NCBI RefSeq assembly: GCF_940670685.1
Contig: NZ_OW711693.1
Span: 2,356,001-2,420,000, forward strand
DNA length: 64,000 nucleotides
Source of the DNA: Anaeropeptidivorans aminofermentans
GTDB taxonomy: Bacteria; Bacillota; Clostridia; Lachnospirales; UBA5962
Direction: 5' to 3'
This document shows positions 1 to 64,000 of the stretch, piece by piece (positions within the stretch are counted from its first letter, which is position 1; the number at the start of each line of letters is the position of its first letter). The translations under genes and the position numbers were made by a program. The notes beneath the pieces were generated by a model. The model worked only from the letters and a program-made list of their open reading frames with translations, ran no database searches and was not told where the DNA came from.

Positions 1-464
1 CAGTTTTTAAGTAAACGCGTTTTATCGTTTTTCAAGTTTATTGACTGTATAATGCACTTTTTAATAAGTAAAATTCGAAGTTATTTCACAAATCTGAACC
101 TTTACTTTCTAAGTTCAAGGATATATTTATATTTAAATCGCGTTTTTTAAGTTCCTATTTTTTCATTATAAATGATAAAGGCTGATGACAAGTCATCAGC
201 CCCGGCGTGCATACAGCACAAAACCGAATTGTTTTCCCAAACCAATACAATAAATAATCTCTTAAATGCTGTCTATACATTTAAATAAATAATATTGATT
301 GTGGAGCCTCATTGAGGCTCCTAATTATAATAACCAATTCATAAAGAAAAAATTCTAAATACTTAAATAAAAATTAAATTTTGATTTTAATTATTTAAAA
401 GCCAAGCTATTATCTAAAAAATACGCAGACTAAGCCCGCGTATTTTAATTTTTTAATATAAAGA
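1..464. other. AT-rich intergenic region, no gene seen
   Basis: No open reading frame with a convincing ribosome binding site is visible. There are two compact hairpins, at 179-202 (arms GGCTGATGAC/GTCATCAGCC) and 303-321 (arms GGAGCCTCA/TGAGGCTCC), plus the efp terminator at 416-446. On the minus strand the 179-202 hairpin is followed by a T-rich stretch, so a short minus-strand transcript ending near 175 is possible. I recognise no known RNA family here. Confidence 0.4.
416..446 (-). terminator. Rho-independent terminator of efp
   Basis: An imperfect inverted repeat with arms AAAATACGCGGGC and GCGTATTTTTT, read on the minus strand, lies about 20 bases after the efp stop codon and runs into a T tract. 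Confidence 0.7.
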
Positions 465-1022
465 TTATACTCTTCCGAGATATTCTCCCGAACGTGTATC
501 TATTTTTATAACGTCTCCGATATTTATAAATAAAGGAACATTTATGCTTGTACCTGTTTCAAGCTTTGCAGGCTTTGTTGCACCTGTAGCAGTATCGCCT
601 TTGAAGCCCGGCTCTGTATCAACTACTTCAAGCTCTACAAAAAGAGGAGGCTCTATACCGAAAACCTTTCCGTTATGGGAAAGTATTTTAACCATTTCAT
701 TTTCTTTAACAAATTCCAAAGCGTCGCCAACATCAGATGCGTTAACAGCACTCTGTTCGAAGCTTTCAACGTCCATAAAATGGTAAAGTTCTCCGTCGGT
801 GTAAAGAAACTGCATATCCTTTCTGTCTATATGAGCCTTAGGCATTTTTTCAGATGGGCGGAAGGTTCTTTCAGTAACGCCGCCTGAAATTAAATTTCTT
901 ATTTTAGTACGTACAAAGGCGGCGCCCTTTCCCGGCTTTACATGCTGAAATTCAATTATAGTATAAATATCGCCGTCAATTTCAACTGTTACTCCATTTC
1001 TAAACTCACTTGCAGAAATCAT
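465..1022 (-). CDS. efp: Elongation factor P
   Basis: EF-P binds between the ribosomal P and E sites and relieves stalling at polyproline runs. The 185-residue protein has the usual full length and three beta-barrel domains. The N-terminal KOW-like domain carries the PGKGAAF loop, with Lys32 at the position that is modified in some bacteria, and the C-terminal OB domain ends in the typical [11 protein letters not shown]-type tail. An AGGAGGA ribosome binding site sits seven bases before the ATG. The gene stands alone between two terminators, so it is probably transcribed by itself. No modification gene (epmA-like or ymfI-like) is seen in the window. Family assignment is secure. Confidence 0.97.
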
Positions 1023-1129
1023 AAAATCCTCCTAAATATAAGGTATAAATTAATTTGAGCCCGGTTAAAAAACCTTCCGAACGTCAATTATAGCCGAAAA
1101 TAATATCCATATTTAATTTTAATTTTGTA

Positions 1130-1171
1130 TTATATACTTAGTAAGCTTTTTAAAGCTTACTAAGTATATAA
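1130..1171 (-). terminator. Terminator after aroQ
   Basis: A long, nearly perfect inverted repeat (arms TATACTTAGTAAGCTTT and its complement) lies about 25 bases downstream of the aroQ stop and separates aroQ from efp. Both sides are AT-rich, so it may act in both directions. Confidence 0.65.
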
Positions 1172-1196
1172 TATAATTTTTCAAAAATCCATCTAT

Positions 1197-1643
1197 TTAT
1201 TGCTGATTAATTAAAATTTCATTTACAGCATCTAGGGCAAGTAAATATCCGTAAGAACCAAACCCGCAAAGCTGCCCTTTACACACCGGTGCAATAACGG
1301 AAGTATGCCTGAACTCTTCCCTTTGATGAATATTTGATAAATGTACCTCAACGGTTGGGATACTTACAGATGCAATACAGTCTCTTATGGCATAAGAATA
1401 ATGTGTATAGGCCCCAGGATTTATTATTATAGCTTCTACGCCTTCATAATAGCAAGACTGAATATAATTGATTATATCTCCTTCGGAATTCGACTGGTAG
1501 CATTCTGCGTCAAAAGAAAGCTCCTCAGCTCTTTCAAGGATTCTTTTATTAATATCGTCTAAAAATTCGCTTCCATAAAAATCCTTTTCCCTGATACCTG
1601 TAAAATTTAAATTGGGACCGTGGATTATTCTTACTTTATTCAT
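1197..1643 (-). CDS. aroQ: 3-dehydroquinate dehydratase, type II
   Basis: This enzyme converts 3-dehydroquinate to 3-dehydroshikimate in the shikimate pathway. The 148-residue length is normal for the dodecameric type II enzyme. Visible motifs are HGPNLN near residue 8, the flexible lid with Arg18 and Tyr23, INPGAYTHYS around 74-83, and the catalytic His101 in EVHLSNIHQREEFRH. The ribosome binding site AAGGGGTG precedes the ATG. The start lies 15 bases after the comFB stop, so the two genes are probably co-transcribed. No other shikimate-pathway gene is nearby, so regulation with the pathway is not evident. Confidence 0.96.
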   Translation of the reverse strand: MNKVRIIHGPNLNFTGIREKDFYGSEFLDDINKRILERAEELSFDAECYQSNSEGDIINYIQSCYYEGVEAIIINPGAYTHYSYAIRDCIASVSIPTVEVHLSNIHQREEFRHTSVIAPVCKGQLCGFGSYGYLLALDAVNEILINQQ

Positions 1644-1657
1644 AAACGCACCCCTTA

Positions 1658-1945
1658 TTAAGCTTCTGCGTCTTTCTTTTTATTATGTCTTGGATTTTTC
1701 TTTACTATATCCACAGCTCTCGCTATCGCTGAAACCACGTCTACATCAAATTGCTGCTGAAGTATAGAGACCTTAGAATATAACTGTCCTTTTTCCGTTG
1801 CAATATATTTTGGAGGCAGAGAGTTAAGCGCAACTGCCAGAATATCCATTCTGCATATTTCGCAGTCACAGCCGCCGCAGGATTCTATAACCTTGTCAAG
1901 GCTTTCCAAAACAATTTCCTCCATATAATTTTTAACAACTATCAT
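1658..1945 (-). CDS. comFB: ComFB-family protein
   Basis: The 95-residue protein matches the late-competence ComFB family, with its characteristic cysteine cluster CGGCDCEIC followed by DILAVALNSLPPKY. In Bacillus the gene lies in the comF operon, but its own role is poorly defined; in some bacteria ComFB-like proteins bind cyclic dinucleotides. The cysteines suggest metal binding, which is inference. The ATG at 1945 is chosen because GGAGGT lies just upstream; an alternative start six codons earlier overlaps that site. It is paired with aroQ rather than comFA/comFC. A prepilin peptidase gene lies 1.3 kb away, the only other hint of competence or pilus functions here. Confidence 0.8.
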   Translation of the reverse strand: MIVVKNYMEEIVLESLDKVIESCGGCDCEICRMDILAVALNSLPPKYIATEKGQLYSKVSILQQQFDVDVVSAIARAVDIVKKNPRHNKKKDAEA

Positions 1946-2182
1946 ATAATTACCTCCGGACATTATATTAATTTCAATTCGTCTGCATCTGTACTGTAAT
2001 CACACCTTAATCCGTTTTTATATCGTCTGTATATGTTGTCTTACGTTTATGCTTATTATTATCTATTTATACGTTACCTGCGAAAACGAAACAAGATTAA
2101 GTAACCTTGATTTTGTCTTATTTCTTTTCTGTCGTTCGTCTATTTATACGCTTTCTTTTGAAATATATTCGGTATTATATAT

Positions 2183-2662
2183 GAATACATTCCCTTCGCA
2201 AATGTATTCATAACTAAAATCAAGCCTTGCTTGATTTTGCCTTTTTTCTCTTCTGCCATTTATATATTCATACATTCCCTTCGGAAATGTATTCATAACT
2301 AAAATCAAGCCTTGCTTGATTTCGCCTTTTTTCTCTTCTGCCATTTATATATTCATACATTCCCTTCGGGAATATATTCATAACTAAAATCAAGCCTTGC
2401 TTGATTTCCCGTGCAGTCTTTCTCTCTTTTATATTCATACATTCCCTTCGGGAATATATTCATAACTAAAATCAAGCCTTGCTTGATTTCCCGTGCGGTC
2501 TTTCTCTTTTTTATATTCATACATTCCCTTCAGGAATATATTCATAACTAAAATCAAGCCTTGCTTGATTTCGCCTTTTTTCTCTTCTGCCATTTATATA
2601 TTCATACATTCCCTTCGGGAATATATTCATAACTAAAATCAAGCCTTGCTTGATTTTAGTTA
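2183..2662. repeat. Six-unit tandem array of double-hairpin repeats (family A, array 1)
   Basis: Six units follow each other at spacings of 85, 85, 82, 82 and 85 bases, measured from the ATACATTCCC motif of each (2185, 2270, 2355, 2437, 2519, 2604). Each unit holds hairpin 1 (ATACATTCCC, loop TTCG, GGAATATAT) and hairpin 2 (AAATCAAGC, loop CTT, GCTTGATTT), joined by TCATAACTA. The linker after hairpin 2 is of two kinds: a 26-base type containing CGCCTTTTTTCTCTTCTGCC and a 23-base type containing CCCGTGC. Only the sixth unit continues hairpin 2 outward into a 31-base palindrome (2631-2661). There are no unique spacers, so it is not CRISPR. The array fills the gap downstream of yqeG. Confidence 0.93.
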
Positions 2663-2742
2663 CATTATACATTTTTTCACTTTTTGTGGCAAGGTTTAAT
2701 AAATGAAACCTTAAATTTTATCCATAGAGATTTTTATTAGAG

Positions 2743-3237
2743 CTAATTTTTATAATATCTTTCAAGTATCTTTTTTTCAAGGCCTCTTTTTATTTTTACA
2801 GATAAAACGTCTTTATCTGAAACCGGCTTTACAAGAATAGTATATATATTGTTTAAGTTTCCGCATAGGACATCTGTAAAAATCTGGTCTCCTATAAGGG
2901 CTGTATTATTATTTTTAGCTTTTATCATTTTCATTGCTTTCCATATACCAAAGGGTAAGGGCTTTAACCCGTGGTGGATTGCTATAAATTTAAGGTCTTC
3001 ATTAAAAAGCGTAACCCTCTTTTTATGATTATTGGAAACAAAAGCTATTTTAAAACCCATTTTAATGAGCTTATCAAAAAGCTTTAAGGCTTTCTCTCCC
3101 GGTTTATGCTCCTCATATGCTGCTATGGTATTATCAATATCATATATTAGATATCTTATACCGCTATCATAAAGCTTTTTATAATCAACAGAAGAAATAT
3201 CCGGCAAATATTCCTTTGGGCAAAAAATTTTAAACAT
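2743..3237 (-). CDS. YqeG-family HAD phosphatase
   Basis: The 164-residue protein belongs to the HAD-superfamily subfamily IIIA (YqeG). The nucleophile motif is YDIDNTIA around residues 31-38, a second motif is FVSNN near residue 65, and GDQIFTDVLCGN near 115-126 provides the acidic metal-binding end. Related proteins are described as phosphatidylglycerophosphate or related phosphatases; the substrate here cannot be read from sequence. It begins three bases after the prepilin peptidase stop, with AGGGAG ahead of the ATG, so it is the third gene of the T-box-controlled alaS transcript. Confidence 0.85.
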   Translation of the reverse strand: MFKIFCPKEYLPDISSVDYKKLYDSGIRYLIYDIDNTIAAYEEHKPGEKALKLFDKLIKMGFKIAFVSNNHKKRVTLFNEDLKFIAIHHGLKPLPFGIWKAMKMIKAKNNNTALIGDQIFTDVLCGNLNNIYTILVKPVSDKDVLSVKIKRGLEKKILERYYKN

Positions 3238-3240
3238 AAT

Positions 3241-3780
3241 CTAACTCCCTATTAATAATACTCTTCCTATGATATTCATAAGGCTATCATTAAAAGCTAT
3301 GCAGGCGATGCTTCCCAGGAGCATAAAAGGCCCCAGAGGAAGCTCCGACTTTATATTCATTTTTCTTAAAAGAAGCATAAAAACAGCAAATATGCCAGCC
3401 AAAAGGACGCTTATGAAAAATATCAATAAGGTATTTACAGGCCCTGTCCATATGCCGATTACGCCCAGAAGCTTCATGTCTCCGGCGCCCATTTTCCCTT
3501 TCGATAAAACAATCGCAAGAAATAAAGGAAATATCCCCGATATAAAACCTGCAAGGGCACTAATCAAAATCCAATAATCAAAGACTAAAAGAAAAATGCA
3601 TGTATTTATTAATATGCCTGTGCCTGCAAAAAATATAAGGATTTTATCAGGTATAATATGTCTTTTCATATCAATAAAAGAGAGTACCAATAAGAAGAAA
3701 ATAAAAATCAAAATACTTATGATTTTAACTGCAAATACATCTATTCTGTCAAAAACCATAAGCTCGAATGCGGCCCTCAT
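3241..3780 (-). CDS. Type IV prepilin peptidase (A24), short form
   Basis: This membrane aspartic protease removes the leader of type IV prepilins and competence pseudopilins. The 179-residue protein contains the peptidase domain only and lacks the N-terminal cysteine-rich methyltransferase domain of full PilD/ComC. Several hydrophobic segments are visible, and the two catalytic aspartates are expected in FIDMKRHIIPD (about residue 37) and GAGDMKLLG (about residue 98). Its ATG overlaps the alaS stop as TAATG, implying translational coupling. No pilin gene is in the window, so the substrate must be encoded elsewhere. A second start at residue 8 is possible but has a weaker ribosome site. Confidence 0.88.
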   Translation of the reverse strand: MRAAFELMVFDRIDVFAVKIISILIFIFFLLVLSFIDMKRHIIPDKILIFFAGTGILINTCIFLLVFDYWILISALAGFISGIFPLFLAIVLSKGKMGAGDMKLLGVIGIWTGPVNTLLIFFISVLLAGIFAVFMLLLRKMNIKSELPLGPFMLLGSIACIAFNDSLMNIIGRVLLIGS

Positions 3781-6416
3781 TACAGTAATTCTTCTATAAC
3801 ACCGGCGGCTTTCTTGGTAAGCTCCTCTATTTTTTCAGGGGACTTTCCTCCGGCCTGAGCCATATTTGCCTTTCCACCGCCTTTTCCTCCTATAATAGCT
3901 GAAAGCTCCTTAATAATATTTCCGGCATGAACGCCCTTTGAAACAGCGTCATCCGTAGCCATAACGACAAGATTTGCCTTATCCTCATGTTTTGAAGTAA
4001 TTACTATTATACCAGATTTGAGCTTATCTTTCAGCTTATCGCCGAGGGTTCTCAAGCCATTCATATCAAGTTCCCCAGCATCTGAAACGACTAAACTGAT
4101 TCCTTTTACTTCTGTGCCTGTCTTTAATATATCGTCTACAATGTTACCGGTCATGCTGCTTTTAAGCTTTTCAAATTCAGATTTTAATTCTCTCATTTCT
4201 TTTATGGCTGTTTCTGCCCTTTTTACAAGATTTTCAGGGGTTGTTTTAAGTGCCATAGCAGCCGTTTTAATTAATATATCCTGAGATTTATAATATTCAA
4301 GAGCAGCTTCTCCCGTGAGCGCTTCTATTCTTCTTACGCCTGCGGAAATCCCGCTTTCGGAGAGTATTTTAAAGGTGGATATTTGAGCGGTATTTTTAAC
4401 GTGGGTACCGCCGCAGAGCTCTATGCTGTAATCGGCTACCTTTATTACTCTTACATCTTTTTCATACTTTTCGCCGAAAAGAGCCATGGCGCCCATACTT
4501 TTTGCTTTATCAATATCGGTATTAATGATTTCTACAGTAAGAGAAGAGAATATTTTATCATTCACCATTCTTTCTATCTTTTCTAAATCCTCGTAGCCGA
4601 TTGCCTCAAAATGAGTAAAGTCGAATCTAAGCCTGTTTTCTGAAACATAAGAGCCGGCCTGCTCAACATGAGTGCCTAAAACTTCTCTTAAAGCTTTTTG
4701 AAGAAGGTGGGTCGCCGTATGGTTTCTTGCGGTATTCATTCTGTTTTTCTCATCAACGGCAGCTTTTACGATAGAGCCTGAACGAATTTCCCCTTCTGTT
4801 ACTACACCGATATGAACATATTTTCCGGCGGATTTAATACAGTCTTTTATCTCCACGATGCCTTCGGCAGTTTCTATTTTCCCCTTATCCCCTTGCTGTC
4901 CGCCGCCTGTTGCATAGAAAGGCGTTTTATTTAAAACAACGGAAACTTCTTCTCCCTTAAGGGCTTTATCTACGATTTCTCCGTTCACAACAAGGCCTTT
5001 CACAAGGGCATCTTCAGTATATAAATAGGTATATCCTATGAATTCCGTAGGTTCCTTTGAGCCAACCTTAGCATATATTTCTTCTGCCCCGCCCATAAAG
5101 GTATTTTCTTCCCTGCTGCTTCTTGAAAGCTGCCTTTGATTTTCCATTTCCTTGAGGAATTGGTCTTCATCGATACCAATATGATCTTCTGCAAGAATTT
5201 CTTTCATAAGCTCAAAGGGGAATCCAAAGGTATCATAGAGCCTGAAAGCATCTTCTCCCGAAAGCATTTTTTCTGCTCTTTCCTTAACCTTTTTAATATA
5301 GCTTTTTAAAAATTCGAGACCTTGGTCAAGGGTTTCATAAAAGCGGCTTTCTTCAAGGGAGAGTATTTTAAATATATAATCCTGTTTTTCTAAAAGCTCA
5401 GGATAAGCATCCTTACTTTCTCTTATAACCACCTTACATAAATCCGTAAGGAACATTTTATCTATGCCTAAAAGCTTTCCATGGCGGGCGGCTCTTCTTA
5501 AAAGCCTTCTTAATACATAGCCTCTTCCTTCATTATTCGGAAGAACACCGTCTGCAAGCATAAATGTAACGGCTCTGATATGGTCTGTTACAATACGGAT
5601 TGAAACATCGGTTTCATAAGATTTGCCGTATTCCTTATTGGCGGTTTTGCATACGGCTTCCCTTACAGCCTTGATAGAGTCTATATCAAATACGGATTCT
5701 ACCCCCTGCATGGCAACAGCAAGCCTTTCAAGGCCCATACCCGTATCAATATTCGGGTGAGCAAGAGGTGTATAGCTTCCGTCTTCTTCCTTATTAAACT
5801 GAGTGAAAACAAGATTCCATACTTCCATAAACCTGTCGCATTCACAGCCTACTTCACAGGTATCTTCCTGACAGCCGAACTCTTCCCCTCTGTCAAAATA
5901 TATTTCAGAGCAGGGACCGCAAGGGCCTGTTCCAACTTCCCAGAAATTATCTTCCTTGCCTAAACGGTAGATTCTTTCGGCAGGAAGGCCTACTTTTTCA
6001 TTCCATATTTTAAAAGCCTCATCATCTTCATGATATACTGAAACGTAAAGCCTGTCTGCGGGTATTTTAAGAACCTCAGTGCAGTATTCCCAGCTCCATG
6101 GAATGATTTCCTCCTTAAAATAATCGCCAAAGGAGAAATTACCCAGCATTTCAAAAAATGTACAATGCCTTGAAGTCTTTCCTACGTTTTCAATGTCTCC
6201 TGTACGAATACATTTCTGGCATGTGGTCATTCTCTTAGACGGCGGAACTTCAATTCCCGTAAAATAAGGCTTTAAAGGAGCCATTCCTGCGTTTATAAGC
6301 AGAAGGCTCTTATCATTTTGCGGTATCAAGGGATAAGAAGCATGCCTTAAATGCCCCTTACTCTCAAAAAAACTTAAAAAGCTTTCTCTAAGCTCATTAA
6401 CTTTCATATATTCCAT
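3780..6416 (-). CDS. alaS: Alanyl-tRNA synthetase
   Basis: AlaRS charges tRNA-Ala with alanine. The 878-residue protein has the class II catalytic core (FFEMLGNFSFGDYFKEE), a central tRNA-recognition region, the editing domain with HTATHLLQKAL and CGGTHV zinc/editing motifs, and a C-terminal DHHA1 domain with GGKGGGKANMAQAGG. The ATG at 6416 is chosen because AAGGAGGGAA lies upstream; an upstream TTG overlaps this site. It is preceded by a T-box leader and a strong promoter and is followed, with overlapping stop and start, by the prepilin peptidase and yqeG genes. Confidence 0.98.
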   Translation of the reverse strand: MEYMKVNELRESFLSFFESKGHLRHASYPLIPQNDKSLLLINAGMAPLKPYFTGIEVPPSKRMTTCQKCIRTGDIENVGKTSRHCTFFEMLGNFSFGDYFKEEIIPWSWEYCTEVLKIPADRLYVSVYHEDDEAFKIWNEKVGLPAERIYRLGKEDNFWEVGTGPCGPCSEIYFDRGEEFGCQEDTCEVGCECDRFMEVWNLVFTQFNKEEDGSYTPLAHPNIDTGMGLERLAVAMQGVESVFDIDSIKAVREAVCKTANKEYGKSYETDVSIRIVTDHIRAVTFMLADGVLPNNEGRGYVLRRLLRRAARHGKLLGIDKMFLTDLCKVVIRESKDAYPELLEKQDYIFKILSLEESRFYETLDQGLEFLKSYIKKVKERAEKMLSGEDAFRLYDTFGFPFELMKEILAEDHIGIDEDQFLKEMENQRQLSRSSREENTFMGGAEEIYAKVGSKEPTEFIGYTYLYTEDALVKGLVVNGEIVDKALKGEEVSVVLNKTPFYATGGGQQGDKGKIETAEGIVEIKDCIKSAGKYVHIGVVTEGEIRSGSIVKAAVDEKNRMNTARNHTATHLLQKALREVLGTHVEQAGSYVSENRLRFDFTHFEAIGYEDLEKIERMVNDKIFSSLTVEIINTDIDKAKSMGAMALFGEKYEKDVRVIKVADYSIELCGGTHVKNTAQISTFKILSESGISAGVRRIEALTGEAALEYYKSQDILIKTAAMALKTTPENLVKRAETAIKEMRELKSEFEKLKSSMTGNIVDDILKTGTEVKGISLVVSDAGELDMNGLRTLGDKLKDKLKSGIIVITSKHEDKANLVVMATDDAVSKGVHAGNIIKELSAIIGGKGGGKANMAQAGGKSPEKIEELTKKAAGVIEELL

Positions 6417-6460
6417 AAAAATTCCCTCCTTAAACAAATGCCCTGCTGGGGCTTAAATAT

Positions 6461-6712
6461 CCGTAAAATAAAAAAGGCACCTTAAATATAGGGACGAATA
6501 AATCGCGGTACCACCCTAAGTTGCGTAAAAAACAAACGCCACTCGAACCGTTAACGCCGGCATACGTGGCTGCCTACACAGAATAAACCTTCGGCAGTCA
6601 GGGTTATAAAAAGCTGCTTCAGCAAAAAGCTACTGGGGAAATCTCACCCTAATCCCCTCTCTTTGAGGCTTCTTTTGCTTACTCCTCTTTTTCCCTTTAA
6701 ATAATAATATTT
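6461..6712 (-). promoter_or_regulatory. T-box riboswitch leader of alaS
   Basis: Read on the minus strand, the leader has the invariant T-box GGGTGGTACCGCG at 6505-6517, preceded by a stem III hairpin and a long stem I region containing GAGAGGGG. It is followed by a competing terminator whose 3' arm GGTGCC (6476-6481) pairs with GGTACC inside the T-box and runs into a T tract at 6465-6475. Uncharged tRNA should stabilise the antiterminator and switch on the operon. The specifier is expected to be an alanine (GCN) codon, but I could not place it with certainty. Confidence 0.93.
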
Positions 6713-6717
6713 GATTA

Positions 6718-6746
6718 AATATATCAATTGGCAGATATTTTGTCAA
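6718..6746 (-). promoter_or_regulatory. SigA-type promoter of the alaS operon
   Basis: On the minus strand TTGACA (6741-6746) and TATATT (6718-6723) are separated by exactly 17 bases, just upstream of the T-box leader. Confidence 0.85.
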
Positions 6747-6940
6747 TAGTATTCTATAGGACAAATGCAAGAAAGTATTTTTCTGTCCCTAAAAGGAGAT
6801 TTTGGCAATACACCGCCGGAAGATTTATAATTTGATGGAAATATATTCTATCAAATAGATTCAAGTCGAAAATGCCAAAGCAGCTAATTCGCATATATCT
6901 TTCATGCATTTGCCGCATAAAAAGCTTAGGTCAAATAAAT

Positions 6941-7162
6941 TTATCTTTTTCGTGGGTATGGTTTTGATTCGTCTGTCCTGTCTACTAAATAATCAATACT
7001 TGTCTCGAATAAATCTGCAAGCTTATTCAGTACAGGTATCGGGATATTCAAATTTCCCAGCTCATAGTCGGAATAAGTAGTCTGATGAATATTTAATAGC
7101 TTTGCTATTTGAGCCTGTGTCATACCTTTGTCGTCTCTCATATCGCGTATTCTTTCGTACAT
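6941..7162 (-). CDS. XRE-family transcriptional regulator (short HTH)
   Basis: The 73-residue protein is essentially one Cro/cI-type helix-turn-helix domain: RDDKGMTQAQIAKLLNIHQTTYSDYELGNLNIP, then a second helical part ending in YLVDRTDE. The ribosome site GAGGTG precedes the ATG. It is divergent from a 60-residue ORF; their 93-base shared region holds an operator-like palindrome within the partner promoter. The protein most likely represses that small gene and possibly itself (inference from layout). No phage genes are adjacent. Confidence 0.85.
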   Translation of the reverse strand: MYERIRDMRDDKGMTQAQIAKLLNIHQTTYSDYELGNLNIPIPVLNKLADLFETSIDYLVDRTDESKPYPRKR

Positions 7163-7189
7163 ATTTTTTCACCTCAATATTATTATCCA

Positions 7190-7235
7190 TAAGGGAATAC
7201 ACCTTATTGACTTTTAAGGGTATTTCCCTTAAAAT
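7190..7235 (+). promoter_or_regulatory. Promoter with embedded palindromic operator for the small ORF
   Basis: TTGACT (7207-7212) and TAAAAT (7230-7235) are spaced by 17 bases. The perfect inverted repeat TTAAGGG-TATTT-CCCTTAA (7214-7232) fills that spacer. A second, imperfect copy (TAAGG...CCTTA, 7190-7206) lies immediately upstream, toward the divergent XRE gene. This arrangement fits repression by the adjacent XRE protein. Confidence 0.7.
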
Positions 7236-7255
7236 AATATTTGAGGTGATGCGGT

Positions 7256-7438
7256 ATGCCCGATTATAAAAATATAAATAACGCTCTTATAATTGCATTA
7301 AGTGAAATTATAGATAAAGCAAAAGAAGCGATTGAAGAAGCAGAGGAAAATATTATTTCCGACGAAGCGAATAAACCAAACCTACATATTCTCCATTTAG
7401 AAGAAGATACAGCAAATACCAGAAAAAGTGGCCTTTAG
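7256..7438 (+). CDS. Small acidic protein, function unknown
   Basis: A 60-residue ORF has a good ribosome site (TGAGGTGAT, about seven bases before ATG), its own promoter and its own terminator, so I think it is real although I recognise no family. The first half is a predicted amphipathic, acidic helix (EIIDKAKEAIEEAEENI), and there is no signal peptide or membrane segment. It is divergent from the XRE gene at 6941-7162 and its promoter carries the probable operator. It could be a small partner or antagonist of the regulator, but that is a guess. Confidence 0.6.
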   Translation: MPDYKNINNALIIALSEIIDKAKEAIEEAEENIISDEANKPNLHILHLEEDTANTRKSGL

Positions 7439-7450
7439 ACCACTTTTTCT
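7421..7450 (+). terminator. Terminator overlapping the small ORF stop
   Basis: Arms AGAAAAAGTGG and CCACTTTTTCT form a hairpin ending in a T tract. The stop codon of the small gene lies in the loop. It may also end spoVAE-directed transcription from the other side. Confidence 0.8.
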
Positions 7451-7529
7451 TTCATTATGCTATTACACTTTGATTCAAATAATTTCCTGCGAATTTTTCT
7501 GTTGCCGAAGCAATGCCTATGAGCTATAT

Positions 7530-7886
7530 TTATTCCTTTTCCTTAGGCTCAAATACCAAGGAAGCTAAATAGCTAAAGGTCACGACAGAGGCGATTCCTC
7601 CGGCAGCGGCCTTCATGCCTCCGGTAAATACACCTAAAAGGCCTACTTCATCAACTTCAGATATAACCCCTTTTGCAAGATTATATCCGAATCCCGGAAG
7701 AGGCACAGTAGCACCTGCTCCGCCGAAATCAACGATTTTTCCGTATATGCCAAGACCGCCTAAAATACAGCCGATGACTACAAACAAAACAAGAATTCTT
7801 GCAGAAGTCATTTTTGTTTTATCGATTAAAATCTGTCCTATGACGCATATGATTCCACCTACTAAAAAAGCTTTTAAATATTCCAT
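7530..7886 (-). CDS. spoVAE: Stage V sporulation protein AE
   Basis: A component of the SpoVA complex in the inner forespore membrane, which moves dipicolinic acid into the developing spore and releases it at germination. The 118-residue protein matches the SpoVAEb type: hydrophobic segments with LVGGIICVIGQILIDKTKMT near the start and GAGATVPLPGFGYNLAKG in the middle, resembling SpoVAC. It is the last gene of the operon, four bases after spoVAD. No spoVAF or germination-receptor gene follows. Confidence 0.95.
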   Translation of the reverse strand: MEYLKAFLVGGIICVIGQILIDKTKMTSARILVLFVVIGCILGGLGIYGKIVDFGGAGATVPLPGFGYNLAKGVISEVDEVGLLGVFTGGMKAAAGGIASVVTFSYLASLVFEPKEKE

Positions 7887-7890
7887 ATTA

Positions 7891-8904
7891 TCACCTGCTA
7901 TTCTCTATTCTTACGGCATGGGCTATGCCGGGTATGGTTTCTCCCTGCTGGCTTGTGGTTGGGCTTAAAAGGGCACCGGTGGGAACAAGTAAAATTCTAT
8001 TAAATGCAAGATTTTTAAGCTTATCATATAAATATCCTGCAAAAGTAACTGCCGCACATGCACAGCCGCTTCCCCCTGAATGGGTATCCTGCTTTTCCTT
8101 ATCAAAAATTTTTATTCCGCAGTCAGTAAAATTATCCTTAAGCTCTATTCCCTGTTCTTTTAAAAGCTCTATTACAAGCTCTCTTCCAACGTGTCCCAAG
8201 TCTCCTGTTATGATTAAATCATAATAGTCGGGCGTAATATTAAAATCATTAAAATGGGTAAGCAGGGTATCTGCCGCCGCAGGCGCCATAGCCGCCCCCA
8301 TATTAAAGGCATCTTTTATGCCCATATCCACAATCTTTCCTACGGTTGCCCCTGTTACAAAGGGCCCTTTTTCTTTATTGGATAAAACCGCAGCACCGCA
8401 GCCTGTTACTGTCCATGTAGACGTAGGAGGCCTTTGAGTACCTAAGTTAAGAGGTGAACGGAATTGTTTTTCAGCGGCGCAGAAATGGCTTGAAGCTCCT
8501 GCAATTATGTTTTTTCCGAATCCTCCGTCAATGAGCATAGAACCTATAATCATAGATTCTCCCATGGCAGAGCAGGCACTGAATACGCCGAAAAACGGCC
8601 TGTTTAATTCTCTTATGCCAAATGTGCTTCCTGTGTTCTGGTTAAGCAAATCTCCTGCAATTATATAATCTATATCATCAAGGGTAAGCCCTGCTTTTTT
8701 TGCAGCCATATTAAATGTTTTTTCAACAATAAGGGATTCCGCCTGCTCCCAGCTTTCTCCGCCGTTTAAAACGTCTTCAAGTATAACGTCAAAATATCTG
8801 TTTAAAGGTCCTTCCCCTTCTTTGGGGCCTACAACTGAAGCGGTATTCACGATAGAAACAGGATTCGTAAATAAAACGCTCTGTTTTCCTATTTTATTAG
8901 ACAC
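7891..8904 (-). CDS. spoVAD: Stage V sporulation protein AD
   Basis: SpoVAD is the soluble dipicolinate-binding member of the SpoVA complex and has a thiolase/ketoacyl-synthase fold. The 337-residue protein has normal length and typical segments such as FGVFSACSAMGESM (about 130) and GGSGCACAAVTFAGYL near 280. Its start overlaps the end of spoVAC by eight bases, showing translational coupling, and spoVAE follows directly. It is expected to be forespore-expressed with the rest of the operon. Confidence 0.97.
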   Translation of the reverse strand: MSNKIGKQSVLFTNPVSIVNTASVVGPKEGEGPLNRYFDVILEDVLNGGESWEQAESLIVEKTFNMAAKKAGLTLDDIDYIIAGDLLNQNTGSTFGIRELNRPFFGVFSACSAMGESMIIGSMLIDGGFGKNIIAGASSHFCAAEKQFRSPLNLGTQRPPTSTWTVTGCGAAVLSNKEKGPFVTGATVGKIVDMGIKDAFNMGAAMAPAAADTLLTHFNDFNITPDYYDLIITGDLGHVGRELVIELLKEQGIELKDNFTDCGIKIFDKEKQDTHSGGSGCACAAVTFAGYLYDKLKNLAFNRILLVPTGALLSPTTSQQGETIPGIAHAVRIENSR

Positions 8905-9358
8905 TTAAGGCACCTCCGGTAAAATAATGTATCAATCCTATAATAATCGATGTTATGGTTCCAAATACGATAACAGGCCCGGCTATGATAAACATCTTTG
9001 CGCCTACGCCCATGATTTGGCCTTCTTTTTTAAATTCTATGGCAGGGGACGCAACACTGTTTGCAAAGCCTGTTATAGGAACGATAGAACCTGCACCGGC
9101 GAATTTACCAAGCTTTGGATATACGCCGAGACCTGTAAAAAATACACCCAAAAAAATCATTATTATAGAGGTTACGGTTCCGGCATTTTCTTCCGAAAGC
9201 CCTCTGTTAAGCAAAGTATTTAAAACAAGCTGGCCTAAAATACATATCAATCCCCCTACGACAAAGGCTTTGATGCAATTCGTAAATATTTTTGAATTCG
9301 GGGATATCTTATCTACCATTTTTGAATATTCAGCTTTATTTTTTGTAATCTGTGACAT
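8897..9358 (-). CDS. spoVAC: Stage V sporulation protein AC
   Basis: SpoVAC is a membrane protein of the dipicolinate channel; in Bacillus it behaves as a mechanosensitive channel. The 153-residue protein has a hydrophilic N-terminus and hydrophobic segments, including AFVVGGLICILGQLVLN and GAGSIVPITGFANSVASPAIEFKKEG, close in pattern to SpoVAE. GGAGGAAAAA lies upstream of the start. A 134-base gap with no recognisable gene separates it from spoVAB. Confidence 0.96.
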   Translation of the reverse strand: MSQITKNKAEYSKMVDKISPNSKIFTNCIKAFVVGGLICILGQLVLNTLLNRGLSEENAGTVTSIIMIFLGVFFTGLGVYPKLGKFAGAGSIVPITGFANSVASPAIEFKKEGQIMGVGAKMFIIAGPVIVFGTITSIIIGLIHYFTGGALSV

Positions 9359-9492
9359 TTTTTCCTCCTTTTAATAAATAAACTTTAATATTGCCAAAAG
9401 TTTTGCAGTAAAAATTCCATGCTTCTATTTTCTATTTAATATAACAATTTCAAATAAATTAAAATTGCTTAAAATATTAAATTTATAAAATG

Positions 9493-9924
9493 CTATATTT
9501 CAAAAAAACCATCTACCATAAAATAAAGAAGAGAACCTGCAAGCTTCCCTAAGGCCATTGAAAGAATAAATATCTTCATTCCCTTTTGAAGCCTTGTCCT
9601 TCTGGCCAGTATGGGAAGCACATCCAGGACCTCTGCAAGGCACATTGCCAAACAGCCATAGAATATCCCTATGCAAACGCTTATATATATTACCATAAGA
9701 GGATTTAGCCTTATGCTATAATCAAAGCTTATATTTACACAGCCGAATATTCCTCCCAGTATAATCATTTCTTCATATAATTTAATATAGCTTTCCGTTG
9801 ATGTTTTCTGTGCAAGCCTTGGAACAACACCTATAATAGCTATAAACGCAAATACAGCCCCAGATATCACTACGCCTCCGCCAAGGCCTATGAGTACAGA
9901 AAGCAAATATTTCAAATACAGCAT
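9493..9924 (-). CDS. spoVAB: Stage V sporulation protein AB
   Basis: The 143-residue protein has four to five hydrophobic segments and the SpoVAB-like pattern GLGGGVVISGAVFAFIAIIGVVPRLAQKT near the start and ARRTRLQKGMKIFILSMALGKLAGSL near the end. It is part of the SpoVA complex; its individual role is not well defined. The start overlaps the spoVAA stop by one base, so translation is coupled. Confidence 0.93.
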   Translation of the reverse strand: MLYLKYLLSVLIGLGGGVVISGAVFAFIAIIGVVPRLAQKTSTESYIKLYEEMIILGGIFGCVNISFDYSIRLNPLMVIYISVCIGIFYGCLAMCLAEVLDVLPILARRTRLQKGMKIFILSMALGKLAGSLLYFMVDGFFEI

Positions 9925-10538
9925 TATGAGCCGTCTCCTTTTTTATTTTTATTGAGATACTCTATTACGGTATCCACTATTTCAGTTTCATAGACGGACA
10001 TTTCTACTTCTATAGGCGTCGGATCATTGGTTATTTTCTTCCCGCCAAAATGATTAAAGAAAACAATTATCCCAAGTGCAAGCCCTATGGAATAAGATAT
10101 TTCAATTATCAAAGGGTCTTCCTTATATTCGCCGAAAAATATCTCATAATAATTTTGAAAAACTTTGGGTATCTGAGCATCTGAATGAAAACTCATAATA
10201 GCCGTAGCCGCACCTGTAAATAAAATAGTGGAAATAAAAACTATCTTAAGATATTTAATTATCTTGTTTTCCGACTTTTCTGTTTCAAATTCTACCAATA
10301 TATCCTTTGAGCCGATATTAATAATTGTACTGTCTGGATATTCCTTCAGTATCATTCTAATAATATCAGCTATAGACAAAAGATGATTCGGCTTACTTCC
10401 TGTTTTTATTAATATTGTAAGCTCCTCAATACGGGCCTTTACGCTTTCAGAAGCTATAATTTCAGCTATATCCTTTATTTTTACAGTATTTTTTCCCTTA
10501 ATAAGAGCTTTTTTTGTTGGTTTAACATAAATATCCAC
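9924..10538 (-). CDS. spoVAA: Stage V sporulation protein AA
   Basis: First gene of the spoVA operon. The 204-residue protein has an N-terminal soluble domain of about 110 residues, beginning MDIYVKPTKKALIKGKNTVKIKDIAEI as in other SpoVAA proteins, followed by two hydrophobic helices near 112-130 and 148-165 and a short basic tail. A forespore (SigG) promoter is expected upstream, but I could not find a convincing one; a mobile-type repeat ends only about 80 bases before the gene. Confidence 0.93.
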   Translation of the reverse strand: MDIYVKPTKKALIKGKNTVKIKDIAEIIASESVKARIEELTILIKTGSKPNHLLSIADIIRMILKEYPDSTIINIGSKDILVEFETEKSENKIIKYLKIVFISTILFTGAATAIMSFHSDAQIPKVFQNYYEIFFGEYKEDPLIIEISYSIGLALGIIVFFNHFGGKKITNDPTPIEVEMSVYETEIVDTVIEYLNKNKKGDGS

Positions 10539-10619
10539 CTAATTCCTCCCATCAGCTTTATTTTCGGCTGAGCCGTTAATTATAAATTGATTTGAAAGCA
10601 TTTTTAGAATTAAGCGCAT

Positions 10620-10744
10620 CTATACTCAGAAATAAACCATATAGTAAATTTGCTTTTCTTCCGCAGTACGTAACGGGCTCCAAGAAGACATAAAATCAAG
10701 GAAAAGCAAATTTACAGCGCTATTGTCTACTTTTATTCGAGTAC
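10620..10744. repeat. MITE-like palindromic element (family B, copy 1)
   Basis: The core at 10643-10715 has inverted ends AGTAAATTTGCTTTTC and GAAAAGCAAATTTAC around CTTCCGCAGTACG and GGGCTCCAAGAAG. Outer inverted ends resembling TATACTC-AATAAA extend it to about 125 bases. A second copy lies in opposite orientation at 29854-29968. No coding capacity is seen. It sits upstream of the spoVA operon. Confidence 0.85.
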
Positions 10745-10905
10745 ACGAATAGCTATAGCTTTTATTCTTTTTGTTTTCATTTTTTCGCAATATCTAAAAA
10801 TAAATTAAGACTACTATATATTTTCTCAAAATATACGTAAAATATTCATTATTGCTTTTCAAGAGAAAAACAAGCCTGTATTTGAATATAAAATTTTTAA
10901 ATAAA

Positions 10906-10936
10906 AAAAGACATGGATTATAGGCCATGCCTTAGA
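10906..10936 (-). terminator. Terminator of the deformylase gene
   Basis: On the minus strand AGGCATGG and CCATGTCTT form a hairpin with a seven-base loop followed by TTTTTTT, about 65 bases after the def-like stop. Confidence 0.75.
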
Positions 10937-10997
10937 ATATAAAATGACAAAAAATTTTTATTGTAAAGAAATTATGCTTGTATACAAAAGCACGGCA

Positions 10998-11492
10998 TTA
11001 AAATTCCCGCTTCATTTGCTCCAAATAAAATGACTTATTGTCAACTGCACGCATCGTAGATAAAATTCCGTTCAAATGGTCATATTCATGCTGGAGCAGC
11101 TCCGAAAGATCTCCTTCTAAATGCATTGTTTGGGGTTTTAAATTTTCATCTAAATAAGAAATATCTGCACGCTTATACCGTTCCACTTTAACAATCAGGC
11201 CGGGAAAGGACATACAATCATCCAGCAATATATATTTTTCATTATCAGGAAAGCGCATCACTGGATTTATAAAAACATAGGGTTTATCCAAAAACATATA
11301 TAGCAGCCGTTTCTTAATTCCTATTTGCGGTGCCGCAACTGCGCGGCCTGCTCCATATTTTTTTCGATAATCCATAAGTGTATCGTGCAAGTCTTCTATC
11401 CACTCAGGCAAAAAGCCAAAGTCTTCTTCTACAATTTCTTCACTGGGTTCATAAAGCTGTGGATTTCCAAGTTTCAGTATTTCTCGTATCAT
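10998..11492 (-). CDS. def: Peptide deformylase, divergent type
   Basis: Peptide deformylase removes the formyl group from nascent proteins using a metal held by one Cys and two His. The 164-residue protein keeps HEYDH (His135, Glu136, His139) and Cys93, but motif 1 reads GAGRAVAAPQ (47-56), two residues longer than the usual GxGLAAxQ, and motif 2 is DDCMS instead of EGCLS. It therefore belongs to the divergent deformylase-like group. It is not next to fmt or priA, as housekeeping def often is, and has its own ribosome site (AAGGAGGGAG) and terminator. It may be a second, auxiliary enzyme (inference). Confidence 0.85.
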   Translation of the reverse strand: MIREILKLGNPQLYEPSEEIVEEDFGFLPEWIEDLHDTLMDYRKKYGAGRAVAAPQIGIKKRLLYMFLDKPYVFINPVMRFPDNEKYILLDDCMSFPGLIVKVERYKRADISYLDENLKPQTMHLEGDLSELLQHEYDHLNGILSTMRAVDNKSFYLEQMKREF

Positions 11493-11579
11493 ATTGCCTT
11501 GCTCCCTCCTTTTTCTTAATTTGTTTCCTGCAAACTCCTATTTATGTAAAAATATAAAATTAATTATATATTTGTTATG

Positions 11580-11622
11580 TAAAAAGACATAACTCCTCCT
11601 TGGCGGAAAGTTATGTCTTTTT
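11580..11622 (-). terminator. Terminator of tRNA-Glu
   Basis: Arms AAAAAGACATAACT and AGTTATGTCTTTTT form a long hairpin with T tracts on both sides, directly downstream of the tRNA on the minus strand. Confidence 0.85.
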
Positions 11623-11624
11623 AA

Positions 11625-11696
11625 TGACCCGTAGGGGAATCGAACCCCTGTTTCAGCCGTGAGAGGGCCGTGTCTTAACCGCTTGACCAACGGGCC
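11625..11696 (-). tRNA. tRNA-Glu (anticodon CTC)
   Basis: The minus strand folds as a cloverleaf: acceptor GGCCCGT paired with ACGGGTC, D-arm with TTGGTCAAGCGGTTAAGA, anticodon stem CGGCC/GGCTG with loop CTCTCAC (anticodon CTC), and T-arm AGGGGTTCGATTCCCCT. The body matches bacterial tRNA-Glu. The CCA end is not encoded. CTC is the less usual glutamate anticodon in low-G+C Bacillota, and the gene stands alone with its own terminator. Confidence 0.94.
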
Positions 11697-11978
11697 GGAA
11701 TATTTAAAATTTGACAACATATTTACGATACTACTTTTTTAAGCGCAAATCAATAGTTTTTTTACAAATGTCCCTATTATTTTTTATCTTAATCACATAT
11801 GCTTCTTAAAGTAAAAAGCTGTCTTTCAGCTTTAAGTGTATTTACTATAATTTACTGCTTAGGCTATAAAAACCCAAATAAAATATAGCTTTTTGGGGGA
11901 CTCCATACCAATACTCTTTAAAACCATATCTTTTTATATTAAAAAGGCCCTCTCTCAAAGAAGAGGGCCGGCCGTTAG
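11697..11978. other. Intergenic region with hairpins only
   Basis: I see no gene here. A small hairpin lies at about 11813-11833 (AAAAGCTG/CAGCTTT), and the terminator of the next gene lies at 11941-11969. Confidence 0.4.
11941..11969 (-). terminator. Terminator of the cysteine-rich gene
   Basis: Arms GGCCCTCT and AGAGGGCC, read on the minus strand and followed by TTTTT, lie ten bases after the stop codon. Confidence 0.85.
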
Positions 11979-12317
11979 TTAAATTGCGTTATGTGTGAAG
12001 CAAACAATTGCGCAAGTAGGTATAATAGCTATGCTTCCAAGGGGGTTAATGCCACAGCAGGAAGTATTGCCGTATGCAGGAAAACCGAAGCCAAGGCCTG
12101 AATTTCCGAAGTTGCCGAATCCTGCGCAGCTTGAGCCTATAGGACATGCAGGAGCAGCTCCTACGTCGCAGAGAAGACGGATGCAGTTGCAGTCGCAGCT
12201 TACTAAAACACCAGTAAATCCGCTTCCTGATAAGCCACCGCTATTAGTAAAAACAGTAACTGTCTGACCAACGTAACGACACATAGAATCTACTAAACAG
12301 TTAACAAAACCATCCAT
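11979..12317 (-). CDS. Cysteine- and glycine-rich protein, probable spore coat/exosporium component
   Basis: The 112-residue protein has about eleven cysteines. The first half (VNCLVDSMCRYVGQTVTVFTNSGGLSGSGFTGVLVSCDCNCIRLL) looks like a small beta-barrel, Sm/LSm-like, while the rest is a Gly/Cys-rich tail (SSCAGFGNFGNSGLGFGF). This composition is typical of self-cross-linking spore surface proteins. A SigK-like promoter upstream and the adjacent spo0A gene support a sporulation role, but no function is proven. ATG at 12317 is preferred because AAGGAGTG lies six bases ahead; the upstream GTG overlaps that site. Confidence 0.6.
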   Translation of the reverse strand: MDGFVNCLVDSMCRYVGQTVTVFTNSGGLSGSGFTGVLVSCDCNCIRLLCDVGAAPACPIGSSCAGFGNFGNSGLGFGFPAYGNTSCCGINPLGSIAIIPTCAIVCFTHNAI

Positions 12318-12377
12318 ATATTTCACTCCTTAAAAAGTTTTGTATCACTACTTTTCATTTTATAAATGATACTAGTG

Positions 12378-12408
12378 TATATTATGACAAGCATAGAATT
12401 TGTGTTAC
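12378..12408 (-). promoter_or_regulatory. SigK/SigE-like mother-cell promoter
   Basis: On the minus strand GTAACACA (12401-12408) is followed after about 16 bases by CATAATATA (12378-12386). This matches the -35 AC and -10 CATA---TA pattern of SigK promoters. The site is about 60 bases ahead of the cysteine-rich gene. Confidence 0.6.
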
Positions 12409-12427
12409 TTTTTAAGGAATTAATTTC

Positions 12428-13216
12428 TTAATTTATATTATGATACATTTCCGCAACGCTTCTTATAAAAACACTGTTTGAAGGCCTTTTCCCCTCATAC
12501 ATGGAAAATCCCAGCTGTTCAGCCGCTTTCCTTCCCTTTTCGTCTTCCCAGCCCTTTTTTATGGCATGCCTTATGGCTCTTTCTACACATGAGGAAGTGG
12601 TTGAATATCTTTCCGCAAGCATAGGATAGACTGTTTTTGTAATGCTAAATATTTCTTCATTATTCTCTATAGCAGTAATGATGGCTGTCTTTAAATATGT
12701 ATATCCCTTTAAATTCGGGGCCATTCCCGTGGCCTTAAGGACGCTTGAAACATATTGGCAGGGGCTTTCATAATTTATATGCTTTTTAACATCGCTTAAA
12801 GGAAGTGCATCGGTTTCATTTTGTCTTTCTCTTGAATAATAAACCTGCTGGATTCTTCTTTCCATCAGTTCCAAATCAAAAGGTTTTAATATGAAATAAT
12901 CGGCCCCAAGTTTTAAAGCCCTTTGGGTCAGGGCCTCGGCGCTTACGGCTGTAAACATTATAAAGGAAGGCCTTTTTGAACCTTTAAAGCCCTTGAGCCG
13001 TTCTAATATTGTTATGCCGTCAATTACAGGAAGAACCATATCAAGCATAACTACGTCTATATCCTTTTCATAAATCAGTCTCAGCCCGCTTTCACCGTCA
13101 TGCTCAATGCCTACGATTTCATATTTACCGCTTTTTATAAGGTAGGCCTTAATTAGATCAGCAAGCTCTATATTATCTTCTATAATAGCGACTCTGATTT
13201 TACCTTTATAATTCAT
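12428..13216 (-). CDS. spo0A: Sporulation master response regulator Spo0A
   Basis: Spo0A is the phosphorylation-activated regulator that commits the cell to sporulation. The 262-residue protein has an N-terminal receiver domain with acidic pocket Glu13/Asp14, phosphoacceptor Asp59 (VVMLDMVLP), Thr89 and Lys111 (ILKPFD). It also has the C-terminal Spo0A DNA-binding domain, with the conserved ending SNSVFIRSVAEMYHN. It follows spoIVB in the same direction, as in most spore formers, but a terminator separates them, and it has its own promoter. Confidence 0.99.
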   Translation of the reverse strand: MNYKGKIRVAIIEDNIELADLIKAYLIKSGKYEIVGIEHDGESGLRLIYEKDIDVVMLDMVLPVIDGITILERLKGFKGSKRPSFIMFTAVSAEALTQRALKLGADYFILKPFDLELMERRIQQVYYSRERQNETDALPLSDVKKHINYESPCQYVSSVLKATGMAPNLKGYTYLKTAIITAIENNEEIFSITKTVYPMLAERYSTTSSCVERAIRHAIKKGWEDEKGRKAAEQLGFSMYEGKRPSNSVFIRSVAEMYHNIN

Positions 13217-13234
13217 AATATCCCCTCATATAAT

Positions 13235-13262
13235 ATTATACACAGATTTTATATTTAAGCAA
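13235..13262 (-). promoter_or_regulatory. Vegetative promoter of spo0A
   Basis: On the minus strand TTGCTT (13257-13262) and TATAAT (13235-13240) are separated by 16 bases and end about 20 bases before the spo0A start. Confidence 0.65.
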
Positions 13263-13319
13263 CATTTTGGAAACCATAGTTACCAATATCCAATGGGTTT
13301 TAAACTTTTTTGGATTTTT

Positions 13320-13368
13320 TATAAAAAGCGGCCTCTTAAAGATTTCTTTAAGTATGCCGCTTTTTATA
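13320..13368 (-). terminator. Terminator between spoIVB and spo0A
   Basis: Arms TATAAAAAGCGGC and GCCGCTTTTTATA enclose a smaller inner hairpin (CTTAAAG/CTTTAAG). The T tracts on both sides make it an efficient, possibly bidirectional terminator. Confidence 0.85.
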
Positions 13369-13458
13369 AGAGGGTCGCTTTAAAAAAGTCCCTTGTTAAT
13401 TTACTTTTACTTTATTTATGCTGTCTCTGCCATGCGTATATAGCCAAGTGACTATCTA

Positions 13459-14742
13459 CTACATGCCTTTTTCCTGTTGAAGCATTTTTTCTATGAATAT
13501 TCCATATCCCTTGGAAGGGTCTTGAACAAAAACATGAGTTACGGCGCCTACAAGCTTATTATTTTGAATGATGGGGCTTCCGCTCATTCCTTGAACAATT
13601 CCATTGGTTTTTTCTAAAAGTTCCTCATCAGTAATTCTAATGACCATTCCTTTAGAATCGTCCTGAGAGTTTTTATTAATGGATTCAATATAGATATCAT
13701 ATTCTTTTGCCGTTATTCCGTCTACATTGGATATTATTACGGCTGGACCTTCTTCCACTTCATTTTGCAGTCCTATTTTAACAGGACTTCCTAAAGAGCT
13801 CCATGAATTTGGATTGTCTAATTTTCCATATAGGCCGTATTCATTGTTAAGCCTTACCTGCCCTATAACTTCATCGGTTTTTATATCCCCTATAAGCTCC
13901 CCCGGCAGGCCTTTTTTTCCTTTTTTTACTGATTTAATCTCCGTTTTCATTACATCGCCGTATCTTACGGTCATAAGCTTTCTTGTATCAACATCTAATA
14001 TTCCATGGCCTAAAGCTGCAAATTTTCCGGTATTTGGATCAAGGTAGGTTATTGTTCCTATGCCCTGTGTTGAATCCCTCACCCAAACACCAATTTTCTG
14101 CTTTCCGTCTTCTACTGCCTCAATTGGTCTAACATTTAGTTCAATAATCTCTTCTTCTCTTTTTATTTTGAGATAAATTTCTTCCATTTCTGATTCTATT
14201 TCATTAACCAATTCTTCTTTTGTATGGAGTTCTTTGCCGTTTACACTTAATATTAAATCTCCGGCCTGCAAAATCCCTTCGCTTGGCTTATGGGCAACTC
14301 CGTCTTTGCCGTTTACATATCCTGTACCAAGGACCATGATACCATCTGTGCTTATTCTCACGCCTATGGTTATACCCATCGGAATTACTTCATGAACTTC
14401 GGCACTGTTGTTTTCTTCCTTGTATTCCTCTTCGGTGGGAGATTCATTCTCCTTTTTTGAAGAAATATCTTTTAAATCCAGGATACTGCTGTAATTAAAG
14501 GCAGCAAATTTTTCTTTTTTTAAAGGTTCATTATAAACATAAGAAACATCTATATTATCAGATGAAAGCATATTCCTGAAAGGATTTTTTATATCTAAAT
14601 GCAGATACTCATTATTGAAAATCGAAGGCTTATCAGGAAATAATGCATTTACCGTAACAAAATATATAAAAAATGCAAAAAATAAAGACAATAGAATAAT
14701 CATAAACTGATTATTGTTGTCATTTTTATTTCTTTGGCTCAT
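13459..14742 (-). CDS. spoIVB: SpoIVB peptidase
   Basis: SpoIVB is a forespore-secreted serine protease that triggers processing of pro-SigK in the mother cell. The protein is about 427 residues. It has an N-terminal membrane anchor (FMIILLSLFFAFFIYFVTV), a PDZ domain (GILQAGDLILSVNGKEL, roughly 150-200), and an S55 protease domain with the histidine motif ALGHGILD and the nucleophile Ser387 in GMSGSP. It lies between recN and spo0A, the standard clostridial order. The start is uncertain: ATG at 14742 lies very close to GGAGG, and a GTG five codons earlier (14757) is the alternative. Confidence 0.96.
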   Translation of the reverse strand: MSQRNKNDNNNQFMIILLSLFFAFFIYFVTVNALFPDKPSIFNNEYLHLDIKNPFRNMLSSDNIDVSYVYNEPLKKEKFAAFNYSSILDLKDISSKKENESPTEEEYKEENNSAEVHEVIPMGITIGVRISTDGIMVLGTGYVNGKDGVAHKPSEGILQAGDLILSVNGKELHTKEELVNEIESEMEEIYLKIKREEEIIELNVRPIEAVEDGKQKIGVWVRDSTQGIGTITYLDPNTGKFAALGHGILDVDTRKLMTVRYGDVMKTEIKSVKKGKKGLPGELIGDIKTDEVIGQVRLNNEYGLYGKLDNPNSWSSLGSPVKIGLQNEVEEGPAVIISNVDGITAKEYDIYIESINKNSQDDSKGMVIRITDEELLEKTNGIVQGMSGSPIIQNNKLVGAVTHVFVQDPSKGYGIFIEKMLQQEKGM

Positions 14743-14757
14743 TCCTCCACTTCCCAC

Positions 14758-15161
14758 TTAAGCATTTGCGGTATTTCAAAGAATTAAGAAATAATCTGCC
14801 GCTTAATATAAGTTAACCTTTTTCATGTCATATATACTCGATTTAAGGTTATAAGATTTTCCACAAATCATGAAGCCAATGATTCTTTAATTATTAAAAA
14901 CTATTAATTATTTTATGTTTTGGATTAAAATTGAAATGGAAAGAAATTTCCATTTTTTTCGAAATTTTTTAAATTCATATACTCTTATTTTCTCACAAAA
15001 AAGTTTTTTTACTAACTTTTATTTTTAAAAATACCTCTTATTAAGAAGAATTTAAAGTATAGGAAATTTGGCTTTTGGCATCGCAAATTGGGTGATTTTA
15101 CTTTCCCGAGAAAAATAGTGGGTTTCAAGATTTGCTTTAGAAAAGTGACGGAATAGCTATT
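14758..15161. other. AT-rich gap between spoIVB and recN
   Basis: No gene is visible. At 14934-14962 there is a terminator-like hairpin in the plus direction (AAATGGAAA/TTTCCATTT followed by TTTT), although no plus-strand gene precedes it. The rest is low-complexity AT-rich sequence. Confidence 0.4.
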
Positions 15162-15299
15162 TATAGTAAATTTATTATGAAGAAGTAGCAAAAGCATATT
15201 CCCGACAGGCCTAAAAACACGGATTCCCTTCGGAAACGGTACATTTTGAGCCTCCTTGAATATACGGTTTTGCTGCTATTTAACTTTAAATTTACTATA
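15162..15299. repeat. MITE-like element with TATAGTAAATTTA ends (family C, 138 bp form)
   Basis: Perfect 13-base terminal inverted repeats TATAGTAAATTTA/TAAATTTACTATA enclose AGTAGCAAAAGC and its counterpart GCTGCTATTTAAC. Between them is a block with an inner hairpin (CGGATTCCCTTCGGAAACGG) and ACATTTTGAGCCTCC. A shorter copy lacking that block lies at 31874-31955 and a longer one at 32122-32466. Confidence 0.85.
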
Positions 15300-15340
15300 T
15301 TCATACTGTTTCTCATTTTAAGTCAAAAGACTTTAAGAGA

Positions 15341-15380
15341 AAAGGAGTTATTGCAAAATGAATTTTGCAATAACTCCTTT
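15341..15380 (-). terminator. Terminator of recN
   Basis: A perfect inverted repeat with arms AAAGGAGTTATTGCAAAAT and complement abuts the recN stop codon. A second hairpin (TCTTAAAGTC/GACTTAAAATGAGA) lies just beyond, at 15311-15340. Confidence 0.75.
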
Positions 15381-17067
15381 AAATATGATTCTTAAATTCA
15401 ATGGCGCCGTTCTTTAAATCCTTAGCATTAGCGACTGCAGCCTCGGTTATTTCCGCGCCCCCTAAAAGTCTCGCTATTTCATCAACCGACGATGAGTAAT
15501 CCAAAAGCTTAACGGAAGTTTCCGTTTTATCTTCCTTGCTGCTTTTTACAATTAAATAATGATTATCCGCCATGGAAGCAATCTGCGGTAAATGACTTAC
15601 ACAGAGTATCTGTTTTTTTCTTGATATAATGGCAAGCTTTTCCGCAACCTTCTGAGCGGTCCGGCCGCTTACACCCGAATCAATTTCATCAAATATAAAA
15701 GTATCTATATTGTCGGCCTTTGATAAAACCGTTTTAAGAGCAAGCATAACTCTTGACATTTCTCCGCCGGAGGCTATTTTCGAAAGGCTTTTCAGCGGTT
15801 CTCCGGGGTTTGGTGATATGAGAAATTCTACATTATCGTTTCCTGCCGTTCCAAACTCCTGCTTTTGAGAAACTTCTATTTCAAACTTTGCAGCCTTCAT
15901 TCCCAATTCTCTAAGAACGTCTTCTATTTCTTTTTGAAGAATAAGGGCTTCTTTTTTTCTAATTTCCGTCATTTGGCGGCAGGTTTTAATTATTTTTTTA
16001 TAAAGCTCTTTCTTTTCTAAATTGAATTTTTGCAATAGCTCTTCACTGTTTATAAGGAAATCGTATTCTTCTTTTATTTTAGAATAATAATCGAGTATGC
16101 TTTCGACGGAATTTCCGTATTTCCTCTTAAGGCTGTAAATAAGTTCCAGCCTTTCTTCGATGTTTTTTAAAGCTTCCGGATCTGTTTCTATATTTTCATA
16201 ATACTTTCTTATATCTCTTACACTATCGTCAAGCAGAGAAAGAATCGATTCAAGCTGAGGCAGGAGCCTTTCAAGATTTTCATCGTCTTGAGAAACAGAA
16301 TTTATAAGGCTTATGGCAGATGAAATATTATCTACTGCGCTTCCGCCCTCATTTCCGTATAAAAGCTCAATAGAGTTTCCTATGTTCTCTGTCAGCCTTT
16401 CGCTGTTTACTAAGATACGCCTTTTTGCTAAAAGCTCTTCTTCCTCATTTTCTTTGAGATTGGCTAATTCAATTTCTTCAATTTGAAATTTAATAAAATC
16501 CAGCCTTTTACCAAGGCTTGAACTGTCTTTTGTAATTTCTTTTATCTTTTGATTTATTTGTCTATAGTTTTTTATACTTAAATTCAGGCTCTCTTTATTT
16601 TCTTCAAGCTCTTTCCCGCAGAATTTATCAAGAAGCTCAATATGCTTAGAAGAGTTTAAAAGGGACTGGTGCTGATGCTGCCCATGAATGTCCAAAAGAA
16701 ACTGTGAAATATCCTTCAGCATGGAAACTGTAGCACTTCTGCCGTTTACTTTTATAGAGCCCCGGGAGTTCGTTTTTATTGTTCTTGATATAAGAAGATA
16801 ATTATCCTCAACATCGATTCCCATATCTTTTATGTATTCCGAAACATCATCATTCTCAAGGACAAAAAGACCCTCTACAAGAGCCTCTTCTTCTCCGTTT
16901 GATATAAAATCCTTATCGGCCTTCTGTCCTATTAAAAAATTAATGGAATCTATAATCATAGACTTTCCGGCGCCTGTTTCCCCTGAAAGAATATTCAGGC
17001 CCTGAAAAAAATCTATATCCGCTTCTTTAATAAGGGCTACATTTCTTATATGCAGATGCTCAATCAA
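15379..17067 (-). CDS. recN: DNA repair protein RecN
   Basis: RecN is an SMC-like ATPase acting early in double-strand-break repair. The 562-residue protein has Walker A GETGAGKS at about 29-36, a long coiled-coil centre, the signature LSKIASGGEMSRVMLALK near 430 and Walker B FIFDEIDSGVSG. The TTG at 17067 is chosen because GAAGGTGAG lies at the right distance and the protein then begins LIEHLHIRN, like other RecN proteins. A TTG ten codons upstream has no good site. It follows argR closely and is probably co-transcribed with it. Confidence 0.97.
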   Translation of the reverse strand: MIEHLHIRNVALIKEADIDFFQGLNILSGETGAGKSMIIDSINFLIGQKADKDFISNGEEEALVEGLFVLENDDVSEYIKDMGIDVEDNYLLISRTIKTNSRGSIKVNGRSATVSMLKDISQFLLDIHGQHQHQSLLNSSKHIELLDKFCGKELEENKESLNLSIKNYRQINQKIKEITKDSSSLGKRLDFIKFQIEEIELANLKENEEEELLAKRRILVNSERLTENIGNSIELLYGNEGGSAVDNISSAISLINSVSQDDENLERLLPQLESILSLLDDSVRDIRKYYENIETDPEALKNIEERLELIYSLKRKYGNSVESILDYYSKIKEEYDFLINSEELLQKFNLEKKELYKKIIKTCRQMTEIRKKEALILQKEIEDVLRELGMKAAKFEIEVSQKQEFGTAGNDNVEFLISPNPGEPLKSLSKIASGGEMSRVMLALKTVLSKADNIDTFIFDEIDSGVSGRTAQKVAEKLAIISRKKQILCVSHLPQIASMADNHYLIVKSSKEDKTETSVKLLDYSSSVDEIARLLGGAEITEAAVANAKDLKNGAIEFKNHI

Positions 17068-17108
17068 AAAACTCACCTTCTTTACAAGCTGAATCAAATC
17101 TGTAAAAA

Positions 17109-17561
17109 CTATACTCCGGTAAATTTATGAAGTCTTTCAAGAACCGCTTCGGCCTCTTCCACATTTTTAAAAACACTGAATATGGTGTCATCGCCGGCTA
17201 TGGTACCTATAATTTCTTTATTATCCATAGCATCAAGAGCAGCTGCAACAGCCATGGCCATACCGACGAGGGTTTTTATCACCAGTATATTTCCGGCAAC
17301 CTGCATACTGGCAACGCCTTCTTTAAAGACCCTGATCTGCCTTTCGGTAATAACATGCTCAGGGCCGGAAATGGCAGCATATTTCTGCTTATTATTATCA
17401 TATTGAATCTTTGTAAGCTTAAGCTGCCTTATATCTCTTGATACGGTTGCCTGGGTAACGTCAAAGCCCATGGCTTTAAGCCTGTCTGCAAGCTCCTCCT
17501 GAGTTTCAATATCATTATTTTTAATAATATCTATAATAGCCGAATGCCTTTTGGATTTCAT
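17109..17561 (-). CDS. argR: Arginine repressor ArgR
   Basis: ArgR is the arginine-responsive hexameric regulator of arginine metabolism. The 150-residue protein has an N-terminal winged helix (ETQEELADRLKAMGFDVTQATVSRDIRQLKL) and a C-terminal oligomerisation and arginine-binding domain with GTIAGDDTIF. Its place between nadK and recN is the usual one in Bacillota. No arginine genes are in the window. Confidence 0.97.
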   Translation of the reverse strand: MKSKRHSAIIDIIKNNDIETQEELADRLKAMGFDVTQATVSRDIRQLKLTKIQYDNNKQKYAAISGPEHVITERQIRVFKEGVASMQVAGNILVIKTLVGMAMAVAAALDAMDNKEIIGTIAGDDTIFSVFKNVEEAEAVLERLHKFTGV

Positions 17562-17743
17562 ATATACTCTCCCATTCCCGGGCAGAATTCATTGCCCTTA
17601 TTAAAATAATATAATATAGCAAATAAATTTTAAAAAAGACTAAATTTATTTACTATAAGCTGAAGAAAAACTTATGAAACTTAAGAAACAAAAAGATAGC
17701 TTTCAAGTTCCATAAGTATTGGTATCGCTTAATAAATCTTATA

Positions 17744-18589
17744 TTAATGGTAGAATTTTTTTCTAAGTATATCATAAAAGCCTAAATCATTGGTCTTTAT
17801 AATCGTCGTGTAAAATTGAGACCGGCTTATTTTAATAATATCACCGCTTGAAAGCTTATAATGCTCCTGCCCGTCAAGGCTTAGGACAACTTCATCAGGG
17901 TTATCCCCTATGGTAATATAAACCTCATCATTTGCCGATATAACAGAAGGCCGTGAATACATTTTATGCGGGCATATAGGCGTTATGGCTATAAGCTCTA
18001 TATCAGGCTTCAATATCGGCCCTCCTGCCGATAAATTATAGGCTGTAGAGCCTGTAGGCGTTGAAATTATGATTCCGTCGGCTCTGTAGGTGTCAATATA
18101 TTCATCATTTACACCTACCTTAAGGCTTATCATTTTCGATAGATTTCCGCGCAATATGCATATGTCATTCAGGGCAATATGGCTTTCATTACTGCCTTTT
18201 CCGAGGATTTCAGCCTGAATCATCATTCTCTTTTCAGTTTTATAATCTCCCTTCAAAACTTTTTCAATTGCTTTTATGCCTTCCGATTTGTCAACGTCTG
18301 TCAAATACCCAAGATTGCCTAAATTTATGCCTAAAAGAGGGATGTCGCAAAATGCGGCGCGCCTTGCGGCTTCAAGAATTGTACCGTCGCCGCCTAAAAC
18401 AATAATGAAGCTGCAGTTGATACACATTTCATTGATACCCATAAAAATTTCCCCATTAAAAGCTCCTTCGGCAGAGCCTGTTTCTATAATGGGGTAATGT
18501 CCCTTTGATTTAAGCCAGTCAATGACTTCTTTCGTATATTCAAGCTCCCTATCTTTCGTATGGTTTGTAATTATCCCTACATTTTTCAT
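17744..18589 (-). CDS. nadK: NAD kinase
   Basis: NAD kinase phosphorylates NAD to NADP using ATP or polyphosphate. The 281-residue protein has the GGDGT motif (VLGGDGTILEAARRA, about 65-79), the NE/D motif LNDICILRG and the glycine-rich TPTGSTAYNLSAGGP segment near 175-189. It begins three bases after tlyA, indicating co-transcription with dxs and tlyA. A 180-base gap with no recognisable gene separates it from argR. Confidence 0.97.
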   Translation of the reverse strand: MKNVGIITNHTKDRELEYTKEVIDWLKSKGHYPIIETGSAEGAFNGEIFMGINEMCINCSFIIVLGGDGTILEAARRAAFCDIPLLGINLGNLGYLTDVDKSEGIKAIEKVLKGDYKTEKRMMIQAEILGKGSNESHIALNDICILRGNLSKMISLKVGVNDEYIDTYRADGIIISTPTGSTAYNLSAGGPILKPDIELIAITPICPHKMYSRPSVISANDEVYITIGDNPDEVVLSLDGQEHYKLSSGDIIKISRSQFYTTIIKTNDLGFYDILRKKFYH

Positions 18590-18592
18590 TCC

Positions 18593-19390
18593 CTAGCCCC
18601 TAAACAATTCTTCGTTTATTTCAGTGCATATATGCTTATAACGGCTTGGGTTCAAACCGTCACCGTGGGATTTGCTGATATATATGAGATATTCTATATT
18701 TCCGTCTCCGCCCTTTATGGGAGAAGGTATAATGTCTTTTACTGTAAAATTAAATCCTATAATAATATTATACATATTTTCCAGTATTTTTAAATGAATT
18801 TTTCTATTTTTGACAACGCCGTCTTTTCCTACGTTTGCCGGCCCAGCTTCAAATTGAGGTTTTATAAGGCATACAGCCTCGCCCTTTTCATTTAAAAGAG
18901 TTGAAATATTTTTTAATATTTTACCAAGAGAGATAAATGAAACATCAACTGATGCAAAGGAAATATCATCATCAATATTTACGTCTCTTATATCCGTTTT
19001 TTCCATGGATATCACTCTTTTATCATTTCTAAGGCTTTCGGCAAGCTGGTCTGTGCCTGTGTCTACGGCATATACTTTTAAAGCGCTGAATCGAAGCATA
19101 CAATCGGTAAAACCGCCTGTGGAAGCCCCAATGTCAATACAGATTTTATCCTGAAGGTTTATGGAAAAATGCTTTAAAGCTTTTTCAAGCTTATATCCGC
19201 CCCTTCCTACATATATATATTCAGGCTTTTCAACAGAAAAAATGCTATCATCAAAAAATTTAGAACCGGGAGATAAAAGCACCTTATCCTGCAGCCGAAC
19301 TCTGCCTTCTTTTATCATATCTACGGCAATATTTCTGCTTACGCCTTCCTGCTTTGAAATTAACAGATCAAGCCTTATTTTTTCAGGCAT
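18593..19390 (-). CDS. tlyA: TlyA-family rRNA 2'-O-methyltransferase
   Basis: TlyA-type enzymes methylate rRNA riboses; many are annotated as hemolysin A. The 265-residue protein has an N-terminal S4 RNA-binding domain (RLDLLISKQEGVSRNIAVDMIKEGRVRL) and an FtsJ-like methyltransferase domain with the SAM motif CIDIGASTGGFTDCMLR near 90-106. The start overlaps the dxs end by eight bases. The order dxs-tlyA-nadK-argR-recN is conserved in clostridia. Confidence 0.95.
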   Translation of the reverse strand: MPEKIRLDLLISKQEGVSRNIAVDMIKEGRVRLQDKVLLSPGSKFFDDSIFSVEKPEYIYVGRGGYKLEKALKHFSINLQDKICIDIGASTGGFTDCMLRFSALKVYAVDTGTDQLAESLRNDKRVISMEKTDIRDVNIDDDISFASVDVSFISLGKILKNISTLLNEKGEAVCLIKPQFEAGPANVGKDGVVKNRKIHLKILENMYNIIIGFNFTVKDIIPSPIKGGDGNIEYLIYISKSHGDGLNPSRYKHICTEINEELFRG

Positions 19391-21263
19391 TTTTGTTTCC
19401 GTCCTCTATTTTACTAAGTATGGTTTCCATCATTTTTTCAGTGCTTAAGCCGTAAATATGGAAAAGCTCTTCTCTTGTGCCTTGAGGTATGAATTCATCG
19501 GGAAAAGCAAATATATGATAGTTAGAAACATTGATTCCCATATCATTTGCCTGCCTTAATAAATTGCTTCCAAAGCCTCCCGAAACTACGTTTTCTTCAA
19601 ATGTAAACACATGCTGAAAGCTCTTTAAAAGCTCTGTCATTTCTTTATCTATTGGTTTTGCAAATCTTGCATTTATAAGAAGCGGGCTGTGGCCCTTTTC
19701 CTTAAGCATTCCGTAGACTTTAAAAGCTTCCTCCATCATAGAACCAAGAGCAATCAGGGCAATTTCCTTCCCTTCAAAAATCACTTCGGATTTTCCAAGC
19801 CTTATTTCAGAAATAGTGTCATGAAGGAGCATGGAAGCAGAGCCTTTGGGGTATCTTACGGAGACAGGCCCCTTATGGTCTATGGCAAATTTAATCATTT
19901 TTCTAAATTCTGCTTTATTCTTCGGAGCCATAATTACCATATTGGGCATGGAGCTTAGAAAGGATATATCAAAAAGCCCTTGATGGGTTTCTCCGTCGGC
20001 GCCTACGACACCGGCTCTGTCGATTGCAAAAACGACATTACTGTTCATAAGGCAGACATCATGAAGAAGCTGGTCATAGCTTCTCTGGAGAAAAGTTGAA
20101 TACACAGCAAAGACAGGCTTAAAACCGTTTTCTGCCATGGCAGCGGAAAAGGTTACGGCATGCGCCTCGGCAATACCCACATCGAAAAATCTTTTGGGAA
20201 ATTCCTCTTGAAATGGAGTAAGGCCTGTTCCCTCCGGCATAGCAGCCGTTACGGCAACTATTTTTTCATCGCTTCTTGCAAGCTTGCATAGTGTTTTTCC
20301 CAAAACGTCGGAATAGGTATCATATACTTTGGTTTTTAAAACCTTGCCGGTTTTAATATCAAATTTATCTATTCCATGGAATACGCAAGGGTCCTTTTCA
20401 CTCATTTTATAGCCTTTGCCCTTTTTTGTATAAACATGAAGAAATACAGGGCCTTTCATTTTTTTAGCCCTGTTGATGACATTAATAAGCTCTTCTACAT
20501 TATGGCCGTCTATGGGGCCGATATATTTAAAGCCCATTTCCTCAAATAAAATTCCCGGAACAAGGGCATATCTCACGCTGTTTTTCGTTTTTTCAGCAAA
20601 TCTTCCCAAGCTTTCGCCTACGATGGGAATGCTGTTTAATATCTTTCTTATATCATTTTTTACACCGATATATTGAGGGCTTGTTCTGATGTCGTTTAGA
20701 TGGCGGCTCATTGCCCCTACATTTTTAGATATGGACATTTGGTTGTCATTTAAAATAACCATTAAATCCGTGCCGCCTCTGCCGGCATTATTAATAGCTT
20801 CAAAGCTTAAGCCCCCCGTCATGGAGCCATCGCCTATAATGGCAGCTATTTTATATTTTTCGCCGGATAAATCCCTGCTTAAAGCCATGCCCAAAGCAGA
20901 GGATATGCTGGTGGAGCTGTGGCCTATATCAAAAAAATCATGAGGGCTTTCGTTTTTCTTAGGAAAACCCGAAAGTCCGTTAAGCTGTCTTAAGGTATCG
21001 AATTTATCTTTTCTTCCTGTAAGAATTTTATGAACATAAGCTTGATGGCCCACGTCCCATAATATTTTATCTTCGGGAGAATTAAGGCAATAATGCAAAG
21101 CCACCGTAAGCTCCACAACCCCAAGGTTTGAAGCAAGATGGCCTCCGGTTTTTGAAACAGATTTCACCAGAAAGCTTCTTATTTCTTTACAAAGCTGGGG
21201 TAAATCCTGTTTATCTATTTCCTTTAAATCCTCAGGGGAATTTATTCTATCAATATAGCGCAT
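19383..21263 (-). CDS. dxs: 1-deoxy-D-xylulose-5-phosphate synthase
   Basis: DXS joins pyruvate and glyceraldehyde-3-phosphate in a TPP-dependent step, the entry to the MEP isoprenoid pathway. The protein is about 626 residues. Motifs include HQAYVHKILTGR, the TPP motif GDGSMTGGLSFEAINNAG (about 145-162), DNQMSISKNVG, and DRAGVVGADGETHQG in the pyrimidine domain. ATG at 21263 is preferred; a GTG three codons upstream is possible. The ispA gene lies upstream across the repeat array and the PAP2 gene, so two isoprenoid steps are nearly neighbours. Confidence 0.98.
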   Translation of the reverse strand: MRYIDRINSPEDLKEIDKQDLPQLCKEIRSFLVKSVSKTGGHLASNLGVVELTVALHYCLNSPEDKILWDVGHQAYVHKILTGRKDKFDTLRQLNGLSGFPKKNESPHDFFDIGHSSTSISSALGMALSRDLSGEKYKIAAIIGDGSMTGGLSFEAINNAGRGGTDLMVILNDNQMSISKNVGAMSRHLNDIRTSPQYIGVKNDIRKILNSIPIVGESLGRFAEKTKNSVRYALVPGILFEEMGFKYIGPIDGHNVEELINVINRAKKMKGPVFLHVYTKKGKGYKMSEKDPCVFHGIDKFDIKTGKVLKTKVYDTYSDVLGKTLCKLARSDEKIVAVTAAMPEGTGLTPFQEEFPKRFFDVGIAEAHAVTFSAAMAENGFKPVFAVYSTFLQRSYDQLLHDVCLMNSNVVFAIDRAGVVGADGETHQGLFDISFLSSMPNMVIMAPKNKAEFRKMIKFAIDHKGPVSVRYPKGSASMLLHDTISEIRLGKSEVIFEGKEIALIALGSMMEEAFKVYGMLKEKGHSPLLINARFAKPIDKEMTELLKSFQHVFTFEENVVSGGFGSNLLRQANDMGINVSNYHIFAFPDEFIPQGTREELFHIYGLSTEKMMETILSKIEDGNKNA

Positions 21264-21365
21264 ATGCACCACTTTCCAATCGTATTATCTCATAAACATA
21301 AGGCTTGAACGTGCGCACTCTTCATTCAATAAAAGCAAACGCCGTTTAACTTTATTATAGGACTC

Positions 21366-21874
21366 TTTAGCCTTTCTCGCATTCATACATTTCCCTTCGT
21401 GAAATGTATGAATGTAATAATCAAGCTTCCCTTGATTTTGATGTAGGGCTCTTTTGCCCTTGACCCATTCATACATTTCCCTTCGTGAAATGTATTCATG
21501 TAATAATCAAGCTTCCCTTGATTTTGATATATTGTTCTTTACCCCTTGACCCATTCATACATTCCCCTTCGTGAAATGTATTCATGTAATAATCAAGCTC
21601 CGCTTGATTTTGATATATTGTTCTTTACCCCTTGACCCATTCATACATTTCCCTTCGTGAAATGTATTCATGTAATAATCAAGCTTCGCTTGATTTTAAT
21701 ATAGGGCTCTTTTGCCCTTGACCCATTCATACATTTCCCTTCGTGAAATGTATTCATGTAATAATCAAGCTTCGCTTGATTTTAATATAGGGCTCTTTTG
21801 CCCTTGACCCATTCATACATTTCCCTTCGTGAAATGTATTCATGTAATAATCAAGCTTCGCTTGATTATTACAT
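21366..21874. repeat. Six-unit tandem array of double-hairpin repeats (family A, array 2)
   Basis: Six units of about 86 bases each hold hairpin 1 (ATACATTTCCC, loop TTCG, TGAAATGTAT), a joint TCATGTAAT, hairpin 2 (AATCAAGC, loop TTC, GCTTGATT) and a linker ending CTTGACCC. The linker has two versions; one contains a third small hairpin (AGGGC-TCTTTT-GCCCT). The first two units carry CCC instead of CG at the hairpin-2 tip. Only the last unit extends hairpin 2 into a 33-base perfect palindrome (21842-21874), which covers the stop codon of the PAP2-like gene. The design parallels array 1 at 2183-2662, including the copy number of six. Confidence 0.93.
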
Positions 21875-22321
21875 ATTATAGGCCGCTACGGATACAACGA
21901 TGCCGAGAACGGCGCCTGCCGCAACCTCAACGGGACTATGGCCGAGAAGCTCTTTAAGCTTTTTATCGAGAACGATGCCTGTATTTTCGATATTTGCCAC
22001 AAGTTTATTTATGATTTCCGCCTGTTTTCCTGCGGCTCTTCTTACCCCTGCGGCGTCATACATAACAACCATGCTTATAACGGCGCATATGGCAAAGGCC
22101 GTAGAGTCAAAGCCTTCAAGAAGGCCGACGGAAGTAGACATTGCCGAAACAAAAGACGAATGGGAGCTTGGCATTCCTCCGGAGCTTATCATAAGGGCAA
22201 GGCTTAATCTGCGTTCTTTTTTAAACTCAATCATAATTTTAATAAGCTGAGCAATGGCCCATGAAAATGAAGCTGTCCAAAAGATGCTGTTATTTATAAT
22301 CTGATTTATATACTTCAACAA
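21869..22321 (-). CDS. Divergent PAP2-family membrane protein
   Basis: The 150-residue integral membrane protein belongs to the divergent PAP2 (YuiD-like) family, related to phosphatidic-acid phosphatases. It has a GGMPSSHSSFVSAMSTSVG motif (about 47-65) and GHSPVEVAAGAVLGIVVS near the C-terminus, which correspond to the phosphatase SxxxH-type motifs. The substrate is unknown; undecaprenyl or isoprenyl diphosphate would fit the isoprenoid neighbours ispA and dxs, but this is inference. The stop codon lies within the terminal palindrome of the repeat array. Confidence 0.85.
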   Translation of the reverse strand: MLKYINQIINNSIFWTASFSWAIAQLIKIMIEFKKERRLSLALMISSGGMPSSHSSFVSAMSTSVGLLEGFDSTAFAICAVISMVVMYDAAGVRRAAGKQAEIINKLVANIENTGIVLDKKLKELLGHSPVEVAAGAVLGIVVSVAAYNM

Positions 22322-22382
22322 AAAACCTCCCGGCCGCTATGAATAAAATACGGCAAATACTTTAAATTCTTTCTATCAGGCA

Positions 22383-23243
22383 TCAACTTTTTCTGTTTAA
22401 AAGAGATTCGGCATAATTTATTATATCATTATTATATAAGCTTAATCTTAAGAGAATTTGAACGCTTTCAGAAGAAAATTCCTCATAGTCTTTTTTTGCT
22501 CTTTCCATACCGTAAAGGGATACATAAGTATTTTTATGATTTTTAGCATCGGAGCCTATACTTTTGCCAAGTTCAGAAGCATTTCCCTCTACGTCAAGAA
22601 TATCGTCTTTTATTTGAAAGGCCATGCCTAAATAATATCCCGATAGCTCGAACTGCCTTACAATTTCATCGTCGGCTCCTGCCATAATGGCACCGGAAGC
22701 CATAGCAGCTTTAATAAGGGCTGCCGTTTTATTTTCATGAATATAAGTTAATATTTCTTTTTCAATTATTTTTCCGTCGGACAAAATATCTACAACCTGT
22801 CCGCCGATCATTCCGTCTATACCGGAAGCCTTGGCAATTTTACTCATGGCCTTTAAAGAATTAATATCAACGCTTTCCAAAGCATAATCAGTCATAATTT
22901 CATAAGCTGTGTTTAAAAGAGCATCTCCCGCCAAAATGGCTACGGCCTCTCCGTAAACCTTATGATTTGTAAGTTTTCCTCTGCGGTAATCATCGTTATC
23001 CATGGCAGGAAGGTCATCATGAATAAGAGAATAGGCATGAATCATCTCTAAAGCGCAGGCAAAGGGAATTGTCTTATTAAAATCGCTTCCTAAAGCCTTG
23101 GTGCTTAAAAGGGCTAAAGCAGGTCTTACTCTCTTTCCCCCTGCAAATACGGAATATCTCATGGCCTCTGAAATTATGTCTGGGTATTTTATATCAAGAT
23201 AGGTATAGAGTCTGTTATTTATAATTTCAATATACTCATTCAT
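22383..23243 (-). CDS. ispA: Polyprenyl (farnesyl) diphosphate synthase
   Basis: This enzyme condenses IPP with DMAPP/GPP to make farnesyl diphosphate. The 286-residue protein has the first aspartate-rich motif SLIHDDLPAMDNDDYRRG (about 80-97) and the second motif FQIKDDILDVEG near 215-226. ATG at 23243 is chosen because AGAAGGAGAAG precedes it; it overlaps the end of xseB by eight bases, so translation is coupled. xseA-xseB-ispA-dxs is the classical order. Confidence 0.96.
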   Translation of the reverse strand: MNEYIEIINNRLYTYLDIKYPDIISEAMRYSVFAGGKRVRPALALLSTKALGSDFNKTIPFACALEMIHAYSLIHDDLPAMDNDDYRRGKLTNHKVYGEAVAILAGDALLNTAYEIMTDYALESVDINSLKAMSKIAKASGIDGMIGGQVVDILSDGKIIEKEILTYIHENKTAALIKAAMASGAIMAGADDEIVRQFELSGYYLGMAFQIKDDILDVEGNASELGKSIGSDAKNHKNTYVSLYGMERAKKDYEEFSSESVQILLRLSLYNNDIINYAESLLNRKS

Positions 23244-23490
23244 AATCTTCTTCTCCTTCTGTATCAAAGGGAGTTTCTTTAAAAAGGCCGTCAGCTTGTT
23301 CCTTGAGTACAAGCACCTCTTTTTTTACTGTTTTAAGCTCTTTATCAAGAAATACGCTGATTTCAATGCCTTCCTTGTAAAGCTTTAAAGATTCGTCTAT
23401 GGAAATATCATTATCCAATAAATCGGCTATTTCTTCAAGCCTTGAAAAAGCGTCTTCAAAATTAAGTTTTTTTCTGGCCATTATAATCAC
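23236..23490 (-). CDS. xseB: Exodeoxyribonuclease VII small subunit
   Basis: XseB is the small subunit of ExoVII, which degrades single-stranded DNA to oligonucleotides. The 84-residue protein contains the family core FEDAFSRLEEIADLLDNDISIDESLKLYKEGIE and ends in an acidic tail. It follows xseA after 163 bases and overlaps ispA. Confidence 0.95.
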   Translation of the reverse strand: MIIMARKKLNFEDAFSRLEEIADLLDNDISIDESLKLYKEGIEISVFLDKELKTVKKEVLVLKEQADGLFKETPFDTEGEEDYE

Positions 23491-23653
23491 CCTTTAAAAT
23501 AAAGTAAATTCCACCCAAGGAAGTAATAAAAATCTATTTTCATAAACGGCTTAAATAGATAAACCCTATATTTAAACCATTCAAACATATGATTTTTTTA
23601 CTGTTTCATTTTTAAATTCACTATAATTCAGTGTTTGAAAAAAACTTTTGTTT

Positions 23654-24865
23654 TTATCTTTCTTCATTTTTCAAACACGACTCAATGAATGCCTTTGCAT
23701 ACCCGTCTGAAAACATAAGCTTTATGGTATCCCCCGGATTAAGCCTTTCTACGGAATTTACAGGAATATCATTCTTAAAGGCTATGGCATATCCTCTGCT
23801 CATAAGTCGCAGGGGGGACAGCTTTTCCATAAGGGAAGCATAATGGGATAATTTTTCTTCCGAATTTTTTATATTTGAGAGCATTTTTTGTGACATTCGT
23901 CTGTTATAGCCTTTTAATCTGTCATAATCTTTATTATTTTTATTAATCAATCTATAGTAATAGTCCTTAAAATTAAGGGCTTTTATTTCCTGTTCAATAT
24001 GGCTTATTTTTCTTATTATAGCCCTGTCCATTTTTTTATATAAATAATTAAGGGTATTGATATAACTCATTCTGTCTGGAAAGCTCATGCTTATGGCGGC
24101 AGAAGGCGTAGGTGCGCGCAGATCCGAAACAAAATCCGAAATTGTATAATCCGTTTCATGGCCTACGGCTGAAATAACAGGTATTTTTGAATTAAATATG
24201 GCCCTTGCGACAATTTCTTCATTAAATGCCCATAAATCTTCTATAGAACCTCCGCCCCGGCCTATAATTATAATATCCGCCTTTTTCCATCTGTTTGCAA
24301 TATCCAATGCATTTACTAAGCTATAGGGGGCTTCTGCTCCCTGAACAAGTGAAGGAATTATGACAAGCTCTATACCGGGATTTATACTTCTTCCCATTCG
24401 AATCATATCTCTTACGGCGGCAGATGTAGGCGAGGTTATTAATGCTACGGTTTTAGGCGCAGGAGGAATGGGCTTTTTATATTTTTCGTCAAATAAGCCT
24501 TCGCTGTAAAGCTTATTTTTTAAAGCTTCAAATCTGATATGAAGCTCTCCCTTTCCGTAATCTTGAATAATCTCTGCGTAAAGCTGATAAGCGCCTGTTT
24601 TTTCATAGAGAGAAATTCTTCCGAAAACCATTACTTTCAAGCCGTTTCTCATTTCAAAATTTATCCTTGAAGCACTGGATTTAAACATGACGCAGTTAAT
24701 AGAGGCATTTTCATCTTTCAGGCTGAAATATAAATGACCTGATGAATGCCTCTTAAAATTCGATATTTCACCTTCTATAAAAAGTTCGGATAAAATAACG
24801 TCTTCTTCAAGAATAGATTTTATATAGGAATTAATCTGAGATACGCTGAAAAAACTCTTTTCCAA
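23654..24865 (-). CDS. xseA: Exodeoxyribonuclease VII large subunit
   Basis: XseA carries the nuclease activity of ExoVII. The 403-residue protein has an N-terminal OB fold (VSQINSYIKSILEED through SLYEKTGAYQLYAE), a catalytic domain with TSPTSAAVRDM, GRGGGSIEDLWAFNEE and SAVGHETDYTISDFVSDLRAPTPSAA, and a helical C-terminus. TTG is used as the start, with GGGAGAAG in front. The gene begins two bases after nusB ends. A 12-base inverted repeat (GTGTTTGAAAAA type, 23632-23679) brackets the stop codon. Confidence 0.97.
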   Translation of the reverse strand: MEKSFFSVSQINSYIKSILEEDVILSELFIEGEISNFKRHSSGHLYFSLKDENASINCVMFKSSASRINFEMRNGLKVMVFGRISLYEKTGAYQLYAEIIQDYGKGELHIRFEALKNKLYSEGLFDEKYKKPIPPAPKTVALITSPTSAAVRDMIRMGRSINPGIELVIIPSLVQGAEAPYSLVNALDIANRWKKADIIIIGRGGGSIEDLWAFNEEIVARAIFNSKIPVISAVGHETDYTISDFVSDLRAPTPSAAISMSFPDRMSYINTLNYLYKKMDRAIIRKISHIEQEIKALNFKDYYYRLINKNNKDYDRLKGYNRRMSQKMLSNIKNSEEKLSHYASLMEKLSPLRLMSRGYAIAFKNDIPVNSVERLNPGDTIKLMFSDGYAKAFIESCLKNEER

Positions 24866-24867
24866 TT

Positions 24868-25278
24868 TTAAACTTCTCCCACGCTTTTTACTACACTTCC
24901 CAATACCCCGTTTATAAAGGACGGTGCCTCTTCCGACGAATATATTTTAGCAAGCTCCACCGCCTCATTGACGGATACGGAATAGGGAATATCCTCGGCA
25001 AAAAGGATCTCGTATATGGCAAGGCGCAGTATCGCTATGTCGACAGTATTAAGCCTGTCCATTTTCCAGCCCTTAAGGTTTTCGGTTATATATATATCAA
25101 TTTTATTTATATTCTGAATAACACCGCTGATTTCCTGATAAATAAACGCTCTATCCCCGTCTGTAAGCTCGTGGTCCTTGCCATATTCGTTTAAAATCTT
25201 ATCAGGCTCTATATCGGTATAAAATTCAAGCTGGTATACCAGACTGAATGCGTGCTTTCTGGCGGTTCTTCTGCTCAT
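24868..25278 (-). CDS. nusB: Transcription antitermination factor NusB
   Basis: NusB binds boxA RNA with NusE and aids rRNA transcription. The 136-residue protein has the all-helical pattern, beginning RRTARKHAFSLVYQLEF and ending YSSEEAPSFINGVLGSVVK. It is the first gene of the nusB-xseA-xseB-ispA group. In many Firmicutes the Asp23-like gene directly precedes nusB; here a ~305-base repeat element has come between them. Confidence 0.96.
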   Translation of the reverse strand: MSRRTARKHAFSLVYQLEFYTDIEPDKILNEYGKDHELTDGDRAFIYQEISGVIQNINKIDIYITENLKGWKMDRLNTVDIAILRLAIYEILFAEDIPYSVSVNEAVELAKIYSSEEAPSFINGVLGSVVKSVGEV

Positions 25279-25324
25279 AAAAATCCCTTTCTTCGTAGCG
25301 TATGCTTTTAAATTAGAAACCGGC

Positions 25325-25629
25325 TAGGCAGTGTCTGAAAACCTAGAAACCGGCAAGAATAATAAATAAACTAAAGTTTATTTATCATTTTACAGCAGAA
25401 ATACATTTTTCAGCTTGTAAGCTGAAAAAGTATTGTTTGTAAGGAAGTGTGAATTCGAGGAGAAAACCCCAAAGATAGCGGGCATTTACATTTTTGCTTT
25501 ATGCAAAAATGTTGAGCGTACAGGTTTACTCAAAGTAAACCTGTACGGCATATCTTGAGGATTTACGACAATGAAGTCGCACTTTTATGGCAAAACATCC
25601 TAGAGTTTGGAGTTTTCAGACACGCCCTA
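25325..25629. repeat. MITE-like element with GTGTCTGAAAAC ends (family E)
   Basis: The inverted ends TAGGCAGTGTCTGAAAACCT (25325-25344) and TAGGGCGTGTCTGAAAACTC (complement, 25610-25629) frame about 305 bases without coding capacity. Inside are four successive hairpins: AAATAAACT/AGTTTATTT, TTTTTCAGC/GCTGAAAAA, ACATTTTTGC/GCAAAAATGT and GTACAGGTTTACT/AGTAAACCTGTAC. An 11-base direct repeat TAGAAACCGGC (25314 and 25344) flanks the left end. The element separates nusB from the Asp23 gene. Confidence 0.8.
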
Positions 25630-25656
25630 ATGTTTGGATTTTAAAATTAAATTTAA

Positions 25657-25687
25657 CAAACCCTTAAAGGTAGCTTTAAGGGTTTAT
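25657..25687 (-). terminator. Terminator of the Asp23-family gene
   Basis: Arms AAACCCTTAAAG and CTTTAAGGGTTT lie ten bases after the stop on the minus strand, followed by a T-rich stretch. Confidence 0.65.
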
Positions 25688-25696
25688 CATAACAAT

Positions 25697-26098
25697 CTAC
25701 TCTGTAACTTTCGTATCCTTCTTGCTTACAATCTTATCCTTCTCTGCAACCAAGCCTGTAACGCTTATATTGATTTCCGGAACCTCAAGGCCCGTCATAG
25801 TCTCTATTGCATTCTTAACCCTTTCCTGAACCTGAGTGCATACCTCATGTATTTTATATCCGGCTCTTATATAAAGATTAAGTTCGAATTTTACTTCGTT
25901 GCCTTCAACCTCTACTTTAACCCCTTTGGATAAATTCTTTTTTCCAAGGAGCTCCGCAATATCCGTGATATTGCCTGCCATTGCGGCAACACCTGCAACT
26001 TCCATAGCCGCCGTACCTGCTATTGTCGCTAAAACATCGTCTGCTATCTGAATTTGCCCTATGCAGTCGTTATGTTCTTCCGTTCTTATCTCAGCCAT
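25697..26098 (-). CDS. Asp23/Gls24-family envelope stress protein
   Basis: Members of this family coat the inner face of the membrane and are linked to alkaline or envelope stress. The 133-residue protein has the typical sequence GQIQIADDVLATIAGTAAMEVAGVAAMAG near the start and KIHEVCTQVQERVKNAIETMTGLEV near the end. The family is often next to nusB; here it is so apart from the inserted repeat element. GGGAGGTTTTT lies ahead of the ATG. Confidence 0.93.
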   Translation of the reverse strand: MAEIRTEEHNDCIGQIQIADDVLATIAGTAAMEVAGVAAMAGNITDIAELLGKKNLSKGVKVEVEGNEVKFELNLYIRAGYKIHEVCTQVQERVKNAIETMTGLEVPEINISVTGLVAEKDKIVSKKDTKVTE

Positions 26099-26425
26099 AA
26101 AAACCTCCCTATATCATAATCATCGTTTTTATTCATAGTATGTGCCAAATAAATAATAGTATATGCTTTTTTGTAATGTTTAAGAAAAATACTTGCTTTA
26201 TATATACGGGTTTAATGTTTGGATGTATTCGTAAACCAAAGCAATTTATAGATGCTTATACCCAATTGTATCATAAATCTAATTTTTACTCATGCATTTT
26301 ACTGCGTAAAATGCATCGGAGGGTGCTGCAAAATTTATTTTGCAACACCCCTATTATACCATATCTGGCTTATTTTGCAATCTTTTTGGCTTTATGCTGC
26401 ATCTTTTTATATCCTTTGAAAAATC
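26099..26425. other. Intergenic region with two strong hairpins
   Basis: No gene is supported. At 26293-26317 a hairpin ATGCATTTTA/TAAAATGCAT is followed immediately by a second at about 26323-26350 (GGGTGCTGCAAAAT/ATTTTGCAACACCC). The paired layout resembles the double-hairpin repeats elsewhere in the window but the arms differ. Confidence 0.45.
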
Positions 26426-26447
26426 AAAAAGGCCTTCCGGCCTTTTT
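26426..26447 (-). terminator. Terminator of rubrerythrin
   Basis: Arms AAAAAGGCC and GGCCTTTTT with a TTCC loop, 22 bases after the stop codon on the minus strand. Confidence 0.85.
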
Positions 26448-26468
26448 AATTTTTATAAACTATTTACT

Positions 26469-27062
26469 TTAGAAGGTTTCTACATAAAGCTCAAAATGTG
26501 CCTTCGGATGGATACATGCAGGACAAATTTCAGGAGCTGCGTCGCCTTCATGAATATATCCGCAGTTTCCGCATTTCCAGAAAACCTTTCCGTCTTTTTT
26601 AAATACGGTGCCGTTTTCAATATTGGCGAGAAGCTTTAAAAATCTCTTTTCATGATTTGTCTCTGCATCGGCAATCTTTGAAAAAGCAACTGCAACTTCG
26701 TTAAAGCCTTCTTCTTTCGCTACTTTTGCAAATTCGGGATAAAGATGTGACCACTCGTCGTTCTCCCCATCAGCGGCCGCCTTTAAGTTTGCAGCAGTAT
26801 CTCCAAATTCTACCGGATAATCGGCATTTATTGTTATGTTAGCTGGAAGCTCATCTTTAAAGCCTTCTACAAGAAGCTTGTAAAATCTCTTTGCATGCTC
26901 CTTTTCATTGTCAGCAGTTTCGATAAATATGTTTCTGATCTGCTTGTAACCCTCTTTATCGGCAACGGAAGCGAAGAATGTATAACGGTTCCTTGCCTGG
27001 GATTCTCCTGCAAATGCCTTAAGTAAATTTTCTGCTGTTTTTGTTCCTTTTAAACTCTTCAT
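26469..27062 (-). CDS. rbr: Rubrerythrin
   Basis: Rubrerythrin is a cytoplasmic diiron peroxidase that protects anaerobes from peroxide. The 197-residue protein has a ferritin-like domain with the iron-ligand helices (AFAGESQARNRYTFFA, ETADNEKEHAKRF, IADAETNHEKRF) and a C-terminal rubredoxin-like domain (WKCGNCGYIHEG...CPACIHPKAHFEL). ATG at 27062 is chosen because AAGGGGGT is correctly placed; the reading frame extends 13 codons upstream without a site. It is monocistronic. Confidence 0.96.
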   Translation of the reverse strand: MKSLKGTKTAENLLKAFAGESQARNRYTFFASVADKEGYKQIRNIFIETADNEKEHAKRFYKLLVEGFKDELPANITINADYPVEFGDTAANLKAAADGENDEWSHLYPEFAKVAKEEGFNEVAVAFSKIADAETNHEKRFLKLLANIENGTVFKKDGKVFWKCGNCGYIHEGDAAPEICPACIHPKAHFELYVETF

Positions 27063-27309
27063 CTTATCTACCCCCTTGATTAGAATTGTATCTTCGAGCA
27101 TTGTCGTGTGCAGTAAACAAATTTAAAAATAAGCAAATTAACCCTATAGGGTTTTGTTCTTCTAAATTTGTCTACCTAAATGCCCGGATGCATTTTAAAG
27201 CAAAACAAGATATATGCTTTTGTTACTGTAAAACTAATTTGTTTTACTATATATGCATCGGCAAAGGCTTTTAAAAGCCCTTGCTATTTCATAAGCGTAG
27301 GCTCTGCTC

Positions 27310-27369
27310 ATACATTTCACGAAGTGAAATGTATTCGTGGATAAAGCTAAGCAAAGCTTAGTTTTATCC
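27310..27369. repeat. Solo double-hairpin repeat (family A)
   Basis: Hairpin 1 (ATACATTTCAC/GTGAAATGTAT, 27310-27334) is followed by TCGT and hairpin 2 (GGATAAAGCTAAGC/GCTTAGTTTTATCC, 27339-27369). The order and spacing match the array units at 2.2 and 21.4 kb, but hairpin 2 has different bases with compensating changes. A half-copy (AAAATCAAGT/ACTTGATTTT) lies at about 27449-27473. The 27063-27543 gap holds no gene. Confidence 0.8.
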
Positions 27370-27543
27370 ATATTATAGCATAATTTAGGCTTTTTATCAT
27401 GCATTTCTTTTATAAAAACATGAATATAAAACCCATCTTTCCATAAATAAAATCAAGTTATAACTTGATTTTAATACAGTATACCATATACAGAATCTAT
27501 GGTCAACAAACCTGGAGTTAACGCCATTGTGTTATCAATCGTA

Positions 27544-29760
27544 TCAAGCCTTTTTAAGATTAGAAAAATGGGCCATGAATTTTTTAACTCCAACCCCCGG
27601 AAACTCTATAGAGACCTCATAATCGGCTCCGGCAGGGCGTATATCCTTTACAGTGCCTACCCCGTATTTCATCTGTTTCACTTTATCACCTATTTCAAAA
27701 TCAAGAGTAATATTTTTAGGGGCAGGAATGGGGTTCTCTCTGTAATTTTTACCGCCGAAGCTGGATTTCATATTTTCTTTTGCGTTAATGGGAGCTGTTT
27801 TTCCAATGTTACCTGATGCTTCAAATTTAGATTTACTCTCCTGCATGTTTCTATCTATGATATTAATAGGGATTTCCTTTAAAAATCTTGAAGGCAGATT
27901 GCATACGATTTGTCCGTGCTGCATTCTTTGGGAGGCACTTGTTAAATAAAGACTGTTTTCAGCCCTTGTGATACCAACGTAGCAAAGCCTTCTTTCTTCC
28001 TCAAGGTCGCTTAAATCTCCTGAAAACATGGAACGGTAGCTGGGAAATATGTTTTCTTCAAACCCTGCAATAAAAACAATAGGAAATTCAAGGCCTTTAG
28101 AGGAATGCAATGTCATTAGGGAAACATTTTCAGAAGAATCATCGAAACCGTCTATATCGGCAACAAGAGAAACCTCTTCCAAGAAAGCTGAAAGGGTTTT
28201 GTCTTCGGAACTTTCTTCAAACTCTCCTGCTTTATTCATAAGCTCTTCAATGTTTTCTATTCTTGAACGGGCTTCGTCTGTCCCTTCTGTTTCAAGCTCT
28301 TTTATATATCCTGTTTTTTCCATAACATATTCTATGACCTCGGAAACCATATTCACATAGGCGAAGCTTTTAAGCTCTTCCATCAGGTTTATGAATTCCT
28401 CTATTCTTTTGGCCCTGGTTCCAAGCTCTAAAAGACATTCGGGGTTCTTCATCGCATCAAAAAAGGACATTTCATTTTGGATGGCATATTCAGATATTTT
28501 ATTTGCAGTGGTGTCGCCTATACCTCTTTTGGGGGTATTTATGATTCTTTTAAAAGCCACATCGTCAAAGGGATTATATATCGCCTTTAAATAAGCAAGC
28601 ACGTCCTTTACCTCTTTACGGTCATAGAACCTTACCCCTCCGTATATTTTATAGGGTATATTGCTTTTTACAAGCATGTCCTCCACAGATCTTGAAAGGG
28701 AGTTCTGCCTGTATAAAACGGCCATATCATTATAGCTTCCGCCGGTGTTTTTGTGCTCTTCTATTTTTTCGCATATAAACTGAGCTTCTTCCAAATCATT
28801 GGAAGCCTTATAGAAATTAATATTCCTGCCTTCTTCGTTTTCCGTCCAAAGCACTTTATTTTTACGGCTTATATTATTATTGATTACAGCATTGGCTGCC
28901 GTAAGTATATTTTGAGTAGAGCGGTAGTTCTGTTCAAGCTTTATAACCGTGGCGTTTTTAAAATCTTTCTCAAAATCGAGAATATTAGAAATATCCGCCC
29001 CTCTCCAGCCGTAAATACTCTGGTCGTCATCCCCTACAACGCAGAGATTATGACTTTTAGACGATAGAAGCTTTATAAGGCTGTATTGAGCAAAGTTCGT
29101 GTCCTGATACTCGTCAACCATTATGTATTGGAACCTGTTTTGATATTTTTCCAATATGTCCGGCCTAGCTGTAAATAATTTCACCGTAAGAAATATAATA
29201 TCGTCAAAATCAAGGGCATTATTTGACTTGAGCCTTTTCTGATAGAGACTGTAAACCTTTGATATTTGGCTTAGCCTGTAATCTGACTGGGACTTTCTTT
29301 CAAATTCCTCCGCCGTAACAAGCTTATCCTTTTCTCCACCTATAACTGCCTGAACAGATTTAGGCGGAAACTGCTTTTCATTTATATTGGCTTCCTTAAT
29401 GCAATCTTTAATCAGTTTTAAAGAGTCGTCAGCGTCATATATCGTAAAGCTGTTGTCATAATTTATATGATGGATTTCTCTTCTTAATATTCTAACGCAG
29501 GTTGAATGAAACGTGCTTACCCATACGGCGTCGTTTCCCACAAGGGCATTTACTCTTTCCTTCATCTCTTTTGCAGCCTTATTGGTAAACGTTATAGCGA
29601 GAATATTATAAGGGCTTATGCCCTTTTCTATCATATATGCTATTCTGTGAGTTAAAACCCTTGTTTTTCCGCTTCCTGCACCTGCAAGAATCAGTAGGGG
29701 TCCCTCCGTATGCATCGCAGCAGTCCTTTGTACCGGATTAAGCTTATCGAGTAAGTTCAT
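27544..29760 (-). CDS. pcrA: ATP-dependent DNA helicase PcrA (UvrD family)
   Basis: PcrA is the SF1A 3'-5' helicase for repair and plasmid replication that also removes RecA filaments. The 738-residue protein shows motif I GAGSGKTRVL (about 26-35), motif II DEYQDTN, motif III GDDDQSIYGWRGAD, motif IV QNYRST, and motifs V/VI LMTLHSSKGLEFPIVF and VGITRAE. It ends with the Tudor-like C-terminal domain GDKVKQMKYGVGTVK typical of Gram-positive PcrA. ligA, often next to pcrA, is not in the window. Confidence 0.97.
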   Translation of the reverse strand: MNLLDKLNPVQRTAAMHTEGPLLILAGAGSGKTRVLTHRIAYMIEKGISPYNILAITFTNKAAKEMKERVNALVGNDAVWVSTFHSTCVRILRREIHHINYDNSFTIYDADDSLKLIKDCIKEANINEKQFPPKSVQAVIGGEKDKLVTAEEFERKSQSDYRLSQISKVYSLYQKRLKSNNALDFDDIIFLTVKLFTARPDILEKYQNRFQYIMVDEYQDTNFAQYSLIKLLSSKSHNLCVVGDDDQSIYGWRGADISNILDFEKDFKNATVIKLEQNYRSTQNILTAANAVINNNISRKNKVLWTENEEGRNINFYKASNDLEEAQFICEKIEEHKNTGGSYNDMAVLYRQNSLSRSVEDMLVKSNIPYKIYGGVRFYDRKEVKDVLAYLKAIYNPFDDVAFKRIINTPKRGIGDTTANKISEYAIQNEMSFFDAMKNPECLLELGTRAKRIEEFINLMEELKSFAYVNMVSEVIEYVMEKTGYIKELETEGTDEARSRIENIEELMNKAGEFEESSEDKTLSAFLEEVSLVADIDGFDDSSENVSLMTLHSSKGLEFPIVFIAGFEENIFPSYRSMFSGDLSDLEEERRLCYVGITRAENSLYLTSASQRMQHGQIVCNLPSRFLKEIPINIIDRNMQESKSKFEASGNIGKTAPINAKENMKSSFGGKNYRENPIPAPKNITLDFEIGDKVKQMKYGVGTVKDIRPAGADYEVSIEFPGVGVKKFMAHFSNLKKA

Positions 29761-29853
29761 ATAAAAGCTCTCCTTCTTATATCTATATAAATAAAATATT
29801 ACTTAAGCTATTCAATATATTAACACCTATGATTTTCGTTGTAAAGCCAAGTT

Positions 29854-29968
29854 ATACTCGAATAAAAGTGAAATAGTAGGATTATAAATTTGCTTTTCCT
29901 TGACTTTATGCCTTCTTGGAGCCTGTTCCTTACTGCGGAAGAAAAGCAAATTTACTACATGTTATAAA
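29854..29968. repeat. MITE-like palindromic element (family B, copy 2, inverted)
   Basis: This is the reverse-complement relative of the element at 10620-10744. It shares the ends TAAATTTGCTTTTCCTTGA and GCGGAAGAAAAGCAAATTTA and the middle CTTCTTGGAGCC. The outer TACTCGAATAAAAGT segment is also shared on one side. No coding capacity. Confidence 0.85.
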
Positions 29969-30116
29969 GATATATCCTGCCTTTTAGCAATTCAATCCAT
30001 TCCTCTCTATAATTACCTGTGTACAACCTCACTTGTCTATAATATAATAGAGCATGAAGAAATAATAAGGCTTATTCTTTTAACTGACTATCATATTTTT
30101 CTTCGGGGGGATTACA

Positions 30117-30371
30117 TTGAAAAGATTTAATCAAGAAATGATACAAAAACTTGAAAAAAAGATTGATAAGGTTTATTGTAATGCCTGCGGGCGTGAAATA
30201 AAAATGAATAAATACGGCTATTTTGACGATTATTTAACCGTGGAAAAAAGATGGAGCTACGGCTCCAGGTTTGATAATCAGGTTCACTCTTTTGATTTAT
30301 GCCAGGATTGCTATAACATTCTTATAGAAAGCCTTCAGGTAAAGCCTGATATTGAAAACGAAATTAAATAA
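30117..30371 (+). CDS. Small zinc-ribbon-like protein, unknown function
   Basis: The 84-residue protein has two CxxC pairs, YCNACGREI (Cys21, Cys24) and LCQDCYNIL (about 62 and 65), which should form a treble-clef or zinc-ribbon fold, with a segment containing DDYLTVEKRWSYGS between. I do not recognise a named family, though similar short proteins occur in clostridia. TTG is the start, with a GGGGGG ribosome site seven bases upstream. It has its own terminator and no partner gene, so no pathway is suggested. Confidence 0.7.
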   Translation: MKRFNQEMIQKLEKKIDKVYCNACGREIKMNKYGYFDDYLTVEKRWSYGSRFDNQVHSFDLCQDCYNILIESLQVKPDIENEIK

Positions 30372-30396
30372 ACTGCTGATTTTATTGATAATTTAT

Positions 30397-30436
30397 AAAA
30401 GACATATTTTCTTTTTTAAAGAAAATATGTCTTTTT
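30397..30436 (+). terminator. Terminator of the zinc-ribbon gene
   Basis: A long hairpin (arms AAAAGACATATTTTCTTT and complement) ends in TTTTTGTTTTT. It may also serve the MATE gene converging from the right. Confidence 0.85.
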
Positions 30437-30487
30437 GTTTTTATTTTTTATGAATCCTATGCGTCTTAAAAAGAATAAACAGATTTA

Positions 30488-31849
30488 TCAAATCTCGCTG
30501 TATGAAACCTGCATCATCTTTTTCTTGAATACACAGTAAAATCCAATGAAAAATAAGGCTGTTACGAACCATGACACAGGATAGCTTCCAATAATAGTCA
30601 TCATATTTCTGTTTTTTGGAACAACGATTAAAATCCATAATATACGGCACATACACGTACCAATGAGAGTCAGCAGCATGGGTTTAACAGTCTCCCCTGT
30701 CCCTCTGATGGCCCCTGAAAGCACATCACCAAATACATAAAGAAAATATAACGGAGAAAGGAAGCGCATCAGCTTTCCGGTAATAGGTATAATGTCATAG
30801 TCTGCGGGGTTTATAAATAATTTTCCGATAGGCTCTGAAAAGAAAAACAAATTAGCGCTTATTATAAATACGATAGCTAATGTCATAATAAGCCCTACCC
30901 GTACCCCCTTAAAAATACGGTCGTACTTGCCTGCTCCGAAATTCTGAGCTACGAAGGTAGATATTGCCGAGGCAAGGGAATCCACAATAATCCATATGAG
31001 AAAATCAAGCTTTCCGCAAAGGGCCCATGCAGCTATATTATCCGTTCCCATGCTGTTTATATTTGCCTGAATCATCATATTTGCTATGGGATATAAGGAA
31101 GCCTGAAGGCCTATGGGAATCCCCACTTTAAAAATAGCTTTGAGCATTTTAGGATAAAACTTTATTGATTTCATATGAAGCCTGCAATCCATATCGGTAT
31201 TCATTAAAAATCGTATAATAAGAACAGCACTTACGGCTTGCGCAAGTATCGTAGACAATGCCGCCCCTGAAACGCCCCATCTGAAAACGCCTACAAAAAG
31301 CAAATCCGTCAATATATTAACCGTACTTGATATAAGAAGGTAATAAAAGGGCGTTTTTGAATCCCCCATGGCTCTTACAATTCCGGCCCCTATATTATAT
31401 AGCATAGAAACCGCAAGACCGCCAAAATATATTCTGACATAATCCAATGTAATAGGATAAATATCCTCCGGAATTTCAAGCTTATAAAGAAAGTATGGGG
31501 CCAATACTATACCAAGTACAGATAAAAGAAGTCCTCCCGTAAAAGAAAAAGCAATTGCAGTATGTACGGCTTCCGAAAGCTCTTTTTTATTTTTTGCCCC
31601 AAAATGCTGGGATATTATAATCGTTGCCCCTGTGGATAAGCCCAAAAAGAAATTTACAGGAAGCTTTAAAAAATTATATACGGAATCAACAGCCGCAAGA
31701 CCGTTTTTGCCTACAAACTGCCCTACTATAATTGCATCTACCGTAGTATATAGCTGCTGAAACAGGCTTGATAAAAGCAAAGGCAGGCAAAAAATCAAAA
31801 GTTTCCTCCAGATAACACCAGAAGTCAAATCTATGTTTTTTTCTCTCAT
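30488..31849 (-). CDS. MATE-family efflux transporter
   Basis: A polytopic inner-membrane Na+- or H+-coupled exporter of drugs or metabolites, substrate unknown. The 453-residue protein has about twelve hydrophobic segments and the MATE patterns LFQQLYTTVDAIIVGQFVG near the start and GIVRAMGDSKTPFYYLLISSTVNILTDLLFV near 160-190. ATG at 31849 is chosen because GGAGGAGAAT precedes it. An 18-codon upstream extension would start inside a repeat element and is rejected. Confidence 0.93.
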   Translation of the reverse strand: MREKNIDLTSGVIWRKLLIFCLPLLLSSLFQQLYTTVDAIIVGQFVGKNGLAAVDSVYNFLKLPVNFFLGLSTGATIIISQHFGAKNKKELSEAVHTAIAFSFTGGLLLSVLGIVLAPYFLYKLEIPEDIYPITLDYVRIYFGGLAVSMLYNIGAGIVRAMGDSKTPFYYLLISSTVNILTDLLFVGVFRWGVSGAALSTILAQAVSAVLIIRFLMNTDMDCRLHMKSIKFYPKMLKAIFKVGIPIGLQASLYPIANMMIQANINSMGTDNIAAWALCGKLDFLIWIIVDSLASAISTFVAQNFGAGKYDRIFKGVRVGLIMTLAIVFIISANLFFFSEPIGKLFINPADYDIIPITGKLMRFLSPLYFLYVFGDVLSGAIRGTGETVKPMLLTLIGTCMCRILWILIVVPKNRNMMTIIGSYPVSWFVTALFFIGFYCVFKKKMMQVSYSEI

Positions 31850-31873
31850 ATTCTCCTCCGTTATATTAATAAT

Positions 31874-31955
31874 TATAGTAAATTTATCATGGAGAAGCAG
31901 CAAAAGCCTTTGTGAATATACGGCTTTGCTACTATTTAACTTTAAATTTACTATA
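31874..31955. repeat. MITE-like element with TATAGTAAATTTA ends (family C, 82 bp form)
   Basis: It has the same 13-base ends as the 15162-15299 copy, with AGCAGCAAAAGCC and CGGCTTTGCTACTATTTAAC making one long hairpin. The inner block of the longer copy is absent. It lies 25 bases upstream of the MATE start and so is within its probable promoter or leader region. Confidence 0.85.
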
Positions 31956-32121
31956 AATCTAATATAACATGAAAATATATATTTGTTAAACGGATAATAT
32001 AGATTAAAATCATCTGCTATTTCGATAGATATACTTTGTTTTAAAATAATTACAGTTTATTTGGATTGAATCGGCAATCCAAGGCAATATATTTTAAATT
32101 CGCAATGAACTTTTGTAGCAT

Positions 32122-32466
32122 GGTATAGTAAGTTTAAAAGAAAGAGCAACAAAACCATATATTCGCGAGGATTCAAAATGTGTTTTAGAAGAAATATAAG
32201 AAAGCGCCTTTGTGAAACTGCCTTTATCTGATTTTATATATTGAAAGGCTTATATCTGTTACGGTATAAAGGCAATTTCACTATGTTTCCAAAGGAAATC
32301 CGTGCTTTTCTACGAAACGAACTTGGAAAAGAACACGGACGTAAGCCTGCAAATCTCTTTTAAGTGAGCGATTTCTTATCGTTATCAAACTTATTTTTGT
32401 TTGGTAACGGTGAATCTTTAATGAATCGGTTTTTGTTGCTTCTTTATAAGAAACTTACCATATTCC
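32122..32466. repeat. Long family C relative (about 345 bp)
   Basis: The inverted ends, GGTATAGTAAGTTT plus AAGAGCAACAAAACC on the left and GGTTTTTGTTGCTTCTTTAT plus AAACTTACCATATTCC on the right, pair over nearly 40 bases with some mismatches. The segment CATATATTCGCGAGGATTCA is the complement of a block in the 15162-15299 element. I find no ORF of note inside. The rest of the 31956-32500 gap shows nothing recognisable. Confidence 0.7.
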
Positions 32467-32500
32467 ATTCTATAAATTCGTACCTTTTTGTATTCATAAC

Positions 32501-32527
32501 AAAGGCTCTCTATTAAAGAGAGCCTTT
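32501..32527 (-). terminator. Terminator of the YlbF-family gene
   Basis: Arms AAAGGCTCTCT and AGAGAGCCTTT form a compact hairpin ten bases after the stop on the minus strand. Confidence 0.8.
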
Positions 32528-32536
32528 CCATTCATA

Positions 32537-32869
32537 TTAAAGAAGATTCACATTTATGGTTAAATGTATATCATCAAAAATGCCTGAAACGAGATTATTC
32601 ATAGCTCTTACAGCTTGAAAATAATCATTTATTTCCTTTATGGAGGTTAGATTTATATATTCTTCTTCGATTTCGTCAAAAAGTTCTTTCGTATCTTCAT
32701 TGTTGTTTCTTTTCAGCCTGAAGATATCGGTTTTCTTTTCAAATTCTATCGTTCTTGTTTTGTACTCAGTATTTTTATCAAGCCTTTCCTTTGTTTTTTT
32801 CAGGTTGATATATTCCTTCGTTTCTAAAAGCTCTTTTATAAGCATGCTTTTTGCTCCCACTAAGCTCAT
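32537..32869 (-). CDS. YlbF/YmcA-family protein
   Basis: The 110-residue helical protein resembles YlbF/YmcA, small proteins that in Bacillus form a complex with YaaT, influence RNase Y and promote competence, biofilm formation and sporulation. The N-terminal part LIKELLETKEYINLKKTKERLDKNTEYKTRTIEFEKK is the typical amphipathic helix, and the C-terminus has INDYFQAVRAMNNLVSGIFDDI. AGAGGTGG precedes the ATG. A role in RNA decay here is inference. Confidence 0.75.
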   Translation of the reverse strand: MSLVGAKSMLIKELLETKEYINLKKTKERLDKNTEYKTRTIEFEKKTDIFRLKRNNNEDTKELFDEIEEEYINLTSIKEINDYFQAVRAMNNLVSGIFDDIHLTINVNLL

Positions 32870-32960
32870 AGCCCACCTCTTTTATCACTTTATATATTAT
32901 CTTATTCCGCTATACGTTCTTTGTGATAAAAGCAGTGAAAAATGTACCCTGTAAAAAGTC

Positions 32961-33839
32961 TTATTCAAAGGACTCGTATTTTCTTGAATAGCCTGCGGCA
33001 ATGGTTCCCGGGCCTGCATGGACGGTTATGGTAGCGCCTATACTTGAAACAGGCAAATGGAAAGAATATCCCTTCTCTTCAAGAACAGCCTTCATATTTT
33101 CCGCTTCTTCAACGGCATCCGAACAGGCTACAGTGAAATTATATAAATGCTCTTTCCCTTTAACCCTCTGTTCAAATATCTCCATGATTTCATTTATTGC
33201 TTTTTTCCTGCCCATTACCTTATTGCTTGGCAGAAGTTCCCCGTTTTCAAGGAATATAATGGGCTTTATATTAAAAAGGCTTCCGGCAAAAGCCGCCACC
33301 TTGCCTATTCTTCCGCCCTTTTGCAGATACTCTAAGGTATCTACGCTGAATATTGCGGCGGTATCCTTTTTAATAGCATCGGAAATTTCTATAATTTTTT
33401 CTATAGGGTAGCCTTTTTCATTCATTTTAGCTATTTCAAGAAGTACGCAGCCTTGAAAAATGGTAGCGCTTTCAGAATCAATCACATAAATCTTTGAATC
33501 GGGAAATTCTTCTTTTAATATGCCTGCGGAAGTAATGGCGCATTGATAGGCACCGCTGAACTTAGAGGTAAGGCATACGCATATTACATCTACGCCCTTT
33601 TCAACATAAGGCCTGAATTTATCTATATAATCCTGAACCGGGGGAAGAGAGGTCTTTGGATATGCCTTTTCGTTTCGCATTTTCCTGTATAATTCCTCAT
33701 AGCTTATATTAACTCCCTCTTTAAAATAATCCACTCCGTTAAAGGTTATGTAATAGGGTATTATATCTATATCATATTTTTCTAATAAATCCTTAGTCAA
33801 ATCGCACGAGCTGTCACTTATTATTTTGTAATTTGACAT
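32961..33839 (-). CDS. DegV-family fatty-acid-binding protein
   Basis: DegV (FakB-like) proteins bind a fatty acid and present it to the FakA kinase for phosphorylation. The 292-residue protein starts YKIISDSSCDLTKDLLEKY and contains KTSLPPVQDYIDKF (about 60-73), the SGAYQCA ligand loop near 95 and the C-terminal IGATITVHAGPGTIAAGYSRK. No fakA is in the window. It appears to be a single-gene unit. Confidence 0.93.
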   Translation of the reverse strand: MSNYKIISDSSCDLTKDLLEKYDIDIIPYYITFNGVDYFKEGVNISYEELYRKMRNEKAYPKTSLPPVQDYIDKFRPYVEKGVDVICVCLTSKFSGAYQCAITSAGILKEEFPDSKIYVIDSESATIFQGCVLLEIAKMNEKGYPIEKIIEISDAIKKDTAAIFSVDTLEYLQKGGRIGKVAAFAGSLFNIKPIIFLENGELLPSNKVMGRKKAINEIMEIFEQRVKGKEHLYNFTVACSDAVEEAENMKAVLEEKGYSFHLPVSSIGATITVHAGPGTIAAGYSRKYESFE

Positions 33840-34187
33840 ACAAGCCTCCTTAATTTTTTAGTGATGCAGTCCTATACCTTTTCATAATAAAAGCCGCAGG
33901 AATCACTCCCTTCGGCTTTTAAGCCAACCGAGATTTTTCAGTTCTCTATGGTTAATATTCTAAACACCTTTTCGCCTACTGTCAATGCAAATTAAAGCCT
34001 CCTTGTATAAATATATAAGCTGCCGCCGAATTAAACTAAAACTTGATTGGCTATACACTAAGACGTATAGACTCCTACTTATTTTTATTAAAACTTGATT
34101 ATTATGACTTGCTGTGTAAAAATAATAATAAAGCAATTGAATCTGTTTGGGTTTTACGCCCTCCAATAATACAAAGGAGTTTTAAAT
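33840..34187. other. Divergent region between degV and topB
   Basis: No gene is seen. A hairpin at about 33889-33920 (AAAAGCCG-CAGG / CCTTCGGCTTTT) lies 50 bases upstream of degV and could be part of a leader or end an upstream transcript. AAAACTTGATT occurs twice (about 34040 and 34090). The AAAGGAG ribosome site of topB is at 34174-34180. Confidence 0.4.
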
Positions 34188-36347
34188 TTGGGTAAAATTT
34201 TAATTATTGCCGAAAAACCGTCGGTAGCCCAGGATATTGCAAAAGTACTTAATGCAAAAGTTAAAGGCGACGGCTTTTTTTCGTCAGATGAATATATTGT
34301 TACATGGGCTCTGGGCCATCTTGTAAGCCTTGCGGAGCCGGAAGACTATGATGAAAAATATAAAAAATGGAAAATTGCCGACCTTCCCATTATGCCTGAA
34401 AAAATAAAGCTTAAGTCTGCTCCTAAAACGCAAAAGCAGCTTAATATCCTTAAAAAGCTTATGAATTCCGAGGATACGGAATCTATCATCTGCGCAACAG
34501 ACAGCGGACGGGAAGGTGAGCTTATTTTCAGATATATTTATGAGTTTACAAAATGCAGGAAGCCTTTTAAAAGGCTGTGGATTTCCAGTATGACGGATGC
34601 CGCCATAAAAAAAGGCTTTCAGGATATAAAGCCAGGCTCCGATTACGACAATCTTTATTATTCGGCTAAATGCCGCTCAGAAGCCGACTGGCTTGTAGGC
34701 ATTAATGCCTCCAGAGCCTACAGCCTGAAATATAATTCTCTTCTCAGCATAGGCAGGGTGCAAACCCCTACCCTTGCAATCATCACATCGAGGCAGGAGG
34801 AAATAGACGCCTTTGTTCCTCAGGATTATTGGCAGATAAAAGCTCAGTTCGGAGAATATATAGGCCTTTGGTCAACAGAAGATTTAAAGGATAATAAACT
34901 GTTTGACCTTGAAAAGGCAAATGAAATCATAAGTAAGCTACAAAGTAAAACCGGCACTGTCAAAGATATCATTAAAGAAAAAAAATCCCAGCCTCCCGGG
35001 CTTCTCTATGATTTGACCTTGCTTCAAAGAGAGGCCAACAGGAAATTCGGATATTCTGCAAAGGATACCTTAAGTATCGCCCAGGACCTTTATGAAAAGA
35101 GAAAGCTTATCACATATCCAAGAACCGACAGTCAGTATCTTTCCGACGATATGGTCCCAAAGCTTAAAACAGTAATTGAAAAGCTTAATATGGAGCCTTA
35201 TGGAGATTATGTTCATTACGTCCTTTCTCTTCCTAAGCTTCCGATTACCAAAAGAATCGTAGACAATAAGAAAATATCTGACCACCACGCCATTATTCCT
35301 ACGGAAAAGCAGGCTAATTTAAAAGCGCTTTCTTCCGGTGAATACAATATCTATGATTTAATCGTAAGAAAATTTCTTGCGGCGTTTTACCCTAATTATA
35401 TCTATAACGTAACAAAAATAATAACCCTTTCAGAGGAAGAGACATTTGTTACCCAAGGAAATACTGTAATCCAGCTGGGGTTTAGGGAGCTTTATAAAGA
35501 CGATAAAAAGCCTGCCAAGGAAGAAGAAGAGGCCATACTGCCCGATGTTAAAATCGGTGAGGAATTTCCTGTGCTTCATACGGAGCTTATCTCTAAAAAA
35601 ACAACGCCGCCGAAGCTTTATACAGAAGAAAGCCTTCTTGCCGCCATGGAAAACGCAGGCCGTTTTGTAGACGATGAAACCCTTAAGGAAAAACTTAAAG
35701 AATCGGGCATCGGTACGCCTGCCACAAGAGCCGCAATTATAGAAAGGCTGATTTCTGTAGGATATTTAACCCGTTCAGGCAAAAATTTGATCCCTACCGA
35801 AAAAGGAATGAATTTAATAAAAACCGTCCCCCATGAGCTGAAATCCCCCGAAACTACAGGCAAATGGGAAAAAGGCCTCACTTCCATAGCAAAGGGCAAT
35901 ATGGACAGCAGAAAATTCATGGACAGCATCGGCCGGTATGTAAAATACATAATTGACTGCTCTAAAAGCTCAAGTGCTGCGGTTCATTTTCCCAAAGACG
36001 AAAAAAAGACAAAGAAATATCCTTCCAAGAGCTTTGGAGACTGTCCTTTATGCAAGGAAGGAAAAGTCCTTGAAAACACAAAGGCATTTTATTGCAGCAG
36101 ATGGAAGGAAGGCTGTAAATTTACTCTTTGGAAAAGCATTTTAGACCGATACGGTCTTAAGCTCGACGAAAAAATTATAACTGAAGCCCTGCACAAAAGA
36201 AAAATCGAAGGCATTAAAATAGTAATGCCTCAAACCGGCGAAGAATGCACAGCAGATTTGGTATTGGATATGGAAAAAAATCCTTATTTACAGATTGTAA
36301 ATGTCAATAGGATAAATTCTGAAAAGCAAAAAACAAGGGACAGTTGA
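34188..36347 (+). CDS. topB: DNA topoisomerase III
   Basis: A type IA topoisomerase that decatenates replication and recombination intermediates. The 719-residue protein opens with the Toprim motif ILIIAEKPSVAQDIAKVL and later DSGREGELIFRYIY. The active-site tyrosine is in LITYPRTDSQYL (about residue 312). The C-terminus carries one zinc-finger-like segment, CPLCKEGKVLENTKAFYCSRW...C. TTG is the start with AAAGGAG upstream. The gene has its own terminator and is divergent from degV. Confidence 0.96.
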   Translation: MGKILIIAEKPSVAQDIAKVLNAKVKGDGFFSSDEYIVTWALGHLVSLAEPEDYDEKYKKWKIADLPIMPEKIKLKSAPKTQKQLNILKKLMNSEDTESIICATDSGREGELIFRYIYEFTKCRKPFKRLWISSMTDAAIKKGFQDIKPGSDYDNLYYSAKCRSEADWLVGINASRAYSLKYNSLLSIGRVQTPTLAIITSRQEEIDAFVPQDYWQIKAQFGEYIGLWSTEDLKDNKLFDLEKANEIISKLQSKTGTVKDIIKEKKSQPPGLLYDLTLLQREANRKFGYSAKDTLSIAQDLYEKRKLITYPRTDSQYLSDDMVPKLKTVIEKLNMEPYGDYVHYVLSLPKLPITKRIVDNKKISDHHAIIPTEKQANLKALSSGEYNIYDLIVRKFLAAFYPNYIYNVTKIITLSEEETFVTQGNTVIQLGFRELYKDDKKPAKEEEEAILPDVKIGEEFPVLHTELISKKTTPPKLYTEESLLAAMENAGRFVDDETLKEKLKESGIGTPATRAAIIERLISVGYLTRSGKNLIPTEKGMNLIKTVPHELKSPETTGKWEKGLTSIAKGNMDSRKFMDSIGRYVKYIIDCSKSSSAAVHFPKDEKKTKKYPSKSFGDCPLCKEGKVLENTKAFYCSRWKEGCKFTLWKSILDRYGLKLDEKIITEALHKRKIEGIKIVMPQTGEECTADLVLDMEKNPYLQIVNVNRINSEKQKTRDS

Positions 36348-36367
36348 TATAACACTGTCCCTTTATT
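36334..36367 (+). terminator. Terminator of topB
   Basis: AAGGGACAGT and ACTGTCCCTT form a hairpin over the stop codon, followed by TATTTTTATT. Confidence 0.8.
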
Positions 36368-36457
36368 TTTATTCAATATATTATTATTGATAATCGATAA
36401 AAATATATTGATTATTATGATACTCTCCTTTATAATATATCTAAAGGAGGCGAGGTA

Positions 36458-37108
36458 ATGAATATCAATACAAAATCTTTTACAAAGGATACGTTTAAAA
36501 TCAATCCGCAGCACTGTAATCTTCTGATTGCTTTTACGGTAATTATTATGGTTTTAATTTCTGTCAGCATCGCAAATGAAGTCATTTATATCCTCAATGC
36601 AGCAAGGGTATCACCGGAGCGTTTTTATACGGAAAATATATCGGGTTACGAAATAAGCATCACAGCTCCCATAGAAGGCGGAAAAAATATAAGCCGAATA
36701 TTTCCTAACGATAAGATACTACAATATCATGAAATGAACAGCTCTCTTTTAAAAAGGTTAGGAATCGTTCATAGCATCGTTACTGTATTATTTTTTTACA
36801 TTCCGGTAATCGGTATTGCAGCAAATATCATGTCTATTATTAAAAACATGAAAGAACAATATCCTCCGTTTTTGAAAGACAATGCTAAAAAGATAGCCCA
36901 AATAGGCGGAAATATAATTCTGCTTGGTTTTGCCAACACTCTTGCTCTTTTTGCTATTATTATATTCGCATATAATGATGTATGGATAGGCCTTAGGTTT
37001 CGTGATAAAGATGTTATTCTCATAGCCGTAGGGCTTCTCATGATTATTCTTTCAAGGATATTCAGCTACGGAAGCTATTTGCAGGAAGAATATGATGAAA
37101 CTATATAA
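36458..37108 (+). CDS. DUF2975-type membrane protein
   Basis: The 216-residue protein has four hydrophobic segments (about 25-45, 100-122, 148-170 and 182-202), with PPFLKDNAKKIAQIGGNIILLGF in the loop before the third; this pattern fits DUF2975. Function is unknown. Such proteins are regularly paired with a YozG-like XRE regulator, as here, with the regulator gene 49 bases downstream. AAAGGAGGCGAGG precedes the ATG. Confidence 0.75.
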   Translation: MNINTKSFTKDTFKINPQHCNLLIAFTVIIMVLISVSIANEVIYILNAARVSPERFYTENISGYEISITAPIEGGKNISRIFPNDKILQYHEMNSSLLKRLGIVHSIVTVLFFYIPVIGIAANIMSIIKNMKEQYPPFLKDNAKKIAQIGGNIILLGFANTLALFAIIIFAYNDVWIGLRFRDKDVILIAVGLLMIILSRIFSYGSYLQEEYDETI

Positions 37109-37157
37109 TTTAAAGTAAATTAACTATACTTGAAATAAGAAAGCTGAAGGTGGTCCT

Positions 37158-37373
37158 TTGAGCATAATATTAAGATTAGACAGGGTTATGGCAGACAGAA
37201 AAATCTCATTGAACGAGCTTGCTGAAAGGGTAGGAATAACCAACGCAAACCTTTCCAATTTAAAAACAGGTAAAGTCAAGGCAATCCGTTTTTCAACCCT
37301 TGAGGCCATATGCAGAGAGCTTGACTGCCAGCCCGGTGATATATTGGAATATGAAAAAGACATTAAACAATAA
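37158..37373 (+). CDS. YozG-like XRE transcriptional regulator
   Basis: The 71-residue single-domain HTH protein reads RKISLNELAERVGITNANLSNLKTGKVKAIRFSTLEAICRELDCQPGDILEY, the Cro/cI-type fold found in YozG-like regulators. TTG start with AAGGTGG upstream. It is the second gene after the DUF2975 protein and is probably co-transcribed; the two likely form a regulatory pair. Confidence 0.88.
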   Translation: MSIILRLDRVMADRKISLNELAERVGITNANLSNLKTGKVKAIRFSTLEAICRELDCQPGDILEYEKDIKQ

Positions 37374-37382
37374 TCAAAATAT

Positions 37383-37418
37383 ATAAAAACACCCGATATG
37401 TATCGGGTATTTTTATAT
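37383..37418 (+). terminator. Terminator after the XRE gene
   Basis: ATAAAAACACCCGATA and TATCGGGTATTTTTAT form a hairpin with a T-rich end, ten bases after the stop. Confidence 0.85.
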
Positions 37419-37517
37419 ATTAATAATTAATTTTAAGCCTTTAAACCTGCTTAATTTTTCATAAGTACACCATTACCTTGAGCGAATGCCCATAATAACT
37501 TAAGTGAAGCAATTGAA

Positions 37518-37748
37518 TTATTCTTCAAACTCCTCAGCTGCTGCAATTATTAATTCCTTCAGCTCTTCTTTGTCATATTTATCCGGCTTTATTTCAATTT
37601 GTAAATTTAAGAGCTCATCTTCCAAAGTATCGTAATCAGTTGAAAACGGAGTGGTCAAATCACCTTCAAATGTAATTTCTCCTTCAATCGTCCATACGTC
37701 CTCGCTTTTGTCAGCTGATAAAATAATAACTTCTTCAATCTGCACCAT
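37518..37748 (-). CDS. Small acidic protein, unknown function
   Basis: The 76-residue protein is strongly acidic. The sequence alternates hydrophobic and charged residues in its first half (VWTIEGEITFEGDL), suggesting a small beta sheet, and ends in a helix (YDKEELKELIIAAAEEFEE). I recognise no family. AAGGAGAG lies at a proper distance from the ATG. It lies 51 bases downstream of the flavin-reductase-like gene on the same strand and is probably co-transcribed with it. Confidence 0.65.
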   Translation of the reverse strand: MVQIEEVIILSADKSEDVWTIEGEITFEGDLTTPFSTDYDTLEDELLNLQIEIKPDKYDKEELKELIIAAAEEFEE

Positions 37749-37799
37749 AATTAAAAACTCTCCTTGTTATTTGTTAGATATATTATATGTTGGTTGTGT

Positions 37800-38384
37800 T
37801 TATTTAGTATCCTTTTTCTTCTTTTTAACGGAGAATCCAAATCCTCCGATGCTTTTTCCTGTGCCATAATACTTGCCATGGCTGTAAATGAGCGGCTTGG
37901 CTTTGTCAAGGTGAAACTTGCCTGTATTATCCATAAGGCTCTCATCTGCCGAAACGCTTAAAACCTCGGATAAAAACATATGATGGCTTCCAAGGGGCAG
38001 AATATCCTTCACTATGCATTCTATGGAAATAGGACTTTCTTTAACGGAGGGAGCCGAAACCATAGTTGATTTTATAGGCGTAAGCCCCGTATGCTCAAAC
38101 TTATCAATATCCCTTCCGCTTTTTACCCCGCAGAAATCTGTGGCTTTTGCAAGTTCTTCAGTCGTTACGTTAATAACAAAATTGCCGTATTTTTTTATGA
38201 TATTATAAGAGTACCTTTCAGGCCTCAAAGAAATATATGCCATGGCCGGATTTGTACATAAGGTTCCCGTCCAAGCAACAGTAACCATATTAAAGTCGGC
38301 CTGCTTATGAAAATCTCCCATGCTTACCAATACGGCCGGCAGCGGATATATCATAGTGCCCGGTTTCCATATTTGTCTTGACAT
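37800..38384 (-). CDS. Flavin reductase-like (FMN-binding split barrel) protein
   Basis: The protein of about 194 residues belongs to the flavin reductase-like/DIM6-NTAB family, which binds FMN and often acts as an NAD(P)H:flavin or flavoredoxin-type electron carrier. Recognisable parts are PLPAVLVSMGD, FNMVTVAWTGTLCTNPAMAYISLRPERYSY (about 32-61) and FVINVTTEELAKATDFCG. ATG at 38384 follows AAAGGGGTG; the frame extends 28 codons further upstream without a site. The true substrate is unknown. Confidence 0.88.
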   Translation of the reverse strand: MSRQIWKPGTMIYPLPAVLVSMGDFHKQADFNMVTVAWTGTLCTNPAMAYISLRPERYSYNIIKKYGNFVINVTTEELAKATDFCGVKSGRDIDKFEHTGLTPIKSTMVSAPSVKESPISIECIVKDILPLGSHHMFLSEVLSVSADESLMDNTGKFHLDKAKPLIYSHGKYYGTGKSIGGFGFSVKKKKKDTK

Positions 38385-38635
38385 AATATCACCCCTTTTA
38401 TACAAGCAGCTTATTTCTATAAAAATATGCCGGATAAATATATACGGATATTGCTTTACTATATTCATCCTGAATAATTAATATGCTGTAAGCAAAATAC
38501 ATTTTATAGTATGGTTTCAGTTTTGTAAAGCATATTTGAGTTTTTATTCATGAGTTTTTATTTTATTAAGCACGGTTACTGTTAAACTTGATATTTATCC
38601 TCAAATCTAGTAATATAATTGAAGTCAGTATACAC
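38385..38635. other. Upstream part of the long gap before rsmF
   Basis: AT-rich sequence in which I see no gene or clear structure. Confidence 0.3.
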
Positions 38636-38764
38636 CTATGGCAAAACAATGAATTAGCGTAACAAAAATCGTATATTTTGAATGGCTTAAAATAGCGATT
38701 CTATAGTTTAAGCCCTTTATGAAAAATAGGTTTTTGTTCCTACCTTAATCTTGTTTTGCTATAG
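38636..38764. repeat. MITE-like element with CTATGGCAAAACAA ends (family D)
   Basis: The inverted ends CTATGGCAAAACAA and TTGTTTTGCTATAG enclose GTAACAAAAATCGTATATTT, then TGAATGGCTTAAAATAGCG and the counterpart TTTATGAAAAATAGG/TTTTTGTT. A relative at 48027-48170 shares most of the inner part. The remaining gap (38765-38966) has hairpins at 38797-38818 (TGCCAAAAT/ATTTTGGCA) and about 38868-38899 (CATTTTG/CAAAATG). Confidence 0.8.
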
Positions 38765-38966
38765 TTTAAACGCATAAAAGCATTTGCCCCTGGTGCCAAA
38801 ATAAAATTTTGGCAAGGCACTGTAAAAAGATTTATAAGGTATCCAAAGAAACTTTGTAAATCCCCCATTTTGCCGGAAATGAATTTCGTCAAAATGATTA
38901 ATGTCTGGGTTTTTAAAATAGAACATTAGATAGATAATAGATTTTTATTATGAGGAATGAAAAAAT

Positions 38967-40328
38967 ATGATTCTTCCGCCAGATTATTTAAAGCATTTGG
39001 AGTCAATTTTAAAAGAAGAAATATCCAGCTATCAATTAAGCCTTAAGGATAAAAAAGCCCTTGGCTTAAGGGCAAATACTTTAAAAATAAGCCCTGAAAG
39101 ACTTTCAGACATTTTGGAAGGCTTAGAGGAGCCTGTCAAATGGTGCAAGGAGGGCTTTTACTATGACGAAGAATTTAAGCCGGGAAAAAGCCCTTATTAC
39201 CATGCAGGGCTTTTCTATATACAGGAGCCTAGCGCAATGCTTCCTGCTTCTGTAATCCCCATAGAAGAAAATGATAAAGTCCTTGATTTATGTGCTGCAC
39301 CCGGAGGGAAAAGCACCTATATCGGCTCAAGATTAAAAGGAACAGGCCTTCTTGTTTCAAATGACATAAGCCCTTCAAGAGCAAAAATTCTTCTTAAAAA
39401 TATAGAGCTTGCGGGAATAAAAAATGCCTGTGTATTAAGTGAAGCTCCTGAAAAACTTTCCTTAAAATTTCCTCAGTTTTTTGATAAGATATTAATTGAC
39501 GCCCCCTGCTCCGGCGAAGGCATGTTCAGAAAAGACGAAAACGCCGTAAATAGCTATATAGAAAAAGGTCCTGAATATTATATTCCCATACAGAAAAATT
39601 TGCTCTTGGAAGCTTCTAAAATGCTTAGGCCCGGCGGAATCATTGCTTATTCTACCTGTACTTTTAATATTATGGAAAACGAACTTATTATAAAAGACTT
39701 TCTGGATAATAACCTTTCTTTTTCTATTATGCCCATAGACCATGAAGATTACGGCATTTCAAAAGGCATGGCTATTTTATCGGAAAATGCGCAAAGCCTT
39801 TCTGCCTGCGGAAGAATATGGCCCCAAAGGCAAAAGGGAGAGGGCCATTTTATAGCCCTTTTAAAGCATAACGGAGAAAAAATGCCTTACGAAGCCCCTC
39901 CTTTTAAAGAGAATAAAATCAAAAACATTGAATATTTCCATGATTTTTGTAGAAACAATTTAAACATTAAACTGGAAGGAAATATGGTACAGCATGAATC
40001 CTCTTTAATGATGCTCCCTTACGGCATCACAGATTTAAAGGGCATAAGAACCGTAAGAAGCGGCTTTTACCTTGGCGATTTAAAAGAAAAACGCTTTGAG
40101 CCAAGCCATGCCCTTGCCATGGCTTTAAATAAAAATAATGCTAAAAACATCGTAAGCTTTACTGAAACTGATGAAGCCCTTTACAGATATTTAAAAGGTG
40201 AAAGCCTTCATATGGATATAAAAGACGGCTATGTGCTTCTATGCTTAAATGAGTGGCCCATAGGCTGGGGAAAAGCCTCAAACGGGCAGATTAAAAATAA
40301 ATATCCCAAAGGCCTTATGATGAATTGA
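38967..40328 (+). CDS. RsmF/RsmB-family rRNA cytosine methyltransferase
   Basis: An NOL1/NOP2/Sun-type enzyme that makes 5-methylcytosine in 16S rRNA. The 453-residue protein has the SAM motif VLDLCAAPGGKSTYIGSRL (about 110-128) and the two catalytic cysteines in DAPCSGEGMFRKD and AYSTCTFNIMENE. The C-terminal RsmF-type PUA-like extension is present (ALAMALNKN and GWGKASNGQIKNKYPKGL). It is 18 bases ahead of the YgiQ-type gene and probably shares its transcript. The exact target base cannot be assigned. Confidence 0.93.
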   Translation: MILPPDYLKHLESILKEEISSYQLSLKDKKALGLRANTLKISPERLSDILEGLEEPVKWCKEGFYYDEEFKPGKSPYYHAGLFYIQEPSAMLPASVIPIEENDKVLDLCAAPGGKSTYIGSRLKGTGLLVSNDISPSRAKILLKNIELAGIKNACVLSEAPEKLSLKFPQFFDKILIDAPCSGEGMFRKDENAVNSYIEKGPEYYIPIQKNLLLEASKMLRPGGIIAYSTCTFNIMENELIIKDFLDNNLSFSIMPIDHEDYGISKGMAILSENAQSLSACGRIWPQRQKGEGHFIALLKHNGEKMPYEAPPFKENKIKNIEYFHDFCRNNLNIKLEGNMVQHESSLMMLPYGITDLKGIRTVRSGFYLGDLKEKRFEPSHALAMALNKNNAKNIVSFTETDEALYRYLKGESLHMDIKDGYVLLCLNEWPIGWGKASNGQIKNKYPKGLMMN

Positions 40329-40346
40329 TTAGATTGAGATGATGAG

Positions 40347-42212
40347 ATGAATTACTTACCTGTATGCAAAAAAGATTTAGAAGAAAGAGGAATAGAGCAG
40401 CTGGACTTTATTCTGGTATCAGGGGACGCTTATGTGGATCACCCTTCCTTCGGTATTTCCATTATCGGAAGGCTTTTGGAGAGCCGGGGATATACCGTAG
40501 GCATTATTGCCCAGCCTGATTGGAAGGATTTAGAGAGTTTTAAAATATTCGGCCTGCCTCGTTTGTCCTTTTTGGTTTCAGGGGGCAATATAGATTCTAT
40601 GGTGAATCATTATACCGTGGCCAAAAAGCCCAGAAGCAGAGATTATTATTCTCCCGGCGGTCAAATGGGCCTTCGCCCCGACAGGGCAACCATCGTATAC
40701 TCAAATAAAATACGTGAAGCCTATAAAGATGCTTCCATAATCCTCGGGGGTATAGAAGCAAGCCTGAGAAGGCTTTCCCATTACGACTATTGGGATAATA
40801 AAGTAAGGCGTTCCATCCTTTTGGATAGTTCTGCCGACCTTCTCATATACGGCATGGCTGAGCATCAGATTATAGAGGTTGCGGAAGCCCTTGAAAGCGG
40901 CATAGAAGCAAAGGACATATGCTATATTTCCGGCTGTGTATATAAAACGGCTGATATTTCAAGCGTACAGGATTATATTATCCTCCCTTCTTATAAGGAG
41001 GTTTCAGAAGATAAAATTGCCTACTGCAAATCCTTTTTAAGCCAATATGAAAACACCGACAGCATCACAGCGAAAACCTTAATAGAGCCTTATGGGAATT
41101 TTTATGTAGTTCAGACGCCCCCTTCCGCCCCTATAACAACCTCTGAGTTCGATAATGTATATTCTCTGAACTATGAAAGAAATTACCACCCCATGTATGA
41201 AAAGGACGGCGGCATTCCCGCCATAGAAGAAGTAAAGTTCAGCATCATCTCCAACAGAGGCTGTTATGGAAACTGTAATTTCTGCGCCTTGGCCTTTCAT
41301 CAAGGCCGTGTAGTTCAAGCCAGAAGCCATCAGTCGATTCTATCAGAAGCCAAAAACTTCGTATGGGAGCCTGATTTTAAAGGATATATCCATGATGTCG
41401 GCGGCCCTACGGCAAACTTTCGTATGCCCGCCTGCAAAAAGCAGCTGAAATACGGCGCATGTAAAGACAGGCAATGCCTTTTTCCTGATCCTTGCCCCAA
41501 TCTTGACATCAGTCATAAGGATTACTTAAGCCTTTTAAGAAAGCTTAGAAACATTGAAGGCATAAAGAAGGTCTTTGTCCGTTCAGGCCTTCGATATGAT
41601 TATCTTATCCATGACAAGGATGATGAATTTTTTAAAGAGCTTTGCATGCATCACATCAGCGGACAGCTAAAGGTTGCTCCTGAGCATATTTCAAAAAATG
41701 TCCTTGAAAAAATGGGGAAGCCCCAAAAAGAAGTTTATTTTAAATTTACGAAAAAATATGCTGATATTAATAAAGCTCTTAATAAAAACCAGTTTATCGT
41801 CCCTTACCTTATGAGCAGCCACCCGGGAAGCGACCTTTCCTCCGCCGTAGAGCTAGCGGAATATTTAAGAGACTTAAACTATACCCCTGAACAGGTTCAG
41901 GATTTCTATCCTACGCCCGGGACTCTTTCCACCTGTATATATTATACAGGTATAGACCCCCGCACCATGGAAAAGGTCTATGTTCCCAAATCTCCCCATG
42001 AAAAGGCCATGCAAAGGGCTTTAATGCAGTACAGGCTTCCCAAAAATTACGACCTTGTAAAAGAGGCCCTTATGAAAGCCGGAAGGCAGGATTTAATCGG
42101 TTTCGATAAAAAATGCCTGATAAGGCCAAGAACAACGAAAAGGGAAGCTCCCGAAAAGAAAGCCCCTGAAAAAAAGAAATCCATAAGAAACGTACACAGA
42201 AAAAAGAATTAA
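40347..42212 (+). CDS. YgiQ-family radical SAM protein
   Basis: The 621-residue protein has the radical SAM CX3CX2C cluster in [19 protein letters not shown] (about 300-318), the N-terminal YgiQ domain ([23 protein letters not shown]) and a lysine-rich C-terminal tail. The function of YgiQ proteins is not established. A second cysteine-rich stretch ([18 protein letters not shown], about 370-390) could hold an additional cluster. It follows the rRNA methyltransferase gene by 18 bases, which may hint at an RNA-related role, but that is inference. Confidence 0.92.
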
Positions 42213-42223
42213 GCTCATTAAAA

Positions 42224-42258
42224 AACCTTGGAGAGTTTTATCCTCCAAGGTTTTTATT
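42224..42258 (+). terminator. Terminator of the rsmF-ygiQ unit
   Basis: AACCTTGGAG and CTCCAAGGTT form a hairpin followed by TTTATTATTTG, 12 bases after the stop codon. Confidence 0.8.
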
Positions 42259-42374
42259 ATTTGTATAAAAAGACACAGAATTGGAAAACAGACAAATATA
42301 ATTTAAAAATACCGTGCAGGCTTAGAAAGTGCGGGTTTAGATTGCAACAGCAATTTAAAGTAAAATAGATAATT

Positions 42375-42402
42375 GCAGTAACAAAAATATTTTTGTTACT
42401 GC
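42375..42402. repeat. 28-base perfect palindrome related to family D
   Basis: GCAGTAACAAAAAT is followed directly by its complement. The same arm (GTAACAAAAA) occurs in the two family D elements. It lies 22 bases beyond the YibE/F stop and may act as its terminator. Confidence 0.7.
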
Positions 42403-42423
42403 TTTATTAAAATGTTACTATTA

Positions 42424-43584
42424 TTAATATAGTTCCCTTTCCTTATCAATATCTCTTGTAAGAAGCCTTGCAGATATAAGTGAAGTCAACGGAACTGTAA
42501 GAAGCATGCCAAAGCTTCCGACAATGGCCTGCAGCACTTCAACTACAATCATTTCCATATTCATCGTATATAATAAAGAATTATTATAGGCTATGAGCAA
42601 AAGCACAATGGAAAGGGAACCGCCGATATAGGCGAGAACCAAAGTGCTTGCCATGGTTCCTATGGTATCTTGGCCAATATTGATTCCCGATTGATAGATG
42701 CCTTTGAAGCTTCTTTTTCTCATTTTTCGGGCCACCTCCGAAAGAGCGGAGGAAATATCCACAGAAACGTCAAGCATACCCCCTATTCCCCCGATTAATA
42801 TAGAGCTGAACACAACGGCCTTTAAGTCAATAGGGTTATTTTCATTGAGTAAAAGCAGAAATATAGACTGGTCATCTACCAACCCCGTAAGATGAAGAAA
42901 TTTATTCATAAAAAGAGTGATAAGGCTTGCTAAAACAGCGCCGCCTATACAGCCGATTCCTGCGGAAAGGCTCTTTACATTTATACCGTTTACAAGGGTT
43001 AGGGTCATTACAACAATATAAAAGCAGGTTATAATAGACCAGAGATATATATTAAGCCCCGATAAAATAGCCGGAATAAATACGACGAAAATAGAAAGGC
43101 ATGTAAAAATCAAAGAAATAAGCGTGTTGATTCCCTTAAATCCGCCGAATATAATAAGGCATACGGCAAAAACTGCCCCCAGCGCCATAAGAGCGTCGCT
43201 TCTTATATAAGTACCCATAATCCATTCATCTTGGGCCTCGATATAGGCATCTTCCATCAAAAGAATTTTATCCCCTTTTTCAACTTCCTTTTGAGGCATA
43301 GGCTCGATAGAGTATTTATACTGCTTGGCTATGATTTCTTCGCCTTTTCTTTCACCGGATAATATTTTGGCCCTGAATTCTATGATAATATTTCCCTCAT
43401 CTTCTGAAACACCAAGAATCTTTTCGTTTGTTCTTTCAATTACTTCCATTACCTTTGCTTTAAGCCCTGTGCTTTGGGTATCGAAATAGCTTTTATAATT
43501 TTTCATGGCTATTTTATTCCCTACAAATAGATAAAGAATGGAAAGTATAATCGCACCTAAGTAAATTAACAGTTCTTTTCTCAT
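42424..43584 (-). CDS. YibE/F-family membrane protein
   Basis: The 386-residue protein has an N-terminal membrane anchor, an extracytoplasmic domain of about 90 residues and then seven to eight hydrophobic segments with the family pattern FGGFKGINTLISLIFTCLSIF and SSILIGGIGGMLDVSVDISSALSEVA (about 245-270). YibE/F proteins are of unknown transport function. ATG at 43584 is selected because AAAGGAGGACCC precedes it; the frame runs 15 codons further upstream. It appears monocistronic. Confidence 0.9.
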   Translation of the reverse strand: MRKELLIYLGAIILSILYLFVGNKIAMKNYKSYFDTQSTGLKAKVMEVIERTNEKILGVSEDEGNIIIEFRAKILSGERKGEEIIAKQYKYSIEPMPQKEVEKGDKILLMEDAYIEAQDEWIMGTYIRSDALMALGAVFAVCLIIFGGFKGINTLISLIFTCLSIFVVFIPAILSGLNIYLWSIITCFYIVVMTLTLVNGINVKSLSAGIGCIGGAVLASLITLFMNKFLHLTGLVDDQSIFLLLLNENNPIDLKAVVFSSILIGGIGGMLDVSVDISSALSEVARKMRKRSFKGIYQSGINIGQDTIGTMASTLVLAYIGGSLSIVLLLIAYNNSLLYTMNMEMIVVEVLQAIVGSFGMLLTVPLTSLISARLLTRDIDKERELY

Positions 43585-43643
43585 GGGTCCTCCTTTCGGC
43601 AAATAGCTGCCGAACCATTTCTTTTGCAAGTACAGATATGCTT

Positions 43644-43735
43644 ATTAAACATGAAAACAGTCTTTTTGTTTTCATGTTTAATAAGTTTTCCTTCTGTATA
43701 CAGCAAATAAACTTGATGTTTTTTCAAGTTTATTT
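43644..43735. repeat. Two consecutive strong hairpins
   Basis: The first, 43644-43682, has arms ATTAAACATGAAAACA and TGTTTTCATGTTTAAT; the second, 43705-43735, has arms AAATAAACTTGA and TCAAGTTTATTT. The region lies between the YibE/F start and the Lon-like stop and holds no gene. Confidence 0.6.
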
Positions 43736-43749
43736 ACTATATAAGCCAA

Positions 43750-43787
43750 AGAGACAAAGCTCACCTTTTCGTAAGGGCTTTTGTCTC
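43750..43787 (-). terminator. Terminator of the tsaE-tsaB-rimI-Lon operon
   Basis: GAGACAAAAGCCCTTAC and GTGAGCTTTGTCTC form an imperfect hairpin on the minus strand about 20 bases after the Lon-like stop. Confidence 0.65.
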
Positions 43788-43808
43788 CTTAGCTTTTACT
43801 TTATTTTA

Positions 43809-46205
43809 TTAGATTTCAACAGCGGCTCTTTTATAGAATTTTTTAAGCTTTTTCAGGGCCTTGCTGTGAACGGAATCCGGCGGGAATTTCCCCTTTGAAT
43901 CTTTCTCACCGGCAGGAGAGCCCATAAGGAGCTCTATGCCCTCGGAAACCTTCTTTATAGGATAAATATGAAATTTATTTTCCTTAATGGCTTCTAAAAC
44001 CTCGTCTTTTAAAACAAGGTCCGGAATATTTTGTTCGGGAATTATTACGCCTTGAGTTCCCGTAAGCCCTCTTTTATTGCATATATCGAAAAACCCTTCC
44101 ACCTTATAGGAAACGCCTCCTATGGGCTGTATTTCTCCAAACTGATTTATGCTTCCCGTAACGGCTATTTCCTGGGAAAGGGGCATATCCGAAAGGCTTG
44201 ATATGATGGCGTAAAGCTCGGCGCTTGAAGCGCTGTCCCCGTCTATACCGCTGTAATTTTGCTCAAAGCAAATGCGGCAGGAAAGGGAAAGGGGAAATTC
44301 CTGAGCGTATACGCTTCCAAGGTAACCTATGATTACCTGAACGCCTTTATCGTGGATAGAACCGCTCATTTCCGCTTCCTTTTCAATATTTATGATGCCG
44401 GCCCTTCCGGCATAGGTAGTTGCTGTGATGCGGGCGGGATTTGCAAAAATATAATCCCCCATGTCAAGAACCGCAAGACCGTTTATCTGGCCTATTTTGC
44501 TGCCGGTGGTATTGATGAGGATTGAATTATCTTCTATCATTCTGTCAAGCTTTTCCTCATACATATTAAGGCGGTAATCTCTTTCTTTTACAGCCTTAAT
44601 TACGTATTCTTCCGTAACAATATTTTGATTGTCCATGGAAGCCCAAGCGGAAGCTTCAGAGATAATCTCCGTAAGCAAGCTGAACCTTGCGGTAAGCCTA
44701 TCGTTTCTTTCGACATCTCTTAAAGAAACCTCTATGAGTTTTCCTATGGCGGCATAATCAAAATCCATACAGTTTTCTCTGTCTATATAGCTTTTTACAA
44801 AACCGAGAGTTTTCTTGAGATTATCGACATTATAGTCCATTTCATAATCAAAGTCTGCACGGATTTTAAAAAGCTTATGAAAATCGTCCTCATAATAGGA
44901 AATAAGCTCATAATAATAAGGAGAGCCTACGATGATAACCTTTACGTTTACCTGTGCAGCTTCGGGTTTTATACCGCTTAAAGAAATTCCTGTGGCATAT
45001 TCCCTTAAGGGGTCGATGGTAATTTCCCCCGTTCTTAAAACCCTTCTCAAAGAATCCCACGCATAGGGGTTTGAAAACAAATCATGGGCCGAAACGATGA
45101 GATACCCTCCGTTGGCCTTGTGAAGGGCCCCTGGTCGGATTTTCATAAAGTCGGTAGTAAAATTGCCGTATTCATTGTCGTATTCAATGTCTCCTACGAT
45201 ATTGGAGTAGGTAGGGTTAAATTCCTCTATTACAGGCGCTCCCTTTGTTTCGGAATTATCTGCAATCAGATTGATTTTATATTTTGTAAGGCTATTTTCC
45301 CCGCCTCTTCTGCTGTACCACGGAAGCATTGCCATGACACTTTCTTCATCGTCACTGTCGGCATCGTTAAAGTCATGGATATTATTTAAAATATCTTCCT
45401 TAACCTCTTTCAGATAATCTACGATTACTTTAGAAGCTTCGTATTTTTCAAAAAGCTCGCCTATAAAACGCCCCACAATGAAAAGAGACGTGCTGTATTC
45501 AAGATTTGATATATCCTTTCTTGCCTGCTTCTCGTATTCCTTTATATCCCGCATAAATTCCGCGGCGCTTTCCTGAACGCTTTCAGAATTTTCAGTGATT
45601 TTATCCTTGTCTTCTTGGGAAAGCTCTTCATACTGCTCTTCTGTGAGGGCTTCGCCGTCAAGCAAGGGCATAAAATAAATGCCGGAATTTGTAGACTTTA
45701 CTCCGAAATTATATTTTTTCGCATACTCCGACATTTCCTTTATTTTATTATCTTTTTTCTCCTGAAAGCTTTTTAATATACCGCCCTTTTGGTTTTCAAA
45801 ATCTTTATCCGTAAAAACCCTTGTGATTTCTTCTGTCAAAGAGGCAACAAGCTCATCCATATCCTCCAGAAGATTTTTTCCCATTCCGGGAGGAAGCTTT
45901 AAAAGCTTAGGCAGTTTCGGATTTTTAAAATTATATACATAGCACATATCTTCCGGCGTTTTTTCCGTAAGAGCAATTTCCTCGGCAAACTTTTTTGCAA
46001 AGGTTGCTTTTCCGGATCCTGAAATACCGGATACGTATATGTTATAGCCTTTTTTCTTTATGTTAAGGCCGAATTTAAGAGCCTTTTCCCCTCTTTGCTG
46101 GCCTATAATTCCTACAAACGGCGTAATCTCCGATGTGCTTTTAAATTCTATTTTATTAAAAAGAGTATTCTTTTTAAGCTCTTTATAATCAAGCCTTTTT
46201 GCCAT
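43809..46205 (-). CDS. Lon-like ATP-dependent protease
   Basis: The 798-residue protein has an AAA+ module (Walker A GISGSGKATFAKKF at about 60-73; ANGGYLIVSAHDLFSNPYAW around 360) and a C-terminal Lon-type protease domain. The catalytic serine lies in GIDGDSASSAEL (about residue 655) and the lysine in GGVSYKVEGF (about 699). It lacks the standard LonA N-terminal substrate-binding domain and instead has a long insert within the ATPase, so it belongs to the LonB-like group seen in clostridia. Its start overlaps the rimI stop by one base, and it is last in the tsaE-tsaB-rimI operon. Its substrates are unknown. Confidence 0.93.
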   Translation of the reverse strand: MAKRLDYKELKKNTLFNKIEFKSTSEITPFVGIIGQQRGEKALKFGLNIKKKGYNIYVSGISGSGKATFAKKFAEEIALTEKTPEDMCYVYNFKNPKLPKLLKLPPGMGKNLLEDMDELVASLTEEITRVFTDKDFENQKGGILKSFQEKKDNKIKEMSEYAKKYNFGVKSTNSGIYFMPLLDGEALTEEQYEELSQEDKDKITENSESVQESAAEFMRDIKEYEKQARKDISNLEYSTSLFIVGRFIGELFEKYEASKVIVDYLKEVKEDILNNIHDFNDADSDDEESVMAMLPWYSRRGGENSLTKYKINLIADNSETKGAPVIEEFNPTYSNIVGDIEYDNEYGNFTTDFMKIRPGALHKANGGYLIVSAHDLFSNPYAWDSLRRVLRTGEITIDPLREYATGISLSGIKPEAAQVNVKVIIVGSPYYYELISYYEDDFHKLFKIRADFDYEMDYNVDNLKKTLGFVKSYIDRENCMDFDYAAIGKLIEVSLRDVERNDRLTARFSLLTEIISEASAWASMDNQNIVTEEYVIKAVKERDYRLNMYEEKLDRMIEDNSILINTTGSKIGQINGLAVLDMGDYIFANPARITATTYAGRAGIINIEKEAEMSGSIHDKGVQVIIGYLGSVYAQEFPLSLSCRICFEQNYSGIDGDSASSAELYAIISSLSDMPLSQEIAVTGSINQFGEIQPIGGVSYKVEGFFDICNKRGLTGTQGVIIPEQNIPDLVLKDEVLEAIKENKFHIYPIKKVSEGIELLMGSPAGEKDSKGKFPPDSVHSKALKKLKKFYKRAAVEI

Positions 46206-46663
46206 TAAACCACCTCTTCGTCAATTAAATACTTCCACATTATAAGGGCGTCTTCTTTCGTATCGGCGTAATAGTTCTTCCTTACTCCTTCAACCTTATA
46301 CCCATTTTTTGCATAAAGCCTCTGGGCTGGGCCGTTACTTACCCTCACTTCAAGTGTAAGACCAAGCATTTGTCTTTCTCTGCCCACTTCTTCAAGGGCT
46401 TTCATAAGCCTATCGCCAATGCCTAAACCCCTGAATTCCTTTTTCACGGCTATATTCGTAATATGGCCTTCTGTAACCACATGCCACATGCCTGCATAGC
46501 CGCAAACCTTTTTGTCATATAGGGCAACAAAATATACGGAAAGCTTGTTTTCAAATGCATCTTTTGCTAAGTCCTCTTTGCTCCAGGGTACAGAGAAAGA
46601 GCCTAATTCTATATCATAAACATCATCTAAGTGTTCCCTTTTAAAGGGTACTATTTCTATCAT
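46205..46663 (-). CDS. rimI: Ribosomal protein S18 alanine N-acetyltransferase
   Basis: RimI is a GNAT acetyltransferase. The 152-residue protein has the acetyl-CoA loop VKKEFRGLGIGDRLMKAL (about 74-91) and the C-terminal motif AQRLYAKNGYKVEGVRKNYY. The gene lies between tsaB and the Lon-like gene and overlaps both, the widely conserved tsaB-rimI pairing. In many bacteria the true target remains untested. Confidence 0.94.
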   Translation of the reverse strand: MIEIVPFKREHLDDVYDIELGSFSVPWSKEDLAKDAFENKLSVYFVALYDKKVCGYAGMWHVVTEGHITNIAVKKEFRGLGIGDRLMKALEEVGRERQMLGLTLEVRVSNGPAQRLYAKNGYKVEGVRKNYYADTKEDALIMWKYLIDEEVV

Positions 46664-47348
46664 GAATCAATTTCTCCTCATATTCCCTCTCGGCTTGGGG
46701 CTTTCTTAAATACATAAGCTCAAAATCCCTATAGTCGGAAAATTTATCTTCTTTTATAAGTTCCGAAGCTGCCAATGCTACGGAACCGGCCCTTTGCATA
46801 TTCATATTTAAAGGAGCGATTGCATAGCCCCTTTCTTTTATAAGATCTTCGTAATTCACAATTCCATCGCCTAAAAATACAGCTTTGCCGCCTTTATCTA
46901 TCTTAGATAAAAGCTCGGTAAATTCTATGTTCATGTAATCGCTTTTTCTGATAATTTTCCCGTTATTTTCGTAAATGGCTGTATATACCTGGCCCCTTCT
47001 TGCGTCCATTATCGGTATAATAAGGCTCTCTTTTTCTAAAACATTATATGCCAGAGCATCTAATGTAGGAACCATAACAAGAGGCCTTTTAGCGCCGTGA
47101 GCCAATGCCTTTGCCGTAGCCGCTCCTATTCGAAGACCTGTAAAAGAACCGGGGCCGCTTGAGCAGGCAATATAATCCATAGAAGAAAGCGCCATATCAA
47201 GCATTTTCATCAGGCTTTCAACAATGGGCATTATAGTTTCGCTATGGTTTACTTTATTGTTCAGGGTAAATTCCCCTATTATTTTGCTTCCGTCTAAAAC
47301 AGCGGCAGAGGAAGGTCCCCCTGTTGTTTCTATCGCTAATATTTTCAT
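46641..47348 (-). CDS. tsaB: tRNA threonylcarbamoyladenosine complex subunit TsaB
   Basis: TsaB is the dimerisation partner of TsaD in t6A37 synthesis. The 235-residue protein has the ASKHA-fold features ILAIETTGGPSSAAVLDG at the start, YIACSSGPGSFTGLRIGAATAKALA (about 60-84) and PIMDARRGQVYTAIYE. It overlaps rimI by 23 bases and follows tsaE. TsaD is encoded 6.4 kb away on the plus strand. Confidence 0.96.
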   Translation of the reverse strand: MKILAIETTGGPSSAAVLDGSKIIGEFTLNNKVNHSETIMPIVESLMKMLDMALSSMDYIACSSGPGSFTGLRIGAATAKALAHGAKRPLVMVPTLDALAYNVLEKESLIIPIMDARRGQVYTAIYENNGKIIRKSDYMNIEFTELLSKIDKGGKAVFLGDGIVNYEDLIKERGYAIAPLNMNMQRAGSVALAASELIKEDKFSDYRDFELMYLRKPQAEREYEEKLIHDRNSTL

Positions 47349-47373
47349 ATTTTATCCTTTTATCAAATATTCT

Positions 47374-47805
47374 TTAGTTTGGTTTTGAAAAATTGATTTC
47401 TATTTTTCTGTAATCTTCTGATTTATTTATATCCTTTTTTATACTTATCCATGCAGCATGGTCAGGTATAAGCCTCATAGCCATTTCAGGCCATTCTATA
47501 AGGCATATTCCCTTTCCATAGAAATATTCTTCAACACCCAGATTATAAAGCTCATCTTCGTCTTCTATCCTGTACATGTCAAAATGATATAATGGAATTC
47601 TTCCATTATATATATTAAATATAGTAAACGTAGGGCTTGTTATATGCTCATTTATTCCAAGGCCCTCGGCAAAACCCTTTGCAAAAACTGTCTTCCCTGC
47701 CCCAAGATCACCGGTAAGACAGAAAACAGCGGATTCTTTGGCGTTTTCTGCAATATCGAAGGCAATCTTTCGGGTTTCCTCAGGCGAAAAGGATTCATAT
47801 ATCAT
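47374..47805 (-). CDS. tsaE: tRNA threonylcarbamoyladenosine complex ATPase TsaE
   Basis: TsaE is the P-loop ATPase that resets the TsaBD complex. The 143-residue protein has Walker A LTGDLGAGKTVFAKGFAEGLG (about 32-52), the ITSPTF switch motif and LYHFDMYRIED. ATG at 47805 is preferred because GGAAAGGAAAG stands ahead of it; the frame begins six codons earlier at a TTG. It is the first gene of the operon. Confidence 0.96.
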   Translation of the reverse strand: MIYESFSPEETRKIAFDIAENAKESAVFCLTGDLGAGKTVFAKGFAEGLGINEHITSPTFTIFNIYNGRIPLYHFDMYRIEDEDELYNLGVEEYFYGKGICLIEWPEMAMRLIPDHAAWISIKKDINKSEDYRKIEINFSKPN

Positions 47806-47823
47806 AGCAACTTTCCTTTCCAA

Positions 47824-48026
47824 GTTTCTTAGAAAATTTTAGCACAGTTATATTTATATTTCAATCCGTAGTAAAATAAAACCCCTGCTCTCACGGCAAA
47901 TCTACGAAAAAAGATATATCAATCCCTCCCTAAGTTTATGTCTTTTTATAAAAATCAAAGAATATTCAAAGCTTCAAGGAAAGTTTGAATCCCTTCCGGA
48001 AAGGTTTTCAACGAAGGAGAGTTTGT
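47824..48026. other. Intergenic region upstream of tsaE
   Basis: No gene is seen. Small hairpins occur at about 47968-47986 (TTCAAAGC/TTTGAA type) and 47992-48006 (CCTTCCGGAAAGG). The rest of the gap, up to purH, is repeat elements. Confidence 0.35.
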
Positions 48027-48170
48027 TTATAGTAAAATAATTTGATTACGGTAATAAAAACCGTATATTTTGAATGGCTTAATATAAGCGTTCCTATTAT
48101 ATTAAACCGTTTGTGAAAAATAGATTTTTGTTACTGCCTTAAGTAGATGTTTCCAAAATTATGTTATTAT
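48027..48170. repeat. Family D relative
   Basis: It shares with 38636-38764 the run GTAATAAAAACCGTATATTT then TGAATGGCTTAATATAAGCG and the later TTTGTGAAAAATAGA/TTTTTGTTACTGCCTTAA. The outer ends differ (TTATAGTAAAATAATTT on the left; AAATTATGTTATTATGGTAG on the right) but still pair imperfectly. Confidence 0.75.
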
Positions 48171-48180
48171 GGTAGAATAT

Positions 48181-48240
48181 GAATAAAATCAAGCAAAGCT
48201 TGATTTTATTCACGAATACATTTCCCTGCGGGAAATGTAT
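48181..48240. repeat. Solo double-hairpin repeat (family A, reverse order)
   Basis: Hairpin 2 (GAATAAAATCAAGC/GCTTGATTTTATTC, 48181-48211) comes first, then ACGA, then hairpin 1 (ATACATTTCCC/GGGAAATGTAT, 48216-48240). This is the array unit read from the other strand. The flanks GGTAG and CTACC (48171-48175 and about 48250) also mirror each other. It lies 58 bases upstream of purH. Confidence 0.85.
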
Positions 48241-48298
48241 GAGGAAAAACTACCATTATGGCATGGCAAATAATTTACTATTGAACGGGTGATAAAGA

Positions 48299-49849
48299 AT
48301 GAAAAGAGCGCTTTTAAGCGTAAGTGATAAAACAGGCATCGTTGACTTTGCTAAGGACCTTGAACGTCTCGGCGTGGAAATTATATCCACCGGCGGCACC
48401 TGTAAGGCTTTAAGAAACGCAGGTGTAAAGGCCTTAGATGTTGAAAGCATAACGAATTTTCCTGAATGCCTCGACGGAAGAGTAAAAACTCTCCACCCTA
48501 TGGTACACGGGGGAATTCTTGCCGTTAGAGAAAACGAAGACCATATGAAGCACCTTGAAAAATTTAACATCGGCCTTATTGATATTGTTGCAGTAAATCT
48601 CTATCCTTTTAAGGAAACCATTGCAAAAGAAGGAGTTTTACTGGAAGAAGCTATTGAAAATATCGATATCGGCGGCCCTTCCATGGTCAGAGCTGCCGCT
48701 AAAAATTATAAATATGTTACAGTCATAACCGACCCTTCGGATTACCCTAAAATCATAGAGGAACTTGAAAAGGACGGTGATACCTGCCCTCATTCAAGAT
48801 TTTATTTATCGGCAAAGGCCTTTATGCATACGGCTCATTACGATGCCATGATCAGTAATTATTTAAAGCCTTTGGCAAGGATTGAAGAATTTCCCCAAAC
48901 CCTTACTTTAACTTATGAAAAGGCCCAGGATATGCGTTACGGCGAAAATCCCCAGCAAAAGGCAGCCTTTTATAAAGAAACCGGAAATATTGAAGGAACC
49001 ATCGCAGGGGCAGAAAAGCTCCATGGCAAAGAGCTTTCCTTCAATAACATAAACGATGCTAACGGCGCCCTTATGCTCCTTAAAGAATTTACGGAGCCTG
49101 CAGTCGTTGCCTGCAAGCATTCTGCACCCTGCGGCGTTGCATTGGGCAGCAGTATTCATGAGGCTTATTTAAAGGCATACGAAAGTGATTCCGTATCTAT
49201 TTTCGGCGGAATTGTTGCCTTCAACAGAGAAGTTGATGAAAATACCGCTGAGGAAATCAATAAAATATTCCTTGAAATCATAATCGCGCCGGACTTTTCC
49301 GAAAAAGCACTTGAAATACTGAAGTCTAAAAAGAATATTCGCCTTTTAAAGATTAATAATATTGGAAATAATAAAAATAATAGCTATGATATTAAAAAAG
49401 TAGCCGGCGGGCTTTTAATTCAAGAAAGCGATGTAAGCTTATATAATGAAGAAGACTTTAAATGCGTTACCAAAGCAAAGCCCTCCGAAAAAGAAATGAA
49501 AGACCTTATATTTGCTATGCAGGTAGTAAAACATGCAAAATCAAATGCCATTGCTATATGCAGAAACCTTCAGTCCGTAGGCATAGGGAACGGACAGGTA
49601 AGCCGTATATGGGCCTGCAAGCAGGCCATAGACCACGGGAAGGAATTTTTTGAAAACGGTGCAGAAGGTGCAGTTCTTGCTTCCGACGCTTACTTCCCTT
49701 TTTCCGACTGTGTTGAACAAGCCCATAAGGCAGGTATTAAAGCCATTATACAGCCCGGCGGCTCCATCAGAGACAAAGAGTCTGTAAAGCTTTGCGACGA
49801 ATACGGTATAAGCATGATTTTTACCGGTATGAGGCATTTTAAACATTAA
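48299..49849 (+). CDS. purH: Bifunctional AICAR formyltransferase/IMP cyclohydrolase
   Basis: PurH carries out the last two steps of IMP synthesis. The 516-residue protein has an N-terminal IMP cyclohydrolase (MGS-like) domain, starting [32 protein letters not shown], with [16 protein letters not shown]. The C-terminal formyltransferase has [26 protein letters not shown] (near 280) and the end [16 protein letters not shown]. No other pur gene is here, which is unusual because purH is commonly in a pur operon. I looked for a purine riboswitch upstream and saw only repeats. Confidence 0.97.
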
Positions 49850-49868
49850 TGAAACGAGGATACTGATT

Positions 49869-50774
49869 ATGCTGGATATTGCTCTGCTTGGCTGCGGCGG
49901 CATGATGCCCCTTCCAAACAGATTTCTCACAAGTATGTTTTTAAGGCTGAACGGCCGTTTTCTTCTTCTGGACTGCGGCGAAGGAACACAGGTAAGCCTT
50001 AAAATGCTTGGCTGGGGCTTTAAAAATATAGATGTGATACTGATAACCCACTTTCACGCCGATCACGTTGCCGGCCTTCCGGGGCTTCTGCTTACCATAA
50101 CCAATTCAGGCAGAACAGAGCCCCTCCATATGATAGGCCCTAAAGGTCTTGAAATTGTGGTAAAATGTCTTCTTGTAATTGCTCCGGAACTTCCCTTTGA
50201 AATTATCTTCCATGAAATGGAAGATGCAACAAATATTAAAATCGGAGATTTCCATATAAGCTCTTTACCTGTGGAGCATCGTATGCCCTGCTTCGCCTAT
50301 TCTATCGATGTGAAAAGACGAGGAAAGTTTAATATCAATAAAGCAAAGGCCCTGAACCTTCCAAGAACTTACTGGTCAATCCTTCAAAAAAATGAAATGG
50401 TTCTATATGAGGGAAAGGAATATCTTCCCGAAATGGTAATGGGTGACGAAAGAAAAGGCCTTAAAGTGTCTTACTGTACAGATTCAAGGCCTGTAGCTGC
50501 TTTGCCGGATTTTATAAAAGATTCCGATTTATTCATATGCGAAGGCATTTACGGTGAAGATGAAAAATTAAATAAAGCCATGGAATATAAGCATATGCTT
50601 TTTTCAGAGGCTGCAACCCTTGCAAAAAAGGGCAATGTTTCAGAGCTTTGGCTTACCCACTACAGCCCTTCTCTAACGGCACCTGAAGAGTTTTTAAGCG
50701 TTGCTAAAGATATATTTGAAAATACGCATTTAGGCTTTGACAGAAAAACAGCGGCTTTACTTTTTTCAGAATAG
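49869..50774 (+). CDS. rnz: Ribonuclease Z
   Basis: RNase Z trims tRNA 3' ends, notably those without an encoded CCA, such as the tRNA-Glu in this window. The 301-residue metallo-beta-lactamase-fold protein has THFHADHVAGLPGLL (about 59-73), LPVEHRMPCFAYSI (His near 140), SYCTDSRPV and the C-terminal WLTHYSPSL. It begins 19 bases after purH and is probably co-transcribed. Confidence 0.95.
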   Translation: MLDIALLGCGGMMPLPNRFLTSMFLRLNGRFLLLDCGEGTQVSLKMLGWGFKNIDVILITHFHADHVAGLPGLLLTITNSGRTEPLHMIGPKGLEIVVKCLLVIAPELPFEIIFHEMEDATNIKIGDFHISSLPVEHRMPCFAYSIDVKRRGKFNINKAKALNLPRTYWSILQKNEMVLYEGKEYLPEMVMGDERKGLKVSYCTDSRPVAALPDFIKDSDLFICEGIYGEDEKLNKAMEYKHMLFSEAATLAKKGNVSELWLTHYSPSLTAPEEFLSVAKDIFENTHLGFDRKTAALLFSE

Positions 50775-51076
50775 CTTTATGGTTAAGAAACTTGAAAAAT
50801 TTATAAGCCTGCACTTGTACTGTTTTTCAGATTCCCTTGGTATAATAGAAATAAAATGAAGCTTCACCTGATTTTATTCGCGAACACATTTTCCCAAGGA
50901 AAATATATAAGCAAATCCTGCGATTTATGATATAATGCAAGCAAACCATTTTTATCCTCAAGTATTTATATTATATAATAAGACAATTTTATATTTTTGC
51001 CGTATAATAGATATATAATAAAGGCTTCTTATTGTTATCCTTATACGTTCTGCCTTTATTCAAAGAGGGTGAAAAT
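50775..51076. other. Gap between rnz and the ECF sigma gene, with a decayed family A repeat
   Basis: At about 50863-50912 the sequence ATAAAATGAAGCTTCACCTG, then ATTTTATTCGCGAACACATT, resembles the solo repeat at 48181-48240 with several mismatches. No gene is seen. Promoter elements for the sigma operon should be here but none is convincing enough to list. Confidence 0.4.
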
Positions 51077-51655
51077 TTGATAAATACTTACAAGGACAAA
51101 AGTGATTATGAAATCATACAGATGTGCGTAAACGGTGATAATGACTGCTTTGCAGAGTTGGTCTCAAGATATAAAAACCTTGTTTACTCCGTTATATTAA
51201 GAATGGTAAACGACAGGGAGGAAGCAAACGACCTTGCACAGGAGGTTTTTATTAAAATATATAAAAACCTCAATAAGTATTATCCCGATTATAAATTCAG
51301 CACATGGATTATACGTATTACCACAAACCATGTAATCGACTACAGGCGTAAGAAAAAACAAGAAACAATCCCCATCGACGAAATAGATTACGAAATATCT
51401 GCAAAAGGTTCACCTGAAAGTGATTATCTTAAAAAGGAGCAGGCTATTATGCTTAAGGAAGTTGTAAACAATCTTCCCGATATGTATAAAATTCCTATTG
51501 TTCTTTATCATCAGCAGGGCTTAAGCTATCAGGAAATCGCAGACGTTATAGAGGAGCCCTTGTCAAAGGTTAAAAACAGAATTTTCCGAGGCCGCAAAAT
51601 GCTGAAAGAAGCTATCATAAGCATGAAAGAAGGTGATAATTATGAATTGCTCTAA
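51077..51655 (+). CDS. ECF-type RNA polymerase sigma factor
   Basis: The 192-residue protein has region 2 (FAELVSRYKNLVYSVILRMVNDREEANDLAQEVFIKIYKNL, about 21-61) and region 4 (DMYKIPIVLYHQQGLSYQEIADVIEEPLSKVKNRIFRGRKMLKE, about 138-181), joined by a short linker. It resembles the SigW/RpoE-like ECF groups controlled by a membrane anti-sigma factor. TTG at 51077 is chosen because GAGGGTGAAAA precedes it. Its end overlaps the anti-sigma start by 14 bases. It probably drives its own operon. Confidence 0.95.
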   Translation: MINTYKDKSDYEIIQMCVNGDNDCFAELVSRYKNLVYSVILRMVNDREEANDLAQEVFIKIYKNLNKYYPDYKFSTWIIRITTNHVIDYRRKKKQETIPIDEIDYEISAKGSPESDYLKKEQAIMLKEVVNNLPDMYKIPIVLYHQQGLSYQEIADVIEEPLSKVKNRIFRGRKMLKEAIISMKEGDNYELL

Positions 51656-52211
51656 ATCCGATGAATATTTCATGAAATATATGGATAACGCTTTAACAGA
51701 GAGCGAAGCTTTAAAACTCAACACACACCTTAAAGAATGCGAAAAATGCAGAACGGACTTTTTAATATACGATAGTTTAATGAAGGAATTTTCAAGTATC
51801 GAATGCATTGAAGCTCCCGAGGATTTGGAAATTAGGGTCATGGCAGAAATTGCCAAGCTTGAGCCTATATATAATAAGTCCGAAAAAAATACAAATACTA
51901 TTTTTATCGTACTTGCTGCTGTATTAGGTTCTCTCTTAGGCCTTAGCTTTATTTTATTTATAAACAGAGAAGCTATTCTTAATATTATGTCAGGATACCC
52001 CCAGCTTGAAGCATACGTGGCGATGCTTAGACCTGTGTCCAATTTTGTAACGGAGCTTACGGCAAACATAGGCTCTATTATGACAAAAACCATCAACGAA
52101 GTGGCTATGTTTTTAAACAGCTTCCAATATTTGATTTTAGTTGTTGCAGTATCGCTTTTTGCTCTGCAAATATTTCTATACAAAAAAGAAAAGGGTAAGG
52201 TTGAAGAATAA
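51642..52211 (+). CDS. Zinc-finger anti-sigma factor (membrane)
   Basis: The 189-residue protein has an N-terminal anti-sigma zinc-finger domain with the HxxxCxxC motif in THLKECEKCRTDF (about 30-42), a linker, one strong transmembrane helix (TIFIVLAAVLGSLLGLSFILFI, about 87-108) and a second hydrophobic segment near the C-terminus. It should hold the ECF sigma factor at the membrane. ATG at 51642 follows AGAAGGTG; a GTG three codons upstream overlaps that site. Confidence 0.9.
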   Translation: MNCSKSDEYFMKYMDNALTESEALKLNTHLKECEKCRTDFLIYDSLMKEFSSIECIEAPEDLEIRVMAEIAKLEPIYNKSEKNTNTIFIVLAAVLGSLLGLSFILFINREAILNIMSGYPQLEAYVAMLRPVSNFVTELTANIGSIMTKTINEVAMFLNSFQYLILVVAVSLFALQIFLYKKEKGKVEE

Positions 52212-53207
52212 ATGAAAATAAAAAAGGCGCTGATGTTGATATTTATGTTAGTTGCTCTTACCGCAGGCACTGTCTACGGTAGCGATGCAGCAGGCGTTAA
52301 TATCGGCAAGGTAAATTTAGGTGAAAGTTATGTTTTTTCACAGAATACCTCCGGCAGCTCCTTTTTTTTTATGTCCCAAAGCAATTTCTTAAACAGACAT
52401 AAGGGAAGCCTGGTATTTTTTAAAAGCAGCTCCATTATAAAAGGTAAGATTGAAGGTAATATTTACTGCCTTTTTTCCGAACTTGTAATGGAAAAAGAAG
52501 CAATGGTAAGCGGAAATATATATACTCTTTCCTCCATTGTAAGCGTACATGGCAATGCTTCCGCAAAGGTAAAGGCTTTTATCGTATTTGAAAAGCTCTT
52601 TTCCAATATATATTCCATAAACGGTTATAAAGTTTACAGCGACGTTCTTCCTGCTATGGTTATCATCGTTTTTCTTTCTGTTTCAAGAGAGCTCATATGC
52701 CTTATCCTTCTGGGCTTTAAAAAGGGCTTCTTTGAACAGGGAAGCGTTCTCATTCTAAAGGAGCCTTTCGGTATATTGCATTACGGGCTGTTTTCTTATT
52801 TTATACTTATAGCCTTATCCCTTATGTTTCTTATGTCCGTGGTGGGGGTTGCCATTGCCGTTCTTATAGGGATTTTTGTTTTTCTTATATCCCTTAACGG
52901 CCAGGTAAGCTTAAATATGACTATGGGAGATTTAATAACAAATCAGCTCAATATCAAAGCCGGTCCTTACGTTAATGCGGTCATAGGAGGCATAATATCA
53001 GAAATTATGACTTTTCTTCCTGTGGTTGGCTTAATATTCAACTTTATACTCATGCCTATATTATGTCTTGGCATATTTTTTACAAATATAGTGAACGGCT
53101 TTATTAGAAAACGTTTTTACGAAACGCCTTACGATTTAAACATAAATTATAATAAAAATCCCGGTACTGACGATATAAGAAATATAGTAGTAAAAGATAT
53201 TAAGTGA
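52212..53207 (+). CDS. Bactofilin-like domain membrane protein, probable target of the ECF module
   Basis: The 331-residue protein starts one base after the anti-sigma stop. It has a signal peptide (KALMLIFMLVALTAGTVYG), then a segment of about 80 residues with short beta repeats (SIIKGKIEGNIYCLFSELVMEKEAMVSGNIYTLSSIVSVHGNASAK) resembling a polymer-forming bactofilin fold. At least four hydrophobic helices follow between about 145 and 310. The signal peptide means the beta part would lie outside the membrane, unlike normal cytoplasmic bactofilins. Function is unknown; an envelope-stress role is suggested by its operon. Confidence 0.65.
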   Translation: MKIKKALMLIFMLVALTAGTVYGSDAAGVNIGKVNLGESYVFSQNTSGSSFFFMSQSNFLNRHKGSLVFFKSSSIIKGKIEGNIYCLFSELVMEKEAMVSGNIYTLSSIVSVHGNASAKVKAFIVFEKLFSNIYSINGYKVYSDVLPAMVIIVFLSVSRELICLILLGFKKGFFEQGSVLILKEPFGILHYGLFSYFILIALSLMFLMSVVGVAIAVLIGIFVFLISLNGQVSLNMTMGDLITNQLNIKAGPYVNAVIGGIISEIMTFLPVVGLIFNFILMPILCLGIFFTNIVNGFIRKRFYETPYDLNINYNKNPGTDDIRNIVVKDIK

Positions 53208-53208
53208 G

Positions 53209-53751
53209 GTGTTTTCCATCATAAGAGGTAAACGCAATGCAAACAGCTATTTATTTATATTCATAATAGTTTTCATCTGTATTATTACCTTCTCAACCTA
53301 TTCAAAAAATAATAATGCAGATAATAAGACGGAATATAACGAACTTATGGCCTTAGACCTTGACAAAACATATCTTGTAAAACCTGAAGACGTTGTTGAA
53401 GTTTATTACAAAGCAGTAAGTTCTCTTTATAATAATAACTTGTCGGAAGAAGAAATTGAAGATGTAATTAAAATTGAACGTATGCTTTTTTCAAAAGAAC
53501 TGCTGGAAATAAACCCCTACGACGCCCAGCTGGAAGCCGTTAAGAACAGCATAGGGGATTTTAAAAAAGCAAAAAAATCAGTTGTGGGTTTTGAAGAAAT
53601 AAGCGTTGCCTATGATGAAGTTTCCCAAAGAATATGTAAAGTTGAAACCGCTTTCATTCTTACGGGGCAATCGATAAATTTTATACACACCCTTATTTTG
53701 GAAGAAGGTAACTGGAAAATATTAAGCTGGGAAGAAAAGGCAGAAGATTAG
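53209..53751 (+). CDS. Membrane-anchored protein of unknown function, DUF6715-like
   Basis: The 177- to 180-residue protein has one N-terminal transmembrane helix ([19 protein letters not shown]) and an external domain containing [36 protein letters not shown] and ending [15 protein letters not shown]. It resembles the DUF6715 type often seen beside tsaD in related bacteria; this assignment is from memory and tentative. The start is odd: GTG at 53209 overlaps the GAGGTG ribosome site, while the codon at ideal distance (53218) is ATC. It sits between the ECF operon and tsaD and is probably co-transcribed with both. Confidence 0.6.
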
Positions 53752-53762
53752 GAGTATCGAAA

Positions 53763-54785
53763 TTGGATAAAGATATTTATATATTAGGCATTGAGTCCTC
53801 CTGCGACGAGACGGCAGCTGCTGTTGTTGTAAACGGAAGGACAGTTCTTTCAAATATTATAGCTTCACAAATCAATATACATGAAAAATACGGCGGTGTG
53901 GTTCCTGAAATTGCTTCAAGAAACCATATTTATAATATAAGCCCTGTAATTGACGAAGCCCTTCAGGTTGCCGGAGTTTCTCTTCACGATATAGACGCCA
54001 TAGCGGTTACTTATGGGCCGGGGCTTGTAGGGGCCCTTCTCGTAGGGCTTAATTATGCAAAGGCTTTAAGCTATGCCTCAAACAAGCCTCTTGTAGGTGT
54101 AAACCATATTGAAGGGCATATTTACGCCAATTTTATATGTCATAAAGAGCTTGAACCGCCTTTTGTTTCTCTTGTGGTATCGGGCGGACATACGCATCTT
54201 GTTTATGTTAAGGATTACGGTAAATTCGAAATCATGGGAAGGACAAAAGATGATGCCGCCGGCGAATGCTTCGATAAGGTTGCAAGGGCCGTAGGCCTTG
54301 GATACCCGGGAGGCCCTAAACTTGAAAAGGCCGCTCTCGATGGAAACCCTCATGCAATTGAATTTCCCAGAGCCATGCTTGACGATACAAGCCTTGATTT
54401 TAGTTTCAGCGGTTTAAAATCTGCCGTTTTAAATTACCTTAATAAAGCGGAAATGACAGGAGAAAATATATTCATCCCCGACGTCTGTGCGTCTTTTCAA
54501 AAATCCGTAACAGATGTTCTTGCACAGAAGGCCTTGCTTGCTTGCAAAAATAAAAACTCAAATAAACTTGCCTTAGCAGGCGGTGTTTCATGCAATAAAG
54601 CTTTAAGAAATGAAATTTTAAAAATATGTACTGAAAACAACATAACGCTTTATATGCCGGAACCTATCTACTGCACCGATAATGCGGCAATGATTGCTTC
54701 CTGTGGATATTATGAGTATATAAGCGGATTAAGGTCCCCCTTAAGCCTTAATGCATACCCTAATTTGGAGCTTACAGGGGCATAA
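53763..54785 (+). CDS. tsaD: tRNA N6-adenosine threonylcarbamoyltransferase TsaD
   Basis: TsaD transfers threonylcarbamoyl to A37 of tRNAs reading ANN codons. The 340-residue protein has [15 protein letters not shown] at the start, the metal-binding histidines in [10 protein letters not shown] (His115, His119), [11 protein letters not shown] (about 139-149) and [12 protein letters not shown] near 275. TTG is the start. It is 11 bases after the DUF6715-like gene. TsaB and TsaE are encoded at 46.6-47.8 kb on the other strand. Confidence 0.97.
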
Positions 54786-54787
54786 TG

Positions 54788-54832
54788 TAACGCGTGAACC
54801 CCTTGGCAAACAAGGGGCTTTTCACGTTATAA
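54788..54832 (+). terminator. Terminator of tsaD
   Basis: A double-stem hairpin: inner arms CCCCTTG/CAAGGGG, outer arms TAACGCGTGAA/TTCACGTTA, with CTTTT between. Confidence 0.75.
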
Positions 54833-55033
54833 GTATCAGTTTCCAGTGCTTTTCTTCAATTTATATGAATAGTATTAAAAATCTGACGGAATTTTAATTC
54901 CATGGAGCTCACATTAATATTGGTTTTACTATTTTTTCAGTACTTTAAATTCACTATGTTGCTTAACTTTATGTTTATATGTATAATAAATTAAGGCTTA
55001 AGTATTTATATTTATAATAAGTAGAGGTGAAAA

Positions 55034-55825
55034 ATGGATAAGCAGGCTCAATACAAAATACTTGAAACTTGCCCTGTTATGATTTGCGTTGCCGACCCCT
55101 TAGCGGATAGGCTCATTTACTGTAATAATGAGGCCCTTTCCTTAATCGGTGAAAGATGGGAAAGGGAAAGCATATCCTCTTTTTTCAGCAGTTCCAAAGA
55201 AATTTCGGGCTATATTAAAAATTTCAGTAAAGAAAGCCAGAAGCTTACCTGGGGCCATGCCATAAATGGCAGATGGATTGTTTTCAGCTTTCTGCCCTTT
55301 CTTGAATATGAAAAGCCCCTTCTTATCATCACAGGAACGGAAATAACCGGCCTTATATATGAAGGGTATTTTGACCTTTCAAAAACGAAGGATCCTTTCA
55401 CAGGGATTTATGACAAAAAAAGCGGCCTGCAATACCTTGAAAGCTTCCTTGAAAGCGCCAAAGACAGCCAGAGCCCACTTTTTTCTCTCGCTTATCTTAA
55501 GCTTGACTGTGATAAATATCCAGATAAAGAAAGCCTCGAAAAACATATAATAAAATTTGTTCAGACAACGTCCAGCTCTATTAGAGAAACGGATATTTTC
55601 GCCACGATGGGAAATGATTCTTTTATCATAATTTTCCCTAAATGCCCTGTGGGAATCGTTGAAAATATAATTACCACCATCGCCAATAAGCTTGATATAT
55701 TAAACGGATTGGAAGATTCTCTTTATCGCTTTAATTTAAAGCATTCAATACTTGAAATAAACGAAAAAAATAAAGATGACAGCGCCTCCGTATTAGCAAA
55801 GGCAAAGGCATTGCTGAACCAGTAA
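55034..55825 (+). CDS. PAS-like protein with degenerate GGDEF domain
   Basis: The 263-residue protein has an N-terminal PAS-like region (VMICVADPLADRLIYCNNEALSLIG, about 15-39) and a C-terminal GGDEF-type domain that begins DPFTGIYDKKSGLQYLE (about 120-136). The catalytic loop reads GNDSF (193-197) instead of GGDEF, so diguanylate cyclase activity is probably lost. It may instead act as a nucleotide sensor or be degenerate. No membrane segment is seen. GAGGTGAAAA precedes the ATG. It is followed after 20 bases by the FAH-family gene. Confidence 0.78.
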   Translation: MDKQAQYKILETCPVMICVADPLADRLIYCNNEALSLIGERWERESISSFFSSSKEISGYIKNFSKESQKLTWGHAINGRWIVFSFLPFLEYEKPLLIITGTEITGLIYEGYFDLSKTKDPFTGIYDKKSGLQYLESFLESAKDSQSPLFSLAYLKLDCDKYPDKESLEKHIIKFVQTTSSSIRETDIFATMGNDSFIIIFPKCPVGIVENIITTIANKLDILNGLEDSLYRFNLKHSILEINEKNKDDSASVLAKAKALLNQ

Positions 55826-55844
55826 TTGCGAAGGGAGAATACAA

Positions 55845-56729
55845 ATGAAATTTATATCCTATAAAACAGGAGAAGTAAGCCATATAGGCATTATATCAAA
55901 AGACGGCAATCATATCATAAATATAAACCGCAGCCTTAATAAAAACTACAGAAGTATGAACGAATTTATAGCCTTCCATAAAGAAGAGGAAATTTCAAGG
56001 CTTCAGCAGGTTTATGAAAATAATTCTTCTTTTGATGCCGTGCTTTCAAAAGTGAAATTATCTGCTCCTATCGAAAAACCCCTTCATGATATTATATGTG
56101 TAGGCCTTAATTATAAAGCGCATATTGCTGAGGGAAACAGAGGCCTCAATACCCCTGAGTCTGATCCTAAAGCCTGTGTCTATTTTGCCAAAAGAGCAAT
56201 TCACATTACAGGCCCCGAAGAGGAAATTGAAAGCCGGTTCGACATTGATGAAAATCTGGATTATGAAGCGGAGCTTGCCGTAATCATAGGTAAAACAGGG
56301 AAAAATATACCGAAGGAATCCGTTTATGATTACATATTCGGCTATAGCGTATTTAACGATTTCTCTTCCCGAAAAATACAAAGAGGCCATATTCAGTGGC
56401 TAAGAGGAAAAAGCCTTGACTCTTATTCCGCCATGGGGCCATGCATTGTTCATAAAAGCGCTCTCCCCTTCCCTTTAAGCCTTGATGTTAAATCCTATGT
56501 AAACGGAGAAATCAGGCAAAGCTCCAATACAAGCCTTCTTATATACGGCATCGACCATATTATATCGGAATTTTCAAATGGAATCACCCTTGAAGCCGGC
56601 GACATCATCGCAACAGGCACCCCTGCCGGCACTGGAATGGGCTTTACCCCTCCGAAGTATCTGAAAAAAGGTGATATTGTAGAATGCGAAATATCTCAGA
56701 TTGGCACTTTAAAAAACACTATTAAATAA
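55845..56729 (+). CDS. Fumarylacetoacetate hydrolase-family protein
   Basis: FAH-fold enzymes cleave or isomerise acylpyruvates and related dicarbonyls. The 294-residue protein has an N-terminal extension of about 75 residues, then IICVGLNYKAHIAEGN (about 80-95), the metal-binding ENLDYEAELAVIIGKTGKNI (about 130-149), GYSVFNDFSSRKIQ and GTPAGTGMGFTPPKYLKKGD near 258-277. The substrate is not predictable; acylpyruvase or oxaloacetate decarboxylase activity are known for relatives. Confidence 0.9.
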   Translation: MKFISYKTGEVSHIGIISKDGNHIININRSLNKNYRSMNEFIAFHKEEEISRLQQVYENNSSFDAVLSKVKLSAPIEKPLHDIICVGLNYKAHIAEGNRGLNTPESDPKACVYFAKRAIHITGPEEEIESRFDIDENLDYEAELAVIIGKTGKNIPKESVYDYIFGYSVFNDFSSRKIQRGHIQWLRGKSLDSYSAMGPCIVHKSALPFPLSLDVKSYVNGEIRQSSNTSLLIYGIDHIISEFSNGITLEAGDIIATGTPAGTGMGFTPPKYLKKGDIVECEISQIGTLKNTIK

Positions 56730-56919
56730 TAAGATATTCCAGCTGATATGCGCCGGTTCATGGCCTAAAAAGACAGGCTGTTTTAAGAATTTTCTTAAAT
56801 GTGCCTGATATAAAAGCAAATTATGTTAAACTATGGCAATAAGCTTAAGATTGCTTTCATAATTGCCATTTATACCACATATACATTTAAAGAACGTGTA
56901 TATAAGGAGGGGCAATTAA
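56730..56919. other. Region upstream of the truncated spoIIID
   Basis: No other gene is seen. A weak SigE-like pair (TCATAA then CATATACA about 15 bases later, ending near 56885) lies ahead of the spoIIID fragment, and a GGCAAT/ATTGCC hairpin lies around 56833-56869. Confidence 0.35.
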
Positions 56920-57048
56920 TTGAAAGCATATATTGAGGAAAGGGCAATACAGGTTGCAAACTTTATTATCAGCTCCAATGCGACCGTTAGGGAAACTGCA
57001 AAAAAGTTTGGCATATCTAAATCTACAGTACATAAAGATGTTCCTTAA
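56920..57048 (+). pseudogene. spoIIID: Truncated SpoIIID-like regulator (42 residues)
   Basis: A TTG start with AAGGAGGGG ahead opens a 42-residue frame beginning KAYIEERAIQVANFIISS and containing TVRETAKKFGISKSTVHKDV, the unmistakable N-terminal half and helix-turn-helix of SpoIIID, the mother-cell regulator of about 85-93 residues. It stops right after the HTH (Pro then TAA). In another frame the next codons read S-E-R-F, stop, I-N, echoing the usual T-E-R-L-P-x-I-N; removing five bases (57043-57047) would restore the first part. Nothing of the basic C-terminus follows. It is probably a broken paralog, as a functional copy is expected elsewhere. Confidence 0.75.
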
Positions 57049-57111
57049 GTGAACGTTTTTAAATAAATTCATTCTCACTGATACCTTAAAGTCTTATGGG
57101 ACTTTAAAGAA

Positions 57112-57151
57112 AAAGAGGGTGCAGCAAAGTATACTTTGCTGCACCCTCTTT
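57112..57151. terminator. Bidirectional terminator
   Basis: A perfect inverted repeat with 18-base arms AAAGAGGGTGCAGCAAAG and complement and a TATA loop lies between the truncated spoIIID and the convergent oxidoreductase gamma gene. A-rich and T-rich flanks suit both directions. Confidence 0.85.
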
Positions 57152-57155
57152 CTTA

Positions 57156-57704
57156 TTATGCAAGAGCTACTTCTTTTACTGCATGAACGCCCTTTTTAAT
57201 TGCTGTTTTATTGATTTCTATAAGATGGGCTTTTCCTTCGCCGAATTTATGCTCAAGGGCTTCTACAATGGCCTTGTTATCAACGCATTGTAAAACCTCG
57301 TTCAGGCTTCCAAGGGCAACCATATTGGCTACTCTGATATTATTAAGACCCATAGCTATTTCAGTAAAATCTATGGCGTAATAATCAATATCGTCTCTTA
57401 ATTCTCCTGCTTCTATCATAGAAGAATTATATATCATGCTTCCTCCGGGTTTAACAGATGAATGGAATTTATCGAAGGAAGGCTTATTCAGAGCAACTAC
57501 CGCATCTGCATTTTGAACAAAAGGGCTTCCTATAGGTTTTTCGGAAATAACTACTGAACAGGAAGCTGCGCCGCCTCTCATTTCAGGACCGTAGGAAGGA
57601 AGCCATGTAACGTGCTTTCCATCGTTCATGGCAGCATAGGCTAAAAGCTGTCCGCAAAGAAGCATGCCCTGACCGCCGTATCCTGCTAAAATTATCTTAT
57701 TCAT
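57156..57704 (-). CDS. 2-oxoacid:ferredoxin oxidoreductase gamma subunit
   Basis: The 182-residue protein matches the gamma (catalytic-accessory) subunit of Vor/Kor-type enzymes: AGYGGQGMLLCGQLLAYAAM at the start, WLPSYGPEMRGGAASCSVVIS (about 35-55) and NMVALGSLNEV near 125. Together with the alpha, beta and ferredoxin subunits it would decarboxylate branched-chain 2-oxoacids (or 2-oxoglutarate) to the acyl-CoA, reducing ferredoxin. It overlaps the beta gene by eight bases and is the last gene of the operon. Confidence 0.92.
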   Translation of the reverse strand: MNKIILAGYGGQGMLLCGQLLAYAAMNDGKHVTWLPSYGPEMRGGAASCSVVISEKPIGSPFVQNADAVVALNKPSFDKFHSSVKPGGSMIYNSSMIEAGELRDDIDYYAIDFTEIAMGLNNIRVANMVALGSLNEVLQCVDNKAIVEALEHKFGEGKAHLIEINKTAIKKGVHAVKEVALA

Positions 57705-58461
57705 TATTTCCCTCCTTAATAAGGCCTAAAGGAAATTGTTTAACCATTTTATCCATAACCCATTTCATAGATTCATGGGGTGTCATTCTCCAGTTGGTAG
57801 GGCATGTAGATAAGATCTCTATAAGAGAAAAGCCTTTATTGTCTATCTGGTTTTGGAGCGCCTTTTTTATGCATTTCTTAGCATGATTGATGCTTTTTAT
57901 ATCGCATACGGAAACTCTTTCTATATAATATGCCCCGTCAATCTGCGCAAGCATTTCGCTTGCTTTAATGGGCATACCGTTAATATCGGCCTTTCTTCCC
58001 GCAACGGCCGTAGTAGCCTGCTGGCCTATCAAAGTTGTAGGGGCCATCTGGCCGCCTGTCATACCATATATAGCATTATTTACGAAGAAGCATGAGATGT
58101 TTTCGCCTCTTGCAGCAGCGTGAATAATTTCTCCAATTCCTATGGAAGCAAGGTCTCCGTCTCCCTGATAAGTAAATACAAGCTTGTCGGGATGAACTCT
58201 TTTAACTCCGGTAGCCACGGCAGGAGCCCTTCCGTGAGCCGCTTCAAACATATCGCAGTTAAAATAATCATATGCCAAAACTGCACAGCCTACCGGTGCA
58301 ACTCCGATACACTCGTCACTTTTTCCAAGCTCTTCTATTGATTCTGCAATGAGCCTGTGTATAATTCCGTGGGTGCAGCCTGGACAGAAATGGAAATCCA
58401 CATCATTAAGCATATTGGTTTTCTTAAAAACCTGAACGCTTTCCTTTTCTAAAACCTGCAT
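57697..58461 (-). CDS. 2-oxoacid:ferredoxin oxidoreductase beta (TPP-binding) subunit
   Basis: The 254-residue protein carries the thiamine-diphosphate site: FCPGCTHGIIHRLIAESIEEL near the start, AHGRAPAVATGVKRVHP, the TPP motif GDGDLASIGIGEIIHAAARGENISCFFVNN (about 100-130) and GMTGGQMAPTT. The presence of Ptb, Buk and IlvE genes in the same operon favours branched-chain 2-oxoacids as substrate rather than 2-oxoglutarate. It begins exactly at the end of the alpha gene. Confidence 0.95.
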   Translation of the reverse strand: MQVLEKESVQVFKKTNMLNDVDFHFCPGCTHGIIHRLIAESIEELGKSDECIGVAPVGCAVLAYDYFNCDMFEAAHGRAPAVATGVKRVHPDKLVFTYQGDGDLASIGIGEIIHAAARGENISCFFVNNAIYGMTGGQMAPTTLIGQQATTAVAGRKADINGMPIKASEMLAQIDGAYYIERVSVCDIKSINHAKKCIKKALQNQIDNKGFSLIEILSTCPTNWRMTPHESMKWVMDKMVKQFPLGLIKEGNNE

Positions 58462-59519
58462 TATAGCACCTCCCCTAATTTCTTTATTTCAGCAAATATC
58501 TCCTCCGAGGTAGGCACAATACCGCCCATTCTGCCATAGAAATGCACGGGAACTGTGTCTCCCAAAGCAAGGCGAACGTCTTCAACCATCTGGCCTGCGC
58601 TCATTTCCACTACTAAAACTGCCTTTTTGCCTTTTGCGGCTTCCTGGAGCGCTTTCGTAGGATAGGGCCAAACTGTAAGGGGGCAGAAAAGACCTGCCTT
58701 TTTATCCTTCAGCTCGTTTTCGCTTATTGCCGAACGGGCTATTCTTGCCGTACTTCCGTATGCAACAACTAATATGTCGCAATCTTCTGTGTTAAAGGTA
58801 TCGTATAAAACTTCTTTTTCAGATATAATTTTATATTTTTCCTGTAAATGCTCATTCATTTTTTCAAGCTTGCCCGGGTCGAGAGAAAGAGAGTTTATAA
58901 CGGCTCTTGGCCTGGTTTTATCGCTCCAGCCTACAGCTGCCCAGCTTTTATCTGTCTTTGCAGGCTCTACTTCTTTTATTTCTACAGGCTCCATCATCTG
59001 GCCTATCATACCGTCGCCTAAAACCATTACGGGAATCCTGTATTCATCGGCCTTATCAAAAGCTATCTGGGTAAAATCCACCGCCTGCTGTATTGTTGAA
59101 GGAGCATATACAAGACAGTGGTAATCTCCGTGGCCGCCTCCTTTGGTTGCCTGAAAATAGTCGCTCTGGGAAGGCTGTATTCCGCCAAGCCCTGGACCTG
59201 CCCTCATTATATTTACAATTACGCAGGGAATATTGGCTCCTGCAATATAAGAAATACCTTCTGCTTTAAGAGATATTCCCGGACCTGATGAGCTTGTCAT
59301 AACCCTTGCGCCTGCTCCGCCTGCTCCGTAAACCATATTGATTGCCGCTATTTCACTTTCAGCCTGTACAAAGCTTCCGCCTACTTCCGGAAGCCTCCAT
59401 GACATATATTCCGGAATTTCATTCTGCGGCGTAATGGGATAACCGAAAAAATAACGGCATCCGGCCATTACCGCAGCCTCTGCTATTGCCTCATTGCCTT
59501 TCATAAAGCGTTTTTCCAA
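58461..59519 (-). CDS. vorB: 2-oxoacid:ferredoxin oxidoreductase alpha subunit (VorB type)
   Basis: The 352-residue protein starts MKGNEAIAEAAVMAGCRYFFGYPITPQNEIPEYMS after a short leader and includes FVQAESEIAAINMVYGAGGAGARVMTSSSGPGISLKAEGISY (about 50-92) and GPGLGGIQPSQSDYFQATKGGGHG, the pattern of 3-methyl-2-oxobutanoate oxidoreductase alpha subunits. It lies between the ferredoxin-subunit and beta genes. Closely related KorA enzymes use 2-oxoglutarate, so the substrate is an inference from context. Confidence 0.93.
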   Translation of the reverse strand: MEKRFMKGNEAIAEAAVMAGCRYFFGYPITPQNEIPEYMSWRLPEVGGSFVQAESEIAAINMVYGAGGAGARVMTSSSGPGISLKAEGISYIAGANIPCVIVNIMRAGPGLGGIQPSQSDYFQATKGGGHGDYHCLVYAPSTIQQAVDFTQIAFDKADEYRIPVMVLGDGMIGQMMEPVEIKEVEPAKTDKSWAAVGWSDKTRPRAVINSLSLDPGKLEKMNEHLQEKYKIISEKEVLYDTFNTEDCDILVVAYGSTARIARSAISENELKDKKAGLFCPLTVWPYPTKALQEAAKGKKAVLVVEMSAGQMVEDVRLALGDTVPVHFYGRMGGIVPTSEEIFAEIKKLGEVL

Positions 59520-59592
59520 AACAGCACCCCCTGATAGTGTTAAACCTCAAAAAGTCCACATTCATTTTAAATTTAATATCCACGTAGTTCTT

Positions 59593-59799
59593 CTATCTAA
59601 AAACCTCAATAACCATGTCTGGACAAACCGTAGCGCAGAATGCGCATCCAATGCATTGAGAAGCATCTGTACAGCTTGTCGGATTATATCCTTTTGAGTT
59701 AACCTTGTGCTTATCAATTTCAAGTATCTTTTTAGGGCAGAAATTAACACATAAGCTGCAACCCTTGCACTTGTTTTCATCTATGACTATGTGAGCCAC
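59593..59799 (-). CDS. 4Fe-4S ferredoxin (delta) subunit of the oxidoreductase
   Basis: The 68-residue protein has two CxxCxxCxxxCP clusters, CKGCSLCVNFCPKKI (about 11-25) and CIGCAFCATVCPDMV (about 48-62), so it carries two [4Fe-4S] centres that pass electrons to free ferredoxin. It is the first of the four oxidoreductase genes. Upstream, 174 bases separate it from ptb, including a hairpin AACAAAC/GTTTGTT at about 59858-59884 that could set the transcript ratio. Confidence 0.93.
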   Translation of the reverse strand: MAHIVIDENKCKGCSLCVNFCPKKILEIDKHKVNSKGYNPTSCTDASQCIGCAFCATVCPDMVIEVFR

Positions 59800-59973
59800 A
59801 AAAATCCCCCCTTATTCTATTTAAACCTAAATCCTAACTGTAATCCCTCATTACTCTTAACAAACACCAAAACAAGTTTGTTAACCTAAGAGACGCTTAC
59901 TTAAAATAATTCACAGGTTTACACTTGTATCATTTTTTAGTCCGTATAGTGCAAACCTTTTTTCTTTGCCCTA

Positions 59974-60873
59974 TTAATTTGATATTAATACGGCAGCAGC
60001 GATAGCATAAATTTTAGATATATCAGAATCTGCCCTGCTTGTCATCACAATGGGGCATTTTGCGCCTACCACAGCCCCTGCACATTGTCCTTCCGAAAGA
60101 TAAACAATGGCCTTATGAAGAATATTACCCGACTCAATATTAGGCATTAAAAGAATATCTGCGTTTCCCGCTATTTTATCGGTATAACCCTTATGGTCAC
60201 CGGCCTTCTTTGAAAGGGCAATATCAAGAGAAACAGGCCCTGATATGTAACAGTTTTTGATATCTCCTGCTGCATTCATTTCAGAAAGAGCCTTTGCATC
60301 TACCGTAGCCTGCATTTTAGGATTAAATTTTTCTATTGCACAAATGGGAGCAACATAAGGCTCTTCAATACCAAATTTTCTCGCAACGTATACTGCGTTT
60401 TCCACAATGCTTTTTTTCTGCTCAATATCTGGAAGCAATGTTATGGCAGGGTCTGTTACAAAAATAATTTTATGGTAGTTTTTAACGGAAAACATACTTA
60501 CGTGTGAAAGGAGGTTTTCCGTCCTTAAGCCTGCCTCCTTAGCAAGAACCGCTTTTAAAAATACCGCAGTATCCACAAGGCCTTTCATAAGTATATTGGC
60601 ATTTCCATCGGAAACCTGCTTAACTGCTAACCGGCAGCTTTCCGCCTTGTCATTTTCGTTTATTATCTTAAAATTATGAATCTCTATATTGTTTTTTAAA
60701 GCAATTTCTCTTATTTTTTCTTCATCGCCTACAAGAATTGCTTCGGAAAGGCCTCTTTTCCTTGCGTTTTCAACTGCCGAAAGAACCTCTATATCCTCGG
60801 CCGCCGCCACAGCTATGGTATTATTGGAATATTGAAGGGCAAGCGCACACATTTCCTCAAAGTTATTAACCAT
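59974..60873 (-). CDS. ptb: Phosphate butyryltransferase-type enzyme
   Basis: Ptb converts an acyl-CoA and phosphate into acyl-phosphate. The 299-residue protein has the phosphotransacetylase fold, with LMKGLVDTAVFLKAVLAKEAGLRT (about 94-117), LSHVSMFSV, FVTDPAITLLPDI and the C-terminal ADILLMPNIESGNILHKAIVYL...GAKCPIVMTSRADS. In this operon the likely substrates are isobutyryl-, isovaleryl- or 2-methylbutyryl-CoA; butyryl-CoA cannot be ruled out. It follows ilvE after 42 bases. Confidence 0.94.
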   Translation of the reverse strand: MVNNFEEMCALALQYSNNTIAVAAAEDIEVLSAVENARKRGLSEAILVGDEEKIREIALKNNIEIHNFKIINENDKAESCRLAVKQVSDGNANILMKGLVDTAVFLKAVLAKEAGLRTENLLSHVSMFSVKNYHKIIFVTDPAITLLPDIEQKKSIVENAVYVARKFGIEEPYVAPICAIEKFNPKMQATVDAKALSEMNAAGDIKNCYISGPVSLDIALSKKAGDHKGYTDKIAGNADILLMPNIESGNILHKAIVYLSEGQCAGAVVGAKCPIVMTSRADSDISKIYAIAAAVLISN

Positions 60874-60915
60874 TCATTACCTCCATTACAAGATGATAAA
60901 TCTGTCTCATTCAAA

Positions 60916-61992
60916 TTACTTAACTTCTACCGTCCATCCGAATTCATCTTTTATTCTTCCGTATTGAATGCCAGTAAGGGTATCGTAAACCTTTTGAGAA
61001 AACTCTCCTGTTTTTCCGTTATTGATGATAATTTCCTTATCTCCCATAACGAATTTTCCAACGGGTGAAATAACGGCAGCTGTACCTGAGCCGAAGGCTT
61101 CTTCGAGAATGCCTTTTTCATGGGCTTCAAATAATTCATCTATGGAGATTTTTCTTTCAGTAACTGTCATTCCCCAGCTTTTTGCAAGGGCGATAACAGA
61201 ATCTCTTGTAACGCCGGGCAAGATGCTTCCGCTTAATTCAGGGGTTACAAGCTCGCCGTTAATTTTGAAGAATACATTCATTGTTCCAACTTCTTCAATG
61301 TATTTTCTTTCTATTCCGTCAAGCCATAAAACCTGAGCAAAGCCTCTTTCTATGGCCTTTTGCTGGCCCTTAAGACTAATGGCGTAGTTGGCGGAAGATT
61401 TTGTAAAGCCGATGCCGCCTCTTACGGCTCTTACATATTCGTCTTCAACAAAAATTTGAACCGGTTCAAGGCCTTTCACCGCATAATAAGGCCCCACAGG
61501 AGACATAATGATCATAAATTTAAAATTATGAGAAGGATGCACGCCTAAGGCCGCTTCCGTAGCTATAACAAAGGGGCGTATGTAAAGAGAAGTATTCGGC
61601 GCATCAGGAACCCATTCAGAATCAACTTTTACAAGCTCTTTTAAAGCGTGAACAGCCAAATCCACATCAATATAAGGGATGCACATTCTCTCGTCAGAGA
61701 CATTAAGCCTGTTGAAGTTTTTTTCCGGTCTGAAAAGAAGGATACGGTTATCTTCTGTTCTGTAAGCTTTAAGACCTTCGAAAACTGCCTGGCCATAGTG
61801 GAAAACCATCGCCGCAGGGTCTATAAGGATAGGCTCGTTGGGAATAATTTTAGGGCTGTGCCAGCCTTTATCCTTTTCATACTCCATCACAAACATGTGG
61901 TCGGTAAAATGCTTACCGAAAGCCATTTTGTCACTTTGAGGCTTCTCTTTTTTCTCTGCTATCTCGATGAATTCTATACCGTACTTATCCAT
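60916..61992 (-). CDS. ilvE: Branched-chain amino acid aminotransferase
   Basis: A PLP fold-type IV enzyme that interconverts Leu, Ile and Val with their 2-oxoacids. The 358-residue protein has the class features MVFHYGQAVFEGLKAYRTEDNRILLFRPEKNFNRLN (about 57-92), the PLP lysine in GIGFTKSSANYA (about 195-206), ERKYIEEVGTMNVFF and LPGVTRDSVIALA. It overlaps the buk end by 19 bases and precedes ptb, so here it is likely catabolic. Confidence 0.95.
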   Translation of the reverse strand: MDKYGIEFIEIAEKKEKPQSDKMAFGKHFTDHMFVMEYEKDKGWHSPKIIPNEPILIDPAAMVFHYGQAVFEGLKAYRTEDNRILLFRPEKNFNRLNVSDERMCIPYIDVDLAVHALKELVKVDSEWVPDAPNTSLYIRPFVIATEAALGVHPSHNFKFMIIMSPVGPYYAVKGLEPVQIFVEDEYVRAVRGGIGFTKSSANYAISLKGQQKAIERGFAQVLWLDGIERKYIEEVGTMNVFFKINGELVTPELSGSILPGVTRDSVIALAKSWGMTVTERKISIDELFEAHEKGILEEAFGSGTAAVISPVGKFVMGDKEIIINNGKTGEFSQKVYDTLTGIQYGRIKDEFGWTVEVK

Positions 61993-63086
61993 AAAAATTG
62001 CCCTCCTTGAATAATTTTCGCTTCCTCTTTATTTGAAAGAACTCTTAAACCACTTTCCGCAAGGGCAAGCATTTCATCTTCCCCTGGAAAAACCATAACG
62101 GTTCCTAAATGCTTAACCATCTTTTCAATATACTCAACCAAATCTTTATTATGGGCAAGGCCGCCGGTTAAGCAAACCGCATCTACTTCGCCGTGCAAAA
62201 CCGCAGAGATTGCGCCTATTTCCTTTGCAACCTGATAGCCCATACCAAAAAATACCTGTTCTGCCTTCTTGTCGCCGGACTCAATCATTTTAGATATTTC
62301 CATGCCGTCGTTTGTTCCTAAATATGCGCTTAAGCCCCCTTGGCCTACTAAAAGCTTCTTTATCTGGCTGCAGGTATATTCACCGCTGAAACACATATCA
62401 ATAATGCTGAATACGGGAAGACCCCCTGCTCTTTCCGGGGAATAAGGCCCTTCTCCGCCCAAGGCATTATTTACGTCTATACATTCGCCTTTTCTGTGGG
62501 CAGCAACGGAAATTCCTCCCCCTAAGTGAGCTATAATAAAATTACAGTCTTCATAAGGCTTACCGACTGCATTCGCTGCCCTTCTGCCTACGGCTTTATG
62601 GTTAAGAGCATGGAAAATACTTTTCCTTTCTATTTGGGGAATGCCTGAAAGCCTGGCTATATCCTGAAGCTCATCTACAACTACAGGGTCTGCTATGTAG
62701 GAAGGCTTATCTATGCCATTAGCTATTTCATAAGCCAAAAAAGCCCCTAAATTTGAAGCATGTTCGCCGTATTCGGCTGATTCTAATATGGTTAGCATAT
62801 AAGGACTCACCTTATAAACTCCCGATTTAACAGGCATCATAAGACCGCCTCTGCCTATTACGGCGTCAAGCTCATGAACGGCTATGCCGGATTCGTCTAA
62901 AGCCTTTATAATCAGGTCTTTTCTAAATTCAAGCTGGTCTACTATGTTTTCATAAGACTTAAGCTCTTCTACCTTATGGCTTATTTTCTTTTCAAAAAGC
63001 AAATATGTATTTTCATAAATTGCTATTTTTGTAGAAGTAGAACCGGGATTTATGATGAGCATTTTATATTCTTTATTCAAAGGCAT
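61974..63086 (-). CDS. buk: Butyrate kinase-type enzyme
   Basis: Buk makes ATP from an acyl-phosphate. The 370-residue ASKHA-fold protein starts MLIINPGSTSTKIAIYEN after a short leader and has AVIGRGGLM (about 84-92), FIIAHLGGGISVAAHRKG (about 188-205) and VDAVCLTGGLAHN near 305. It is the first gene of the seven-gene operon. The usual butyrate-forming genes (crt, hbd, bcd) are absent here, so a branched-chain acyl-phosphate is the likelier substrate. Two palindromic operator-like sites lie upstream. Confidence 0.95.
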   Translation of the reverse strand: MPLNKEYKMLIINPGSTSTKIAIYENTYLLFEKKISHKVEELKSYENIVDQLEFRKDLIIKALDESGIAVHELDAVIGRGGLMMPVKSGVYKVSPYMLTILESAEYGEHASNLGAFLAYEIANGIDKPSYIADPVVVDELQDIARLSGIPQIERKSIFHALNHKAVGRRAANAVGKPYEDCNFIIAHLGGGISVAAHRKGECIDVNNALGGEGPYSPERAGGLPVFSIIDMCFSGEYTCSQIKKLLVGQGGLSAYLGTNDGMEISKMIESGDKKAEQVFFGMGYQVAKEIGAISAVLHGEVDAVCLTGGLAHNKDLVEYIEKMVKHLGTVMVFPGEDEMLALAESGLRVLSNKEEAKIIQGGQFLWISTV

Positions 63087-63216
63087 ATCCCCCTCCCATA
63101 CTGATAGATTAAAATAAACTGCTTAAAAAATCAGTTGAGGCAACTGATTCTTAACGTAAATGGCTTTCCGTATTAATAGTTTCTGTTTACTATAAGTATA
63201 TGTTTCTTATGGTTTT

Positions 63217-63268
63217 AATTGTATACAAATTAATTTTTGTTTTGTGGTACAACTTGTATACAAGTTGT
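63217..63268. promoter_or_regulatory. Twin palindromic operators for the GntR regulator
   Basis: The 20-base perfect palindrome ACAACTTGTATACAAGTTGT (63249-63268) and a second site AATTGTATACAAATT (63217-63231) share the core TTGTATACAA, with centres 35 bases apart. They lie between the divergent buk operon and the GntR/FCD gene. FCD-family regulators often use cores of this shape. A TATAAT follows at 63271-63276 in the plus direction. Control by the adjacent regulator is inference from layout. Confidence 0.7.
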
Positions 63269-63515
63269 GTTATAATGATCATATCATATGGAAAAATTAT
63301 TGTAAACACATTCGATAATCAAGATTTTATTTTTAGCATTATAACAAAATAACTATGATTGTTTTTATTGAAAGTTACTATTTATATATTTTTACCCTTC
63401 TGCGTTTTAAGAATTATCTTCTTTAATATAGACCCACACTTTACAGTTTTAGTTCCTTGACGTATAATCTAATATAAAATGTGTTTTGATTAAATTTTAA
63501 TAGGAGTGTAGCGCT

Positions 63516-64000
63516 ATCGAAAATAATTGTGTAGGCAGAATTTATACTGAGCTTAAAAAGCGTATTATCACAAATATATATTTACCCGGGGAAGTTTTGA
63601 GCGAAAATAGCATAGCAGCTGAATTTAACGTAAGCCGTACCCCTGTTCGGGAGGCGTTAAAGGCCCTTCAAAATGAAAAATGGATAACCATTATTCCTAA
63701 AATAGGGATTCAGGTTTCTACTATAGAGATGAATGAGCTTAAAAAAAGCTTTAATGTTCGAAAGGCATTGGAAACCCTTGTCATTACTACCATTATGGAT
63801 ATTGATATTCCAAAGGAAACTATGGATAAGCTTGAATATCTATCGCAAAAATGCAATTCTCCCGAAACATCAAGTGCAGAAGCAATAGAAATTGACGTGG
63901 AATTCCATGAAACCCTATGGAAGCTCTGCGATAACGATATACTGCTGCGATACCTTCAGGAGCTTCATTATTATGAGCAAAGATGGTGGTATTATATGAA
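63516..64000 (+). CDS. GntR/FadR-type (FCD) transcriptional regulator, cut by the window end
   Basis: The visible 161 codons show a winged helix (RIYTELKKRIITNIYLPGEVLSENSIAAEFNVSRTPVREALKALQNEKW, about 7-55) and the beginning of an FCD ligand domain (FNVRKALETLVITTIM, then EIDVEFHETLWKLCDND with metal- or ligand-binding Asp/His). The frame opens after TAG at 63501. AGGAGTG (63502-63508) is seven bases before ATC at 63516, and no ATG, GTG or TTG occurs in frame before the HTH, so ATC may be the start. It probably represses the divergent BCAA-degradation operon. Confidence 0.88.
   Translation, partial: MENNCVGRIYTELKKRIITNIYLPGEVLSENSIAAEFNVSRTPVREALKALQNEKWITIIPKIGIQVSTIEMNELKKSFNVRKALETLVITTIMDIDIPKETMDKLEYLSQKCNSPETSSAEAIEIDVEFHETLWKLCDNDILLRYLQELHYYEQRWWYYM

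Follow-up and report, generated by a model that had tools for sequence, protein, structure and literature searches.

BOX elements of Streptococcus pneumoniae are built as boxA-boxB-boxC, where boxB can be absent or present in multiple copies, and they are over-represented between convergent genes (PMC3049150). BrickBuilt, a MITE of Porphyromonas gingivalis, carries promoter elements and an intergenic minisatellite placed between leader and tail subunits (PMC4596501). Extragenic palindromes are also reported in many copies as the REP/REPIN sequences that go with RAYT (PMC3116915), and REP/RAYT superfamilies are reported to carry GTAG or CGTC tags (PMC3733652). Here we analyse a six-unit array of double hairpins (array 1) from Anaeropeptidivorans aminofermentans and the family to which it belongs, which is best filed among modular, MITE-like intergenic repeats, BOX and BrickBuilt being its nearest kinds.

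Like BOX, the present family is dispersed and intergenic, has fixed ends around a tandemly variable inner module, and would be structured if transcribed. When BOX is taken from its description, the two differ in that the present family lies upstream of genes in a preferred orientation and has both terminal -10 boxes and locus-specific linkers, whereas BOX has terminal inverted repeats and an enrichment in convergent gaps, neither of which is seen here. BrickBuilt likewise holds a minisatellite inside an intergenic MITE-like element with promoter elements, but its units are of 23 bp without spacers while those of the present family are double-hairpin units of 82-90 bp with spacers, and the phyla differ. 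Double-hairpin elements of fungal mitochondrial DNA, which are organelle elements, are small mobile-looking units with two hairpins, a trait common to them and the present family; to our knowledge, neither a promoter cap nor tandem arrays are known in them.

Architecture of array 1

The window studied is a stretch of 64,000 nucleotides of the genome, which consists of one 3.76 Mb contig. Array 1 comprises six units at 2175-2662, with two hairpins per unit (Table 1). TRF gives a period of 85, 5.7 copies and 91% matches (score 747), and the 82-nt copies begin at 2175, 2260, 2345, 2427, 2509 and 2594, with spacings of 85, 85, 82, 82 and 85, in agreement with the six-copy double-hairpin array described in the first-pass annotation. 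Hairpin 2, AAATCAAGC-CTT-GCTTGATTT, is identical across all six units and is lengthened in unit 6 alone to TAACTAAAATCAAGC-CTT-GCTTGATTTTAGTTA (2630-2662, 15-nt arms, 100% complementary), so that the palindrome, which the annotation gave as 31 bases, is indeed proper to the final unit. Unit 1 is special too, its hairpin 1 being a near-perfect long palindrome (ATGAATACATT...AATGTATTCAT), and in units 2-6 hairpin 1 has ATTCAT on either side. Comparison of the linkers returned the order A, A, B, B, A, as had been noted. Array 1 folds far better than dinucleotide shuffles on both strands, with z values of -14.2 on the minus strand and -10.9 on the plus strand, and an extra, decayed unit may lie beside it.

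The end of yqeG, at 2743 on the minus strand, is about 80 nt away. The annotation had placed the array downstream of this gene, which is correct as to position but only half of the reading, the more telling fact being that the array lies upstream of comFB-aroQ-efp, in the orientation of most copies of the family. Its transcription into a chain of stem-loops, also proposed, is plausible on the minus strand. A coding repeat was rejected, as unit lengths of 82/85 are not multiples of 3 and the frame is broken. In an Rfam gathering scan of the window, only a T-box and tRNA were detected and no Rfam family covered array 1; the T-box leader is found at 6487-6705 on the minus strand, upstream of alaS.

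Table 1. Coordinates, in the window, of array 1, its neighbouring genes and other members of the family
Feature	Position	Strand	Remarks
efp	465-1022		after aroQ, downstream of array 1
aroQ	1197-1643		after comFB, downstream of array 1
comFB	1658-1963	-	Pfam ComFB 2.6e-26; first gene downstream of array 1 in promoter direction
Probable decayed older unit	2106-2170	-	gene-proximal end; ~75% ungapped match to units at 2230, 2315, 2564
Gene-proximal promoter-like site TTGCGA-16-TATAAT	2174-2201	-	10/12, consensus match only
Unit 1	2175-2259	+	with extended hairpin 1
Unit 2	2260-2344	+	linker type A
Unit 3	2345-2426	+	linker type B
Unit 4	2427-2508	+	linker type B
Unit 5	2509-2593	+	linker type A
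Unit 6	2594-2662	+	terminal, without linker
Extended hairpin 2	2630-2662		inverted repeat, 15-nt arms and 3-nt loop
Distal promoter-like site TTGCCA-17-TATAAT	2664-2692	-	11/12 consensus match; abuts extended hairpin 2 of array 1
yqeG	2743-3237	-	upstream gene of array 1
Array 2	21356-21880	+	six units, upstream of dxs; special end as in array 1
Single copy	26262-26371	+	upstream of Asp23 family gene
Single copy	27280-27390	+	upstream of rubrerythrin
Single copy	48160-48270	-	upstream of purH
Single copy	50828-50939	-	

A dispersed family of double-hairpin elements

The genome was searched with a single unit, which gave 90 matches, and with a covariance model built on 14 single or terminal copies, which gave 143. 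A profile search of genome stretches yielded about 140 units in 73 clusters, ranging from singles to ten in a row, a total that is approximate because a few are reverse-strand matches to the palindromes of units already counted; these family counts derive from model searches and from individual genome stretches. The unit occurs widely in its own genome, well beyond array 1, which supports a dispersed, mobile-looking family; the outcome that the first-pass annotation named as weakening a mobile interpretation thus did not arise. A single copy reads TTATATCATAAGCGTAGTTTTTGCTCATAC-hairpin 1-hairpin 2-ATTCATATTATAYCATAA. As expected of a MITE, the element is short (about 100 bp), non-coding, dispersed and many-copy; unlike a typical MITE, it lacks terminal inverted repeats, its ends GYGTAGTTTTTGCTC and TTGATTTTATTCAT not being inverted copies of each other. 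The linkers of array 2 are of two types, as in array 1, and follow each other in blocks P, Q, Q, P, P. The exact unit pattern had no match in other GTDB genomes (the own genome being left out of that search), and the family had none in viral contigs, plasmids and phages. An unrelated tandem array, with a 104-bp period and about 3.9 copies, is present at L023 930-1329.

Special ends and probable one-sided growth of the arrays

Nearly every array ends as array 1 does, with an extended hairpin 2 and then a -10 box. Among arrays of at least three units, 13 of 14 distal ends have TATAAT, against 3 of 51 internal linkers. Reading from the distal -10 box, the extended hairpin 2 comes first, followed by hairpin 1, a linker and the remaining units up to the gene. 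Promoter-like sites overall show no excess in the window, where 4 were found versus 4.6 expected.

The linkers are array-specific, nearly uniform inside an array and different between arrays. In 10 of the 21 arrays, the linker matches the gene-proximal flank with 0 of 300 shuffles as good, and each of these ten linkers scores higher with the gene-proximal than with the distal flank. Some matching linkers are the family's usual left end, and the evidence is therefore clearest in five cases whose linkers are specific to the locus (L027, L032, two in L038, and array 2). The linker of array 1 itself gave no match to its gene-proximal flank, 96 of 300 shuffles being as good. The matches fit a one-sided duplication of the flank with both hairpins; together with the recurrence of the special end in nearly every array, their restriction to the opposite flank upholds the earlier proposal of an element with a defined end and one-sided tandem growth.

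We favour, with a probability of roughly 55%, the reading in which a MITE-like or BOX-like element, lineage-specific, non-autonomous, non-coding and residing in promoter regions, was amplified locally to give array 1. Such an element, recognised as folded DNA, would insert at extended -10 promoter sequences (TTATGRTATAAT) or next to them. These sequences would set its orientation and leave a -10 box on each side, so that a site would read -10 box, extended hairpin 2, hairpin 1, short linker, second -10 box and then the gene. In a subset of sites, a junction within the outer arm of hairpin 2 would fuse to the gene-proximal flank, yielding a unit of flank, hairpin 1 and hairpin 2 that slippage or unequal exchange could multiply. 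Because the unit that multiplies would be built from the flank and the hairpins, the distal end, with its long palindrome and promoter, would be retained only once and the inner linkers would be copies of the local flank. One promoter would in this way be pushed outward and a chain of hairpins placed in the leader of the gene. At the level of sequence, the dispersal, the stem covariation, the placement in one orientation upstream of genes, the -10-capped array ends and the array-specific linkers are established.

Placement relative to genes

Gene context was taken from a simple, naive ORF caller. In 57 of 66 known cases, the gene lying on the hairpin-1 side has its start at the element; codirectional sites point at the next gene in 32 cases and away from it in 5 (binomial ~4e-6), and 22 sites are divergent while just 4 are convergent. 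The downstream genes examined are ordinary core genes such as dxs, purH, ftsZ, guaB, lexA, ispF, dnaX, sodA and comFB, and the ten-unit array is the one at ftsZ.

This strong one-sided orientation, and the scarcity of copies in convergent gaps, where pneumococcal BOX is by contrast enriched (PMC3049150), would also be expected of a domesticated cis-regulatory leader, in which selection would retain the element for its promoter and RNA hairpins, acting on expression or mRNA stability and tuned by array length. We regard this explanation as possible though doubtful. It would agree with a promoter kept at the distal end only, and with a structure kept in two genera despite differing hairpin sequences. 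However, the downstream genes examined have no common theme, for which reason a regulon was rejected, and in the genome of a sister genus (G005) the orthologous comFB site carries no array: gene order is conserved there, and the comFB-yqeG gap is of 216 bp.

The position of the copies bears also on the possibility that the arrays act as serial transcription terminators, or as insulators, separating neighbouring genes. Three terminator-like sites lie on the plus strand of array 1 versus 0.2 expected, and hairpin 2 is followed by a T-rich linker, but both flanking genes are on the minus strand, the T-rich linkers are array-specific rather than family-wide, and the family tends not to occupy convergent gaps, the places that call for terminators, making this reading very unlikely.

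Covariation of the stems

Standard pairs make up 95% of the pair cells in the alignment of 14 sequences, and both partners have changed in 13 of the 27 pairs. A covariation score of 0.288 was obtained, versus 0.173 in shuffles, with 0 of 500 reaching the observed value, and at most 0.09 in slid structures; the covarying stems also hold across 61 single or terminal copies. As the stems covary, their bases are not fixed, and a protein operator was therefore rejected.

With the basal pair excluded, G-U on the modelled strand occurs 54 times versus 69 for its A-C counterpart, favouring no strand. Moreover, five covarying pairs fall between the -10 box and the expected transcription start and would thus be missing from an RNA initiated from that box. 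We infer from these two points that folding as DNA, or palindrome-correcting mutation, is favoured over a purely RNA role, and both points also count against the cis-regulatory leader. Alternatively, imperfect palindromes corrected by template-switch repair could have produced the covariation with no selection involved.

A parallel family in a sister genus, and origin of the element

In G005, which represents another genus within the family, 28 matches were found to a parallel set of elements that share the ends, layout and orientation but have different hairpin sequences; many of these copies sit just 5' of a ribosome-binding site and start codon. This parallel set, and the lack of an array in the comFB-yqeG gap of G005, speak for the favoured reading. 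No other convincing carrier was found among the 57 and 295 genomes of the order searched, the 295-genome search, made with the end pattern, being convincing only for the own genome and G005. By AlaRS, the nearest named relatives are a Candidatus Epulonipiscium MAG and Anaerotignum, about 60% identical.

In the own genome, the flanking -10-like repeats share within-locus deviations (28 versus 16.5 expected, p 0.0014), and in G005 such sharing is absent (p 0.24). With a signal that is modest in one genome and absent in the other, the -10 boxes may themselves be part of the element, and target duplication at insertion is unproven.

The first-pass annotation had raised a mobile or REP-like interpretation and proposed a look for a TnpA-REP (RAYT) type transposase. 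On such a view, the units would be REP/BIME-type repeats moved by a Y1 enzyme of the TnpA-REP/RAYT or IS200 kind. The genome does hold 26 Y1 (IS200-type) matches and many intergenic copies of hairpin elements, resembling in this the many-copy extragenic palindromes of REP/REPIN. However, none of the four IS200 types of the genome has ends with any sequence in common with the hairpin units, so that an IS200/IS605 derivative was rejected, and the GTAG or CGTC tag is absent from the consensus at either hairpin foot, GCGTAG occurring in some linkers only, about 13 nt away from the foot. Each unit also has two different hairpins, unlike REP/REPIN. The sister genus carries its parallel family with no Y1 match in G005, a genome 93% complete; the suggested origin is therefore unsupported, and this explanation is hardly credible. 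We found no mobilising enzyme for the element, which, like the lack of terminal inverted repeats and of a linker match to the flank in array 1, weighs against the favoured reading.

If the insertion and amplification reading is right, one genome contains about 70 natural insertions of a hairpin element bearing a promoter, placed before ordinary and essential genes, and their copy numbers, from 1 to 10, would make the relation of leader hairpin number to expression directly testable. It would also raise the questions of what enzyme mobilises hairpin elements when a lineage lacks their usual Y1 partner, and of how hairpin sequences get replaced while ends and layout persist in the sister genus. 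A more general proposal, speculative and rather unlikely, would place the family in a class of oriented double-hairpin elements, capped by promoters, that target or replace extended -10 promoters, that keep their ends and architecture across genera while their hairpins turn over, that are moved by an undescribed hairpin-recognising enzyme, and whose one-sided arrays lengthen the leaders of core genes, ftsZ, dxs and comFB-efp among them.

IS200-type copies in the genome

Several observations concern the IS200-type copies themselves. Four of them (L078, L080, L089 and L085, at 1040, 1850, 2317 and 133 kb) lie directly after a hairpin and a T run, as if targeting intrinsic terminators, and another (L086, 912 kb) lies directly after hairpin 2 of a double-hairpin element. 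At L079 868-2366, an IS200-type element sits within another of a different type. Finally, copies of a different dispersed repeat, about 130-140 bp long and with 79-91% identity among them, were observed near IS200 copies at L084 374-505, L088 1643-1774, L080 2072-2210 and L090 199-337.

Follow-up and report, generated by a model that had tools for sequence, protein, structure and literature searches.

The six tandem repeats that lie between dxs and a gene of the divergent PAP2 family are probably a stack of small, non-autonomous mobile cassettes, which insert at the -10 box of sigma-A promoters without destroying them. The repeats, termed array 2 here, are part of a stretch of 64,000 nucleotides (the window) of the 3.76-Mb genome of Anaeropeptidivorans aminofermentans (G000). 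The array is read functionally on the minus strand, both its ends are -10 boxes, and it belongs to a promoter-linked family that occupies about 70 places in this genome and has look-alikes in other genera; all of these features were missed in the original prediction for this DNA.

Organization of array 2

The array and its neighbouring genes have the following layout in window coordinates.

19383-21272, minus strand: dxs, 1-deoxy-D-xylulose-5-phosphate synthase (Pfam PF13292, E 6e-123)
21354-21359, minus strand: inner -10 box P2 (TATAAT, from the sequence), left end of array 2
21360-21874, minus strand: six tandem cassettes in 86-bp units, between both -10 boxes
21385-21409, 21471-21495, 21557-21581, 21643-21667 and 21729-21753, minus strand: hairpin 1 of the other units of array 2
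21815-21839, minus strand: hairpin 1 of unit 6 (from the sequence and covariation, including the outer Y-R pair across a 2x2 loop)
21842-21874, minus strand: full-length hairpin 2 of the last unit, a 33-nt palindrome (15 bp and a 3-nt loop)
21869-22321, minus strand: divergent PAP2 family (DUF212) gene, its 3' end entered by array 2 (Pfam PF02681, E 3e-50)
21875-21880, minus strand: outer -10 box P1 (TATAAT, from the sequence), right end of array 2

The array is real and consists of six 86-bp units with two hairpins each. Tandem Repeats Finder places it at 21356-21867, with a period of 86, 6.0 copies and 93% matches, in line with the six units predicted; the final 33-base palindrome is also present. 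The start of the predicted span (21366-21874) is better placed at 21354 or 21360, given the bounding TATAAT boxes. On the plus strand the order within a unit is linker, hairpin 1, hairpin 2, where hairpin 1 is ATACATTTC-7 nt-GAAATGTAT and hairpin 2 is AATCAAGC-TTC-GCTTGATT. The palindrome of the last unit begins directly after P1 on the minus strand, while in the internal units hairpin 2 is shortened and the -10 box of the linker is lost. Compared with dinucleotide shuffles, the z-score for folding is about -8 on either strand for the unit that contains the long palindrome and -4.5 to -5.8 for an internal unit. In unit 1 (21385-21419), as in a few other copies in the genome, one side of the loop in hairpin 1 is altered and the stem is perfect, the 2x2 TC/TC mismatch being converted to full pairing by GTATGAATG in place of GTATTCATG. 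Array 1 and the array at 140230 likewise begin with a unit of the perfect form. This looks like palindrome repair.

The gene downstream of array 2 is dxs, which is co-directional with it and has its start codon (GTG 21272) 82 bp from P2. On the other side, the stop codon of the DUF212 gene (TAA, 21869-21871) falls within the 33-nt palindrome, as had been predicted. The DUF212 domain is complete, reaching residue 143 of 150, and the last codons and the stop derive from the -10 box and the cassette, so the earlier idea that the insertion supplied the stop fits. P1 itself lies in the last DUF212 codons, with neither the TG extension nor a -35 element, and is an exception within the cassette family.

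The cassette family in the genome

A DNA search of the genome gave 66 matches; with a covariance model (CM), for which 28 final or single units were used, the number rose to 132. About 130 units are dispersed over 69 places, 48 of them with a single unit, eight with two, and the remainder with three to ten; six is therefore not a constant copy number. The flanks of these copies are unrelated to one another. The largest stack (L049, G000:2585409-2586314) has ten units in two groups, with a unit of diverged hairpin 1 between them. The other copies in the window are as follows.

2174-2669, minus strand: array 1, six units, with TATAAT boxes at 2174-2179 and 2664-2669
26257-26364, minus strand: single copy, CM 91.8 bits, in which the place of hairpin 2 is taken by an unrelated palindrome of the GGGTG-TTGCAAAA type
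27275-27383, minus strand: single copy, CM 104.5 bits
48167-48275, plus strand: single copy, sense on plus, CM 105.1 bits
50835-50944, plus strand: single copy, sense on plus, CM 81.5 bits

Array 1, which lies upstream of a 95-aa minus-strand ORF, has the same plan as array 2 and likewise six units, as the prediction stated. Linkers are alike inside one array and different between arrays. The internal copies of hairpin 2 are shortened and, in most arrays, the internal linkers have no intact -10 box, while the unit at the right end (in the plus-strand view) retains the full palindrome, followed by YATTATAYCATAA. On the sense strand the unit reads (TATAAT)-hairpin 2-hairpin 1-linker-TTATGRTATAAT.

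The only near genome is the MAG UBA11329 (G057), from which the array 2 locus is absent. Its contigs C67, C81, C126, C167 and C177 are 99-100% identical to G000 and hold the same cassette copies, and no empty G000 site was obtained among them. Since the dxs match on another of its contigs is only about 64% identical, this MAG is probably a mixture of two species. Exact-pattern scans for the cassette gave one MAG contig and no viral contigs.

Linkage to promoters

In 56 of the 69 places (p = 2e-7) the cassette lies upstream of the gene on its sense side and runs in the same direction, while the orientation of the gene on the opposite flank is unbiased (38/69, p = 0.47); the orientations come from simple ORF calls and are approximate. 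As a background, the co-directional share is 56% for the intergenic TATAAT hexamers of the window. At the right end, 48 of 76 places have an exact ATTATA (TATAAT in the sense direction) and 62 have it with at most one mismatch, compared with 0.3% and 3.0%, respectively, at random positions of the window. The outer -10 box carries the extended TG in about 70% of the places, compared with 5% of background intergenic TATAAT hexamers. Upstream of it, in the unique flank, a -35 element (at least four of six letters at the right spacing) is present in 22 of 66 places (33%), against 15% in the shuffled sequences used as controls; the same test across the G000 places gave no -35 signal for the inner -10 box. 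By these motifs, which lie in flanks that are specific to each place, the outer TATAAT is a predicted promoter in most places, array 2 excepted. The genes downstream are functionally unrelated and, across the genomes with cassettes, include the housekeeping genes pyrH, alaS, lepA and dxs.

Hairpin structure and covariation

Covariation analysis, the check that the prediction had itself proposed, gave a strong signal in both hairpins, and none of 500 shuffles reached the observed values. Over the 28 final or single units, 19 of the 25 pairs have changed on both sides and 96% of the cells pair; neither shuffles nor slid structures come near this. The two hairpins vary in different ways. In hairpin 2 all 15 pairs covary across the copies, and the sequence varies freely, to the extent that some copies (2129033 and window 26257) have an unrelated palindrome. 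In hairpin 1 the sequence is kept, with a conserved 2x2 TC/TC loop that is a tandem G-A on the sense (minus) strand and that is closed by C-G in 16 copies and by T-A in 11. The TTCG-type loop that had been proposed as a shared feature is not one, since inverted GAA, GCA and other loops were found; a UUCG tetraloop was likewise rejected as a conserved feature, because the loop differs between copies and is inverted in some of them.

Among the mismatches of hairpin 1, those that read as G-U in the sense direction predominate (45 vs 23, p = 0.01), while hairpin 2 has no strand bias (51 vs 52) and few wobble intermediates. The hairpins are likely to be under selection for structure, as was predicted from the compensating changes between the two arrays. 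For hairpin 2, given its few wobble intermediates and lack of strand bias, repair of imperfect palindromes by template switching during replication could contribute to the covariation.

The strand bias in hairpin 1 and its sense-strand tandem G-A, together with the covariation in both hairpins and the co-directional position at promoters, would suit a cis-regulatory RNA leader, in which the hairpins are selected as a 5' UTR (for example for transcript stability or protein binding) and the -10 boxes represent no more than the promoter of the gene. This explanation is nevertheless improbable. The palindrome starts 1 nt after TATAAT, which would leave its first four or five, strongly covarying pairs ahead of where transcription normally starts; hairpin 2, in addition to being without strand bias, can be swapped for unrelated palindromes; the downstream genes share no function; the same promoters are free of cassettes in sister species; and an Rfam match is absent. 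Mobility borne by the transcript is also unlikely, since the first nucleotides after TATAAT would be outside it.

Cassettes of the same plan in other genera

The G000 model gave only three weak matches, in two genomes, when it was run against 56 others. One of them, in a genome of the same family (G005), is a 106-bp segment duplicated exactly in tandem; its plan is the same although its sequence differs, and this match led to the recognition of a plan that is shared. A pattern that demands both -10 boxes, 66-96 bp apart, is found in 24 of the 392 genomes of the order, compared with two for the reversed-pattern control. Multicopy hairpin families of unrelated sequence, with two to nine copies each, are present in G056, G320, G066, G351, G382, G349, G038, G146 and G005; pattern hits with a single copy may be due to chance. 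The cassettes in these other genomes are co-directional with the gene in 26 of 29 cases, and a -35 signal is present in the unique flank in 38%, vs 14%. In G056, two unrelated types of cassette stand in tandem inside one promoter.

Empty and filled promoters

Five genes provide pairs of filled and empty promoters, all from the cassette families of three other genera, outside G000. At pyrH, G056 is filled and its sister G014, with the same neighbouring gene, is empty; the promoter consists of CTTGC, 17-18 nt and the -10 box, which is followed directly by the leader in G014 and by cassettes in G056. The promoter of a rhamnulokinase-like gene is filled in G066 and empty in G046 and G159, with the leader ...AAACAAAACAACA... 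or its equivalent retained, and that of lepA is filled in G066 and empty in G159. At alaS (filled in G038, empty in G079 and G106) the last -10 box and the ribosome site are about equally far apart in the filled and empty forms. The fifth gene is filled in G038 and empty in G106, and its upstream flanks are closely similar. In all five pairs, the native TATAAT (or its equivalent) is followed directly by the cassette, which has a TATAAT at its far end.

At the level of sequence, this comparison shows that the cassettes are placed precisely 3' of the -10 box, point in the direction of the promoter, renew the -10 box and stack. Insertion is more likely than precise loss, because two relatives are empty at two of the loci. 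The predicted insertion is thus supported by empty sites in the same-plan families of other species, and not by array 2 itself. TATAAT alone is common to both ends. Since the letters that precede the two boxes differ in filled sites, the repeated part is a hexamer at most, and both a 6-bp duplication and a box carried by the element are compatible with it. A target duplication that spans all 12 bp of the -10 motif was rejected, because the place-specific letters of the outer and inner -10 boxes in G000 are uncorrelated.

The homogeneity of arrays, which differ from place to place, and the exact 106-bp duplication in G005 might also reflect local tandem duplication or slippage of promoter segments, spread without any transposition by recombination and shared ancestry. 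Such an origin is very improbable in view of the roughly 70 dispersed copies with unrelated flanks, the precision of the empty sites and the promoter in which two cassette types unrelated to each other are stacked.

Proposed mechanism

As mobile DNA, the cassette would consist, on its sense strand, of hairpin 2, hairpin 1, the linker and a 3'-terminal extended -10 box, TTATGRTATAAT. Its point of entry into a sigma-A promoter would be directly 3' of the TATAAT hexamer, so that the old promoter, with its -35 and -10 elements, reads into the cassette, while the terminal -10 box of the cassette comes to lie at the original distance from the gene and the promoter is preserved. The inserted end would again be a target, which would allow the same or other types of cassette to stack head to tail. 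Later, internal -10 boxes and lower stems would be lost and the units homogenised within the array. The G000 family presumably moved by the same route as the cassettes of the other genera.

A folded single DNA strand may be captured at an open promoter, with the melted non-template strand as the target and the hairpins as handles for a mobilising enzyme; by analogy, a single-strand route of the IS200/IS605 kind is our best guess for the movement. Effects on the downstream gene are probable, through a new, hairpin-rich 5' leader and a second promoter, and would be secondary. The sequences point to an undescribed kind of promoter-seeking mobile DNA. More tentatively, they may represent a new class, order-wide in Clostridia-like bacteria and made up of many families of unrelated sequence, in which a folded single strand is inserted 3' of TATAAT at the melted -10 region, on the non-template strand of the open complex, keeps the promoter alive with its own -10 box and accepts further cassettes. 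Entering promoters and yet preserving them would be a neat, harmless way to spread, comparable to that of mobile elements by which a tRNA gene is restored. Dozens of unrelated genes, housekeeping genes included, would have acquired a hairpin leader and additional start sites, and one rule would account for a class of intergenic repeats.

The sequence TTATG resembles a XerD arm. Recombination of the Xer/dif type was considered for this reason and rejected, since the junction is at the far end of TATAAT.

Comparison with known systems

Segments with promoter activity, described as putative mobile promoters ("promoter propagation"), spread within genomes as the cassettes appear to do, and the promoter motifs and position of the cassette fit such a role. 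To our knowledge, that work includes neither a hairpin cassette flanked by a pair of -10 boxes nor a precise insertion on the 3' side of TATAAT. Nothing alike was found in the open-access literature on insertions into Pribnow boxes, hairpin repeats of Lachnospiraceae or transposition into open complexes.

REPINs, with their RAYT, and derivatives of IS200/IS605 are likewise short hairpin elements that are moved as single strands (PMC8049555, PMC5934647). IS608 inserts as single-stranded DNA with subterminal hairpins, 3' of a tetranucleotide that is retained in the left flank (PMC5934647), and in the pairs from three other genera the cassettes also insert 3' of a short, constant motif that stays behind in the flank. 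Unlike the REPIN, with its inverted REP pair around a spacer, the cassette has two unrelated hairpins in tandem; unlike IS200/IS605 derivatives, it targets an extended -10 promoter, and Y1 was not found in some of its carriers.

A more specific form of the mobile-cassette explanation would make the cassettes non-autonomous Y1 HUH elements of the IS200/IS605 type, like REPINs or PATEs, whose sense strand, once folded, would be excised by cuts on the 3' side of the TATAAT at each end and joined in behind a different TATAAT. The logic is that of IS608 (PMC5934647), and G000 has 26 matches to Y1 transposases (e.g. 974778-975134, 912279-912635 and 3028208-3028564). This form is unlikely, however. 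Y1 was not found in the carriers G005, G066 and G351, the ends of the resident IS200 copies inspected are unlike the cassette, and the single nucleotide between TATAAT and hairpin 2 gives no space for an IS608-style 5' guide. Because of the first two points, the cassettes are not filed under IS200/IS605. Three IS200 copies lie within 400 bp of a cassette, and one is inserted into the right end of the cassette at 911997. None of three nearby IS200 copies that were compared is a likely parent, since their ends are unrelated and at least one of them has just inserted into a cassette.

BOX elements of Streptococcus pneumoniae are also small, dispersed and hairpin-forming, with a middle module in variable numbers of tandem copies (PMC3049150); they are transcribed, have no known mobilising enzyme and are over-represented between convergent genes, with no promoter target reported (PMC3049150). 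The BOX element is modular (boxA-boxB-boxC) and has distinct ends (PMC3049150), whereas the cassette is repeated as an entire unit and is located at -10 boxes. The end units are of the internal type, save for the long palindrome and the -10 boxes, and have no end modules like boxA or boxC.

Correia elements and other promoter-carrying MITEs are likewise small, AT-rich and located upstream of genes, with promoter sequences of their own, but they have terminal inverted repeats and target duplications (PMC10969869) where the cassette has direct -10 boxes as its ends. Terminal inverted repeats are absent from the cassette, since RTGAATAAAATC and TTATGRTATAAT, its two ends on the sense strand, do not match each other in inverted orientation. 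It is MITE-like in being short and non-coding, in occupying about 70 places and in having empty sites in the sister families. BrickBuilt of Porphyromonas gingivalis, also MITE-like, holds folding tandem repeats as the cassette array does, but these are 23-nt repeats within a leader and a tail, without a promoter target (PMC4596501).

Other elements in the window

No cassette matched Rfam above the gathering score; the window yields only one T-box leader (6487-6705, minus strand) and one tRNA gene (11625-11696, minus strand). Other dispersed repeats of about 130 bp are located near 15162-15292, 23490-23626, 29850-29968 and 32284-32466 and have many relatives in the G000 genome and among G057 contigs. 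Another intergenic repeat, GAAACAAATTAATTACAGTAACAAAAACCATATATTT and its variants, lies beside several cassettes (window 27.1-27.3 kb, L044, L053 and L033).
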